Shown here: positions 1 through 40,930 of the stretch, piece by piece
How the letters are laid out: each line of letters begins with the position of its first letter
How positions within the stretch are numbered: the first letter of the stretch is position 1
IMG/VR virus record: IMGVR_UViG_3300031841_004169
Location: 1-40,930 of that record
Length of the DNA: 40,930 nt
Source: a virus
Direction: 5' to 3' (one strand)
Translations under genes and position numbers: made by a program
Notes under the pieces: generated by a model
Told to the model about the DNA's origin: nothing
What the model saw: only the letters and a program-made list of their open reading frames with translations
Databases searched by the model: none

Positions 1-1
1 G

Positions 2-334
2 TTCCATTCCAACATTTGCGAGGGAGGGGCTAGAGTTCCTTATGATAGTTGTCATAGCGGTGGTTATGGAATTATCCAGTGGACCACTCAGGGTCGTTAT
101 GATGGGTTAGGTAGTTTCTGTAAGAAGTATGATTGTGATCCTAGTACTCTTGCAGGTCAAGTTCGTTACATGATTAATGAACGTCATTTCCAACAAGTTC
201 TTCCTGAGTTTGAAGGTAGTGGACAAACTGTTGCACAATACATGGTTCCGTGTTATTATTGGCTTGGTTGGGGAATTAAAGGTAATCGTGAGATCTACTC
301 TTATGATTACGTCAAACGTTTAGTCAAACCCTGA
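2..334 (+). CDS. Tail lysozyme-domain protein, C-terminal part (partial at 5' end)
   Basis: The reading frame is open from the window edge and ends in residues VKRLVKP before TGA, so only the last 110 residues are visible. The segment GGYGIIQWT...GRYDGLGSFC resembles the phage tail lysozyme domain found in baseplate or virion-associated proteins that open peptidoglycan at injection. Four of its five cysteines lie in the first half of the fragment. A tRNA gene begins 7 bases after the stop. It could be the end of a gp5-like hub lysozyme or of another virion protein; the N-terminus needed to decide lies outside the window. Confidence 0.65.
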   Translation, partial: FHSNICEGGARVPYDSCHSGGYGIIQWTTQGRYDGLGSFCKKYDCDPSTLAGQVRYMINERHFQQVLPEFEGSGQTVAQYMVPCYYWLGWGIKGNREIYSYDYVKRLVKP

Positions 335-341
335 CTTTTTT

Positions 342-413
342 GGGCCCATAGTTAAGTGGATATAACCCCCGCCTTCTAAGCGGTTGTCCCAGGTTCGAGT
401 CCTGGTGGGCCTG
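342..413 (+). tRNA. tRNA-Arg (anticodon TCT)
   Basis: The acceptor arm pairs GGGCCCA (342-348) with TGGGCCT (406-412), with one G-T pair. The T arm is CCAGG / TTCGAGT / CCTGG at 389-405. The anticodon loop at 373-379 is CTTCTAA, giving TCT at 375-377. The discriminator is G413 and no CCA is encoded. It would read AGA/AGG codons, which are common in this phage but rarer in many marine Synechococcus hosts. Confidence 0.93.
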
Positions 414-416
414 TTC

Positions 417-423
417 CTAAATA
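417..423 (+). promoter_or_regulatory. CTAAATA motif, candidate late promoter
   Basis: CTAAATA lies between the tRNA-Arg gene and the gene starting at 440, 16 bases before its ATG. The same heptamer recurs just before other genes in this window. It resembles the right part of the T4 late box TATAAATA. Assignment as a promoter is inference. Confidence 0.4.
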
Positions 424-439
424 CTACGAAACCTACATC

Positions 440-631
440 ATGTACAAACCATACTCACCAGAATGGCATAGGTATCGTTACCTTAAAGAAGCCATTGATA
501 AGTATCTGGATGATTATGTTGACAATGAGATCATCCTTAATGATATTTTAGATATCATATGTGTTCGACAAGAACGAGCACATGCTGAGTATCATAAGTT
601 GGAAGATCTTGAATTAAAACTACGAGACTGA
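440..631 (+). CDS. Small protein of unknown function (63 aa)
   Basis: Not recognised as a named family. The protein is acidic and helical-looking, rich in Y, D and E (MYKPYSPEWHRYRYLKEA at the start, ending LEDLELKLRD), with no signal peptide or membrane segment. It follows tRNA-Arg and a CTAAATA motif, and ends one base before the next gene, so the two are probably co-transcribed. The tight packing supports a real gene. Confidence 0.65.
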   Translation: MYKPYSPEWHRYRYLKEAIDKYLDDYVDNEIILNDILDIICVRQERAHAEYHKLEDLELKLRD

Positions 632-632
632 T

Positions 633-950
633 ATGTTATCTACTCAATATAGACTGAGATTAGAGTTTATCTGTAAGTGTATTGCTAACGGTGAAGAAGT
701 CAAACTTGATGACATGATTTGGGCAGAAAAACTTGGTAAGGCAAATACTACTGCCCGTGAAATGCTTAAAAAAGCACGTCGAGTTGCAACTAATCCCGAC
801 ATGCAAGAAGGTAGTTTGGATGATTTTATGAATAGGATGGGACTAGGTGACCCCGACCCATCCAATCACAAAACGGGGTTTGGGTCTGCAGATGAAATTG
901 TAGATTGGTTTCAACGTGACAAACCTGATGATTGGCGACAAAGAGATTAA
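633..950 (+). CDS. Conserved-looking phage protein of unknown function (105 aa)
   Basis: A soluble 105-residue protein with a basic first half (KANTTAREMLKKARRVAT) and an acidic C-terminal tail containing GLGDPDPSNH and DEIVDWFQRDKPDDW. No enzyme motif is recognised. It starts one base after the preceding stop. Its stop codon overlaps the stop of the convergent minus-strand gene at 947-1147, so the two reading frames meet tail to tail with a 4-base overlap and no room for a terminator. I recall similar small proteins from cyanophages but cannot assign a role. Confidence 0.7.
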   Translation: MLSTQYRLRLEFICKCIANGEEVKLDDMIWAEKLGKANTTAREMLKKARRVATNPDMQEGSLDDFMNRMGLGDPDPSNHKTGFGSADEIVDWFQRDKPDDWRQRD

Positions 951-1147
951 CTCCACTTCTGTGGAAACCAACCTTTAATCTGTTTTGCTTGAGCTTCAAA
1001 TGCTTCAAGTTTTGCAATACGAGCTTCTAGTTCTGCAAACTTCTCTTCAGAAATCTTGTCATACTTAGACATATATACATCATCAGAAATTTCTACCGCA
1101 GGTTCTGCGGAAACTGATGGTTTCCTGGTAGTTTTCCTGGTTGCCAT
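947..1147 (-). CDS. Small coiled-coil protein of unknown function (66 aa)
   Basis: The start chosen is ATG at 1147 (MATRKTTRKPSVS). A GTG two codons upstream also exists but is less likely. The basic N-terminus is followed by a heptad-like helix (EEKFAELEARIAKLEAFEAQAKQ) and a short WFPQKWS tail, which suggests a small oligomerising protein. It is the only minus-strand gene in the first 32 kb and is convergent with the gene ending at 950. Confidence 0.6.
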   Translation of the reverse strand: MATRKTTRKPSVSAEPAVEISDDVYMSKYDKISEEKFAELEARIAKLEAFEAQAKQIKGWFPQKWS

Positions 1148-1181
1148 TTTCACATAGATAGATTACAATTTATTTATTCAA

Positions 1182-1253
1182 TCCTCTTTAGCTCAGCGGT
1201 AGAGCGAACGACTGTTAATCGTTTGGTCCCTGGTTCGATCCCAGGAAGGGGAG
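1182..1253 (+). tRNA. tRNA-Asn (anticodon GTT)
   Basis: The acceptor pairs TCCTCTT (1182-1188) with AAGGGGA (1246-1252). The anticodon stem AACGA/TCGTT (1207-1211/1219-1223) encloses the loop CTGTTAA with anticodon GTT at 1214-1216. The T arm is CCTGG / TTCGATC / CCAGG at 1229-1245. The discriminator is G1253 and no CCA is encoded. Confidence 0.95.
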
Positions 1254-1256
1254 TAA

Positions 1257-1388
1257 GGAAGTTGAGATCTTCCAACCAAAGGTGCCCAGCGGTTCGGATA
1301 TACCGAAACCCTGTAGTTGGGAATCAGCCCCCTTTGGATGTTCAGGGAGGACCCCTGTCCTACTCCATTACAAACTGTCAGTATACTG
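1257..1388 (+). ncRNA. Structured non-coding stretch between two tRNA genes
   Basis: The 176 bases between tRNA-Asn and tRNA-Val carry no convincing gene but many stems. GGAAG/CTTCC pairs at 1257-1261/1269-1273. A nested unit has CCAAAGG/CCTTTGG (1276-1282/1331-1337) enclosing CCCA/TGGG (1285-1288/1318-1321) and the hairpin GGTTCGG...CCGAAACC (1291-1310, one bulged A). AGGAC/GTCCT pairs at 1348-1361, and CAGTATACTG (1379-1388) is a perfect palindrome. It could be a spacer RNA processed with the tRNAs, a phage small RNA, or relics of lost tRNA genes. No known family is recognised. Confidence 0.45.
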
Positions 1389-1429
1389 GGTTGAGTGCCC
1401 ACATAGCATACGGATAAGTGTAGTGTATC

Positions 1430-1501
1430 GGGCGATTAACTCAGCGGTAGAGTGGCCTCCTTACAAGTGGTAAGTCACTGGTTCGATTCCAGTATCGCCC
1501 A
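1430..1501 (+). tRNA. tRNA-Val (anticodon TAC)
   Basis: The acceptor pairs GGGCGAT (1430-1436) with ATCGCCC (1494-1500), and the discriminator is A1501. The anticodon loop CTTACAA contains TAC. The T arm is ACTGG / TTCGATT / CCAGT. No CCA is encoded. It lies 15 bases before the next gene. Confidence 0.95.
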
Positions 1502-1516
1502 TGCCTCATAAGATCC

Positions 1517-1720
1517 ATGAAGGATAAAAAATTGAAAAAGTTAATTCAGAAGCCTTTGCGGTTTCATCATCAGGATATCCATGAGGAACTAAAAGAAATT
1601 AAAGGTATGTTGACAGATGTTATCAGTCAGGTGCAAACTCTGCAACAAAGAGTTGAAAGCTTACGACAACAAGACGCACATGTGTGGGTGTCCGAATATG
1701 ACGACGATTACCTGCGATAA
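1517..1720 (+). CDS. Small coiled-coil protein of unknown function (67 aa)
   Basis: A basic N-terminus (MKDKKLKKLIQKPLRFHH) is followed by a helix with heptad spacing (EELKEIKGMLTDVISQVQTL) and an acidic end (EYDDDYLR). This suggests a small oligomeric or scaffold-like protein. Its 3' end overlaps the next start by 23 bases in another frame, which is common in this genome. No family is recognised. Confidence 0.6.
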   Translation: MKDKKLKKLIQKPLRFHHQDIHEELKEIKGMLTDVISQVQTLQQRVESLRQQDAHVWVSEYDDDYLR

Positions 1721-1868
1721 GGTAACTGCTAAAGACTTGAATGAAGTTGTGTTACTTAATTCTGTAGAAAGTGTAAATAAAAGAGGTCTTCTGTCCAGTA
1801 AGGACTTAGAATTCCAAGAGAATCGACGGAAACGTAAGGTTCGTAAACTAGATTTTGAGGAACGATGA
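1698..1868 (+). CDS. Small protein of unknown function (56 aa)
   Basis: The start chosen is ATG at 1698 (MTTITCDKVTAKDLNEVVLL). An upstream ATG at 1617 in the same frame would lie deep inside the preceding gene. The C-terminus is strongly basic then acidic (ENRRKRKVRKLDFEER). Its stop overlaps the ATG of the following gene (ATGA at 1865-1868), suggesting coupled translation. No domain is recognised. Confidence 0.55.
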   Translation: MTTITCDKVTAKDLNEVVLLNSVESVNKRGLLSSKDLEFQENRRKRKVRKLDFEER

Positions 1869-2092
1869 TCAATCTTCATCAGAGATTCAACCATTATTTG
1901 AATACTGATAAAAAGTTAGATTTGAAAGATGTCAACGAAAAACTAATCAGTTATGGTTGGGTTGATAATGGGAAAGATCTTACTGGATATTATGTTTTAA
2001 CAGAGAACTACGAACTTGTGTTTGATCTTAAAGATAATTTTCAGTATAAAGTACCTAGAAAATCTCAAGCTGCCATAAAAAAATCTAAATAA
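1865..2092 (+). CDS. Small protein of unknown function (75 aa)
   Basis: A soluble protein of mixed helix and strand (VNEKLISYGWVDNGKDLTG, ENYELVFDLKDNFQYK) with a basic C-terminal tail (RKSQAAIKKSK). It starts in an ATGA overlap with the gene before it. A CTAAATA motif spans its last codons, 20 bases before talC, so talC may also have its own promoter. Confidence 0.65.
   Translation: MINLHQRFNHYLNTDKKLDLKDVNEKLISYGWVDNGKDLTGYYVLTENYELVFDLKDNFQYKVPRKSQAAIKKSK
2085..2091 (+). promoter_or_regulatory. CTAAATA motif upstream of talC
   Basis: CTAAATA overlaps the stop of the preceding gene and sits 20 bases before the talC start. It belongs to the recurrent set of this heptamer at gene starts; a promoter role is inferred. 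Confidence 0.35.
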
Positions 2093-2111
2093 ACCAAGTC
2101 TATCTTGACCA

Positions 2112-2759
2112 ATGAAAATCTTTTTAGATACTGCTGACACAGAGGTCATCAGTAAACATTTTGCTACAGGATTGATTGATGGGGTTACAACAAATCCTTC
2201 TCTGATTAAGAAGAGTGGGAGAGATCCAGAAGATGTTTATCAAGAACTAATTGATCTTGGAATCAAAGACATTAGTATGGAAGTTGTAGGTAATGGAATT
2301 GAGATGGCCCGTGAAGGGGAACGTCTCTACAAAAAGTTTGGTGAAAGAGCCACAATCAAAGTACCTTGCACACCTGATGGTTTGTATGCATGTAGAGTTC
2401 TCTCTAAGAATCTGATTAGAGTCAACGTTACTTTGATCTTCAGTGCTGCACAAGCTATTCTCGCTGCAAAGGCTGGTGCAACTTATGTCTCTCCTTTTGT
2501 AGGAAGACTTGATGATAACTCTATTGCAGGTCTTGAGGTTGTTCGTTCTATCTCAGAGATCTATCGTATTCAGGGAATCCATACTCAGGTTCTCTCCGCT
2601 TCTATTCGCACCGTACAACGAGCCGTAAGGTCCTGGTACAACGGTGCAGAGGTCGTCACGATGCCACCTAAGGTATTTGAAGACATGTACAATCACGTTC
2701 TCACAGATAAAGGGTTAGAAATTTTTGACAATGACTGGAAAGCCGTACAATCCCGATGA
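2112..2759 (+). CDS. talC: Transaldolase, small fructose-6-phosphate-aldolase-like type
   Basis: The enzyme exchanges three-carbon units between sugar phosphates in the pentose phosphate pathway, acting in the host cytoplasm. The sequence begins MKIFLDTADTEVI and holds TTNPSLIKKSG (about residues 27-37), the catalytic-lysine segment ATIKVPCTPDG (near residue 80) and SPFVGRLDD (about 127-135). The 215-residue length fits the short TalC form rather than the long cyanobacterial TalB. talC is a classic cyanophage auxiliary metabolic gene, thought to push host carbon toward NADPH and ribose for phage nucleotides. Its last 29 bases overlap the next small gene. Confidence 0.95.
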   Translation: MKIFLDTADTEVISKHFATGLIDGVTTNPSLIKKSGRDPEDVYQELIDLGIKDISMEVVGNGIEMAREGERLYKKFGERATIKVPCTPDGLYACRVLSKNLIRVNVTLIFSAAQAILAAKAGATYVSPFVGRLDDNSIAGLEVVRSISEIYRIQGIHTQVLSASIRTVQRAVRSWYNGAEVVTMPPKVFEDMYNHVLTDKGLEIFDNDWKAVQSR

Positions 2760-2856
2760 AGAAGAGGACAGTAACGAAACTGTCCAAGAGGAGTCAACAG
2801 AAGACTTGCCTGAGGACTACCTCTCCTTGTATACTACACACAACGACGCGAGTTGA
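2731..2856 (+). CDS. Tiny acidic protein (41 aa)
   Basis: It starts at ATG 2731 inside the end of talC in another frame: MTGKPYNPDEEEDSNETVQE, then more acidic residues, ending YTTHNDAS. About a third of the residues are D or E. The overlapping frame beginning at 2756 gives a cysteine- and threonine-rich, unnatural-looking protein and was rejected. Function unknown. Confidence 0.5.
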   Translation: MTGKPYNPDEEEDSNETVQEESTEDLPEDYLSLYTTHNDAS

Positions 2857-2885
2857 TCACGTCGTTCCATTCATATTTCACAAAG

Positions 2886-3104
2886 ATGTCTCTCGTTCAA
2901 AGGTTCAAGAAAAACATTCAAACCCTGGAACAAACTGCACAGGGTGTAATCGATCTCGACTACAAGAATCCTAAACTGTATAAAAAAGTTCTTCGTTTCT
3001 ATGAGGATCAAGGAGTTGAGTTTTATGATGATCCCTATGACACTTATGAATTGGTTGTTGATCTTCTGAAGGAGGATCTTCAAAAAGTAAAGAGTGAAGC
3101 CTGA
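2886..3104 (+). CDS. Small protein of unknown function (72 aa)
   Basis: The start chosen is ATG 2886 (MSLVQRFKKNIQTLEQ); an in-frame codon 33 bases upstream would overlap the previous gene slightly. The protein is helical and acidic toward its end (VVDLLKEDLQKVKSEA). Its stop is directly adjacent to the next ATG (TGATG at 3102-3106). No domain is recognised. Confidence 0.6.
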   Translation: MSLVQRFKKNIQTLEQTAQGVIDLDYKNPKLYKKVLRFYEDQGVEFYDDPYDTYELVVDLLKEDLQKVKSEA

Positions 3105-3328
3105 TGAACATTGTATTGGAAAGAGGTGATGTTCGATTCGTTGAACACGGTCCTCTTGAAAATGGAGTCCTTGATTGTAGAATGCAAACTCTAGAACCAT
3201 GGGCTCATTCAACACGTTGGGTTGATCAGTATCTATTTGATAATAAAGATCAAATGTTACTTGCAATTGAAGATATAGAATATTCCAAATGGTTGTTGGG
3301 TCGTCCCGCATATCGTAAGTGGAATTGA
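3104..3328 (+). CDS. Small protein of unknown function (74 aa)
   Basis: A 74-residue soluble protein (MNIVLERGDVRFVEHGPLEN, later WVDQYLFDNKDQMLLAIED, ending RPAYRKWN), fairly rich in aromatic residues. It overlaps the preceding stop by one base and is followed 6 bases later by a strong terminator, so it is the last gene of the first operon. Function unknown. Confidence 0.65.
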   Translation: MNIVLERGDVRFVEHGPLENGVLDCRMQTLEPWAHSTRWVDQYLFDNKDQMLLAIEDIEYSKWLLGRPAYRKWN

Positions 3329-3334
3329 TAACAG

Positions 3335-3357
3335 GGGGTGGTGTAAACCACCCCTTT
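3335..3357 (+). terminator. Rho-independent terminator
   Basis: A perfect 8-bp stem GGGGTGGT/ACCACCCC (3335-3342/3347-3354) with loop GTAA is followed by TTTGTTGT. It separates the small-gene cluster from the glycan operon. TATAATAAATA follows at 3362-3372 and could hold a weak promoter (7 of 8 matches to TATAAATA). Confidence 0.8.
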
Positions 3358-3385
3358 GTTGTATAATAAATATCGTGGACTACAT

Positions 3386-4507
3386 ATGAAACAAATGAAA
3401 ACCGCACTGGTCCTGGGAGCGGGTGGATTTATTGGCTCCTGGATGGTAAAACGGCTTAAATCTGAAGGTTATTGGGTTCGTGGTGTTGATCTCAAACATC
3501 CAGAATTCTCCAGACATGAAGCAGATGAATTTGTAATTGGAGATCTGAGAGACAAGAGTTTTGTCAACCGTGTAGTTGAGTACAAGGGACAACTTGGTAA
3601 CTTCTTTAACAGTATCCCTTATAAAATGATTGAAGGCTTTGATGAAGTCTATCAATTCGCTGCAGACATGGGTGGTGCAGGTTACATCTTTACTGATGAA
3701 CATTCTGCAGACATCATGCATAATTCTGCCACAATCAATCTGAATCTTTTGGATGCGATTGTGAAGACCAAAGGTATGGGGCGTAAAGTTCCTAAGATTT
3801 TCTATTCGTCTTCTGCTTGTATCTATCCTTCTACAATCCAAGAAGACACAAACAATCCTGGTCTGCGTGAAGAGTACGCATATCCAGCTAATCCAGACTC
3901 TGAATATGGATGGGAAAAACTTTTCTCTGAAAGACTCTATCTTGCATACAGGCGTAACTACAATCTGGATATTAGGATTGCTCGTTACCATAACATTTAT
4001 GGACCTGAAGGAACCTGGGACGGTGGAAAGGAGAAAGCTCCCGCCGCTATGTGCCGAAAGGTTGCGTCCATCTTGGGTGATTCGGGAGAAGTTGAATGCT
4101 GGGGAGACGGTGAACAAACCCGTTCCTTCTTGTACATCGATGATTGCATCGAAGCCACACGTCGTTTAATGGAGAGTAACTATCTTGAAGTCATCAACAT
4201 CGGGTCGGAGGAGATGGTATCCATCAACGAGCTCATCAGAAAGGCGGCGAAGGCCGCGGGTAAGGAGGTCACGATCAACCATATTGACGGTCCCCTGGGA
4301 GTTCGCGGTCGCAATAGCCAAAACGATCGGTTACGCAGTTGTTTGGATTGGGACTATACCATCAGTCTTGATGAAGGAATTGCGAGAACATATAAATGGG
4401 TAAAACGACAAGTTGATTGGGATAAAAGATCTGAAGAGATCAATGCAATGGTAGAACAATATGGATCTGCCTCTGCAGAAGACTATGACGGAGTATTTGA
4501 AGGATGA
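3386..4507 (+). CDS. GDP-mannose 3,5-epimerase-like sugar-nucleotide epimerase
   Basis: An extended short-chain dehydrogenase/reductase of 373 residues. It has the Rossmann motif GAGGFIGSWM near the N-terminus, a YSSSACIYP strand, the catalytic YGWEK (YxxxK), and the long stretches RYHNIYGPEGTWDGGKEKA and WGDGEQTRSFLYIDDC. These match plant-type GDP-mannose 3',5'-epimerase more closely than GDP-fucose synthase, as do NIGSEEMVS and the GVRGRNS segment. That enzyme makes GDP-L-galactose (or GDP-L-gulose) from GDP-mannose. Start 3386 is used; an upstream TTG lies inside the terminator. It is the first gene of the glycan operon and overlaps the next by ATGA. Confidence 0.85.
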   Translation: MKQMKTALVLGAGGFIGSWMVKRLKSEGYWVRGVDLKHPEFSRHEADEFVIGDLRDKSFVNRVVEYKGQLGNFFNSIPYKMIEGFDEVYQFAADMGGAGYIFTDEHSADIMHNSATINLNLLDAIVKTKGMGRKVPKIFYSSSACIYPSTIQEDTNNPGLREEYAYPANPDSEYGWEKLFSERLYLAYRRNYNLDIRIARYHNIYGPEGTWDGGKEKAPAAMCRKVASILGDSGEVECWGDGEQTRSFLYIDDCIEATRRLMESNYLEVINIGSEEMVSINELIRKAAKAAGKEVTINHIDGPLGVRGRNSQNDRLRSCLDWDYTISLDEGIARTYKWVKRQVDWDKRSEEINAMVEQYGSASAEDYDGVFEG

Positions 4508-5322
4508 TTGGTTTTAATGCACTTGGTCAACTTGGACAACTGGGAAACCAGATGTTCCAAGTGGCCTCTTTGAGAGGTATTGCTGCAAATAATGGTTACA
4601 ATTATTGTTTTCCGATTCATCAACAAGTTGTTGTAGATAATCTTGGTAATAAACTTAGGGTCGATATTCAAAACGTATTCACCCTACAGAATGTTAATCC
4701 ACTGAACATTCAATTCATTGATCCAGACCGTCCTGTGATGAATGAGAACGGATTTCACTTCAATGAATCTATTTTTAATGAGTGTCCAGATTGGGTTGAC
4801 TTGAGGGGATTCTTTCAGACTGAGAAATATTTCTCTAACGTGTCTGATATGATTCGTGAGATGTTTACTTTCCGACCAGAGATTATTGATCCTGCTCGTG
4901 CAATGGTTGAGAGTTTGAACAAAGCTCCAGTTGCACTTCACATTCGTAGAGGTGATTTTCTTCGTAACTCTGGTAATCATCACAATCTGGATCTTCAGTG
5001 GTATGCAAATGCCCTGAATAAATTCAATCTTGATGGTCGTCAGGTTGCAATCTTCAGTGATGACCCTGCATGGTGTAAGAAACAAGAACTCTTTGACGAT
5101 GATAATACCTTCTTGATCAGTGAAGGTAACAGTCATTATGTTGACCTTGCGATGATGTCTCTGTGTAGTGGACACATTATTGCAAACTCTACATTCTCCT
5201 GGTGGGGTGCATGGTTGGCCAACAGTCAAGAAGTGATTGCACCTAAGACTTGGTTTGGCCCTAATAATTCTCACCTAGATACAAAAGATCTTTATCCTGA
5301 CCATTGGGAGGTCATTGCGTGA
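4504..5322 (+). CDS. GT11 family glycosyltransferase (alpha-1,2-fucosyltransferase-like)
   Basis: The N-terminal GQLGNQMFQVA (about residues 11-21), the basic HIRRGDF (146-152) that binds the GDP-sugar, and the C-terminal ANSTFSWWGAWLA are the hallmarks of GT11 enzymes. These transfer L-fucose from GDP-fucose to galactose. At 272 residues it is close to bacterial family members. It overlaps the epimerase by 4 bases. No GDP-mannose dehydratase or GDP-fucose synthase is present in the window, so the donor may come from the host, or may be GDP-L-galactose made by the neighbouring epimerase (inference). Confidence 0.88.
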   Translation: MIGFNALGQLGQLGNQMFQVASLRGIAANNGYNYCFPIHQQVVVDNLGNKLRVDIQNVFTLQNVNPLNIQFIDPDRPVMNENGFHFNESIFNECPDWVDLRGFFQTEKYFSNVSDMIREMFTFRPEIIDPARAMVESLNKAPVALHIRRGDFLRNSGNHHNLDLQWYANALNKFNLDGRQVAIFSDDPAWCKKQELFDDDNTFLISEGNSHYVDLAMMSLCSGHIIANSTFSWWGAWLANSQEVIAPKTWFGPNNSHLDTKDLYPDHWEVIA

Positions 5323-6035
5323 CAGTAGCTGTAGTATTCATTGGAACTGGAAAGTATCTTGACTTCCTTCCATCTTGGTATGAACGTTGTGAAGAAAACT
5401 TTCTTCCTGGAGTAGATAAAAAATATCTTGTATTCACTGATGGTGATGTTCCTGAAGCCCCAGACAATGCAATTGTTTATAAACAGGAACATCTTGACTG
5501 GCCCTACATCACTTTGTATCGATTCAAAATCATTCAAAAGGCTTTGGATGAAATTGCTGACTGTGATTGGTTAGTGTTCTTGGATGCAGATATGGCGGTA
5601 GTTGATACCGTCACTGTGACGGAGGTCTTTAGTGATAAACCTTATCTGGGTGTTCATCATCCATGTCACTTCCTGAAGTTCCCTCCCCATAATCAACCGC
5701 CAGGATCGTTTGAGACGAATCCTTTGTCCACGGCTAAAGTTCCCGACGACTATGACTTTTCAGTCTACTGGCAGGGGTGCCTGTGGGGTGGTAAGGTCCC
5801 CGAAGTCATGAGTATGATGGACGAACTGAATGCTCGTATCTCTCTCGATGAAGAAAACAATGTGATTGCACAGTGGCATGATGAGAGTCATTTGAATGCA
5901 TTCTATGCACAGAACAAAGATCTTGTTCATACTCTCGGTCCAGAGTTTGCATTCCCAGAAGTTTTCGCTGACGCATGTGATTTTCAACCTAAGATCGTTC
6001 ATCTAGCAAAAGATAATAGTAAGTATCATGTCTAA
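5319..6035 (+). CDS. GT6 family glycosyltransferase (ABO-transferase-like)
   Basis: GTG at 5319 is chosen as start: GGAGG sits 8 bases upstream and the start overlaps the previous stop (GTGA). The 238-residue protein has VFLDADMAV with a DxD-type metal site (about residues 87-95), YWQGCLWGG (150-158) and WHDESHLN (186-193). These are signatures of GT6, the family of the human ABO transferases and their bacterial homologues, which add alpha-Gal or alpha-GalNAc, often onto Fuc-alpha-1,2-Gal. Its position directly after a GT11 enzyme fits this acceptor. It is cytoplasmic, with no membrane segment. Confidence 0.85.
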   Translation: MTVAVVFIGTGKYLDFLPSWYERCEENFLPGVDKKYLVFTDGDVPEAPDNAIVYKQEHLDWPYITLYRFKIIQKALDEIADCDWLVFLDADMAVVDTVTVTEVFSDKPYLGVHHPCHFLKFPPHNQPPGSFETNPLSTAKVPDDYDFSVYWQGCLWGGKVPEVMSMMDELNARISLDEENNVIAQWHDESHLNAFYAQNKDLVHTLGPEFAFPEVFADACDFQPKIVHLAKDNSKYHV

Positions 6036-6678
6036 GATTGCAATTGTTTATTCTGGTCAACCTAGAGCTCTGAGAGAATGTTATCCAAATCATAAAGAGT
6101 TTCTTTTTGATCCAAACTCTGAACATGAGATCGATATCTACTATCATCTTTGGGGAACAGATGTTGATCCAACTCTAAAGTATTTTTGCGATACTCTTTG
6201 GCCTGTAAAGGAGGGAGTATGGGAGGAACCAAAACAGTTCTCCCATGAAACTATTAGACCTGATCCCCAGGCATATCATCCACTGAATAATATTGTGTCT
6301 CAAGCCTACGGATGGCAACAGACCTTCGACATGATGGATAAATATGTGCAGGAGAATGGTGAGTACGATTTTGTTGTAAGAACCAGAACCGATAATTGGT
6401 TTGTCGAAGAGATTGGGGATCTGAATAACTATGATCCTCATGGACTTCACATCACAGATATTGTAAGTCACGAAGAATACGCACTTGGAGATACGTTTGC
6501 GTGGGGTGACTACACGTCAATGAAAGCTTATCTGAATCTGTTTAATAATTTTGAACAGATTGTTGAAGAAGGAGCTAGAGTAAATCCAGAATGTCTGTTA
6601 GGATGGGCCATTGAAAGAGAAAACATTAAGGTGATTAAACACCCGATGTATCCTAAACTTTATAGAGATGTTAGATGA
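6028..6678 (+). CDS. Glycosyltransferase-like protein, 'GQPR' family, copy 1
   Basis: A 216-residue protein beginning MSKIAIVYSGQPRALRECYP. It shares with the genes at 8060 and 9832 the N-terminal (S/F/Y)GQPR loop, an SQ...Q segment (here NNIVSQAYGWQQ) and a YDFVVRTRTDNWF strand whose R.D may serve as the metal- or sugar-nucleotide-binding site. Similar proteins occur in capsule clusters and aquatic viruses, to my recollection. The transferred sugar is unknown. It overlaps GT6 by 8 bases and the next gene by ATGA. Confidence 0.65.
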   Translation: MSKIAIVYSGQPRALRECYPNHKEFLFDPNSEHEIDIYYHLWGTDVDPTLKYFCDTLWPVKEGVWEEPKQFSHETIRPDPQAYHPLNNIVSQAYGWQQTFDMMDKYVQENGEYDFVVRTRTDNWFVEEIGDLNNYDPHGLHITDIVSHEEYALGDTFAWGDYTSMKAYLNLFNNFEQIVEEGARVNPECLLGWAIERENIKVIKHPMYPKLYRDVR

Positions 6679-8060
6679 CCAAACTTGTAATCTTTGATCT
6701 TGACGGTGTACTAATTGATAGTAAAGATTATCATTTTGATGCACTAAACACGGCCCTTGCAAAGGTCGGTGAACAGTATGTGATCTCTCGTCAAGAACAC
6801 GTTAGTATCTACGATGGTTTACCGACCAGACCAAAACTGGAACTTCTTACTAAGAATAAAGGTCTACCAGTTGAACACTATGACCAAATCTGGCAAGACA
6901 AACAAGAGGAGACTCTTAGAGTATTTGATGAAGAGGTCAGAAAAGACTATGAGTTGATGGGATATTTCCAACAACTCAAAGATCAAGGATATAGTATTGC
7001 TGTTGCGTCAAATAGTATTCGCAACACAGTCAAGATCATTCTTTTACGTCTGGGTATTCTTGAGTTTATTGATCTGTACATCAGTAATGAAGATGTATAT
7101 CGCAATAAGCCCTTCCCAGAAATGTATTGGAAGTGTATGATTAGGCTAGGTGCCCTTCCTAGGGATACCGTAATCATCGAAGACAGTCACATTGGTCGTC
7201 AAGGTGCCATCGATAGTAAGTGTCACCTTGTTGCTGTCAATGATCGTAAAGATCTCAACCAAGATAAGATCGATAAGATCAAAACTATTTTAAACGATAC
7301 TAAAAAGAAAAAGATTCCCTGGAGGTCTGAGAAAATGAACGTTCTGGTTCCTATGGCTGGTGCGGGTAGTCGATTTGCCAAGGTCGGTTATACGTTCCCT
7401 AAGCCTCTGATTGAAGTGAAAGGTAAACCCATGATCCAAGTGGTTGTGGAAGGTCTGAATGTAGAGGCCACATACACCTATGTGGTGCAGAAAGAACACT
7501 ATGAGAAGTACAACCTTCAGTATCTTCTGAATCTGTTGACTCCCAATTGCAATATTGTTCAGGTTGATGGTCTGACCGAAGGTGCTGCATGTACTACTCT
7601 GCTTGCGAAAGAGTTCATTGACAATGATGAGCCTTTGATTCTGACGAACTCTGATCAACTCATTCTGTGGGATTCAAATGAAACCCTGTATGCGTTTAAT
7701 AATGACAACGTGGACGGCGGTATCGTCACATTCCCTGCCACACATCCCAAGTGGTCCTTCGCAAAACTTGGTGATGACGGTTATGTGTCTGAGGTTGCCG
7801 AGAAGAAACCCATCAGTGATCACGCTACTGCTGGTATCTACTACTGGAAGCGAGGTTCCGACTACGTTAAGTATGCAGAACAAATGATTGAGAAGAACGT
7901 TCGTACCAATAACGAGTTCTACGTTTGCCCTGTGTACAATGAGGCCATCGAAGATGGTAAGAAGATTCGTATCAAGGAGATTGGTACAGAAGATATGTGG
8001 GGTCTCGGAACTCCTGAAGATCTGAATTACTTCCTGGAGAACTATAAAGGAGAAGTTTGA
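6675..8060 (+). CDS. HAD phosphatase fused to sugar-1-phosphate nucleotidyltransferase
   Basis: Residues 1 to about 210 are a HAD-type hydrolase: FDLDGVLIDS with the two catalytic aspartates, ASNS, a KPFPEMY lysine and IIEDSHIGRQGA. Residues 221-461 are a nucleotidyltransferase: VPMAGAGSRF, FPKPLIEVKGKPM, and the ending GTEDMWGLGTPEDL. The pair would dephosphorylate a sugar phosphate and activate a sugar-1-phosphate, as in GDP-heptose or CMP-sugar pathways; the actual sugar is unknown. An in-frame ATG at 7335 (residue 221), preceded by GGAGG at 7321-7325, could give the second domain as a separate protein. It overlaps both neighbours. Confidence 0.85.
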   Translation: MTKLVIFDLDGVLIDSKDYHFDALNTALAKVGEQYVISRQEHVSIYDGLPTRPKLELLTKNKGLPVEHYDQIWQDKQEETLRVFDEEVRKDYELMGYFQQLKDQGYSIAVASNSIRNTVKIILLRLGILEFIDLYISNEDVYRNKPFPEMYWKCMIRLGALPRDTVIIEDSHIGRQGAIDSKCHLVAVNDRKDLNQDKIDKIKTILNDTKKKKIPWRSEKMNVLVPMAGAGSRFAKVGYTFPKPLIEVKGKPMIQVVVEGLNVEATYTYVVQKEHYEKYNLQYLLNLLTPNCNIVQVDGLTEGAACTTLLAKEFIDNDEPLILTNSDQLILWDSNETLYAFNNDNVDGGIVTFPATHPKWSFAKLGDDGYVSEVAEKKPISDHATAGIYYWKRGSDYVKYAEQMIEKNVRTNNEFYVCPVYNEAIEDGKKIRIKEIGTEDMWGLGTPEDLNYFLENYKGEV

Positions 8061-8788
8061 TGAAAGTTGCCCTTCTATTTTTTGGTCAACCACGTTACCT
8101 GGATGATGAACGTCCATATAACGATTACAAGAGATTGATTCTTGATCGTTATGATACCGACGTTTATATTCACACTTGGTTTGACGAGGAGGGTGGTAAG
8201 TATGATGTATCAACTTGGGCAGAAATGCACGGAGCTAAAAACTGTGTAATTCTGCCTGATGCGATTGAAAGACTGGAAAGGATGTATAATCCTAAAGTCT
8301 TGGTTCATGAAAAACCACAGAAGTTTGAACTGCCTCCTAATGCAAAGGCTTGGGTTGACGAAAAATTCACTGGTCGTCATCCAGAGGGTCACTGGAACCC
8401 TGGAAACTACAGTAATATCATGTCCCAGTTGAAAACTATTCAACGTGTTGCTGAAATTTATGAACAAAGTGGAGATCAACATGACATCATTGTCCTTGCA
8501 AGACTTGATACATACCTTCAGGGATTCCCTGATGATCTTTCTGCCCTCGATCCTGGTAAGTTCTATCTTCCTGGCCATCATCCTCGCTTTCCTGACGTGA
8601 TTCATGTCTTTGGTAAAAAGTATCTGGGATGGATGAAGAATGCATTCAATGATGTTAATCATCCAAGAGTGTATGAAAACATTTGGGAACCTTCTCCCGA
8701 AGCTTTTAAGGGTAATGCTTTCCTTTTGAGGTACAATCAATCTGATCTTGCACCTCACCCAATGAACGCTCATACTATTCGCAAATGA
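8060..8788 (+). CDS. Glycosyltransferase-like protein, 'GQPR' family, copy 2
   Basis: ATG 8060 overlaps the previous stop (TGATG). The 242-residue protein starts MKVALLFFGQPRYLDDERP and carries DRYDTDVYIHTWFDEE, NYSNIMSQLKTIQ and DIIVLARLDTYL. It is closest to copy 3 at 9832 (same DRYDTDVYxHxWxDE block) and more distant from copy 1. Together they suggest duplication and divergence, each copy perhaps acting on a different acceptor. No membrane segment is present. Confidence 0.65.
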   Translation: MKVALLFFGQPRYLDDERPYNDYKRLILDRYDTDVYIHTWFDEEGGKYDVSTWAEMHGAKNCVILPDAIERLERMYNPKVLVHEKPQKFELPPNAKAWVDEKFTGRHPEGHWNPGNYSNIMSQLKTIQRVAEIYEQSGDQHDIIVLARLDTYLQGFPDDLSALDPGKFYLPGHHPRFPDVIHVFGKKYLGWMKNAFNDVNHPRVYENIWEPSPEAFKGNAFLLRYNQSDLAPHPMNAHTIRK

Positions 8789-9474
8789 ATAATATCAGAC
8801 TTTGCATATTCGACGTTGATGGAGTACTCGTAAATAGTCGAGCACTCCATTATCCTGCAACCAGAGATGCTCTTGCAGAATATGGTTGTGAATATAGTCG
8901 GGATGATGATGACAACTTTGGTACTATTCCTACTAGACATAAGTTGCATCTTCTTGCAGAGTATGGTCGGATTTCTATAGATGATGTTAATGATATTTGG
9001 GAATTAAAAGACACGTTTGCATGTGAATATTTTGATGACACGATTCTTGTAAATGAACAGATTAAACCATTGTTTGATGAGTTAAAGAGTCGTGGTATAA
9101 GGATTGCCTTGGGTTCAAATGCAAGGTACACTTTCCTTAGAAAGGTAGTTGATACCTTAGGAGTAGATGACCTGGTTGATTATGTCACCAGTGCTCAAGA
9201 TGGAAAAGCTAAACCCGATCCATACATGTATATCAATGCTATGGATAAGTTTTTCACATCACCAAACGAAACTATCATCTTTGAAGATAGTGAAGTTGGA
9301 AGACAAGCCGCATATGCAAGTGGGGCTTGGGTTTATGAAGTTGAATCTTACGATGAACTCTCCCTTGGTATTTTAAATGAAACTGATTGCTCATCGGGCC
9401 AATTTAAATGGTCCAAATCTATTAACAGAAAACAGTCCAGAACAGATTCAACACTGTATCGAAAATGGCGTTGA
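8785..9474 (+). CDS. HAD-superfamily hydrolase
   Basis: The 229-residue protein has CIFDVDGVLVNSR at the N-terminus (two catalytic Asp), GSNARYTFLRK as motif II, GKAKPDPYMY for the motif III lysine and IIFEDSEVGRQAA as motif IV. It is related to the HAD half of the fusion at 6675 and probably also removes phosphate from a sugar phosphate. Its last 98 bases overlap the next gene in another frame, unusually long for this operon. The extra C-terminal tail (GQFKWSKSINRKQSRTDS) looks low-quality, so the gene may have lost an earlier stop. Confidence 0.8.
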   Translation: MNNIRLCIFDVDGVLVNSRALHYPATRDALAEYGCEYSRDDDDNFGTIPTRHKLHLLAEYGRISIDDVNDIWELKDTFACEYFDDTILVNEQIKPLFDELKSRGIRIALGSNARYTFLRKVVDTLGVDDLVDYVTSAQDGKAKPDPYMYINAMDKFFTSPNETIIFEDSEVGRQAAYASGAWVYEVESYDELSLGILNETDCSSGQFKWSKSINRKQSRTDSTLYRKWR

Positions 9475-9835
9475 TGTAGAAATCGATGTCCGATATGATC
9501 CAAAGACAGAAAGACTTTGGTTGGGTCATGATGAACCTCAGTATCCTGTAACTTGGTGGTGGTTAGCTGGTCGATCAGAACATCTCTGGATTCATTGTAA
9601 AGATATTACCACTCTCCATACATTTACAAATGCAACGAGTGGTTATAATTATTTTTGGCATCAGGAAGATGATTTTACTCTGACAAGTAAACAGTACATC
9701 TGGACATATCCTGGTAAACCATATACCAGTAAAAGTGTAATCGTGATGCCAGAGTGGAATGAACCAAACTGGGACACTTTGAGAGTCACTAATTGTTATG
9801 GTATTTGTACTGACTATGTTGAGAAACTGAGATGA
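9377..9835 (+). CDS. Small GDPD-like protein (glycerophosphodiester phosphodiesterase fold)
   Basis: The N-terminus MKLIAHRANLNGPN, then TENSPEQIQHCIENG, DVEIDVRYD and LWLGHDEPQY, reproduces the catalytic core of GDPD enzymes: the HR pair, the E.D metal ligands and the second His of GHD. At 152 residues it is well short of the usual 240 or more, so the barrel is trimmed or minimal. Its role here may be cleavage of a phosphodiester-linked sugar or lipid head group (inference). It overlaps both neighbours, by 98 and 4 bases. Confidence 0.7.
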   Translation: MKLIAHRANLNGPNLLTENSPEQIQHCIENGVDVEIDVRYDPKTERLWLGHDEPQYPVTWWWLAGRSEHLWIHCKDITTLHTFTNATSGYNYFWHQEDDFTLTSKQYIWTYPGKPYTSKSVIVMPEWNEPNWDTLRVTNCYGICTDYVEKLR

Positions 9836-10575
9836 AAGTAGCTTGTTTATACTACGGTCAACCAAGATTCACAAACAATCCATATTGTTATGAGAGTCAT
9901 AAGAAGTTTATCTTTGATCGTTACGATACTGATGTCTATGCACATCTCTGGTGGGATGAAGATGAAGACTATGATCGATCTCATGTGACTGACTGGGAGT
10001 TCTCCACCTGGTTGCAGATGGAGAAATGTCCTAAGGATCGTGAGGATCTGGCCAGATTCGTTGAAAAGTGGAAACCACTTAAGATGAAGACTTCCAAACC
10101 AAAAGAGTTTTGGAATGAGAAGATGTGGTCAGAACTTGAGAGTCGATTTGATACTGAGAGGTTTCATAAAAAGAACTTTCATAACCAACTATCACAGTTG
10201 TATTCGATTCAACAAGTCAGTGAACTTGTAGAAGATTACAATCAATATGATTTTATCATCACTATCAGGTCAGATATAAATATCTGGGATTATCCAGATC
10301 TGAACCAGATTCCGAAGAATAAATTCTACCTTTCAAGTCACGCGATGCCATTCCCTGACTTGGGATTTATCTTCTCTCCGAGGTTCAAAAGAGTTTTACG
10401 GACTTATGAACACTGTGAAAAAAATCTGGTGAACTGGGATGCTTGTTGGGCTCCTGTCGCAGAAGCCTTCAAGTATTCTTGTTATAAACGTAACTATAGT
10501 GAGAGTGATCTGCTTCGTGGTCCTCTTCCGTTGCGTCTCGTTCGTGGAGTAGATTGTAAAGGACCTAGTTGGTAA
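9832..10575 (+). CDS. Glycosyltransferase-like protein, 'GQPR' family, copy 3
   Basis: A 247-residue relative of the gene at 8060, with MKVACLYYGQPRFT, DRYDTDVYAHLWWDEDED, NFHNQLSQLYSIQQ and YDFIITIRSDINIW. It starts in an ATGA overlap with the GDPD-like gene. The conserved D in IRSD and the acidic DEDED loop are candidates for metal binding. No GT family number can be given from sequence alone. Confidence 0.65.
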   Translation: MKVACLYYGQPRFTNNPYCYESHKKFIFDRYDTDVYAHLWWDEDEDYDRSHVTDWEFSTWLQMEKCPKDREDLARFVEKWKPLKMKTSKPKEFWNEKMWSELESRFDTERFHKKNFHNQLSQLYSIQQVSELVEDYNQYDFIITIRSDINIWDYPDLNQIPKNKFYLSSHAMPFPDLGFIFSPRFKRVLRTYEHCEKNLVNWDACWAPVAEAFKYSCYKRNYSESDLLRGPLPLRLVRGVDCKGPSW

Positions 10576-11282
10576 TGAAAAGAGTTGGAAAACATGCATG
10601 GGGCAGTCCAAAGTGTGCCATTTCTTTACTTCATAATGTTTGGAGTAAAGTAAAAACCGATAAGGATTATGCATTTCTTCTCGCTCGTAATCCTTATAAC
10701 AGACTAGTGAGTGTGTACACTGAAAAAGTAATTGATGTTAACTGTAGATTTGCACATCAAAAAGAGGTAAATTCAAATGATTATGAATCGCGTGGCGATC
10801 TTATGATCAAAAGTGCTCGAAGGTTTACAAACATCAATAATAGTACTGATCCAAGATTTAGTGTCAAAAATCTTTCTTTTAAACAATTTGCCCTTTGGAT
10901 AGACAAAGATTGGTTGTACAGACAAGATGAACACGTAGCTCCTCAAACCAGAGATAAACCTAATCTTGTTTTTGATGACATCATCTTTGTGGAAGATCTT
11001 CCTGGTTGTTTTGAAATTCCAAGAGATCGATTGGATGTTGAAGTTGATTGTTCAAAAAATAATCTTTTACTTCTTGGTGGTACAGACAAGGGAGACAGTC
11101 ATGCAACTCCAACTAAAAAAGATCTAAATGATATCTCAGATGCATGGGATAAACCTGCAGAATTTTGGTGGTCAAAAGAAGCCGTGCCAAAAGACTATTC
11201 ATTGATGTATGATGATGAATTGAGAGATCATGTATACGAATTGTTCAGAGAAGATTTTGAGTACCTAGGATTGAGTAAATGA
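10575..11282 (+). CDS. Sulfotransferase (carbohydrate sulfotransferase type)
   Basis: ATG 10575 is chosen over a TTG two codons upstream; it overlaps the previous stop (TAATG). The segment FLLARNPYNRLVSVYTEK (about residues 34-51) is the 3'-phosphate-binding motif of Golgi-type carbohydrate sulfotransferases. GSPKCAISLLHNVW near the N-terminus may be the reduced 5'-PSB loop, and DEHVAPQ plus a C-terminal YELFREDFEYLG also fit the family. It would move sulfate from PAPS to a sugar. Within this operon the likely target is the glycan built by its neighbours. It is soluble, 235 residues. Confidence 0.8.
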   Translation: MKRVGKHAWGSPKCAISLLHNVWSKVKTDKDYAFLLARNPYNRLVSVYTEKVIDVNCRFAHQKEVNSNDYESRGDLMIKSARRFTNINNSTDPRFSVKNLSFKQFALWIDKDWLYRQDEHVAPQTRDKPNLVFDDIIFVEDLPGCFEIPRDRLDVEVDCSKNNLLLLGGTDKGDSHATPTKKDLNDISDAWDKPAEFWWSKEAVPKDYSLMYDDELRDHVYELFREDFEYLGLSK

Positions 11283-12232
11283 AAATCACACTAATTGGCC
11301 CTGGTATCATGCCTATCCCTCCAACTGGCTGGGGTGCGTGTGAGATTCTTATCTGGGATACAAAACTTGCTTTAGAGAAACTGGGCCATGAGGTTCAGAT
11401 TGTTAACACAAAGGACGGAAGACAGATTATTGGCGAGATCAATAACTTCCGTCCTGATTTTGTACATGTACATTACGATGAATTTATTCCTATCGTTCCC
11501 TTCATTCAATATCCAAATGCAATCACCAGTCACTTTGGGTATTTGGAACGACGTGAAATGTTCAATGGTTACATCAATGTAGCCAATGAGTTCCAACGTA
11601 TCAAACCCAATATCTTTTGCCTCTCTGAGGGTATTCAGAAGGTCTACAACGTGATGTTTGATATTCCAAAGGATAAGACATGGATCACTCCAAACGGAGT
11701 CAATACAGACTCATTTGAGTACGTTGATGATCCAACATATGCTGGTCGTAGTATCTACTTGGCCAAGATTGATTACCGCAAACGTCAACATCTTTTCCAA
11801 AGTATTGAAAGTCTGTGGTTTGCTGGTAATATTGCAGACGATCGATTCAATCAGAAGAAGAATTATCTTGGTGAATGGTCTAAGGATAAACTGTATAATG
11901 AACTGACCGAATACGGTAATCTGGTTCTCCTATCTGATGGTGAGGCCCATCCCCTTGTCTGCATGGAAGCACTTGCCTCAGGTCTTGGAGTTGTCGTTTG
12001 TGAGTGGGGTAAAGCTAACCTAGATACCAGTAAGGAATTCATTACGGTCATCCCCGAGAACAAGATCAACGACATTGAATACGTTGAACAAAAGATCATC
12101 GAGAACAGAATGTACTCGATTGAACATCGCGATGAGATCCGTGAGTATGGCCTGACATTTGATTGGGTCAATGTCCTGAGTAAACACTACATCCCTGCAG
12201 TTGAAAATGTTATCGCAAACCATGGATCGTAA
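11279..12232 (+). CDS. GT4/GT1-type glycosyltransferase (GT-B fold)
   Basis: The N-terminus MKITLIGPGIMPIPPTGWGA has the usual Gly-rich acceptor-side loop, followed by ALEKLGHEV and DFVHVHYDEF. ITPNGVNTDSF is the typical inter-domain motif. SDGEAHPLVCMEALASGLGV near residue 220-240 is the E-x7-E donor-binding motif of GT4 enzymes. At 317 residues it is slightly shorter than most, since the segment after NGVNTD is reduced. Overlaps its neighbours by 4 and 11 bases. Confidence 0.88.
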   Translation: MKITLIGPGIMPIPPTGWGACEILIWDTKLALEKLGHEVQIVNTKDGRQIIGEINNFRPDFVHVHYDEFIPIVPFIQYPNAITSHFGYLERREMFNGYINVANEFQRIKPNIFCLSEGIQKVYNVMFDIPKDKTWITPNGVNTDSFEYVDDPTYAGRSIYLAKIDYRKRQHLFQSIESLWFAGNIADDRFNQKKNYLGEWSKDKLYNELTEYGNLVLLSDGEAHPLVCMEALASGLGVVVCEWGKANLDTSKEFITVIPENKINDIEYVEQKIIENRMYSIEHRDEIREYGLTFDWVNVLSKHYIPAVENVIANHGS

Positions 12233-12986
12233 TAAGGCTGCATATAAGTTAAAAGACTTTGGTCCTTTGTACATCATCAATCTTGATGATCAACCAGAAC
12301 GTTGGAACTGGATGAAGGATCAACTTGACTATTGGAAAATTGAAAACTACGAAAGGATCTCTGCCTTTGATGGTCGCAATAGTGATCTGAGTGAGATTAT
12401 CTCTGGTGCATATCCCAATGCGGTTACTGCTCCTGAGATTGGTTGTGTTACCTCTCACTTAAAGGCTATTAAACACTGGTATGACACTACAGACGCACCG
12501 TATGGTGTCTTCATGGAAGATGATTGTGACTTTGTTTCTGTAGGACATTGGCCTTTCTCTTGGAGAGAGGTCATGCAACGTATCCCATATGACTGGGATT
12601 GTTTTCAGATTGCAGTTATCAATCCAAGGAAACTGGTTGCAAATATTCACCCACGATATATTGATGATTATTCTACGGCTGCATTTGTAGTCAACCGTAG
12701 GTACGCAGAGAAGTTGATGCACTTCCATTGTCGCGGTGATAAATTCAAGTTGGATAATGGTGTCAGACCTCGCGCTGTGGCTGATGACTTGATCTATAAC
12801 GCAGGTAAGACCTACGCAATGCCTCTGTTCCTATACAAGTTGGAGTTAGGTTCTTCGATTCATGAGGATCACGTTGAGGTCTTCCATAAGAACTCTCGCA
12901 TCGGTCTGGATCACTTCTGGGTCAACCAGGCCACAGATCTTCCTATCGATTCGTTCTTCCAATACGACACTCATGAGTTGGGTTAA
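12222..12986 (+). CDS. GT25 family glycosyltransferase (LPS-type)
   Basis: The 254-residue protein contains YIINLDDQPERWNWM, RISAFDGRNSD, a GCVTSHLKA segment and a YGVFMEDDCDF strand with acidic metal-binding residues. All are typical of GT25 enzymes that extend lipooligosaccharide cores with galactose or related sugars. Start 12222 (MDRNKAAYK) overlaps the previous stop by 11 bases; an ATG at 12207 is possible. It is the last gene of the glycan operon, and no terminator is seen before the promoter at 12997. Confidence 0.85.
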   Translation: MDRNKAAYKLKDFGPLYIINLDDQPERWNWMKDQLDYWKIENYERISAFDGRNSDLSEIISGAYPNAVTAPEIGCVTSHLKAIKHWYDTTDAPYGVFMEDDCDFVSVGHWPFSWREVMQRIPYDWDCFQIAVINPRKLVANIHPRYIDDYSTAAFVVNRRYAEKLMHFHCRGDKFKLDNGVRPRAVADDLIYNAGKTYAMPLFLYKLELGSSIHEDHVEVFHKNSRIGLDHFWVNQATDLPIDSFFQYDTHELG

Positions 12987-12996
12987 CCGTCAGCCC

Positions 12997-13030
12997 TTGA
13001 CATTAACCAAATTTTAAGATAGTATAAATA
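12997..13030 (+). promoter_or_regulatory. Dual promoter: sigma-70-like overlapping T4-type late box
   Basis: TTGACA (12997-13002) is followed after exactly 17 bases by TAGTAT (13020-13025), which runs into TATAAATA (13023-13030), the T4 late-promoter box. The same arrangement, preceded by CCC, occurs at 16409-16442 upstream of psbA. It would give host-polymerase transcription early and gp55/gp33-type transcription late (inference). Confidence 0.65.
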
Positions 13031-13033
13031 CTC

Positions 13034-13186
13034 AACGATCCTATTAAGGATTGTTACAATTGGCACATGTGCCAGTTCGCCCAGAGGTTGCCTCAATTAC
13101 TCGCGAATCTGTGGTATACTAAATCTGCGATCGGGAGTCGAACCGATCCTTCATCTGCGGGTAATCATTCCGCAAGTAATCAAAGG
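13034..13186 (+). promoter_or_regulatory. Structured 5' leader of the first secreted protein
   Basis: Three successive elements lie in the leader. A 9-bp stem AACGATCCT/AGGATTGTT sits at 13034-13055. A perfect palindrome TGGCACATGTGCCA is at 13061-13074. Downstream of an extended -10 at 13112-13120, GATCGG/CCGATC (13129-13134/13143-13148) is followed by TTCATC, the stem TGCGG/CCGCA (13156-13160/13170-13174) and AGTAATC. The last part resembles the TTCATC...CGCAAGTAA pattern of the glutamine-type element at 26032. AAAGG (13182-13186) is the likely ribosome site for the ATG at 13195. Confidence 0.5.
13112..13120 (+). promoter_or_regulatory. Extended -10 promoter (TGGTATACT)
   Basis: TGG directly before TATACT makes an extended -10 element, with no well-spaced -35. 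Transcription would begin near 13127 and exclude the upstream hairpins, giving a shorter leader. It is a second, probably host-type promoter for the gene at 13195. Confidence 0.5.
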
Positions 13187-13194
13187 TAATTCAA

Positions 13195-13575
13195 ATGTTT
13201 AAGTCTGTATTCGCAGCAACTGCTGCTCTCTCCGTTTCTGCTGGTGCTGCCGTTGCAGGTCCCTATGTGAATGTCGAAACCAACGCTGGTTGGGCTGGCG
13301 ATGACTACACTGGAGCCGTTACCGATCTTCACGTTGGCTACGAAGGTTATGTGGGTGACGGTGATGCTTCCTGGTATGTCCAGGGTGGCCCTTCCATTGT
13401 TTCCCCTGACGGTGCTGAGTCGGAAACCCGTTACAGTGGGAAAATTGGTGCTTCTGCTCCTCTGACCAGCAGTATTGGTATCTATGGTGAACTGAGTGCT
13501 GCTACCGCAGGTACTGAACTCTCTACCGATGACCTTAACGTCGGTGGTAAACTGGGTGTGAAGTACAACTTCTGA
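13195..13575 (+). CDS. Secreted small beta-rich protein, porin-like (126 aa)
   Basis: A signal peptide (MFKSVFAATAALSVSAGAAVA) is followed by a mature start GPYVNVETNAGW. The mature part, about 105 residues, is rich in G, S, Y and alternating strands, and ends VGGKLGVKYNF, with a terminal Phe like the C-terminal signal of outer-membrane beta-barrel proteins. The gene at 13774 shares the GPYV mature start and KYKF end, so the two are likely paralogues. The protein would go to the host periplasm or outer membrane during infection. Codons look highly expressed. A terminator follows. Function unknown. Confidence 0.75.
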   Translation: MFKSVFAATAALSVSAGAAVAGPYVNVETNAGWAGDDYTGAVTDLHVGYEGYVGDGDASWYVQGGPSIVSPDGAESETRYSGKIGASAPLTSSIGIYGELSAATAGTELSTDDLNVGGKLGVKYNF

Positions 13576-13596
13576 TATTCAGATAGATAAAATCAG

Positions 13597-13623
13597 GACT
13601 CCCTTACAAGGGGGTCTTTTTTT
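13597..13623 (+). terminator. Rho-independent terminator
   Basis: GACTCCCT/AGGGGGTC (13597-13604/13609-13616, one G-T pair) with a short loop is followed by seven T. It insulates the first secreted-protein gene from the Pho-box promoter. Confidence 0.85.
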
Positions 13624-13670
13624 GTGTTAAATTTTATTTAAACCGTTCTATATACCAAGGTTTGTCTAAA

Positions 13671-13724
13671 GTTAAATCAACTTAACTTGATTTTAACGAC
13701 GAAATCCGAAGACAGTGTTATGAT
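13671..13724 (+). promoter_or_regulatory. Tandem Pho box and extended -10 promoter
   Basis: Three TTAA cores lie 10 and 11 bases apart (13672, 13682, 13693). CTTAACTT (13681-13688) and TTTAACGA (13692-13699) with a 3-base gap match the cyanobacterial PhoB/SphR box pattern; GTTAAATC (13671-13678) is a third half-site. An extended -10, TGTTATGAT (13716-13724), follows. It probably drives the gene at 13774 and pstS under phosphate starvation through the host PhoB/SphR regulator. Confidence 0.65.
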
Positions 13725-13773
13725 ACACAGGTCTTCAACGGACAAACCCGAAAACATTACAAAGGAATTTCAA

Positions 13774-14133
13774 ATGAAAGCAATCGCACTTGCCGCACTG
13801 GCAGCTTCTGCACTGGCGACACCTGCCCTTGCGGGACCCTATGTCGAGTCCAAGCATGAATTCAAAGGTACAGATAATGACTACTCCAAGACCGTACATC
13901 AGGGTCGTGTAGGTTATGAATGGAAAGTGGGTTCTATGAAGCCTTACATCGAAGGTGGTGCTGGTGTATCTTATCCTGATGCTGGTGAGAGCAGCACTTT
14001 TACCGCACTGGAAGTCGGAACCAAACTGAAGGTTACTGATCAGTTCTCTGCTTATGGTAAGTTTGAGAACATCTTCCAAGACGATGACACCCGTGACTGG
14101 AAGGTTGAAATGGGCACCAAGTACAAGTTCTGA
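13774..14133 (+). CDS. Secreted small beta-rich protein, paralogue of 13195 gene (119 aa)
   Basis: ATG 13774 is chosen because it has AAAGGA upstream and begins a clean signal peptide (MKAIALAALAASALATPALA) cut before GPYVESKHEF. An in-frame ATG at 13687 would lengthen it with an unlikely leader. The mature part of about 99 residues alternates strands and ends MGTKYKF, with a terminal Phe as in beta-barrel outer-membrane proteins. It lies under the Pho box and 24 bases ahead of pstS, so it may be a phosphate-stress envelope protein (inference). Confidence 0.75.
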   Translation: MKAIALAALAASALATPALAGPYVESKHEFKGTDNDYSKTVHQGRVGYEWKVGSMKPYIEGGAGVSYPDAGESSTFTALEVGTKLKVTDQFSAYGKFENIFQDDDTRDWKVEMGTKYKF

Positions 14134-14157
14134 TTCACAAGATAGAGTAGAAAATAA

Positions 14158-15132
14158 ATGAAACTCAAAGCACTTGCTGCAGTTATTGCGGCTACCCCTC
14201 TCATGGTTGCCTGTGGTTCTTCCGCAGAGAAAGCCGAGACCTTCACCCTGAATGGTGCAGGTGCTACATTCCCCGCTCCACTTTACACTGCATGGTTGGG
14301 AGCATTTGCTTCTGAAACTGGTAACCAAGTCAACTATCAAGCAGTTGGTAGTGGTGCTGGTGTCCGTCAATTCACTGCCAAGACTGTTGACTTCGGTGCC
14401 TCTGATGGTGCTGTGAGTGATAAGAAGCAGAAACTGCCTATGGTTCATGTTCCCATGACTGGTGGTGCAATCGTTCCTGCTTACAACCTGACTGGTTGTG
14501 ATGCTAAGATGACTCAGACTCAACTTGCTGATGTCTTCCTTGGTAAGATCACCAACTGGTCTACTTTCGGTTGTGCTGATAAAGAAATTACCGTTGTTCA
14601 TCGTTCCGATGGCAGTGGCACTACCAAAGGTTTTACCAACTCCCTGTCTGCATTCTCTCCTGAGTGGAAGACAAAGGTTGGCACTGGTAAAGCAGTGAAG
14701 TGGCCTGTTGGTGTTGGTGGTAAAGGTAACTCTGGTGTTGCCGCACAGATTAAGCAGGTTGATGGTTCCATCGGTTATTTGAACTATGGTTATGTAAACG
14801 GTGGTAAGTTCCAACAGGTTGCCCTTCAGAACAAAGCTGGTAACTTTGTCAAAGCAGATGCTGAGACTTCTGCTGCGGGTCTGAGTAAGATCGTTCTTGA
14901 TGATCAACTGCGTGGTACTGATCCCAACCCCGCTGGTACTAATGCATATCCCATTGTTTCTCTGACTTGGATTCTTGCATATCCTGAGTATGAGAAGAAT
15001 GATTCAGTGAAGACCACTCTTCGTTACATGCTTGCACCAGAACAACAAGCTAAGTCTGACAGTCTTGGTTATGTCCCCCTTCCCGAGGATCTTCGTCAGA
15101 AAGCTCTGACTGCCGTCGAAAGTTTGCGTTGA
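14158..15132 (+). CDS. pstS: Phosphate ABC transporter substrate-binding protein
   Basis: A lipoprotein-like signal (MKLKALAAVIAATPLMVACG, with a lipobox-type VAC) precedes a PstS protein. NGAGATFPAPLYTAWLGAF, VDFGASDGAVSD, PMTGGAIVPAYN and HRSDGSGTTKGFTN supply the phosphate-binding Ser, Asp, Arg and Gly residues of the family. The 324-residue length is normal. It binds phosphate in the host periplasm and feeds the host PstCAB permease. pstS is carried by many cyanophages and is PhoB-controlled there, in line with the Pho box at 13671. The stop codon overlaps the -35 of the next promoter. Confidence 0.97.
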   Translation: MKLKALAAVIAATPLMVACGSSAEKAETFTLNGAGATFPAPLYTAWLGAFASETGNQVNYQAVGSGAGVRQFTAKTVDFGASDGAVSDKKQKLPMVHVPMTGGAIVPAYNLTGCDAKMTQTQLADVFLGKITNWSTFGCADKEITVVHRSDGSGTTKGFTNSLSAFSPEWKTKVGTGKAVKWPVGVGGKGNSGVAAQIKQVDGSIGYLNYGYVNGGKFQQVALQNKAGNFVKADAETSAAGLSKIVLDDQLRGTDPNPAGTNAYPIVSLTWILAYPEYEKNDSVKTTLRYMLAPEQQAKSDSLGYVPLPEDLRQKALTAVESLR

Positions 15133-15157
15133 CAAAACTTTACACTTCCTATATAAT
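15129..15157 (+). promoter_or_regulatory. Consensus sigma-70 promoter for the hli cluster
   Basis: TTGACA (15129-15134), a 17-base spacer and TATAAT (15152-15157) form a perfect consensus promoter. The -35 overlaps the pstS stop codon. Transcription would start near 15164 and drive hli at 15183. It is the strongest match to the host consensus in the window, suggesting early, high expression. Confidence 0.85.
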
Positions 15158-15182
15158 TTTGTAGTAATTCTTAATAAACCTC

Positions 15183-15401
15183 ATGACAGTAACGACAAAC
15201 GATCGCGGACAACAGAACATGTGGGCATCTGAACCCACAATGTATATGAGCAAAGAAGATCTTGATCGTTACGGCATCGAGACTTATGCCGAACGTGCAG
15301 AGAAACTGAATGGTCGTGTTGCAATGATGGGCTTTCTTGCGGCCTTGATTTCTTACGCAACCAGTGGTAGTCTGTTCTTCTTCGGTGCTTTTGGAATTTG
15401 A
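15183..15401 (+). CDS. hli: High-light-inducible protein
   Basis: The C-terminal half, AERAEKLNGRVAMMGFLAAL, is the Hli/chlorophyll-binding motif (ExxNGRxAMxGF) with a single membrane helix that continues to SLFFFGAFGI. Residues 1-45 are a soluble acidic leader. Hli proteins bind chlorophyll and carotenoid in the thylakoid and protect photosystem II from excess light. At 72 residues it is a typical cyanophage form. It overlaps the next start as TGATG. Confidence 0.95.
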   Translation: MTVTTNDRGQQNMWASEPTMYMSKEDLDRYGIETYAERAEKLNGRVAMMGFLAALISYATSGSLFFFGAFGI

Positions 15402-15559
15402 TGCCTAACCCCAACCAACTCTATGAAGACATGGAGAAACTGAATGCCCTATATGATGAACTTTGTTGGGGTCATGACGACGAATTAGTTTTCACTCACG
15501 ACGGTAAAAAAATCTTTATTTACAACAAAACAATTGATAATGGAACACAGCCTGATTGA
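15401..15559 (+). CDS. Tiny protein in the photosynthesis block (52 aa)
   Basis: It starts in a TGATG overlap with hli. The sequence MPNPNQLYEDMEKLNALYDE is followed by LCWGHDDELVFTHDGKKIF and ends NGTQPD. It is soluble and acidic. A 20-base overlap with the next gene supports dense packing. I recall similar short proteins near hli/psbA in cyanophages, but no function is known. Confidence 0.6.
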   Translation: MPNPNQLYEDMEKLNALYDELCWGHDDELVFTHDGKKIFIYNKTIDNGTQPD

Positions 15560-15725
15560 ACTTCTGACTTACTACGTCATCTCTGGAGCATTGATTATTG
15601 GAGCACCTGCTGTGTTCTTTATCATTGCATTTATGCCCGCACTAATGAATACCAAAGGTGCGGTTGTTGGTTATAAAGTTCACCGTGATTATGGTGACAC
15701 CTCTATCTACTCTAATTTGAAATAG
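15540..15725 (+). CDS. Single-pass membrane protein of unknown function (61 aa)
   Basis: ATG 15540 is used; an in-frame TTG lies two codons upstream. Residues about 5-38 (ELLTYYVISGALIIGAPAVF and following) form one long or two short membrane helices, followed by a soluble tail GYKVHRDYGDTSIYSNLK. It sits between two hli-type genes, so a thylakoid location is plausible. It does not match any small photosystem II or NDH subunit that I can identify. Confidence 0.65.
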   Translation: MEHSLIELLTYYVISGALIIGAPAVFFIIAFMPALMNTKGAVVGYKVHRDYGDTSIYSNLK

Positions 15726-15734
15726 GAGAAAACA

Positions 15735-15842
15735 ATGAACGAACGTGCAGAACGTATTAACGGTTGGGCCGCCATGATTGGGGTCATCGCAGCAATGGGA
15801 TCTTATGCAACCACAGGACAACTTATTCCAGGTATCTGGTGA
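15735..15842 (+). CDS. hli: Mini high-light-inducible protein (35 aa)
   Basis: The protein is MNERAERINGWAAMIGVIAA followed by MGSYATTGQLIPGIW. It is essentially only the Hli helix, with the chlorophyll-binding E.IN pair kept but the usual Arg of NGR replaced by Trp (NGWAAM). The site AGGAGAAA lies just upstream. A terminator follows. It probably pairs with a second Hli in the thylakoid. Confidence 0.85.
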   Translation: MNERAERINGWAAMIGVIAAMGSYATTGQLIPGIW

Positions 15843-15851
15843 TTGTTTTGA

Positions 15852-15874
15852 AACCCCCACTAAGGGGGTTTTTT
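15852..15874 (+). terminator. Rho-independent terminator
   Basis: AACCCCC/GGGGGTT (15852-15858/15864-15870), loop ACTAA, followed by TTTT. Ends the hli cluster. Confidence 0.85.
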
Positions 15875-15913
15875 AATGTCTATTCGCCTAGATAATGTAG
15901 TCTAGGTATACAA

Positions 15914-16237
15914 ATGAAGTTCTTTTTCGCCCTTTTAGCCACCATGTTTCTTGCACTGCCCGCCTGGGCAGCAGACGTACAGATGGGTTATGACGGAGGA
16001 TTAGTCTTTGAACCCGCAGAAGTGTCTGTTGCCGCTGGAGAACCAATTCACTTCATCAATAATATGCTTCCTCCACACAATGTTGTTGTAGAAGATCATC
16101 CAGAATACTCTCATGAAGCCTTGGCAATGTTACCAGGTGAAGACTTTGAGATTGTCATCGATGAACCAGGAGACTATACTTATTGGTGTGCTCCACATAA
16201 AGGAGCCGGAATGATTGGTATCCTTCATGTTTCGTAG
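15914..16237 (+). CDS. petE: Plastocyanin
   Basis: The protein has a signal peptide (MKFFFALLATMFLALPAWA) for the thylakoid lumen and the four copper ligands of plastocyanin: His55 (PPHNVV), Cys92, His95 and Met100 (in WCAPHKGAGMIG). It carries electrons from cytochrome b6f to photosystem I. At 107 residues the mature protein is slightly shorter than host plastocyanins. petE is known from cyanophages. It lies between the hli cluster and psbA, supporting electron flow during infection. Confidence 0.95.
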   Translation: MKFFFALLATMFLALPAWAADVQMGYDGGLVFEPAEVSVAAGEPIHFINNMLPPHNVVVEDHPEYSHEALAMLPGEDFEIVIDEPGDYTYWCAPHKGAGMIGILHVS

Positions 16238-16240
16238 TCT

Positions 16241-16405
16241 ATGTCGCACAATCAACTAACAAAAGATGAACTTAATGTGAGAGTTCTTAAATTAAAGAAG
16301 ATGTTATATGACGGCACATATCATGAAGCCAATGGTGACTGGCATGATGGTGCTCATCACATGTTGAACAAGGTTCTAGATGTCTTGGATGAATATCGAT
16401 ACTAG
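16241..16405 (+). CDS. Small helical protein of unknown function (54 aa)
   Basis: ATG 16241 begins 3 bases after the petE stop: MSHNQLTKDELNVRVLKLKK, then MLYDGTYHEANGDWHDGAHH and an MLNKVLDVLDEYRY helix. It is histidine-rich in the middle (four His) and soluble. The psbA promoter begins 4 bases after its stop, so it closes the petE transcript. Function unknown. Confidence 0.65.
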   Translation: MSHNQLTKDELNVRVLKLKKMLYDGTYHEANGDWHDGAHHMLNKVLDVLDEYRY

Positions 16406-16408
16406 CCC

Positions 16409-16442
16409 TTGACAGGGCCCTGTGGCTCTGATACTATAAATA
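16409..16442 (+). promoter_or_regulatory. Dual psbA promoter: sigma-70-like overlapping T4-type late box
   Basis: TTGACA (16409-16414), 17 bases, then TACTAT (16432-16437) overlapping TATAAATA (16435-16442). It matches the design at 12997-13030 base for base in the key positions. This would let both the host polymerase and the phage-modified late polymerase express psbA. Confidence 0.7.
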
Positions 16443-16454
16443 CATCAACAGGTT

Positions 16455-16498
16455 ACGGAATGTAACGGACCATTAAGGATCTGTAACATTCCGTTTTT
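16455..16498 (+). terminator. Terminator-like hairpin inside the psbA leader (possible attenuator)
   Basis: A perfect 9-bp stem ACGGAATGT/ACATTCCGT (16455-16463/16486-16494), extended by AC/GT (16465-16466/16483-16484) past an A-A mismatch, is followed by TTTTT. It lies about 10 bases after the expected psbA start of transcription and 130 bases before the psbA ATG. It would yield a short RNA or act as a regulated attenuator. Confidence 0.6.
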
Positions 16499-16626
16499 GT
16501 TGTCTTCTCTTCAAACCGAGACCTCTAGGGAAGTAAAACACGTCTCTCATACCCACACTGGAGGGTGGTGTGGGAATATTACTATTGGTTCGTCCCCCCG
16601 AACTCTTACCTAACCCTTTTACGAAA
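16499..16626 (+). promoter_or_regulatory. Structured psbA 5' leader (candidate PhotoRC-type RNA)
   Basis: Beyond the attenuator-like hairpin come GAGAC/GTCTC (16518-16522/16542-16546), the strong hairpin CCCACAC/GTGTGGG (16552-16558/16568-16574) and GTTCG/CGAAC shortly before the start. No clear ribosome site precedes the ATG at 16627. Conserved RNA motifs (PhotoRC) are known upstream of psbA in cyanophages; a covariance-model search is needed to decide whether this is one. Confidence 0.5.
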
Positions 16627-17712
16627 ATGGCTAACTCTACTCTTACACAAGGTTACAATCAACAATCCACTTGGGAACAATTCTGCGAGTGGGTAACGTC
16701 TACAAACAATCGTCTTTACGTCGGTTGGTTCGGTGTGCTGATGATCCCAACTCTGTTGGCAGCAACCGTCTGCTTTATTACTGCGTTCGTTGCTGCTCCC
16801 CCTGTGGACATCGACGGTATCCGTGAACCAGTCGCTGGTTCTCTGATGTATGGAAACAACATCATCTCTGGTGCAGTTGTTCCTTCTTCCAACGCAATTG
16901 GTCTTCACTTCTACCCCATTTGGGAAGCTGCATCTCTTGATGAATGGCTTTACAATGGTGGTCCTTACCAACTGGTCGTATTTCACTTCCTGATCGGCAT
17001 CTTCTGCTACATGGGTCGTGAGTGGGAACTCTCCTATCGTCTGGGTATGCGTCCCTGGATCTGCGTTGCATACTCTGCACCTGTTGCTGCTGCATCTGCA
17101 GTCTTCCTGGTTTATCCTTTCGGTCAAGGTTCGTTCTCTGACGGTATGCCCCTCGGCATCTCTGGTACTTTCAACTTCATGCTTGTCTTCCAGGCAGAGC
17201 ACAACATCCTGATGCACCCCTTCCACATGCTTGGTGTGGCTGGTGTCTTCGGTGGTTCCCTGTTCAGTGCAATGCACGGTTCTCTGGTTACTTCTTCGCT
17301 GGTTCGTGAAACCACCGAGAACGAGTCCCAGAACTATGGTTACAAGTTCGGTCAAGAAGAAGAGACCTACAACATCGTGGCTGCTCATGGTTACTTCGGT
17401 CGTCTGATCTTCCAGTACGCATCGTTCAACAACTCCCGTTCGCTTCACTTCTTCCTGGCAGCATGGCCTGTTGTCGGTATCTGGTTTACTGCACTTGGTG
17501 TCTCCACCATGGCATTCAATCTCAACGGATTTAACTTCAACCAGTCCATCATGGATGGTCAGGGTAAAGTCCTCAACACTTGGGCTGACGTTCTGAACCG
17601 CGCCAACCTGGGGATGGAGGTAATGCACGAGAGAAACGCACACAACTTCCCTCTGGATCTTGCTGCTGCTGAGTCTACTCCTGTTGCACTCACCGCACCT
17701 ACCGTTGGTTGA
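16627..17712 (+). CDS. psbA: Photosystem II reaction-centre protein D1
   Basis: ATG 16627 gives a 361-residue D1 starting [20 protein letters not shown]; an in-frame ATG at 16570 would add an unlikely leader. The membrane helices, the ICVAYSAP and [15 protein letters not shown] chlorophyll/iron ligand regions and the C-terminal [19 protein letters not shown] cleavage tail are all intact. At the site equivalent to residue 130 it has Glu ([10 protein letters not shown]), as in high-light D1 forms. Phage D1 replaces damaged host D1 so that photosynthesis continues during infection. No intron or frameshift is seen. Confidence 0.99.
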
Positions 17713-17731
17713 TAGATCATCTATAATGTGG

Positions 17732-17758
17732 AGGAGGTCGTAAAGACCTCCTTTTTTT
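17732..17758 (+). terminator. Rho-independent terminator after psbA
   Basis: GGAGGTC/GACCTCC (17733-17739/17745-17751), loop GTAAA, followed by seven T. Ends the psbA transcript. Confidence 0.9.
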
Positions 17759-17762
17759 GTTT

Positions 17763-17924
17763 ATGATCAATTCAGAAACACCTTACAAACTTGCCGAGAT
17801 CCTGTATGATACTTGGCCTCAACTTTACTATTTGAAAGATGCACGGAAACTTGGAACCCGAAGAAAACATTTGGGGAGACGAAGGTCTGATGGACCAGAT
17901 CAATCGAGTGATAAACACTCTTGA
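17763..17924 (+). CDS. Possible small gene (53 aa), doubtful
   Basis: ATG 17763 directly follows the psbA terminator. The first 26 codons look protein-like (MINSETPYKLAEILYDTWPQ), but from about residue 27 the sequence becomes an arginine-rich shadow of the next gene (ARKLGTRRKHLGRRRSDG). It may be a short real gene, or a remnant in which a frameshift joined its frame to the next gene. Confidence 0.35.
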   Translation: MINSETPYKLAEILYDTWPQLYYLKDARKLGTRRKHLGRRRSDGPDQSSDKHS

Positions 17925-18132
17925 ATGGACTGGTGAAGATAACATCGTTGTAGAGATTGGTGGTACACAAGTCTCTGGTATTGATGTTGGTGACAATTAC
18001 AATCCAAAGTGGTCATCTCCCAAAGGTACTCGTAAGTACAACAAAGATGCCTTTATTGTCATCAAGAATCTTTCTCGTACTCCATTTAAATCCTCAGAAC
18101 CGAATCCTGAATTAAAAGCACGTCATGCATAA
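17839..18132 (+). CDS. Protein of unknown function between psbA and psbD (97 aa)
   Basis: A soluble, acidic protein (MHGNLEPEENIWGDEGLMDQ) with a central beta-rich segment (DNIVVEIGGTQVSGIDVG) and a basic Lys/Ser/Pro-rich C-terminus. An internal start at 17890 (MDQINRV) is possible. It overlaps the next gene by 8 bases. No domain is recognised. Confidence 0.7.
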   Translation: MHGNLEPEENIWGDEGLMDQINRVINTLEWTGEDNIVVEIGGTQVSGIDVGDNYNPKWSSPKGTRKYNKDAFIVIKNLSRTPFKSSEPNPELKARHA

Positions 18133-18418
18133 AATTCTTCTTTTCTCCAAAGATGATTGTCAACCATGTATGTTTGTTGACAATCATCTTGAATCAATTG
18201 ATGATGACCGTAAAAATCAGATTGAACGTATCGATCTTGGAACTGAAGATACTGAACCTACAGAAGAATCCAAATCCATTGCAGAAAAATATGGTGTAAC
18301 TGAGACACCGACTCTTGTTGTTACAGATTCTGAAGGTAAAGAATTGGAAAAAATTGTAGGTGGTTTACTCATTGTTTTAACTATTCAAAAATTTTTAGAC
18401 CATTATGGAGTTAACTAA
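18125..18418 (+). CDS. Thioredoxin-like protein
   Basis: A 97-residue thioredoxin fold: ILLFSKDDCQPCMFVDNHL with the redox pair Cys12/Cys15 (CQPC), a later TETPTLVV segment with the conserved cis-Pro, and a C-terminal helix. It could donate electrons to ribonucleotide reductase or regulate photosynthetic enzymes in the cytoplasm. It stops directly before the psbD ATG, so it is co-expressed with D2. Confidence 0.85.
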   Translation: MHKILLFSKDDCQPCMFVDNHLESIDDDRKNQIERIDLGTEDTEPTEESKSIAEKYGVTETPTLVVTDSEGKELEKIVGGLLIVLTIQKFLDHYGVN

Positions 18419-19474
18419 ATGACAACAAGTACACTAAACATTCCACAAAGGGGGTGGTTCGATGTCCTGGACGACTGGCTTAAACGAGATCGCTTTGTCT
18501 TTGTGGGTTGGTCTGGATTACTTCTTTTTCCCACTGCTTATCTTGCAATTGGTGGCTGGCTTACTGGTACAACGTTTGTTACCAGTTGGTACACCCACGG
18601 TCTCGCGACTTCTTATCTTGAGGGGGCTAATTTCCTTACAGCGGCTGTGTCAACGCCTGCTGATGTTATGGGTCATTCTCTTCTTCTACTTTGGGGTCCT
18701 GAAGCTCAGGGAGACTTCATCAGGTGGTGCCAACTTGGAGGGCTTTGGGCCTTTGTTGCTCTCCATGGTGCCTTCGCTCTAATCGGTTTCATGCTTCGTC
18801 AGTTTGAACTTGCACGTCTTATCGGTATCCGTCCGTACAATGCTATTGCATTCTCTGGTCCGATTGCTGTCTTCGTCAGCGTTTTTCTTATCTACCCTCT
18901 CGGGCAGTCTAGTTGGTTCTTTGCCCCCTCGTTCGGGGTTGCGGCGATTTTCCGATTCCTACTGTTCCTCCAAGGTTTCCACAACTGGACGCTCAATCCA
19001 TTCCACATGATGGGTGTTGCAGGTATCCTGGGTGGTGCATTACTTTCTGCAATCCACGGTGTTACTGTAGAGAATACTCTTTATGAAGATGGTGAACAAG
19101 CAAACACTTTTAAGGCGTTTGATTCGACTCAGGAAGAAGAGACCTATTCGATGGTTACTGCAAACCGTTTCTGGTCGCAGATCTTTGGTATTGCTTTTTC
19201 TAATAAGCGTTGGCTTCATTTCTTTATGCTCTTTGTACCCGTCATGGGTCTTTGGACTTCTTCTATTGGGATCATTGGTCTCGCACTTAATCTTCGCGCA
19301 TATGATTTTGTAAGTCAGGAGATTAGAGCAGCAGAGGATCCAGAGTTTGAAACGTTCTATACGAAAAACATCCTCCTCAATGAAGGACTCCGTGCCTGGA
19401 TGGCTCCAGTAGACCAGCCTCACGAATCGTTTGTATTTCCAGAAGAAGTTCTTCCGAGAGGCAACGCACTCTAA
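18419..19474 (+). CDS. psbD: Photosystem II reaction-centre protein D2
   Basis: The 351-residue protein matches D2 from end to end: [20 protein letters not shown], the [15 protein letters not shown] region, [16 protein letters not shown] with the chlorophyll and iron histidines, and the C-terminal [12 protein letters not shown]. It pairs with D1 in the thylakoid. It starts one base after the thioredoxin-like stop and ends at a terminator. No defect is seen. Confidence 0.99.
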
Positions 19475-19500
19475 ATAGAACTGAATATCGTCGTCGCAGA

Positions 19501-19536
19501 AGACCCCCTGGCTACTATCAGGGGGTCTTCTCTTTT
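19501..19536 (+). terminator. Rho-independent terminator after psbD
   Basis: A perfect 10-bp stem AGACCCCCTG/CAGGGGGTCT (19501-19510/19519-19528) is followed by TCTCTTTT. Confidence 0.9.
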
Positions 19537-19543
19537 CTAAATA
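19537..19543 (+). promoter_or_regulatory. CTAAATA motif upstream of the tail fibre gene
   Basis: CTAAATA sits just after the psbD terminator and 27 bases before the tail fibre ATG, the place a late promoter is expected for a structural gene. An A/G-rich AAAGGAAAAAAA stretch between them could be the ribosome site. Confidence 0.5.
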
Positions 19544-19570
19544 CTAAAAGGAAAAAAATTCTAGACCGAA

Positions 19571-22500
19571 ATGGATATCAACAATGAACTGAATGAATTT
19601 TTCTCTTATATTAAACAAGCTAAACAGCAGAAAAAAGAGGAAATTCAAGCTCAAGAAAAGGAATATAGAGATTTAGTTGGTGATCTTAGTTTAGAGTCTG
19701 TTCTTGCAGATTACTCCGCACATCTAAGAGGAGAGGATCCACCTAAGAGAAAGGCAAAAGAAGTACAAGAAGATAAAAGAGAAAAACAAATACAAGAAAT
19801 TGATTCATGGCTAACTCCTCAAGTAGAGAGTAATGACGTAAAGGACATTGTAAACAGTATTATATCCAGTAATAAAGAACCAGTAGTTACTGAGAATAAA
19901 ACTAATGATGATGTCATTGATCATGCTCTGCGAATTCTTGAGAAGGTAACTACTAAGGAAGAAGTTCAAACCAATACAAATAGTCCAGAGATCTCTAAGA
20001 TTCGTAGAGAACTTGAGAATCTCAAGAACATTGTTGCAGCTCAAGGTGGCGGTGGTGAAGTTCGTCTTGAGTTCCTTGATGACGTTGATAGAACTAGTGC
20101 AAAAGTAGATGGTAAGTTCTTAAAGTATCAATCATCAACTGGAAAATTTATTGGTGCCGATGCTGATGCTACAGGATTGACTGGAACACCAGACATCGTT
20201 GTTGGTATCATAACTGCAGATTCTCTTTCTGTAAGTGGAAATATATCTTGTGCTGGTACAATCACTTATGATGATGTAACTCATGTTGATTCACTTGGTA
20301 TTGGTACATTCAGAAGTGGTGTAATTGTCAACACTGGAACGGCTACAACTGCTCTGGTTGTCAATGGTGATGCAAGAATCACAGGTATCTTGACGATTGG
20401 AACAAGTTCTTTGACTCTTAATGGTGCTGATGATTCCATTCAAGTTGGTACAGGTCTGACTATTAGAGATAGTGGTGATGCTGTTTATTCTGGTGTCATT
20501 ACTGCAACTACTTTCAATGGTAACTTAACTGGTAATGTAAATTCTAGTGGTGTCTCTACATTTTCTTCTGGTCTTCATGTTACTGGTGGTTCGGTTGGCA
20601 TCGGTACGAACAATCCGCAATATCCTCTTGACGTTGCAGGAAATATTCGCTTTGGGTCAGGCTCAGGTTATGCCTTGGTTCAATACGGATCTAGCAGTAC
20701 CGGCACTAATAACTGGCATGTAGGGTCAGAAGGTGATGGTTCGTTCCGTTTTTATAACGGAGTTCTAGGTGCAGGTTCGGAGAAAGTCCGAATCGCCTCC
20801 AACGGCTTAGAGGTAAGTGGAGCAGATCAAACGACATCAGCTTTAGACACCTCTAACCTGACTGTTTCAGTCAAATCATCAACTCTTGTTCCAAACTCTG
20901 GAGGTTCTCTTGGGTTTGGAGCCGCCACTAAACAGTGGGCTGGAATTAAAGGTTTAGTTCTCAGCGGAAACAATAACTCTATAGGTGACTTGTCTTTTTC
21001 CACTAGGAGAGTGAGTACAGACTCAACGCTCACTGAAGCGATGAGAATTACATACACCGGCAACGTCGGCATCGGCACGAACAATCCTCTTGGAAAGGTT
21101 CACGTTGAATCAGCGGCAACAACAGCTGGGTGGCAAATTCGCACCGATAGTGTAGGACTTAACAATGAAAGTGGTTTCTATCGGGATGCCAATGATCATT
21201 ATGAGCTTGTCCTTAGAAACGGTAATGGCGGTCTGTCGTACTTAAAGAATGACGGTGGGGCGTCTACTGCAAATCTCACTTTTAACGTACAAGGCAGCGA
21301 GCGGCTGCGTATCGACTCCTCAGGTCGCCTGCTGGTTAAGACGAGTAGTAGTCGTAGTAACTACCTTTTTGGGGGGACGGCGGTCGCCCCTCTTTATCAA
21401 ATTGAATCAAACGGCGGGGAGACGGCAGCTGGTATAACAAGAAATGTAGCCAACTCTAACGGCCCGTCCATCTACCTCGGGAAGAGCAGAGGATCTGCCG
21501 TAGGCTCCAGTACAGCAGTGGCATCAGGAGACCGTCTTGGTTCGCTTTCTTTTAACGGCGCGGATGGCTCTAATTTAGTACAAGCAGCACGCATTGACGT
21601 AGAAGTAGACGGCACCCCTGGTGCCAACGACATGCCAGGTCGCCTTGTGTTCTCCACGACTGCGGATGGGGCATCTTCTGCGACGGAGCGAATGCGAATA
21701 GCTTCCGACGGCAACGTCGGCATTGGCACGAATGATCCGCAAACATCACTGCAAGTCAATTCTGCGGCTGCTACGGGTATCCGTAGTCACGCCTCCAACA
21801 CACAAACAACTGACACAAACAAAGCTTTCAAGGTCACTAACGGAAACAATACAGAGACTTTTAATGTCAGTTATCGAGGTGGTGGTTTCTTCGCAGGTCA
21901 AGTATTCTTTGGTACAGAGTCGTCAATTGACCTAACTACTGGAGCTGCTAACGCCAAACGAATTGATAGCACCTCTGTTGTGATGCTGTCTTCTAGAGAT
22001 AGTACCGCTTCACGTAACCATCACGCTTTTTATAACCCAAATGGTCAAGTAGGTGTAATCGCAACCAACGGTAGTGCAACCGTTTACAGCACCTCCTCCG
22101 ACTACCGCCTCAAGGAAAATGTAATTCCAATAGTGGGTGCTGCAGATCGCGTTAAAGCACTTAAGCCTTGCCGCTTTAATTTCATCGCCGACGCATCAAA
22201 GACTGTTGACGGATTTCTTGCTCACGAAGTACAAGAAATTGTTCCCGAATCCGTAACCGGCACCAAGGACGAAACAGAAGAGATCGGCACTCTGTTCGAT
22301 TGGGATGGCTCTGTTCGTGAAGAAAACGTTAATGAGCCCGAAATTCTTACTTACAAAGAACAGGTCGTTATCACTCCTGCTGTCGAAGAGGTAGAGGCAA
22401 CTTACGACGAAGAGGGTAACGAGATGACACCTGGTGTTGATGCCGTGGAGGAGGTTCGTGAAACCGTTACCCGCACAATGAGTTGGGTAAAGACTGGTGA

Positions 22501-22621
22501 TCGTCCTATTATGCAAGGTATTGACCAAGCAAAGCTGGTCCCGCTCCTCACCGCTGCGTTGCAAGAAGCAATCGCCAAGATCGAAACCTTAGAGCAACGC
22601 CTAACCGACGCAGGTCTCTGA
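19571..22621 (+). CDS. Tail fibre/virion protein with C-terminal S74 chaperone domain
   Basis: A 1016-residue protein. Residues 1 to about 160 are charged and helical (coiled coil). A segment near 163-190 (LEFLDDVDRTSAKVDGKFLK) is of a type I recall in cyanophage structural proteins. The middle is beta-rich with repeated VGIGTNNP units (near 20594, 21065 and 21716). From about residue 843, SSDYRLKENVIPIVG and EVQEIVPESV mark a Peptidase_S74 intramolecular chaperone that helps trimerise the fibre and then cuts itself off; the Ser and Lys of SDYRLK would form its dyad. Codon choice becomes more GC-rich from about 20590 onward, suggesting the receptor-binding half was acquired separately. Confidence 0.88.
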   Translation: MDINNELNEFFSYIKQAKQQKKEEIQAQEKEYRDLVGDLSLESVLADYSAHLRGEDPPKRKAKEVQEDKREKQIQEIDSWLTPQVESNDVKDIVNSIISSNKEPVVTENKTNDDVIDHALRILEKVTTKEEVQTNTNSPEISKIRRELENLKNIVAAQGGGGEVRLEFLDDVDRTSAKVDGKFLKYQSSTGKFIGADADATGLTGTPDIVVGIITADSLSVSGNISCAGTITYDDVTHVDSLGIGTFRSGVIVNTGTATTALVVNGDARITGILTIGTSSLTLNGADDSIQVGTGLTIRDSGDAVYSGVITATTFNGNLTGNVNSSGVSTFSSGLHVTGGSVGIGTNNPQYPLDVAGNIRFGSGSGYALVQYGSSSTGTNNWHVGSEGDGSFRFYNGVLGAGSEKVRIASNGLEVSGADQTTSALDTSNLTVSVKSSTLVPNSGGSLGFGAATKQWAGIKGLVLSGNNNSIGDLSFSTRRVSTDSTLTEAMRITYTGNVGIGTNNPLGKVHVESAATTAGWQIRTDSVGLNNESGFYRDANDHYELVLRNGNGGLSYLKNDGGASTANLTFNVQGSERLRIDSSGRLLVKTSSSRSNYLFGGTAVAPLYQIESNGGETAAGITRNVANSNGPSIYLGKSRGSAVGSSTAVASGDRLGSLSFNGADGSNLVQAARIDVEVDGTPGANDMPGRLVFSTTADGASSATERMRIASDGNVGIGTNDPQTSLQVNSAAATGIRSHASNTQTTDTNKAFKVTNGNNTETFNVSYRGGGFFAGQVFFGTESSIDLTTGAANAKRIDSTSVVMLSSRDSTASRNHHAFYNPNGQVGVIATNGSATVYSTSSDYRLKENVIPIVGAADRVKALKPCRFNFIADASKTVDGFLAHEVQEIVPESVTGTKDETEEIGTLFDWDGSVREENVNEPEILTYKEQVVITPAVEEVEATYDEEGNEMTPGVDAVEEVRETVTRTMSWVKTGDRPIMQGIDQAKLVPLLTAALQEAIAKIETLEQRLTDAGL

Positions 22622-22670
22622 TCGGCAACCCGCCCCCGTGTGCTTTTCTAATACACTGTTGACGAATAAC

Positions 22671-22699
22671 TTGCAATGAGATACCAAACCTGATATACT
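22671..22699 (+). promoter_or_regulatory. Sigma-70-like promoter
   Basis: TTGCAA (22671-22676), 17 bases, TATACT (22694-22699). It serves the secreted protein at 22724. The -10 abuts the 5' arm of a terminator hairpin, so new transcripts would start inside the hairpin loop. Confidence 0.65.
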
Positions 22700-22723
22700 G
22701 AGGGCCTAACCGCCCTCTTTTTT
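22700..22723 (+). terminator. Rho-independent terminator overlapping a promoter start site
   Basis: GAGGGC/GCCCTC (22700-22705/22712-22717), loop CTAACC, then TTTTTT running into the next ATG. It would stop read-through from the tail fibre gene, while RNA started from the adjacent promoter lacks the 5' arm and escapes. Confidence 0.75.
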
Positions 22724-23380
22724 ATGTTCAAATATATCCTCGCGGGTCTTTTAGCTGCAACACCTGTTGCCGCAGAACCAACTAAGGGTTATTACACCAT
22801 GGATTCCATGGGGTGTATGATCCTTCAGGAATGTACTGACGGAGTGGAAGAAGTATTTTCTTTACTTGATATCTCTTCACAGTATGAAAATCCAGAAAAG
22901 TTTACTGTTATTGCTGATGAATTCAACTACATGTTGGTTCTACTGAATCAGGTTGGTAGTAAAGTTTATCTTGCGAACGAAAAGTATTTTCCAGTTGGAC
23001 ACCGTGGTGTCTATCATACTGTCTCTAATAATTTCTACCTCAACAAAAGGTACATGCATCGTCCTGGCGCATTGATGTCTGTGATGCGTCATGAAGGATG
23101 GCACGCTGCACAGGATTGTATGGCAGGTTCTATCGAAAATAACATGATTGCTATCATTGAACCTGAAGAAAATGTCCCTGCGTATTGGGCAGAAATTGCA
23201 GAAAAAACGTATCCTAAGTCATCTCTTCCATGGGAACGTGAAGCAATGTGGGCTGGTCATACTGAAGGTATGACTGCACATGCACTTGAAGCTTGTGCGA
23301 CTGGAAGAATGTGGGAATTTTTTGAACCAACACCGATGACTCGCGAGTGGTTGGAAGAAAACGGATACATCAAAAAATAA
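22724..23380 (+). CDS. Secreted zincin-like metallopeptidase candidate (218 aa)
   Basis: A short signal peptide (MFKYILAGLLAATPVAA) precedes a mature protein with MRHEGWHAAQDC, an HExxH zinc motif at residues 123-127. Downstream acidic residues (GHTEGMTAHALEACATG) could supply the third ligand. Several cysteines suggest disulfides in the periplasm. It could act on host envelope proteins or help lysis (inference). The ATG follows the terminator T-tract directly, so the leader is very short. Confidence 0.65.
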   Translation: MFKYILAGLLAATPVAAEPTKGYYTMDSMGCMILQECTDGVEEVFSLLDISSQYENPEKFTVIADEFNYMLVLLNQVGSKVYLANEKYFPVGHRGVYHTVSNNFYLNKRYMHRPGALMSVMRHEGWHAAQDCMAGSIENNMIAIIEPEENVPAYWAEIAEKTYPKSSLPWEREAMWAGHTEGMTAHALEACATGRMWEFFEPTPMTREWLEENGYIKK

Positions 23381-23399
23381 ACTCTACTAGATAAAAGAA

Positions 23400-23636
23400 A
23401 TGTCTTTCACTGTTTACTCTAAGCCTGGTTGTCCATATTGTGAGACAATCAAACGTATTTTAGTTGGAAAAGATCTTGAGTTTCAAGAATATGTTTTAGA
23501 TACAGATTTTGATCGCGGACAATTTTACAATGAGTTTGGCGAAGGATCTACTTTTCCTCAGGTCGTTATGGATGATCAGAAACTTGGTGGATGTACTGAC
23601 AGTTTAAAATACTTACGAGAACAAGGTGTAATCTGA
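23400..23636 (+). CDS. Glutaredoxin
   Basis: A 78-residue glutaredoxin with the CPYC active site at residues 11-14 (SKPGCPYC), a STFPQVV cis-proline motif and GGCTDSLKYL at the GSH-binding end. It probably reduces ribonucleotide reductase or protein thiols in the cytoplasm. It overlaps the next gene by one base (TGATG). Confidence 0.95.
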   Translation: MSFTVYSKPGCPYCETIKRILVGKDLEFQEYVLDTDFDRGQFYNEFGEGSTFPQVVMDDQKLGGCTDSLKYLREQGVI

Positions 23637-24001
23637 TGAACGAACTGTACTACGACGTTGAGAAAGCTATTGATTATGCTTTTGATGGTCGATTTGTACT
23701 TAAAATGTATGACTATCTGAGAGTTTCTGATGTAAAGAGACCTGCAGTCGAAGAGTTTATTCATAGTTCGACTGCACAAGAAATCGCGGATCTTGTAAAC
23801 GAACTTGAAGAGTATCTCGAAGGAGGTAGTGACTACAATCACAAATTCCTTCGTGAAGCTTACGGACATATTCCAAAACCTCAAGTTCGTAAGATCAAGA
23901 CATATCTCTATGGTATACTTGAAGATGCGTGGCAGTACAGTAATGACAGAAAACCTGGGCGTAAAAAAGGAACTAAGAATCACAAAAAGGTTTCTAAATA
24001 A
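23636..24001 (+). CDS. Protein of unknown function (121 aa)
   Basis: A soluble helical protein (MNELYYDVEKAIDYAFDGRF, later SSTAQEIADLVNELEEYLEG) with a strongly basic end (NDRKPGRKKGTKNHKKVSK) that could bind nucleic acid. It is coupled to the glutaredoxin gene. A CTAAATA motif spans its stop codon. No family is recognised. Confidence 0.7.
   Translation: MNELYYDVEKAIDYAFDGRFVLKMYDYLRVSDVKRPAVEEFIHSSTAQEIADLVNELEEYLEGGSDYNHKFLREAYGHIPKPQVRKIKTYLYGILEDAWQYSNDRKPGRKKGTKNHKKVSK
23994..24000 (+). promoter_or_regulatory. CTAAATA motif upstream of 24060 gene
   Basis: CTAAATA overlaps the stop of the previous gene and lies 59 bases before the next ATG. The 58-base leader between them has a TGAGAG/CTCTCA inverted repeat. 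Confidence 0.35.
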
Positions 24002-24059
24002 ACATGAGAGTTGGAGGATGAAGTAGGTTCCATTTTGTTTATCTCTCAAGGTTAGAAAG

Positions 24060-24296
24060 ATGTTAGCAATTTCACTGGTTTTTGGTGCCTTATTTGCAGT
24101 TGGTGGCACTATCGTTGGTTTCATTTCAGGTTGGTTCGCAAACGAAAAATATTCCGAGTATGTAGAACTTAAGACAGCACAGATTGCAACACACCCTGAA
24201 ATGTATGATACTGAAGGGAACCTAATTACTTCTCAACTGACTGCTCTTCGAGTAGTCCTTGACGACCAAGATTTTTATTACGATGATGAAGATTAA
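24060..24296 (+). CDS. Single-pass membrane protein (78 aa)
   Basis: An N-terminal membrane helix (MLAISLVFGALFAVGGTIVG, continuing FISGWFA) is followed by a soluble acidic domain ending QDFYYDDED. The helix is an uncleaved anchor rather than a clear signal peptide. It overlaps the next gene as TAATG. Function unknown. Confidence 0.7.
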   Translation: MLAISLVFGALFAVGGTIVGFISGWFANEKYSEYVELKTAQIATHPEMYDTEGNLITSQLTALRVVLDDQDFYYDDED

Positions 24297-24898
24297 TGGA
24301 TGAAAATTTTATTGGAATATATCCTAATGTTCTATCACAAGAAGAATGTGAGTATTTAATTGATTCAATTGAAGAAGCTTCTAGGCGTCCAAATTTAAGT
24401 TTTTTACATGGTAAACCCGCAGAAGCTGCGGATCTTCTGAATAGACATGACTATTCATTTTATGTAAATAATGCTAATACAGTTGACGAACAAAATAGAG
24501 AAGCGCATTTAATAGTTGATGCTGCATTAAACAAAGCTGCACAACAATATGCGGAAACATATTTTCCAGTTACATGTGTTCATGCAAGTTCTCATTGGGT
24601 AAAATTACAAAAAACACCCAAAAAAGGAGGATTTCATCAATGGCATTGTGAAAATTCTAGTTTGCAATACTGTGATAGAGCACTTGCCTGGACAATATAT
24701 CTAAATGATGTGCCAGAGGGAGAGGGTGAGACAGAATTTCTCTGGCAGGGTGTTAAAGTACAACCAAAAGCTGGAACTTGTGCTATTTGGCCTGCCTTTT
24801 TTACTCATGTGCATAGAGGAAATCCAGTCTATTCATGTGAAAAATATATTGCCACAGGTTGGTATACTTATGATGAAAGACCCAAAACAAATTCGTAA
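24296..24898 (+). CDS. 2-oxoglutarate/Fe(II)-dependent oxygenase
   Basis: The 200-residue protein has the double-stranded-helix core: GGFHQWHCENS with HxE-type iron ligands (His117, Glu119), WTIYLNDVPEGEGETEF and a distal FFTHVHRGNPV with His171 or His173 as third ligand. It resembles the oxygenases common in cyanophages. Substrates are unknown and could be proteins, nucleic acid or small molecules. The start is coupled (TAATG). Confidence 0.85.
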   Translation: MDENFIGIYPNVLSQEECEYLIDSIEEASRRPNLSFLHGKPAEAADLLNRHDYSFYVNNANTVDEQNREAHLIVDAALNKAAQQYAETYFPVTCVHASSHWVKLQKTPKKGGFHQWHCENSSLQYCDRALAWTIYLNDVPEGEGETEFLWQGVKVQPKAGTCAIWPAFFTHVHRGNPVYSCEKYIATGWYTYDERPKTNS

Positions 24899-25360
24899 AT
24901 GACAAAGACAATGACTAAGACTAAACTTCCACCTAATCCTCTTTTGACAGAGGTTCTTGCATTTGTTTCTAAACAAAGAAGTAAGGCTAAAAAAGTGGAA
25001 GCTCTGAAAGAGTATGATACTGATGCTCTCCGTGCAATTCTAATTTGGAACTATGAAGCTGTGAGTATGCTTCCAGAAGGCGAAGTTCCATACTCACCGA
25101 ATGAAGCTCCCAAAGGAACCGAACACCAACAACTCTCTACGGAGTACAAGAGACTTTATCATTTTGTGAAAGGTGGTAATGATTCTCTTAAATCTCTCCG
25201 TAGAGAGAGTATGTTTATTCAACTTCTAGAAGGTCTTCATGCAGATGAAGCTAATCTTCTCTGTAAAGTTAAAGATCGTCGTCTAGAAGAAGACTACAAA
25301 ATTACTATTGATATTGTAAAAGAAGCTTACCCCGATGTAAAATGGGGATGGAGGAAGTGA
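24899..25360 (+). CDS. Conserved cyanophage protein, DUF6433-like (153 aa)
   Basis: The segment PPNPLLTEVLAFVSKQRSKA is recalled from a conserved cyanophage core family (DUF6433-like). The rest is helical and charged, ending DVKWGWRK. An internal ATG at residue 5 could be the true start. No enzymatic motif is visible. The gene lies in a block with small regulatory-size proteins, so a role in takeover or late transcription is possible but unproven. Confidence 0.7.
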   Translation: MTKTMTKTKLPPNPLLTEVLAFVSKQRSKAKKVEALKEYDTDALRAILIWNYEAVSMLPEGEVPYSPNEAPKGTEHQQLSTEYKRLYHFVKGGNDSLKSLRRESMFIQLLEGLHADEANLLCKVKDRRLEEDYKITIDIVKEAYPDVKWGWRK

Positions 25361-25362
25361 AT

Positions 25363-25659
25363 TTGACAAACGTTCAGGTAGAAGAGTTCAAACAGAAGTA
25401 TGGTATTACAGTTATCGCAACCAACTGTAATCGAAGTGTAGCTGATGACAAAAGTCTACCCGTTGACAGTTACATTCTTACCCTGGAACATGAAGATGAA
25501 ACTTGGCAAGACATTGTAAAGGGTGTCAAAGTAAAAATCTTTGATGCCTATTACGATACCTTTGGTCACTGTATTAAATCGATGGAATATACCAAGGGTA
25601 CAATTTCTGCCAAACTTTGGGGAAATACACTCAAGACGAAAGAGAAGAAGAAAAAATGA
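25363..25659 (+). CDS. Protein of unknown function (98 aa)
   Basis: TTG 25363 is chosen because GGAGGA (25350-25355) lies 7 bases upstream and it clears the previous stop; ATGs at 25342 and 25348 in the same frame sit inside the previous gene. The protein (MTNVQVEEFKQKYGITVIAT) is mixed alpha/beta with a basic end (KTKEKKKK). It overlaps the next gene as ATGA. No family is recognised. Confidence 0.65.
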   Translation: MTNVQVEEFKQKYGITVIATNCNRSVADDKSLPVDSYILTLEHEDETWQDIVKGVKVKIFDAYYDTFGHCIKSMEYTKGTISAKLWGNTLKTKEKKKK

Positions 25660-25976
25660 CCGAAGAAAAGTTCGAGTATCAAGAACCAGAAGGTAAAGGT
25701 ATGGTCGGAGACCTCTCTCAAGGAGAGGCCTCCACTGGTTCAAATAGTAAAAATTGGTCGAAGAAAACTGCAGACCTTAGTTTCGCATCTGGTAAAACTA
25801 AAGAAAGTATTGCCAAAGAACTTCGACAAGAAGTTGATGAAGAAGTTCTGAAGAAGGTGAAAAAAGAATATAAACGTCTGAAGAAGTATTCCAAATCTAA
25901 TCTTTTCACAATTCAAAAACTCAATGGTCAAAAAACCATCATTGATGAACTGATCGAAGAGTACGAACAAAAGTAA
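25656..25976 (+). CDS. Charged coiled-coil protein of unknown function (106 aa)
   Basis: ATG 25656 overlaps the previous stop (ATGA). The N-terminal third is low-complexity (GKGMVGDLSQGEASTGSNSK), the rest a long charged helix (AKELRQEVDEEVLKKVKKEY). This suggests an oligomeric or nucleic-acid-associated protein. It ends just before a promoter and riboswitch region. Confidence 0.7.
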   Translation: MTEEKFEYQEPEGKGMVGDLSQGEASTGSNSKNWSKKTADLSFASGKTKESIAKELRQEVDEEVLKKVKKEYKRLKKYSKSNLFTIQKLNGQKTIIDELIEEYEQK

Positions 25977-25994
25977 CCAATTATACAAGACCGC

Positions 25995-26023
25995 TTGCCT
26001 ATATACTTATGAGGGTCTATAGT
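25995..26023 (+). promoter_or_regulatory. Sigma-70-like promoter before the glutamine-type RNA
   Basis: TTGCCT (25995-26000), 17 bases, TATAGT (26018-26023). The expected start near 26030 coincides with the first base of the RNA motif, which is the usual arrangement for such riboswitches. Confidence 0.65.
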
Positions 26024-26029
26024 AGACCT

Positions 26030-26085
26030 GTCGTTCATCCGAGAGATCGGACGCAAGTAAGTCGCGCAACGGTTCCGTTGATCCT
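26030..26085 (+). promoter_or_regulatory. Glutamine-type riboswitch (Downstream-peptide/glnA-like)
   Basis: CGTTCATCC (26032-26040), the hairpin TCCGA-GAGA-TCGGA (26038-26051) with a GNRA loop, then CGCAAGTAA (26052-26060) reproduce the conserved core of glnA and Downstream-peptide RNAs (consensus of the form CGUUCAUC...GACGGAAGUAGG), which bind L-glutamine and report nitrogen status. A second hairpin CAACG-GTTC-CGTTG (26067-26080) ends six bases before the ATG of a short gene. These RNAs occur in cyanobacteria and cyanophages, always before short peptides or nitrogen genes. Confidence 0.8.
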
Positions 26086-26280
26086 ATGTTATCATTGATG
26101 ACTGTTTTAGCCATGCACGTCCCACCTTCAAATTATCTGAAGTGTGATGACTATGAATGGCTAAAACAAGAAGTTCAAGACTCTAACGTCTTTACTCCTG
26201 TGGAAAAGTTTGAAATCATTCTTAATTGGATGGAGCATACTGATCCTCATTGTTTTGATAACAAGGACGCAAACGACTGA
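26086..26280 (+). CDS. Short peptide gene downstream of glutamine-type riboswitch (64 aa)
   Basis: ATG 26086 follows the riboswitch hairpin directly; ATG 26098 or 26113 are alternative starts. The protein (from MHVPPSNYLKCDDYEWLKQE onward) is acidic, with two Cys and two His, and ends CFDNKDAND. Downstream-peptide riboswitches typically control such short proteins, some of which modulate nitrogen metabolism, but this one resembles no named regulator I know. Confidence 0.65.
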   Translation: MLSLMTVLAMHVPPSNYLKCDDYEWLKQEVQDSNVFTPVEKFEIILNWMEHTDPHCFDNKDAND

Positions 26281-26345
26281 AGGAACGGAGAAACGGATCC
26301 ACCGAAAGGTGAGAAGGTTAATTTCCATTCATTCAGGTACGAACA

Positions 26346-26510
26346 ATGAACACACTTCAAATGATCAAAAAGCAGATCGACAAAGCCTCTGCAATTCATG
26401 ATGCACAAATTCTTCACACCTCTTATCGTGGTGTTAAGTATGAAGTTTGTGCTCCTAACAGTGAAACGCATGGCACTTTCTGTTATCGTGGTCGCACTTA
26501 CGTTAAGTAA
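26346..26510 (+). CDS. DUF4278-like small protein (54 aa)
   Basis: The protein MNTLQMIKKQIDKASAIHDA continues to HTSYRGVKYEVCAP and ends GTFCYRGRTYVK. The two YRG...Y units are the hallmark of DUF4278, a short cyanobacterial and cyanophage family of unknown role. Its 65-base leader has a GNRA hairpin (CACC-GAAA-GGTG, 26299-26310). It is likely on the riboswitch-controlled transcript and ends before a terminator. Confidence 0.75.
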   Translation: MNTLQMIKKQIDKASAIHDAQILHTSYRGVKYEVCAPNSETHGTFCYRGRTYVK

Positions 26511-26530
26511 GACAACTGATAATAAACTTA

Positions 26531-26558
26531 AAGAGGCTCCTCTGGGGCCTCTTTTTTT
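26531..26558 (+). terminator. Rho-independent terminator
   Basis: AAGAGGC/GCCTCTT (26531-26537/26547-26553) then a run of T. Ends the riboswitch-led unit. Confidence 0.9.
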
Positions 26559-26572
26559 GTGTAAATAGTCAC

Positions 26573-26785
26573 ATGGAGACACCCCCTCATATAACCGCCA
26601 AGAACAAGGAGTGTAGTCGGTTGTGGTATGAGTGGTATGAGTTGTTTCAAGACCCCGCCAGGCGTCGTACAAGTGAGTGCCAGGAGGCGCGTAAGAGGTG
26701 GAGTGAGTGTGCAAATGAGGCGAATGCAATGATTGCTGCAGAGGTGGATCCTGAGGTATTTGCCAAACTCTTCGGTCCTAGATAG
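26573..26785 (+). CDS. Small Trp/Arg-rich protein of unknown function (70 aa)
   Basis: METPPHITAKNKECSRLWYE, then a helical Arg/Glu-rich segment and the end EVFAKLFGPR. GC-rich codons (GCGCGTAAGAGG and similar) differ from its AT-rich neighbours, hinting at recent transfer or relaxed selection. No family is recognised. Confidence 0.55.
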   Translation: METPPHITAKNKECSRLWYEWYELFQDPARRRTSECQEARKRWSECANEANAMIAAEVDPEVFAKLFGPR

Positions 26786-26815
26786 AATAACTCTGCCAGG
26801 GTTCAAGAGACAGCT

Positions 26816-26989
26816 ATGAACAAAGCTAAACTCAAGGTTCTCTTAGCCGCTTTAAAGGAGGTTGTAGAGGAACTAGAATCTGAGATCTACTCAGATACAG
26901 AGTCTTACATGGAAAAAGATCCATATGGATCTAGTGATTTAATTTTAGATTACGATGAGGTTTTTGATGATGATGGATTCCCAGACTGA
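26816..26989 (+). CDS. Small acidic protein (57 aa)
   Basis: ATG 26816: MNKAKLKVLLAALKEVVEEL, then SEIYSDTESYMEKDPYGSSD and a strongly acidic end DEVFDDDGFPD. It could be a DNA-mimic-like or regulatory peptide; nothing specific is known. It overlaps the next gene in another frame by about 20 bases. Confidence 0.6.
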   Translation: MNKAKLKVLLAALKEVVEELESEIYSDTESYMEKDPYGSSDLILDYDEVFDDDGFPD

Positions 26990-27224
26990 TTGGCGTTACA
27001 GTGATGAGAAGATGAAGTTAAGACAACAATCTCTTACGATTCTTCTCAATAAATTTGGTTCTGAGTTAAATAGTAGTAACACAAGTAAAGAACCCAACCA
27101 GGCCATCTATGAATGTGCTCATGATTGGGTGTCACAAGGTAACGTAAATTGTAATGGGATTGTGAGTTACTACTCCGCATACTACTCCCATGAAAGACAA
27201 AAAAGCCTGCAAGAAAATTCTTAA
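26967..27224 (+). CDS. Small protein of unknown function (85 aa)
   Basis: The start near 26967 is uncertain: three ATG codons in a row (26967, 26970, 26973) follow a GAGG. The sequence MDSQTDWRYSDEKMKLRQQS and a later ECAHDWVSQGNVNCNGIVSY suggest a helical soluble protein. It overlaps the genes on both sides. Confidence 0.55.
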   Translation: MMMDSQTDWRYSDEKMKLRQQSLTILLNKFGSELNSSNTSKEPNQAIYECAHDWVSQGNVNCNGIVSYYSAYYSHERQKSLQENS

Positions 27225-27336
27225 ACGTGCAAAGAAACATCCAGACTGGTATACGCCAGAGGAACTTTTGTATGTTAGAATGTATAAGAAAGAACTGAAA
27301 CAACATGAATGTAAAACTGATCAGTGTAACTCCTGA
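27190..27336 (+). CDS. Tiny basic protein (48 aa)
   Basis: MKDKKACKKILKRAKKHPDW, then YTPEELLYVRMYKKELKQHE and CKTDQCNS. Strongly basic, with three Cys. It overlaps thyX by 32 bases and the previous gene by 35, so it is probably translated by coupling. Function unknown, perhaps nucleic-acid binding. Confidence 0.55.
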   Translation: MKDKKACKKILKRAKKHPDWYTPEELLYVRMYKKELKQHECKTDQCNS

Positions 27337-27940
27337 CGCTGAAAAAACTATGGGTTATGTTGCTCGGGTTTCTAATCCGAACAACCAAGAGAATCCAAAG
27401 GTTGCAGGACTTCTTGGATACTGTATCAAACATGAACACTGGTCAGTCTTTGAACAGAGTTTCATGACTTTGGAAATTGAAACTACACGGGCTATCGCCG
27501 CTCAAATTTTGCGCCATCGCTCATTTACATTTCAAGAGTTTTCGCAACGGTATGCTGACAGTTCTCTCTTGGCAGATGAGATCCCTTTGTTTGATCTTCG
27601 TCGTCAGGATACAAAGAACCGTCAGAACTCTATTGATGACGTTGATCCTTTCGTTCGACAAGAACTTGAGATTGCAATCAAGCGACACTTTGAAAGTGGT
27701 ATGAATATCTACAAACAAATGCTTGATGTGGGAATCGCAAAGGAGTGTGCTCGTTTTGTATTGCCTTTGGCTACACCAACCCGTATCTACATGACAGGCT
27801 CTTGCCGGTCATGGATTCATTATATTAATCTGAGGAGTGCCCATGGAACTCAGAAAGAACACATGGACATTGCGAACGCCTGTAAGGATGTATTCGTGAA
27901 ACAGTTTCCCGTTGTGTCAGAGGCCCTTGAGTGGGCCTAA
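27305..27940 (+). CDS. thyX: Flavin-dependent thymidylate synthase
   Basis: The 211-residue enzyme has the ThyX motif RHRSFTFQEFSQRY (residues 70-83, RHRxxSxxxxSxR) that binds FAD and dUMP, plus EQSFMTLEIETTRA upstream and the RSWIHYINLRSAHGTQKE C-terminal core. It makes dTMP using methylenetetrahydrofolate and reduced flavin, in place of ThyA. thyX is usual in cyanophages and matches their demand for dTMP. Confidence 0.97.
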   Translation: MNVKLISVTPDAEKTMGYVARVSNPNNQENPKVAGLLGYCIKHEHWSVFEQSFMTLEIETTRAIAAQILRHRSFTFQEFSQRYADSSLLADEIPLFDLRRQDTKNRQNSIDDVDPFVRQELEIAIKRHFESGMNIYKQMLDVGIAKECARFVLPLATPTRIYMTGSCRSWIHYINLRSAHGTQKEHMDIANACKDVFVKQFPVVSEALEWA

Positions 27941-27943
27941 ATA
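27937..27943 (+). promoter_or_regulatory. CTAAATA motif after thyX
   Basis: CTAAATA overlaps the thyX stop and lies 24 bases before the gene at 27968. Possible late promoter for the following block. Confidence 0.35.
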
Positions 27944-27967
27944 TATTCACCCCCTGATCTTATCGTC

Positions 27968-28216
27968 ATGCCTACATATCCCGTCGTCAATAAAGAGACT
28001 GGTGAACAGAAAGAAGTCCGTATGAGTTGGACCCAATGGGATCAGTGGTTGGAGGAGAATCCTGGATGGGTTAGAGATTGGTCTGACCCTTCTACGGCAC
28101 CAATGGCTACTGAAGTCGGGGACTGGAGAAACAAACTCGTTTCCAAAAAACCAGGTTGGAACGAGGTACTAGAAAAAGCTTCACGAGCACCTGGATCACA
28201 AGTAAAGAAGATTTAA
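27968..28216 (+). CDS. Conserved cyanophage protein (82 aa), FmdB-like N-terminus
   Basis: MPTYPVVNKETGEQKEVRMS followed by TQWDQWLEENPGWVRDWSDP and a Lys-rich end (PGSQVKKI). The first strand resembles FmdB-type zinc ribbons, but the cysteines are missing, so a zinc site is unlikely. I recall near-identical proteins in many T4-like cyanophages next to phoH. Function unknown. Confidence 0.75.
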   Translation: MPTYPVVNKETGEQKEVRMSWTQWDQWLEENPGWVRDWSDPSTAPMATEVGDWRNKLVSKKPGWNEVLEKASRAPGSQVKKI

Positions 28217-28220
28217 GTCT

Positions 28221-28976
28221 ATGCCTGCTAGAAAGAAGAAGACTGATCCTGTCGGTATTGGGTTGAGCGCCAAACAAATGAAACGTAAGAAACCAATCAA
28301 TACTGATTTATTGTTTGATATTGAACCTCTTACACCAAATCAAGAAAAATTCTTTAAGGCATACAAAGAAGATAAAAACGTTTTTGCTTATGGATGTGCG
28401 GGTACAGGTAAAACATTCGTTGCACTCTACCTTGCACTTCGTGATGTTCTGAGTGAGTACACTCCCTACAAGAAAATCTATATTGTTAGGTCTCTTGTTG
28501 CTACTCGCGAGATTGGTTTCCTTCCTGGAGATCATGAGGACAAGTCGGCTTTGTATCAGATCCCATACAAGAACATGGCGAAATACATGTTCGATATGCC
28601 AACTGATGCTGACTATGAGATGTTGTATGGTAACTTGAAAGCTCAAGAAACTATCTCATTCTGGTCCACCAGTTTCATTCGTGGTACTACATTTGATGAC
28701 TGTATTCTTCTGATTGATGAAGCTCAGAACTTGAATTTCCACGAACTTGATAGTATTATTACTCGCGTAGGTGACAATTGTAAGATCATGTTCTGTGGTG
28801 ATGCAGTTCAAACTGATCTTCAAAAGACTTATGAGAAGAATGGTATCCTTGATTTCATGAGGATCATTGAACAGATGGAAGATTCTTTTGAAATGGTTGA
28901 GTTTCAAGTTGATGACATCGTTCGTTCAGGTCTTGTCAAAGAATACATTATGAAGAAAACAGCCTTAGGACTCTAA
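28221..28976 (+). CDS. phoH: PhoH-like ATPase
   Basis: The 251-residue protein has Walker A GCAGTGKT (residues 58-65), IVRSLVATREIGFLPGD, Walker B LLIDEAQN (163-170) and CGDAVQTDL, the PhoH core, related to the RNA/DNA helicase fold. A basic leader (PARKKKTDPVG) precedes it. phoH is widespread in marine phages; its role (RNA handling or phosphate stress) is not settled. It is coupled to the nuclease downstream (TAATG). Confidence 0.95.
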   Translation: MPARKKKTDPVGIGLSAKQMKRKKPINTDLLFDIEPLTPNQEKFFKAYKEDKNVFAYGCAGTGKTFVALYLALRDVLSEYTPYKKIYIVRSLVATREIGFLPGDHEDKSALYQIPYKNMAKYMFDMPTDADYEMLYGNLKAQETISFWSTSFIRGTTFDDCILLIDEAQNLNFHELDSIITRVGDNCKIMFCGDAVQTDLQKTYEKNGILDFMRIIEQMEDSFEMVEFQVDDIVRSGLVKEYIMKKTALGL

Positions 28977-29653
28977 TGAATCGAACTTTTGTTAATCATC
29001 TTGGTGAAATTGAACTAAAAAAGAAAGAGACTCCAGGTTGTCGTCTTTACGAATTGCCAAATGGTGACTGGGTGCCTTCGATCACCTCAGTCACCTCTTT
29101 CTATAACCGTGAAAAATTTATTAAATGGAGACAGAAAGTTGGTGAAGAGAAGGCGAATCAAATCACTAGAAAGGCTACGAGCCGCGGCACGGACTTCCAC
29201 GAAGTGGCCCAGGATTACCTTGAAGGAAAGTCGGTTGACTGGGAAAGTCATCTTCCCGCATCGAAGTTCATGTTCCACTCCTGCAAACCAATCCTTGATC
29301 GGATTGATAATATCCATGCTATCGAAAGGACCCTCTATAGTGAGTACCTTGGCATTGCTGGTAGGGTTGACTGTATTGCGGAGTTTGACGGTGAGCTTGC
29401 GGTTATTGACTTCAAAACTTCTGAGTATATTAAACCAGAAGAGTGGTTAGAAAACTACTTTGTGCAAGAGACTTTCTATGCATGTGCATATTATGAAATG
29501 ACTGGAATCCCAGTCAAAAAACTGATCACCATCATGCAGTGTCCTAATGGTGAGAACCATGTGTTTGACAAAAGGAACAAAGACGAGTATATTAAGCTAC
29601 TAGTTAAGTACATCAAGAAATTTGTTACTCATAGATCTTCAAATGCCGAATAA
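28976..29653 (+). CDS. Cas4/RecB-like PD-(D/E)XK exonuclease
   Basis: In the 225-residue protein, RGTDFHE (His75), GRVDCIAEFDGELAVIDFKT (Asp132; Asp145-Phe-Lys147) and QETFYACAYYE (QxxxY, Gln164 to Tyr168) form the RecB-like nuclease site. Unlike Cas4 it has no clear C-terminal cysteine cluster for an iron-sulfur centre. It sits before gp33 and gp59, so a role in recombination or host DNA degradation is likely. This gene is frequent in cyanophages. Confidence 0.88.
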   Translation: MNRTFVNHLGEIELKKKETPGCRLYELPNGDWVPSITSVTSFYNREKFIKWRQKVGEEKANQITRKATSRGTDFHEVAQDYLEGKSVDWESHLPASKFMFHSCKPILDRIDNIHAIERTLYSEYLGIAGRVDCIAEFDGELAVIDFKTSEYIKPEEWLENYFVQETFYACAYYEMTGIPVKKLITIMQCPNGENHVFDKRNKDEYIKLLVKYIKKFVTHRSSNAE

Positions 29654-29903
29654 AGAAGTAGACAAGGCTCTAAAAGACAAGTTTCTTTGTCAGACTAAGT
29701 TTACAAAAGATATTGAGAATCTCGTAAAGAACGATTCTGATTTCAATTACATCGACGCGATCGTTTACTATTGCGAAGAGAACAAGATTGAGTTAGAATC
29801 TGTTCCGAAGTTGATCTCTAAACCACTGAAAGAGAAACTCAAAGCTGAGGCCATTGATCTCAACTTCTTGAAACGTACATCCCGTGCTCGTTTGCCCCTG
29901 TGA
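29643..29903 (+). CDS. gp33: Late-transcription co-activator
   Basis: ATG 29643 (MPNKEVDKALKDKF) overlaps the exonuclease end. The 86-residue protein matches T4 gp33 in NYIDAIVYYCEENKI...PKLISKPLKEKLKAEAIDL, which follows the gp33 pattern of a YxEAtxxFLEEN helix and SGIIEKIQSEAID. It links the host RNA polymerase to the sliding clamp and, with gp55, activates late promoters. Expected targets are the TATAAATA and perhaps CTAAATA motifs here. Confidence 0.82.
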   Translation: MPNKEVDKALKDKFLCQTKFTKDIENLVKNDSDFNYIDAIVYYCEENKIELESVPKLISKPLKEKLKAEAIDLNFLKRTSRARLPL

Positions 29904-30304
29904 AACCACATCGACTTAGAGGACTCGCAAGTGAATACTTATTTGCCGCTAAGTATTATGAAACTATTGATGATGAAAAACACAGCCTTATAGTTCCCAC
30001 CCTAGATACTGGTTGGGATTTTATGGTGGTTTCTACTGGTATCAAACTTCAAGTAAAACGATTTACCAAAAATAAAAAGTACAACCCCTACAATCTTGAC
30101 ATGCGACGTAAACGTAACAGTGGTACGGGTAATTATACAGGTACGGAGTTTGACTACTTAGTCGTTCATGATACCAGTGCTGAAGTTGCAACGGATACTT
30201 TTATTATCAGTCATGTGTCTCAACTCATGGAAGATGATAAAATGGTACAGTCCAAAAGTATTAAAGCTTTGGTGCATGAAGGATTTGAAATTTTGACAGT
30301 GTAA
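29900..30304 (+). CDS. PD-(D/E)XK-like nuclease (134 aa)
   Basis: GTG 29900 starts in a GTGA overlap with gp33. A short restriction-like fold: GLASEYLFAAKYY (Glu12), DTGWDFMVV (Asp40) and KLQVKRF (Gln51-Val-Lys53), an E...D...QxK site as in small PD-(D/E)XK nucleases. T4 has no equivalent at this point between genes 33 and 59, so it may be a homing-type or repair nuclease (inference). Confidence 0.65.
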   Translation: MKPHRLRGLASEYLFAAKYYETIDDEKHSLIVPTLDTGWDFMVVSTGIKLQVKRFTKNKKYNPYNLDMRRKRNSGTGNYTGTEFDYLVVHDTSAEVATDTFIISHVSQLMEDDKMVQSKSIKALVHEGFEILTV

Positions 30305-30897
30305 TGAAAGTGACACCATTTGAAGTCTACACAACCTATCTTGGGATGAAGAATCATTTCACGAAGGATAAGTATGACTTTGTAAAATATTCTGGTAAGA
30401 CCCGTGCATCTGTCGCCTCGTTCAACAAACGTCGCGACAGATATTTTTTTGAGAGGATGTCCCGTAAGAAGGACGACCATGAGATTGTAAACTATTTCAT
30501 TGCAAACTTTACTTCTCATGATGACCCTGGTAAAGTTTGGATTGGAGAGATCATTCAAAATGGAGAAACTAACTTCAAAGAGTGGCAACGAAGAAACCAA
30601 TCGTTGTCCTACGTTTTCGGAAACGAAGTTGAAGGAATCTTTACAAGAGATAATTTCGACAGTTACTTCTTTACTCAAGGCCAACACCCGAAGATTCTGA
30701 AGTCTTTCCTGAAGAAAGAAATCAGTTTGGAGACTCTTGTCATTCTTGATAAGATTCTAGGGTTTAGAGCTCATTTTGATAAGAAACTGGATGACCCTAT
30801 CTGGGGTACGGTTTCCCTTAAAATGAAGAAGTATGCATCCTTTCTAAATATCGATGTGTTCAAGTTTAAAAGAATCTTAAAGGAGAAACTACTATGA
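30304..30897 (+). CDS. gp59: Replicative helicase loader
   Basis: The 197-residue protein begins MKVTPFEVYTTYLGMKNHFT and fits T4 gp59 in length (217 aa there), its basic FFERMSRKKDDHEIVNYFIA region and its position just before gene 32. gp59 places the gp41 helicase on gp32-coated forks. TAATG overlap with the nuclease before it; a CTAAATA near 30844 lies within the gene. Confidence 0.88.
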   Translation: MKVTPFEVYTTYLGMKNHFTKDKYDFVKYSGKTRASVASFNKRRDRYFFERMSRKKDDHEIVNYFIANFTSHDDPGKVWIGEIIQNGETNFKEWQRRNQSLSYVFGNEVEGIFTRDNFDSYFFTQGQHPKILKSFLKKEISLETLVILDKILGFRAHFDKKLDDPIWGTVSLKMKKYASFLNIDVFKFKRILKEKLL

Positions 30898-31235
30898 GTT
30901 TTCTTGACAGTGAATATGTTCGTGCTTCCCTTGTGGATATCAATGAACTTCAAGAAGACATTTACAGTGACATCATGAAGTTTCCATCCATGACAGATAC
31001 TGAAAAGTATGAACACATTTCTAAGTTGGAATCCCTTCTGGAAAAACAAAAGATTATGTACACTCGGGTAGCCCTGAGTGATGATCCAGAAGCGATCCAG
31101 ATCAAAGAGAACATCGTCAACGCAGCCAAAATGCTAGGTGTCCCAGGAGAGGTGGATCCTGGAACTCTCTTTGATAGTATGTACCAGACGATCAGTCGTC
31201 TGAAAGGGATGTTGGAAGAGACTCTTGACGATTGA
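30894..31235 (+). CDS. DUF1825 family protein (113 aa)
   Basis: MSFLDSEYVRASLVDINELQ and a helical, acidic body (KYEHISKLESLLEKQKIMYT) resemble DUF1825, a family found in cyanobacteria and cyanophages. Its role is unknown. It is coupled to gp59 by ATGA and lies just before the gp32 promoter, with the -35 element inside its last codons. Confidence 0.75.
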   Translation: MSFLDSEYVRASLVDINELQEDIYSDIMKFPSMTDTEKYEHISKLESLLEKQKIMYTRVALSDDPEAIQIKENIVNAAKMLGVPGEVDPGTLFDSMYQTISRLKGMLEETLDD

Positions 31236-31253
31236 GTCGGAGTCTGTTACGAT
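31225..31253 (+). promoter_or_regulatory. Sigma-70-like promoter for gp32
   Basis: TTGACG (31225-31230), 17 bases, TACGAT (31248-31253). A 50-base leader with an AGG-type ribosome site leads to the gp32 ATG at 31304. Fits strong early/middle expression of the single-stranded DNA binding protein. Confidence 0.65.
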
Positions 31254-31303
31254 ATCTCTGCCACCAAAAAGGCCAAATCCAAACCAAATCCGAGGTAATC
31301 CGA

Positions 31304-32239
31304 ATGTCTTTTGCCGATCTTAAGAAACAGTCCAAACTGGGTTCCCTGACCTCTAAACTGGTCAAGGAAGTTGAGAAGATGAATACACCTGCAGGTGGTG
31401 ATGACCGTCTGTGGAAGCCTGAGATGGACAAGTCCGGCAATGGTTACGCCGTTGTGCGTTTCCTCCCCGCACCTGAGGGTGAAGATCTCCCCTGGGTGAA
31501 ACTGTACAAACACGCCTTCCAAGGTCCTGGCGGTTGGTACATCGAGAACTCCCTGACCACTCTGGGTCAGAAGGATCCCGTGTCTGAACTGAACACTACT
31601 CTTTGGAACAACGGGACTGATGCAGGTAAAGAAGAAGCCCGCAAACAGAAACGTAAACTGGAATATTACTCCAACATCTATGTTGTGAAGGATCCTGCGA
31701 ACCCTCAGAACGAAGGTCGTGTGATGCTCTACAAGTATGGTAAGAAGATCTTTGACAAGATCATGGCTGCAATGCAACCTGAGTTTGAAGACGAAGAACC
31801 AATCAACCCCTTCGATTTCTGGCAGGGTGCAGACTTCAAGATCAAGATCAAGAAGGTTGCAGGTTACTGGAACTATGATTCCTCTGAGTTTGCACGTCAA
31901 GCTCCTCTTCTGGATGGTGATGATGATGCACTCGAAGCTCTGTGGAAACAACAACACTCTCTCGCAGAACTGGTTGCTGCAGACAAGTTCAAGGACTACG
32001 ATGCTCTGAAGAAGCGTCTGGACTATGTTCTTGGTGTTCGTGGTGTTCCCAAGATGCAAGATCAAGAGACTGTCGAAGAGGAACAGGCTTTTGAACGCGA
32101 ACGTCGTGGTGAAGGTCTGAACAGTATGAGTGAAGATCGTGGTAACTTCAACTCCCCTGACATCACTTTCAGTTCTCCTTCCCGTGATGAAGATGAAGAT
32201 GATGCACTGTCTTACTTCCAGAAACTTGCTGAGGAGTGA
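31304..32239 (+). CDS. gp32: Single-stranded DNA binding protein
   Basis: ATG 31304 (MSFADLKKQSKLGSLTSKL) has the basic LAST-like N-terminus for cooperativity; an upstream in-frame codon at 31232 was rejected. The 311-residue protein includes the FLPAPEGEDLPWVKLYKHAF core, an acidic RDEDEDDALSYFQKLAEE C-terminus and the GYWNYDSSEFA segment. It coats single-stranded DNA in replication, recombination and repair. It has no cysteine at all, so the zinc site of T4 gp32 is absent. Confidence 0.97.
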   Translation: MSFADLKKQSKLGSLTSKLVKEVEKMNTPAGGDDRLWKPEMDKSGNGYAVVRFLPAPEGEDLPWVKLYKHAFQGPGGWYIENSLTTLGQKDPVSELNTTLWNNGTDAGKEEARKQKRKLEYYSNIYVVKDPANPQNEGRVMLYKYGKKIFDKIMAAMQPEFEDEEPINPFDFWQGADFKIKIKKVAGYWNYDSSEFARQAPLLDGDDDALEALWKQQHSLAELVAADKFKDYDALKKRLDYVLGVRGVPKMQDQETVEEEQAFERERRGEGLNSMSEDRGNFNSPDITFSSPSRDEDEDDALSYFQKLAEE

Positions 32240-32241
32240 TC

Positions 32242-32466
32242 ATGAAAACTCTTTCACTGGAAGACTATCAAAATGCTGGTGAACAGTTTTGGCCCAAGTA
32301 TTGGTACGTTGCCAAAGAACTGGGTGAAACTGCAAAACCAGAAGACATCTTGAAGGTCATGGAAGCTGTTGGTGGTGTCGCTCTCAAACTCAAACAAGAG
32401 GAAGAGACGGCACCCTTCGGTTTCAATAAAAAATCAGAGGAATCAAATGATGATGCGTCGAGCTAA
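32242..32466 (+). CDS. Small protein after gp32 (74 aa)
   Basis: ATG 32242 follows GAGGAG closely; a GTG two codons upstream is also in frame. MKTLSLEDYQNAGEQFWPKY, then a helical VAKELGETAKPEDILKVMEA and an acidic end. It is probably co-transcribed with gp32. Function unknown. Confidence 0.7.
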   Translation: MKTLSLEDYQNAGEQFWPKYWYVAKELGETAKPEDILKVMEAVGGVALKLKQEEETAPFGFNKKSEESNDDASS

Positions 32467-32542
32467 AAGTTATACTACTGATGAACTGAAACAGATTGCT
32501 GTTGAAGTTCTTGAAGAGTTGAAACGTAGAGGTGAAATCTGA
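32447..32542 (+). CDS. Tiny helical protein (31 aa)
   Basis: ATG 32447, the first of three ATG codons, follows AGAGG by six bases: MMMRRAKSYTTDELKQIAVE, then VLEELKRRGEI. One amphipathic helix. It overlaps both neighbours and shares their orientation. Confidence 0.5.
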   Translation: MMMRRAKSYTTDELKQIAVEVLEELKRRGEI

Positions 32543-32673
32543 TGGGTGATGTAGTTGATGTATGGACGAAACTCAGTTATGGAGAAGGGTTTCTCTTCTC
32601 CCTCTGGGTCATCGGAATGTATTATATTAAACTCCGAATGGATCGATATTTTGGAGGCCACCAAAAACGCTAA
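32542..32673 (+). CDS. Tiny membrane protein (43 aa)
   Basis: ATG 32542 overlaps the previous stop (TGATGG). MGDVVDVWTKLSYGEGFLFS then LWVIGMYYIKLRMDRYFGGH and QKR. One membrane helix (about residues 16-32) with a basic tail. It is the last plus-strand gene before the convergent baseplate genes. Confidence 0.55.
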   Translation: MGDVVDVWTKLSYGEGFLFSLWVIGMYYIKLRMDRYFGGHQKR

Positions 32674-32695
32674 AGGCTTCCAAAAATAGCGGAAA

Positions 32696-32731
32696 AAAAA
32701 TCCCTGGCTATTTTGGTGGCCAGGGATTTTT
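32696..32731. terminator. Bidirectional rho-independent terminator
   Basis: A perfect 13-bp inverted repeat AAAAATCCCTGGC/GCCAGGGATTTTT (32696-32708/32719-32731) has A-runs and T-runs on both flanks. It ends the gp32 transcripts on the plus strand and the gp53 transcript on the minus strand. Confidence 0.9.
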
Positions 32732-33388
32732 CTATTTTCCAGTGATTCTGATCGGTTCTGTCTTCTTGAGGGTTTTTGAGATATAGTTAGAATTTGGTGT
32801 ATATCGCATAATTTCCTTCATGTCATTAATTACTTGTGGAAGTAAATCTCTACGAATAAGTTGAATATTTCGTTTTGCGTCATTTCGACGTAATTCGTTT
32901 TCAAAGACTGAAACCGACTTGATAGGTGATATTTTCTTCAGTTCATTACCAATAGTGTAGTTGACATAAAAGTCTTCTTCTACAACTTTTCCTGCGGGCA
33001 CGACCAGGTTGTTTTTATAGTCTCTCCACTCAATAGTTTCATAATGATGTATTGAAACAAGTTCTTGTTGAGTGTATTTTTCATTAAGAAGAATATTCAA
33101 ATCATATTCAGTTATGGGCCATTCGGTGCGAATGTCGGTAATATTATTAGATGTTAGAACAACCCAATCATAGTTTGCACTTCCGTAAAACTTTTCTGCA
33201 ACTTGATCTGGTCTGTCTCCACCTTCAATCTTATATTTTTCAAAAAGTGTAGCTACTGCAGAATAATCTTCTCTAAGTTTTGCACGACGAAATAAGTTCT
33301 TTACTTCAACAGTAGTTCTACTACTGTCTCTGTCTTTAAGTAAAGAACTGTAGTTTAAGTTTGGAAGATAAGAAAAATAGTTAGACAT
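32732..33388 (-). CDS. gp53: Baseplate wedge protein
   Basis: The 218-residue protein begins MSNYFSYLPNLNYSSLLKDR and carries DRPDQVAEKFYGSANYDWVV, the T4 gp53 pattern that joins wedges into the ring. A following LNEKYTQQELVSIHHYETIE is also typical. It is the last gene of the minus-strand baseplate/head cluster and abuts the terminator. Confidence 0.9.
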   Translation of the reverse strand: MSNYFSYLPNLNYSSLLKDRDSSRTTVEVKNLFRRAKLREDYSAVATLFEKYKIEGGDRPDQVAEKFYGSANYDWVVLTSNNITDIRTEWPITEYDLNILLNEKYTQQELVSIHHYETIEWRDYKNNLVVPAGKVVEEDFYVNYTIGNELKKISPIKSVSVFENELRRNDAKRNIQLIRRDLLPQVINDMKEIMRYTPNSNYISKTLKKTEPIRITGK

Positions 33389-34842
33389 TAGAATCCTACG
33401 TCATCGTAAGCAAAACCACTATTTTCATAATCTTCTTCGTAGATGGGAACAAGTTCTCTAAACTGCATTGTTACTAATGTAGTTACTGGTTGAGAGTCTG
33501 GACCATAAGAAGCCCAACGTCCTGATCCTCCAGAATAATCAACATTCAGAGATGTTAATGCACAGGTTTTAAATTTATTTAATCCTTTTATCTCTTCGTT
33601 AGTTGTAGAACCTCTTCTGTATTGTAATCTGAATACATCAGGAGTTCCTAAAAGAAGATTGTCACCACTTTGACGTGCAAAAATATTTCCTTCAATCTGT
33701 CCTGGATTTCTTTTCACTGCCATGCTTCTTTTCAAAACACGGATAATTCTTCTAACCCTTGCTGCTTCTGATTTACTTCTTGGAGTAAATCTTATGTTAA
33801 ATGCAAAATCTCTAAGTCCAGGACCTTGGAAAAGAAGTTCAAGATTTGGATTTTCTACAGCGCCAGTAGTTCTGGCAATGACTTGACCGACATCAACATT
33901 TAAACCGATTGTATTCGCTAAGGATGCAGCACCTTTAAGTAAAAACTTTCTCTTGACATATCCAGAACCTGCCATAGCGCGACCAGCACCTAATAATCCA
34001 GCTCCAGCATCTTTAGCTGTTTCTACTATTTTGTTCAAAGCATCACCCAGACCTCCAAAGTCTTTTGCTTTTAAGAATGCTTGTGCTGTTGGATTAAACA
34101 ATTCTCCAGTCACACCACTCATTTCAGCCTCACCAAAACCAACTTGAGTATTATCTGCAATACCGTTTGGCATTGGAATGATGATTGTTTCTTTTAGTTG
34201 TGCATTTCTTGTTCTTACAAATTGACCAGAAGTTTGTTCGTTAATCTTAGGTAAATTTTTAGCCGGAACATAAGTTGCAACCGTAATTGCCATATGATCT
34301 TGAACCTTCAAGTCCATATCAATGGGATACTTTAAAACACTTGAAGGTGCAGCTCCACTTCCGCCTGATAGTAGTTCTGGTGGTTTTCCAAAATCATTCC
34401 CAAATCCAAGGTTTAAATTTAGATCATATGCCTCATTGCCAGGTCCATAGTTGGAATCATCTAAAAGAGTTGCAGAGTTTTCAGAATTAAAGGTTCTCCA
34501 AGCATCTCCATATTTGCCATCAAGATATTCTTGTTGTTCTCCAGAACCAAGATTTTTCCATAATAATTCTTGACCTTCGTATCTATATTTTTCTGCTATA
34601 CCAAGAGGATTTTCTCCAGAAAAATATTTTGCGATTTGTGCATCAGTAATGTTAGAAAGGGATGGATACTGATTTCTATTCAGATTTTTAAGATCCTCTG
34701 TGTAGACTGCATCTCCTTTAGGATCATTACTTTGTTGGTATTGTTCTGCACTTGCACCATATAGGGTGTAATTTACCTTATCAAGATCTACCGCAATGTA
34801 AGATCTGGTTTTGTCGTTATATGCACCGTATACAAAAGCCAT
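33388..34842 (-). CDS. gp48: Baseplate tail-tube cap protein
   Basis: ATG 34842 is chosen; a GTG one codon upstream also fits, and the start overlaps the previous stop as TGATG. The protein (MAFVYGAYNDKTRSYIAVDL at the start, 484 aa) is longer than T4 gp48 (364 aa), with an N-terminal insertion. The C-terminal part, AFNIRFTPRSKSEAARVRRI and VTTLVTMQFRELVP, matches the gp48/gp54 tube-cap fold, on which the tail tube is built. Its stop overlaps the gp53 start. Confidence 0.78.
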   Translation of the reverse strand: MAFVYGAYNDKTRSYIAVDLDKVNYTLYGASAEQYQQSNDPKGDAVYTEDLKNLNRNQYPSLSNITDAQIAKYFSGENPLGIAEKYRYEGQELLWKNLGSGEQQEYLDGKYGDAWRTFNSENSATLLDDSNYGPGNEAYDLNLNLGFGNDFGKPPELLSGGSGAAPSSVLKYPIDMDLKVQDHMAITVATYVPAKNLPKINEQTSGQFVRTRNAQLKETIIIPMPNGIADNTQVGFGEAEMSGVTGELFNPTAQAFLKAKDFGGLGDALNKIVETAKDAGAGLLGAGRAMAGSGYVKRKFLLKGAASLANTIGLNVDVGQVIARTTGAVENPNLELLFQGPGLRDFAFNIRFTPRSKSEAARVRRIIRVLKRSMAVKRNPGQIEGNIFARQSGDNLLLGTPDVFRLQYRRGSTTNEEIKGLNKFKTCALTSLNVDYSGGSGRWASYGPDSQPVTTLVTMQFRELVPIYEEDYENSGFAYDDVGF

Positions 34843-35351
34843 CACTCACCCCTCCATACGCGATACGAAGGGAATCTGTTTCCTGTGGATGTTTTTACGA
34901 ATTCTTCGGTTGGTAACATGGATACGTCTGCCATCTCAGATTCTGGGATTCTCATCATGTTACCTTGTACCCCTTCAAACTGATATCTATGAATAGACTT
35001 ATTGGGTACAGTTATACCATCTCCACTATTTATTAAGCCTTTTGCAACAACTTCTCTTAATTTAGGTGCCAAGTAGTGCATATTTGCTGCGATGAACCCA
35101 TTTTTGTCAACACTCATAACATAACCAACTGGATATTGGTCATAATATTGCAGTCTGTCTGGTTTCGTTGCGTTATAATTGAAGAAATACATCTCACCAA
35201 CTTGCACTGGTCCAGATTCTTTACCAAATGAACCTGGATCATCATATTCTTCACCTTGATAGTTTGCAAGAGTTTCTACCAAAGCATCACGATACTGACG
35301 ACGTGAACCTTTTGCTCCTACTTTAGATTTGACAACAGAAAAGATACTCAT
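34842..35351 (-). CDS. Virion-associated protein of unknown function (169 aa)
   Basis: MSIFSVVKSKVGAKGSRRQY begins a soluble protein with beta-rich segments (VGEMYFFNYNATKPDRLQYY, PVGYVMSVDKNGFIAANMHY). ATGA overlap with gp4 and TGATG with gp48 put it in the head/baseplate cluster, and it seems conserved in cyanophages between these genes. A structural or assembly role is inferred. Confidence 0.7.
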   Translation of the reverse strand: MSIFSVVKSKVGAKGSRRQYRDALVETLANYQGEEYDDPGSFGKESGPVQVGEMYFFNYNATKPDRLQYYDQYPVGYVMSVDKNGFIAANMHYLAPKLREVVAKGLINSGDGITVPNKSIHRYQFEGVQGNMMRIPESEMADVSMLPTEEFVKTSTGNRFPSYRVWRGE

Positions 35352-35788
35352 TTAATACCTAACTCTTTTTCTGTAAAGATTTTAAATTCCCAAAGTCTAT
35401 CTTTGCAGTATTCTCTTGCAGCCTCCCACTTTGCTTGATTCGTGCCCCAAGTGTAAACCTCATTCAACCAAGTCTTTGTTTTCTTGGGTGGATTAACGTC
35501 TGGTTGTTTGCATTGTTTGGCTGGTTTGATTTCAACCATCACCCTGCGAATGTCACCCTTTGAATCTTTATATTTGATCATAAAATCTGGAAAGTATCGA
35601 TGCCACTTTCCATCAACAGGTGATTTATATGGAATTGCGATTTCTTCACTCTGCCATTGAATCACGGCATCATTCTTATCACAGTAAACCATAAACTTTC
35701 GTTCCCAAAGAGAACGATACACTATCTGTGTGGGATCACCTTTGTACTTTTGTGGATTTGATGGTTTGAATCTTCCACTATAAGCCAT
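35348..35788 (-). CDS. gp4: Head completion protein
   Basis: MAYSGRFKPSNPQKYKGDPT and YRSLWERKFMVYCDKNDAVI match T4 gp4 closely. RYFPDFMIKY (Asp68) and VMVEIKPAKQ (Glu86, Lys88) form a PD-(D/E)XK-type nuclease site, thought to trim DNA ends when the head is completed. At 146 residues the length is normal. It is first in the minus-strand operon, with a CTAAATA motif (35815-35821, minus strand) 26 bases upstream. Confidence 0.95.
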   Translation of the reverse strand: MAYSGRFKPSNPQKYKGDPTQIVYRSLWERKFMVYCDKNDAVIQWQSEEIAIPYKSPVDGKWHRYFPDFMIKYKDSKGDIRRVMVEIKPAKQCKQPDVNPPKKTKTWLNEVYTWGTNQAKWEAAREYCKDRLWEFKIFTEKELGIK

Positions 35789-35795
35789 CTAAATA
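35789..35795 (+). promoter_or_regulatory. CTAAATA motif, plus-strand, for the 35829 gene
   Basis: CTAAATA lies directly after the start of gp4 (read outward) and 33 bases before the plus-strand ATG at 35829. With the minus-strand copy at 35815-35821 it forms a pair of overlapping divergent candidates. Confidence 0.5.
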
Positions 35796-35814
35796 ACCAT
35801 AACAAGCCTTCTAA

Positions 35815-35821
35815 TATTTAG
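35815..35821 (-). promoter_or_regulatory. CTAAATA motif, minus-strand, for gp4
   Basis: The minus strand reads CTAAATA here, 26 bases upstream of the gp4 start at 35788. The two facing copies leave just 19 bases between them. Confidence 0.5.
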
Positions 35822-35828
35822 AGCCGTT

Positions 35829-36821
35829 ATGGCAATCAACAGATATCGCGGTGGTAGATATAAGATTGATGATATCAAGAGTCGTTTTTCAACGGTTGCT
35901 CTTGATAATGAATATCAGGTGTTCTTTTCCCTTAATGAAATTATAGGTAGAGAAGCTACACAACTTGGTATTAGTCAAAGTTTTTTGACTGAAGATCTTG
36001 GACTGTATGTTGCTGATGCAGTGTTACCTGGATCCTCTTTTGCTGATATTGAGGTTGCAGGTGATCGTCAGGGTATTACTGAAAGAAATGCTTTCAATAG
36101 AATTTATGATGATGTGACTTTTAGTTTCTATGTTGATAGAAATTATGATGTTCTAAGATTTTTTGAATCTTGGATTCAATTTATCAATCCTCTGTATAGT
36201 AGTTCTACTGGTTTAGCTGAAAACCAAATCACAAAGTTTAATTATCCAGATGACTATAAATGTGAGATGGTGATTACAAAATTCAACCGTGATTTGAAAG
36301 GTAAAAGTGTTGAAATTGGTTTTGCGAATGGACTTGGTAACAATAGAGATCAATTGAGTTATAGATTCTTTCGTGCATGGCCTTACTCTCTTGCTTCTAC
36401 ACCTGTAAGTTATCAGGGAATGAATATTTTAAGGTGTAACGTAACATTTAGATACGATCGATATATTGTAAGTGAAGTAACTAAACTTAGAAGACCTCTG
36501 AGTGGAGAACGTGTTAGAAATATCTCTGATCCAGTAACTTCTGTTCCCCCAACTGCATCGACAACATCACCAACATCGCCAACATCTTCGTCTGAAAATA
36601 CAACTACTCCAGCTCCAACAGTTACAGATAATGAAGATACTTCTACTGTAGCTACGCCACCTATTGATGGTAATTACGGAAATACAAATGGACCTGGTAC
36701 GGATTTTGTTGCTACAGATCCTGCGGTTGGATATAGACCAACAGCTAATGATGGTCCACTTTTACTCCCTAACGGCAAACCTGCTTATGGACCAGATGGT
36801 AAGCTTCAATCTATGTTCTAA
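35829..36821 (+). CDS. Tail-tube-fold baseplate protein (gp54-like)
   Basis: Residues 1 to about 225 have the tube-protein fold: LYVADAVLPGSSFADIEVAG, DDVTFSFYVDRNYDVLRFFE and FRAWPYSLASTPVSYQGMNI followed by LRCNVTFRYDRYIV. T4 gp54 and gp19 share this pattern, and gp54 is the tube initiator. Residues about 238-275 are a Thr/Ser/Pro linker (repeated TSPTS-like) followed by a Gly/Pro-rich tail, not found in T4 gp54. It could be gp54 with an added surface tail or a related paralogue. Confidence 0.6.
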   Translation: MAINRYRGGRYKIDDIKSRFSTVALDNEYQVFFSLNEIIGREATQLGISQSFLTEDLGLYVADAVLPGSSFADIEVAGDRQGITERNAFNRIYDDVTFSFYVDRNYDVLRFFESWIQFINPLYSSSTGLAENQITKFNYPDDYKCEMVITKFNRDLKGKSVEIGFANGLGNNRDQLSYRFFRAWPYSLASTPVSYQGMNILRCNVTFRYDRYIVSEVTKLRRPLSGERVRNISDPVTSVPPTASTTSPTSPTSSSENTTTPAPTVTDNEDTSTVATPPIDGNYGNTNGPGTDFVATDPAVGYRPTANDGPLLLPNGKPAYGPDGKLQSMF

Positions 36822-36824
36822 ATA
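36818..36824 (+). promoter_or_regulatory. CTAAATA motif upstream of gp26
   Basis: CTAAATA overlaps the stop of the preceding gene and lies 20 bases before the gp26 ATG. Confidence 0.45.
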
Positions 36825-36844
36825 ATATCACTGACTGACTCATT

Positions 36845-37555
36845 ATGCCTTTACCAACTATTTCGACTCCTACGTTTGAACTGATTCTGCCATCCAACGG
36901 AAAGAAAGTTAAGTATCGTCCTTTTCTTGTGAAAGAAGAGAAGGTTCTGATTCTTGCTTTAGAGACGGGAGATACTTCTGACATTACACGAGCTATCAAA
37001 GATGTATTAAAGGCTTGTATTCTTACCAGAGGTGTGAAGGTTGATCAACTTCCCACTTTTGACATTGAATATCTATTTTTGAATATTCGTGCAAGATCTA
37101 TTGGTGAGACTATCAAAATTCTTGTAAACTGTCCTGATGATGGTGGTCAAACTCAGGTTTCTGTTGATGTTGACATCAGTCAAGTTCAAGTGATTAAGGA
37201 TGAAAAACATAGTATTGACATTGACATTGATGGTAATTACAAACTGAGGATGAAGTATCCTTCTCTGGAACAGTTTATTAATAACAATTTTAATTTCAGA
37301 GATGAAGAACAAGATGTCTTCAAGATGGTAGCTTCATGCGTGGATCTTGTTTATGATGAAGAAACTGCATATGATGATTTCACCGAGAAAGAAATGGTGA
37401 AATTTCTGGAACAATTCAACAGTGCTCAATTCAAAGAGATTGAAACCTTCTTTGAAACGATGCCAAAATTGTCTCACACTATCACCGTGACTAACCCTAG
37501 TACTGGTGTTGAAAATGAAGTTACTCTGGAAGGATTGTCAAGTTTTTTCGCTTGA
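36845..37555 (+). CDS. gp26: Baseplate hub assembly protein
   Basis: A 236-residue protein with PSNGKKVKYRPFLVKEEKVL and DITRAIKDVLKACI at the N-terminus, as in T4_baseplate (gp26) proteins (T4 gp26 is 208 aa). In T4, gp26 and gp51 act as hub/tape-measure assembly factors. It overlaps the next gene's start region, as in T4 (26-51 order). Confidence 0.88.
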   Translation: MPLPTISTPTFELILPSNGKKVKYRPFLVKEEKVLILALETGDTSDITRAIKDVLKACILTRGVKVDQLPTFDIEYLFLNIRARSIGETIKILVNCPDDGGQTQVSVDVDISQVQVIKDEKHSIDIDIDGNYKLRMKYPSLEQFINNNFNFRDEEQDVFKMVASCVDLVYDEETAYDDFTEKEMVKFLEQFNSAQFKEIETFFETMPKLSHTITVTNPSTGVENEVTLEGLSSFFA

Positions 37556-37557
37556 GT

Positions 37558-37740
37558 ATGGCTCACATGGATGCTGAGTCATACTATGAACTTAACTTTT
37601 CTCTGATGCAGTATCATAAATACTCTTTGACGGAGATTGAAAATATGATGCCGTTTGAGAGAGACATTTATGTTGCTCTCTTGAAGAATTACCTTGAAAG
37701 TGAGAAACTGAAAGCACAACAAGAATACGGCCTTAACTGA
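37558..37740 (+). CDS. gp51: gp51-like small protein (60 aa)
   Basis: ATG 37558 (MAHMDAESYYELNFSLMQYH) is used over a TTG two codons upstream. Helical and acidic, with EIENMMPFERDIYVALLKNY in the middle. Position directly after gp26 and the tail-assembly-chaperone-like pattern support gp51, though T4 gp51 is much longer (about 250 aa). It may act with gp26 like a tape-measure chaperone pair. Confidence 0.55.
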   Translation: MAHMDAESYYELNFSLMQYHKYSLTEIENMMPFERDIYVALLKNYLESEKLKAQQEYGLN

Positions 37741-39248
37741 TGGCAATCGCAGCAGCTAAATCTTTCTTTGGAGGCTTTACTAAGTTTCTTCTTGGTAAAG
37801 CTGTAAATCGTGATGACAGACTTGGTAATAGAGAGAATAGAAAAAAACTTGCTGCGAGAGCATTTCTTGAGGGATATGAACCAGATCCTAGGTTATTTGC
37901 CAAGGGTCCTGATGATGCACCAGATGTGTTCATGCCTGAACCTCTGGCTGAACCAGTACAAACATACCTACCACCACAACCACAAGCCCCTCAGTTGGTG
38001 GGTGCTACCACGGGAGCTGTTGGTGAAGAATTTGTAGTAAGAGAAATTGAAAGGATAAATGCAAACGTTAACGCCATTGCACTTGCAATGGAAGCGAATG
38101 CAAAAGCGGACGCTGATTATAGACAATCAATAATTAGACAACAAAAAGATAGACTTGCACAAAGAGGTGCAGCTAGATCAAGACGTAGATCCTCAAGATC
38201 TCGTGGTGTAAGAAATTTTTTGCGTAAAAGATCTAGTGGTCTGCGTCGTGGATTCACCTCTACATTTTCTGGTTTTAGAGGAAATTTTGCTGCCTTTGCT
38301 GCCTTAGAAGCAGTAGATCAACTACAAAAAAGATTTGACACTATAGTTGATGATGTTGTGAATATATTACCCAAACAAATTCGTGATATGTTGGGGTTAG
38401 AAAAAGAAACCGAAGATACTAAAACAACACCAAGTACACCAAGTACACTAAGTACGCCAGCAATACCAACTTCTAGTATGGGTAAAGCTGGCGGTGTTGA
38501 TATTGGATTGTTAGCATCCGCTACTGGATTTCATGAAGGTGATTACGGTGTGATGGGTGTAGAAGAACCAACTAAGGGTGGATTTCCTCTTGGTAAGTAT
38601 CAATTTATGTCATACAGATCTGATGTTCAAAACAAAGTTAGATCGCAATTGGAATCTGCTGGATATTCGGATAAAGAGATTGTAGACATCTTAGTTAAAG
38701 CATCACAACATGGACCTAAGAGTAAAGAGTCTGCTAAAATTATGTTGGATCATTTTCCAAAAGAAGTCCAAGATGATTTATTTGAAGAACATGCTAGAGC
38801 TGTAATTGATCATATTCTTTCTAAAAACCCAAATGCAACACCAGCTGAAATTGTTAATGAGTTTGGAAAAATTCATCTGGGTGGTTATGCTTATAGACCT
38901 GGATCTGCAGATTCTTTAGGAACAACTGTTGAACAACATGGTGAAAACATTATGAATACATATTTGGACATGTTGAGACAACAAGCGGCACAGACACAAG
39001 CCCAGGCACCACCAAAACAAGAAACTATTTTTAATCCTGATTTACTTGGTTCAATGCCTTATATTGGACCCATTAGTACGTTTGGTGAAGGTATAAGTGT
39101 CATGGAGCCAACTATTCTTGATTTGAGAAAAAAAGATTTTAGTTCACCAGGTGGAGCAGCTGCATCTTCCGACTTTGATGTATCAAATGTTATTCTTGAT
39201 CCATTTGTAAATCCATCTGAATATGCAGGTCTTTTAGGAGTAAACTGA
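37740..39248 (+). CDS. Large virion protein with lysozyme-like domain (502 aa)
   Basis: Residues 1-90 are basic then Pro-rich. About 100-200 form a helix with a strongly basic patch (RGAARSRRRSSRSRGVRNFL). A Thr/Pro/Ser linker follows (TKTTPSTPSTLSTPAIPTS). From about 262 a domain with GFHEGDYG (possible catalytic Glu) and GKYQF (near 284-288) resembles muramidase or transglycosylase folds. The C-terminus is Gln/Ala-rich. It occupies the place where T4 has hub and tape-measure genes (27-28-29). It may be a virion lysozyme joined to a tail-interior segment (inference). Coupled as TGATG. Confidence 0.5.
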   Translation: MAIAAAKSFFGGFTKFLLGKAVNRDDRLGNRENRKKLAARAFLEGYEPDPRLFAKGPDDAPDVFMPEPLAEPVQTYLPPQPQAPQLVGATTGAVGEEFVVREIERINANVNAIALAMEANAKADADYRQSIIRQQKDRLAQRGAARSRRRSSRSRGVRNFLRKRSSGLRRGFTSTFSGFRGNFAAFAALEAVDQLQKRFDTIVDDVVNILPKQIRDMLGLEKETEDTKTTPSTPSTLSTPAIPTSSMGKAGGVDIGLLASATGFHEGDYGVMGVEEPTKGGFPLGKYQFMSYRSDVQNKVRSQLESAGYSDKEIVDILVKASQHGPKSKESAKIMLDHFPKEVQDDLFEEHARAVIDHILSKNPNATPAEIVNEFGKIHLGGYAYRPGSADSLGTTVEQHGENIMNTYLDMLRQQAAQTQAQAPPKQETIFNPDLLGSMPYIGPISTFGEGISVMEPTILDLRKKDFSSPGGAAASSDFDVSNVILDPFVNPSEYAGLLGVN

Positions 39249-39249
39249 T

Positions 39250-40794
39250 ATGGATATCTTTCAGAGTCAAAGATTTGCAAGATCTTTAAGTAATTTAGGT
39301 GATACAACTGAAAGATTGGCTCGTGTCATGAAAAATGATGCGATAATGAGAAAAGCTGATTATGCGGAAATTTCTAGATTAAATTATAGACTGAACAGAG
39401 TTATTCCTATCATTCCTGCAGCGTTTGGTATCGCTGGCGCGACTCTTGGTGCTGGTGTAAATTATGGTGGGTTTCCTCCTTTTGGTTTACCTGGGTTTGG
39501 TCTTCCCCCTTTTCCACCTTTCGGTCCTCCTGGTGGAGGTGGAAATGGTGGAGGAACCCCACCACCTGCCCCAGTCCCTGGACCCACTCCTGGGCCCACT
39601 CCTCCATTTATTACTAAAGAAGAAGAAACACGCATTCCAGTACCAGAAACAGAACCAGTACCAGTTCCAGAACTAGTACCACCTAGAACACCTTATCCTG
39701 GACCAGGAAAACCAAAAAAACCAGAAGAGCCTGTTCCTGAAAAACCTGAACAACCCCCTGTTATCGTTCCTCCCAAACCACAAGAACCTGACAAAGAACC
39801 ATCGATTGAGCCTGAGACAGAACCAATCCCTCTTCCAGATCCTCCTCCACCACCAATTCCACTAACACCACCTTTTCCAATTCCTAGAAGGAAAAAGGAG
39901 AAAGAGGAAGAGAAAGAACTGGTTCCTACGGCCATGTCTTTGTATCAATATGAGTTGGCTCTAAGAGCTAAAAGACAAAAAGAGAAGGGTGCCGATCCTT
40001 CATGGTTGACTCCATATTATGAATATTTGGGTAACTTTTTTTACAAAAATAAAGTTGCAAGAGGTACGTTTGAAGGTTTCATTAACCCTCAGAGATATCC
40101 ATTAGCGGGTGCAGTTGAACTTCCTGATGGTGGTATTTTAACGGTAAATCCAACTGGCAGTCCATTTAACAGAGAACCTCGATACAAATACATTAATGGT
40201 ATTGATAGAAAGAAAACTGATAGAAATACTCGACAAGCCCTAGCAGTTATGAATATGGTACAGGCTGTTATGAATGTAATGGGTGCGTTTAGAGGGCGCC
40301 CGCAAATTAGACAACAAACAGGAAGACCAGGCACTGTACCAACTCCAGGATATCGACCACCTAGAAGTCAACCTGCTGTACCGATTCGACCAGAATCTCA
40401 AATTGTACCAACTCAACCAGGTGGTCCTCTTGTAAAACCTCAACCAGTACCTGCATCCCAACAAACTATTAATGTGACACCTCTTACCAAAACAGTCCAG
40501 AGAGGTAATGAGATACTGGGTGGAACTCGTGGAGCTGTGAATCCGAGACCAAAAACTTACAAAGGTTCTTTCAGTCAGCAAGAAGTTCAAAATCTACAAA
40601 TAAGATTGAAAGAGATAAGAAAAGATAGAGGAAAACGTCTTTTGAAAGATCCAACTTTAGATGAGTTAAATATTATTGATGCTCTACAAAAACAGGGTAT
40701 TATAGTACCAGAATATAAACCTGCAATAGGTCCTAGAGCCTCTGCAGATGTTATGATCAAACCCATCTACATCCTTACGGATAAAATCGCATGA
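39250..40794 (+). CDS. Proline-rich virion protein, hub/tape-measure position (514 aa)
   Basis: The first 60 residues are helical with a hydrophobic segment (VIPIIPAAFGIAGATLGAG). A long Pro-rich region (about 75-215, with stretches like PVPETEPVPVPELVPP and PIPLPDPPPPPIPLTPP) follows, then a basic break (RRKKEKEEEKELVP), a globular part (SLYQYELALRAKRQKEKGAD) and a second Pro/Gln linker. It has no enzyme motif. It sits beside the gene at 37740 and ahead of a hub-like gene. It could be an extended tail-interior or fibre-linker protein; the family is not recognised. Confidence 0.5.
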   Translation: MDIFQSQRFARSLSNLGDTTERLARVMKNDAIMRKADYAEISRLNYRLNRVIPIIPAAFGIAGATLGAGVNYGGFPPFGLPGFGLPPFPPFGPPGGGGNGGGTPPPAPVPGPTPGPTPPFITKEEETRIPVPETEPVPVPELVPPRTPYPGPGKPKKPEEPVPEKPEQPPVIVPPKPQEPDKEPSIEPETEPIPLPDPPPPPIPLTPPFPIPRRKKEKEEEKELVPTAMSLYQYELALRAKRQKEKGADPSWLTPYYEYLGNFFYKNKVARGTFEGFINPQRYPLAGAVELPDGGILTVNPTGSPFNREPRYKYINGIDRKKTDRNTRQALAVMNMVQAVMNVMGAFRGRPQIRQQTGRPGTVPTPGYRPPRSQPAVPIRPESQIVPTQPGGPLVKPQPVPASQQTINVTPLTKTVQRGNEILGGTRGAVNPRPKTYKGSFSQQEVQNLQIRLKEIRKDRGKRLLKDPTLDELNIIDALQKQGIIVPEYKPAIGPRASADVMIKPIYILTDKIA

Positions 40795-40930
40795 GCTACG
40801 TAAAGAACGTAAAAATTACAAACGTCAAGATTACTTCTTTGAGTGGTAAAACTGCGGAGGTTGGTGATGGTATTAGTGGTATTCTTGCATTTGATTATTT
40901 TGAGAGTATCTTCAAACCATCCGTTGAAGC
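40791..40930 (+). CDS. Hub-like virion protein, N-terminal fragment (partial at 3' end)
   Basis: ATG 40791 overlaps the previous stop (ATGA). Only the first 46 residues are visible: MSYVKNVKITNVKITSLSGK and ISGILAFDYFESIFKPSVE. The FDYFESI..P pattern recalls gp27-type hub or VgrG-like proteins of contractile tails. The gene continues beyond the window. Confidence 0.5.
   Translation, partial: MSYVKNVKITNVKITSLSGKTAEVGDGISGILAFDYFESIFKPSVE

Follow-up and report, generated by a model that had tools for sequence, protein, structure and literature searches.

What is the purpose of the hairpin that stands at the very start of the psbA leader in this phage? The gene, which encodes the photosystem II protein D1, is among the most widespread photosynthesis genes of ocean viruses. 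The initial annotation had described the leader as a 9-bp stem followed by TTTTT, at least two further hairpins and no visible ribosome site, and had proposed attenuation or a short RNA that responds to light, redox or polymerase modification. The window analyzed here is the whole of the IMG/VR virus record IMGVR_UViG_3300031841_004169 (40,930 bases). It comes from an ocean virus, a T4-like cyanophage near S-CAM9 and S-PRM1, and shares 95-96% identity with these two Synechococcus phages in the psbA leader. The genes in the region are two Phage_OMP beta-barrel genes and those for a PstS-like protein, plastocyanin, psbA and psbD; psbA and the promoters and RNA elements of the two leaders described below lie on the plus strand. 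psbA occupies 16627-17712, and no Shine-Dalgarno sequence precedes its ATG at 16627, in agreement with the initial annotation; a longer reading frame from GTG at 16570 was set aside because the ATG is the start in relatives. A strong intrinsic terminator lies at 17730-17754, between psbA and the genes toward psbD, despite the proximity of those genes. Rfam matches to the wcaG RNA and the glutamine-II riboswitch were also seen near the psbA regions of Syn9 (locus L331, 685-779) and KBS-P-1A (locus L335, 1825-1879).

The psbA promoter (16409-16442) is a strong host-type (sigma70) promoter that comprises TTGACA (16409-16414), a 17-nt spacer and TACTAT (16432-16437); a phage late box, TATAAATA (16435-16442), overlaps it. 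The pairing of sigma70 and late motifs has already been reported for cyanomyoviral psbA (PMC5931967), and the same dual layout was present at 114 of the 151 psbA loci examined. Promoter spacing predicts a transcription start zone at 16443-16448 (sigma70 start at about 16443-16445, late start at about 16448), so that the psbA transcript would begin within a few nucleotides of the stem; the initial annotation's placement of the stem right after the start site agrees with this spacing, the start position itself being a promoter prediction. The hairpin is not a part of the promoter, since P-SSM4 and P-SSM7 carry it downstream of promoters that are of the TATAAT type and lack a late box, and psbD leaders, which are short, have a Shine-Dalgarno sequence and share the dual promoter type of psbA, show no such hairpin. 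In the podoviruses S-RIP1 and KBS-P-1A, psbA lies directly behind a Phage_OMP-like gene, and no promoter, PhotoRC-II or hairpin was found there.

The 5'-terminal hairpin spans 16446-16502. Its main stem of 9 bp pairs ACGGAATGT (16455-16463) with ACATTCCGT (16486-16494) and encloses an inner stem (16465-16471 with 16477-16484) that ends in the loop ATTAA (16472-16476); TTTTT follows at 16494-16498. Both the letters and the fold bear out the stem and T-run of the initial annotation: the 5' 54-nt segment folds with -20.3 kcal/mol (z -5.7), and none of 200 shuffles was equally stable. When the full leader is folded, the 5' end CAACAGG (16446-16452) forms an outer stem with 16496-16502, past the T-run, so most of this terminator-like run can lie inside a longer stem; it is not conserved among relatives.

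The hairpin itself is conserved. From 151 psbA genes in viral contigs and named phages, 114 had a TTGAC...TAAATA promoter within 330 nt, and these yielded 94 distinct leaders, 81 of them non-redundant. A computable hairpin near the start was found in all 81, with very variable strength (that of Syn9 is weak). Folding in 42-nt segments gave a mean z of -2.67 at the base immediately following the late box, with 80% of the 81 leaders below -1.5, as against -0.20 at -34, +0.12 at -20 and -0.08 at +20; later folding peaks fall on PhotoRC-II and on a third hairpin. The excess peaks at the promoter-predicted start, the position expected of a 5'-terminal stem-loop of the ompA type. Unrelated arm families occupy this one site (GTTAAGGAA..TTCTTAAC, TGTTACG..CGTAACA and GTGAGG..CCTCAC), and nearly all relatives are predicted to retain a hairpin at the tip of the message though its letters change. 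When the two largest hairpin families were aligned with MAFFT, RNAalifold returned no structure, as helix registers shift; an alignment-free arm-swap test was used instead. With phylogeny ignored throughout, leaders paired better with their own halves than with swapped ones (-10.4 versus -7.9 kcal/mol; Z -8.8; 0 of 20,000 permutations), as they did within the largest family at the same cut (Z -3.6; 1 of 20,000) and within the second (Z between -1.8 and -3.4 according to the cut), and no pairing gain was seen with a downstream control segment. Together with the G-U preference described below, this is the retention of structure over sequence that characterizes stem-loops of the ompA type. The initial annotation had staked its reading on conservation of the stems, and the 5' hairpin both is conserved and co-varies.

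Words shared with a second leader had also been pointed out, and ATTAAGGAT is indeed followed by TGTTACA (from 13043) and by CTGTAACA (from 16472), the letters belonging to the arms and loops of two separate hairpins. The S-CAM9 counterpart of the ATTAAGGAT-TGTTACA word reads GTTAAGGAT, and the arms differ in most relatives, so the words form no conserved motif and it is the position of the hairpin that is conserved. Relatives do not retain ATTAAGGAT, and on this ground its reading as a conserved word bound by a protein was rejected.

The second leader follows another dual promoter (TTGACA ... TATAAATA, 12997-13030) before an outer-membrane-protein gene and opens with its own 5'-terminal hairpin, AACGATCCT-ATTA-AGGATTGTT (13034-13055; z -4.5). 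Across 41 distinct Phage_OMP leaders the mean fold z was -2.3 at 0 and -2.8 at +3, against about -0.4 to -0.5 upstream, and the arms at this equivalent start position are unrelated to those of psbA. When late-box-like sites were scanned through the whole S-CAM9 genome, only the psbA and Phage_OMP leaders had a strong start hairpin together with TTGAC and TATAAATA. Alignment and covariation further delineated a structured element at 13129-13174, in which a GATCGG/CCGATC stem with GTCGA in its loop is followed by a TGCGG...CCGCA hairpin. At least 117 distinct copies exist, essentially all before the Phage_OMP gene family, and the element, aligned as 33 non-redundant sequences (alignment A1), co-varies (score 0.399; 500 shuffles gave 0.166 ± 0.021 and none reached it). 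In its TGYGGGTA..CA.TCCRCA hairpin the Y/R pair switches together, with 90 CG and 27 TA among 117 copies. The element had no Rfam match and is a candidate new structured leader RNA of the Phage_OMP gene; ARAGORN reported no gene at 13120-13180, and a tRNA-like reading of the antisense strand there was rejected. Judged by its predicted folds, the leader at 13034 is a parallel to that of psbA, with its own 5' hairpin and structured leader before a cyanophage outer-membrane-protein gene.

Host genes were represented by 33 distinct cyanobacterial psbA leaders (loci L459-L538), mostly non-marine, with the start set by a loose promoter pattern. Here too folding was in excess where the promoter predicts the start (mean z -2.93), and the arms co-vary (Z -6.3); in Synechococcus WH7803 PhotoRC-I lies near the predicted psbA start. 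Because its start is anchored on that loose pattern, the host result is suggestive; it hints at a start-hairpin position common to host and phage psbA, with differing sequences.

Our preferred reading, to which we give about an even chance, is that the psbA mRNA carries at 16446-16502 a 5'-terminal stem-loop, distinct from PhotoRC-II, which shields this long-leader message from 5'-end-dependent decay. The dual promoter would produce a psbA mRNA with a long (~180 nt) leader lacking a Shine-Dalgarno sequence, and the hairpin would lock the first few nucleotides of that mRNA in a stem. The locked 5' end would be a poor substrate for 5'-sensing by RNase E, for 5'-to-3' RNase J and for pyrophosphohydrolase, and the psbA message would remain abundant during the destruction of host mRNA. 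PhotoRC-II would be a second module downstream, probably tuning translation or processing. This reading draws on established work showing that 5'-terminal stem-loops, such as those of ompA and papA, stabilize mRNA (cited in PMC3997798), on the presence of both RNase E and RNase J in cyanobacteria (PMC10989914) and on the reports that the T7-like phage P-SSP7 raises host RNase E and shields its own RNA by antisense transcripts (PMC9692554). Cyanobacteria lack close homologues of RppH (PMC10989914), which leaves the exact 5'-end pathway tentative. We extend the proposal only tentatively, and with less than even confidence, to a start-anchored, sequence-free 5' hairpin as a general protective cap, borne by cyanophage messages with long leaders (those of psbA and of the Phage_OMP gene) and also by cyanobacterial psbA.

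Using cmscan, PhotoRC-II (RF01717) was matched at 16492-16587 over its full model (1-96) with 68.5 bits, where the gathering score is 39; a score above that threshold, upstream of psbA in a cyanophage, makes it a member of the family. The covariance model of PhotoRC-I (RF01716) had no match in the window. The Rfam comparison that the initial annotation had proposed has thus come out for PhotoRC-II, and the regulatory leader RNA it had suspected is supported by this match and by the conserved, co-varying 5' hairpin. Its further hairpins correspond to P1 (16504-16510/16527-16533) and P2 (16552-16558/16568-16574) of PhotoRC-II and to a third hairpin, GTTCG/CGAAC, seen in letters and fold at 16588-16603 before the psbA start. 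Within PhotoRC-II, GAGAC in the P1 loop (16518-16522) can also pair with GTCTC (16542-16546), a pseudoknot helix (16518-16546) that is left unpaired in the Rfam model; by search it was complementary in 71 of 81 leaders, in three co-varying versions. These are GAGAC/GTCTC, AAGAC/GTCTT and AGGAC/GTCCT, and GAGAT/ATCTC, GGGAC/GTCCC and GAGGC/GCCTC were also seen by eye. PhotoRC-II has been listed among families missing covarying pairs, in a passage that does not specify which pairs (PMC7657543).

The PhotoRC-II model begins at 16492, in the last bases of the 3' arm of the hairpin, which leaves the hairpin mostly outside the family. Directly behind its dual promoter, the psbA leader of S-PM2 carries GTAAACAAATGTTAAGGAAT-CAGAAC-ATTTCTTAACATTTGTCTAC, a 16-bp stem with z -6.7, and has no PhotoRC-II match. 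Since S-PM2 has the hairpin without PhotoRC-II, the two are separate modules, and 16446-16502 does not form part of the PhotoRC-II model. That case weighs against a composite PhotoRC-II regulator, with the hairpin as its outer domain, that would control psbA translation in response to a ligand, to light or redox state, or to a ribosomal factor. Such a regulator would suit the adjacency of the two elements, their overlap in the last bases and their co-occurrence in nearly all leaders, as well as the co-varying pseudoknot and the missing Shine-Dalgarno sequence of psbA; the Phage_OMP 5' hairpins, however, precede another structured leader, and no conserved tertiary contact was found between hairpin and PhotoRC-II. 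We regard it as unlikely.

The T-run bears on attenuation, as the initial annotation had it: the hairpin and TTTTT would end part of the transcripts near 16498, giving an RNA of ~55 nt, and a signal or a modified polymerase would allow read-through. The window does have the elements of an intrinsic terminator, a G+C-containing 9-bp stem followed by a U-tract, as do its closest relatives. Among 87 leaders, 14 have at least five T in the 8 nt past the main helix, against 2.8 expected, and P-SSM4, with T6 after its hairpin, is one of them. The U-tract is nevertheless not conserved with the stem: most relatives have the hairpin without a T-run, S-PM2 has none despite its 16-bp stem, the U's are able to pair with the 5' purines, and no competing antiterminator fold was seen. 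The T enrichment is real, but the T-run is a minority feature and is explained in part by this pairing. Attenuation may operate in some lineages, that of the window included, and would not be the conserved function; as the explanation of the hairpin in general we consider it quite unlikely. A protective role is itself weakened by the same enrichment, which an attenuator predicts for some lineages, and by its reliance on a predicted start. The light response that had been suggested gains indirect support from S-PM2d, in which psbA is the only gene relatively up in high light (PMC5931967) and whose leader has the hairpin without PhotoRC-II.

The hairpin could also act as nascent RNA in the manner of the HK022 putRNA, its first hairpins binding the elongation complex and suppressing downstream pausing or termination. 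Its position, among the first bases transcribed from a strong phage promoter, would fit, as would a strong terminator at 17730-17754 between psbA and psbD. putRNA, however, is a defined RNA that contacts polymerase (PMC9378689), and the psbA arm and loop letters change freely, which makes this very unlikely. The choice between RNA and DNA was addressed with helices defined symmetrically on both strands, where G-U pairs outnumbered A-C mismatches 37:12 (composition expectation 1.19:1; p = 0.002). When G-U pairs were first counted, on minimum-energy folds of the two strands, no asymmetry had appeared (99 versus 103), so the excess is moderate evidence that points to a sense RNA over a DNA operator. 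An inverted repeat serving as the DNA operator of a dimeric regulator that responds to light or redox (with RpaB-like half sites such as GTTACA) would agree with the relatives' inverted repeats at +3 to +50 and with the recurrence of GTTACA-like words, but is highly improbable given the wide variation in half-site letters, arm lengths and loop lengths, the G-U excess and the different arms in the late-box-less P-SSM4 and P-SSM7 and in the unrelated Phage_OMP leaders.

Returning to the protective stem-loop, its separability from PhotoRC-II and its retention in S-PM2 offer one precise element to mutate for psbA expression. If the hairpin protects the mRNA, this would explain how a phage message persists amid host RNA degradation, beside the antisense protection described for P-SSP7 (PMC9692554). 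Were the cap general, selected phage mRNAs would outlive host mRNAs in a nuclease-driven takeover, and D1 output in high light would be set in this way.

Several known systems resemble the psbA hairpin in part. Puxty et al. (2018) described a 36-bp inverted repeat in the psbA 5'-UTR of S-PM2d and proposed a role in mRNA stability (PMC5931967). Like the window's element it is a hairpin in the psbA 5' UTR, and the S-PM2 sequence has its 16-bp stem directly after the dual promoter; unlike the present analysis, the portion of that report dealing with the repeat concerns one phage only and does not state its conservation, co-variation, start anchoring, relation to PhotoRC-II or occurrence at other genes. 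PhotoRC-II, known from the region before psbA in cyanophages (Weinberg et al. 2010, PMC2864571), occupies the same leader, but the first positions of its model fall on the final bases of the hairpin, and the model leaves GAGAC/GTCTC unpaired. PhotoRC-I and the host psbA leaders share start-anchored, co-varying folding, whereas their sequences are unrelated to the phage hairpins and the window is without a PhotoRC-I match. The HK022 putRNA is likewise a phage RNA structure directly after a promoter; it binds RNA polymerase, while the psbA hairpin tolerates wholesale sequence change (PMC9378689). The ompA/papA stem-loops similarly lie a few nucleotides from the 5' end (here predicted) of an abundant mRNA, but the 5'-end decay enzymes of the window's host differ, with no close RppH homologue and RNase J present (PMC10989914), and a stability role here would be by analogy. 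The 5' stabilizing hairpin as a kind and its S-PM2d instance were thus known already, and credit for the stability proposal belongs to Puxty et al.; what is new is its generality, its covariation, its start anchoring, its independence of PhotoRC-II and the parallels offered by another phage gene and by hosts.
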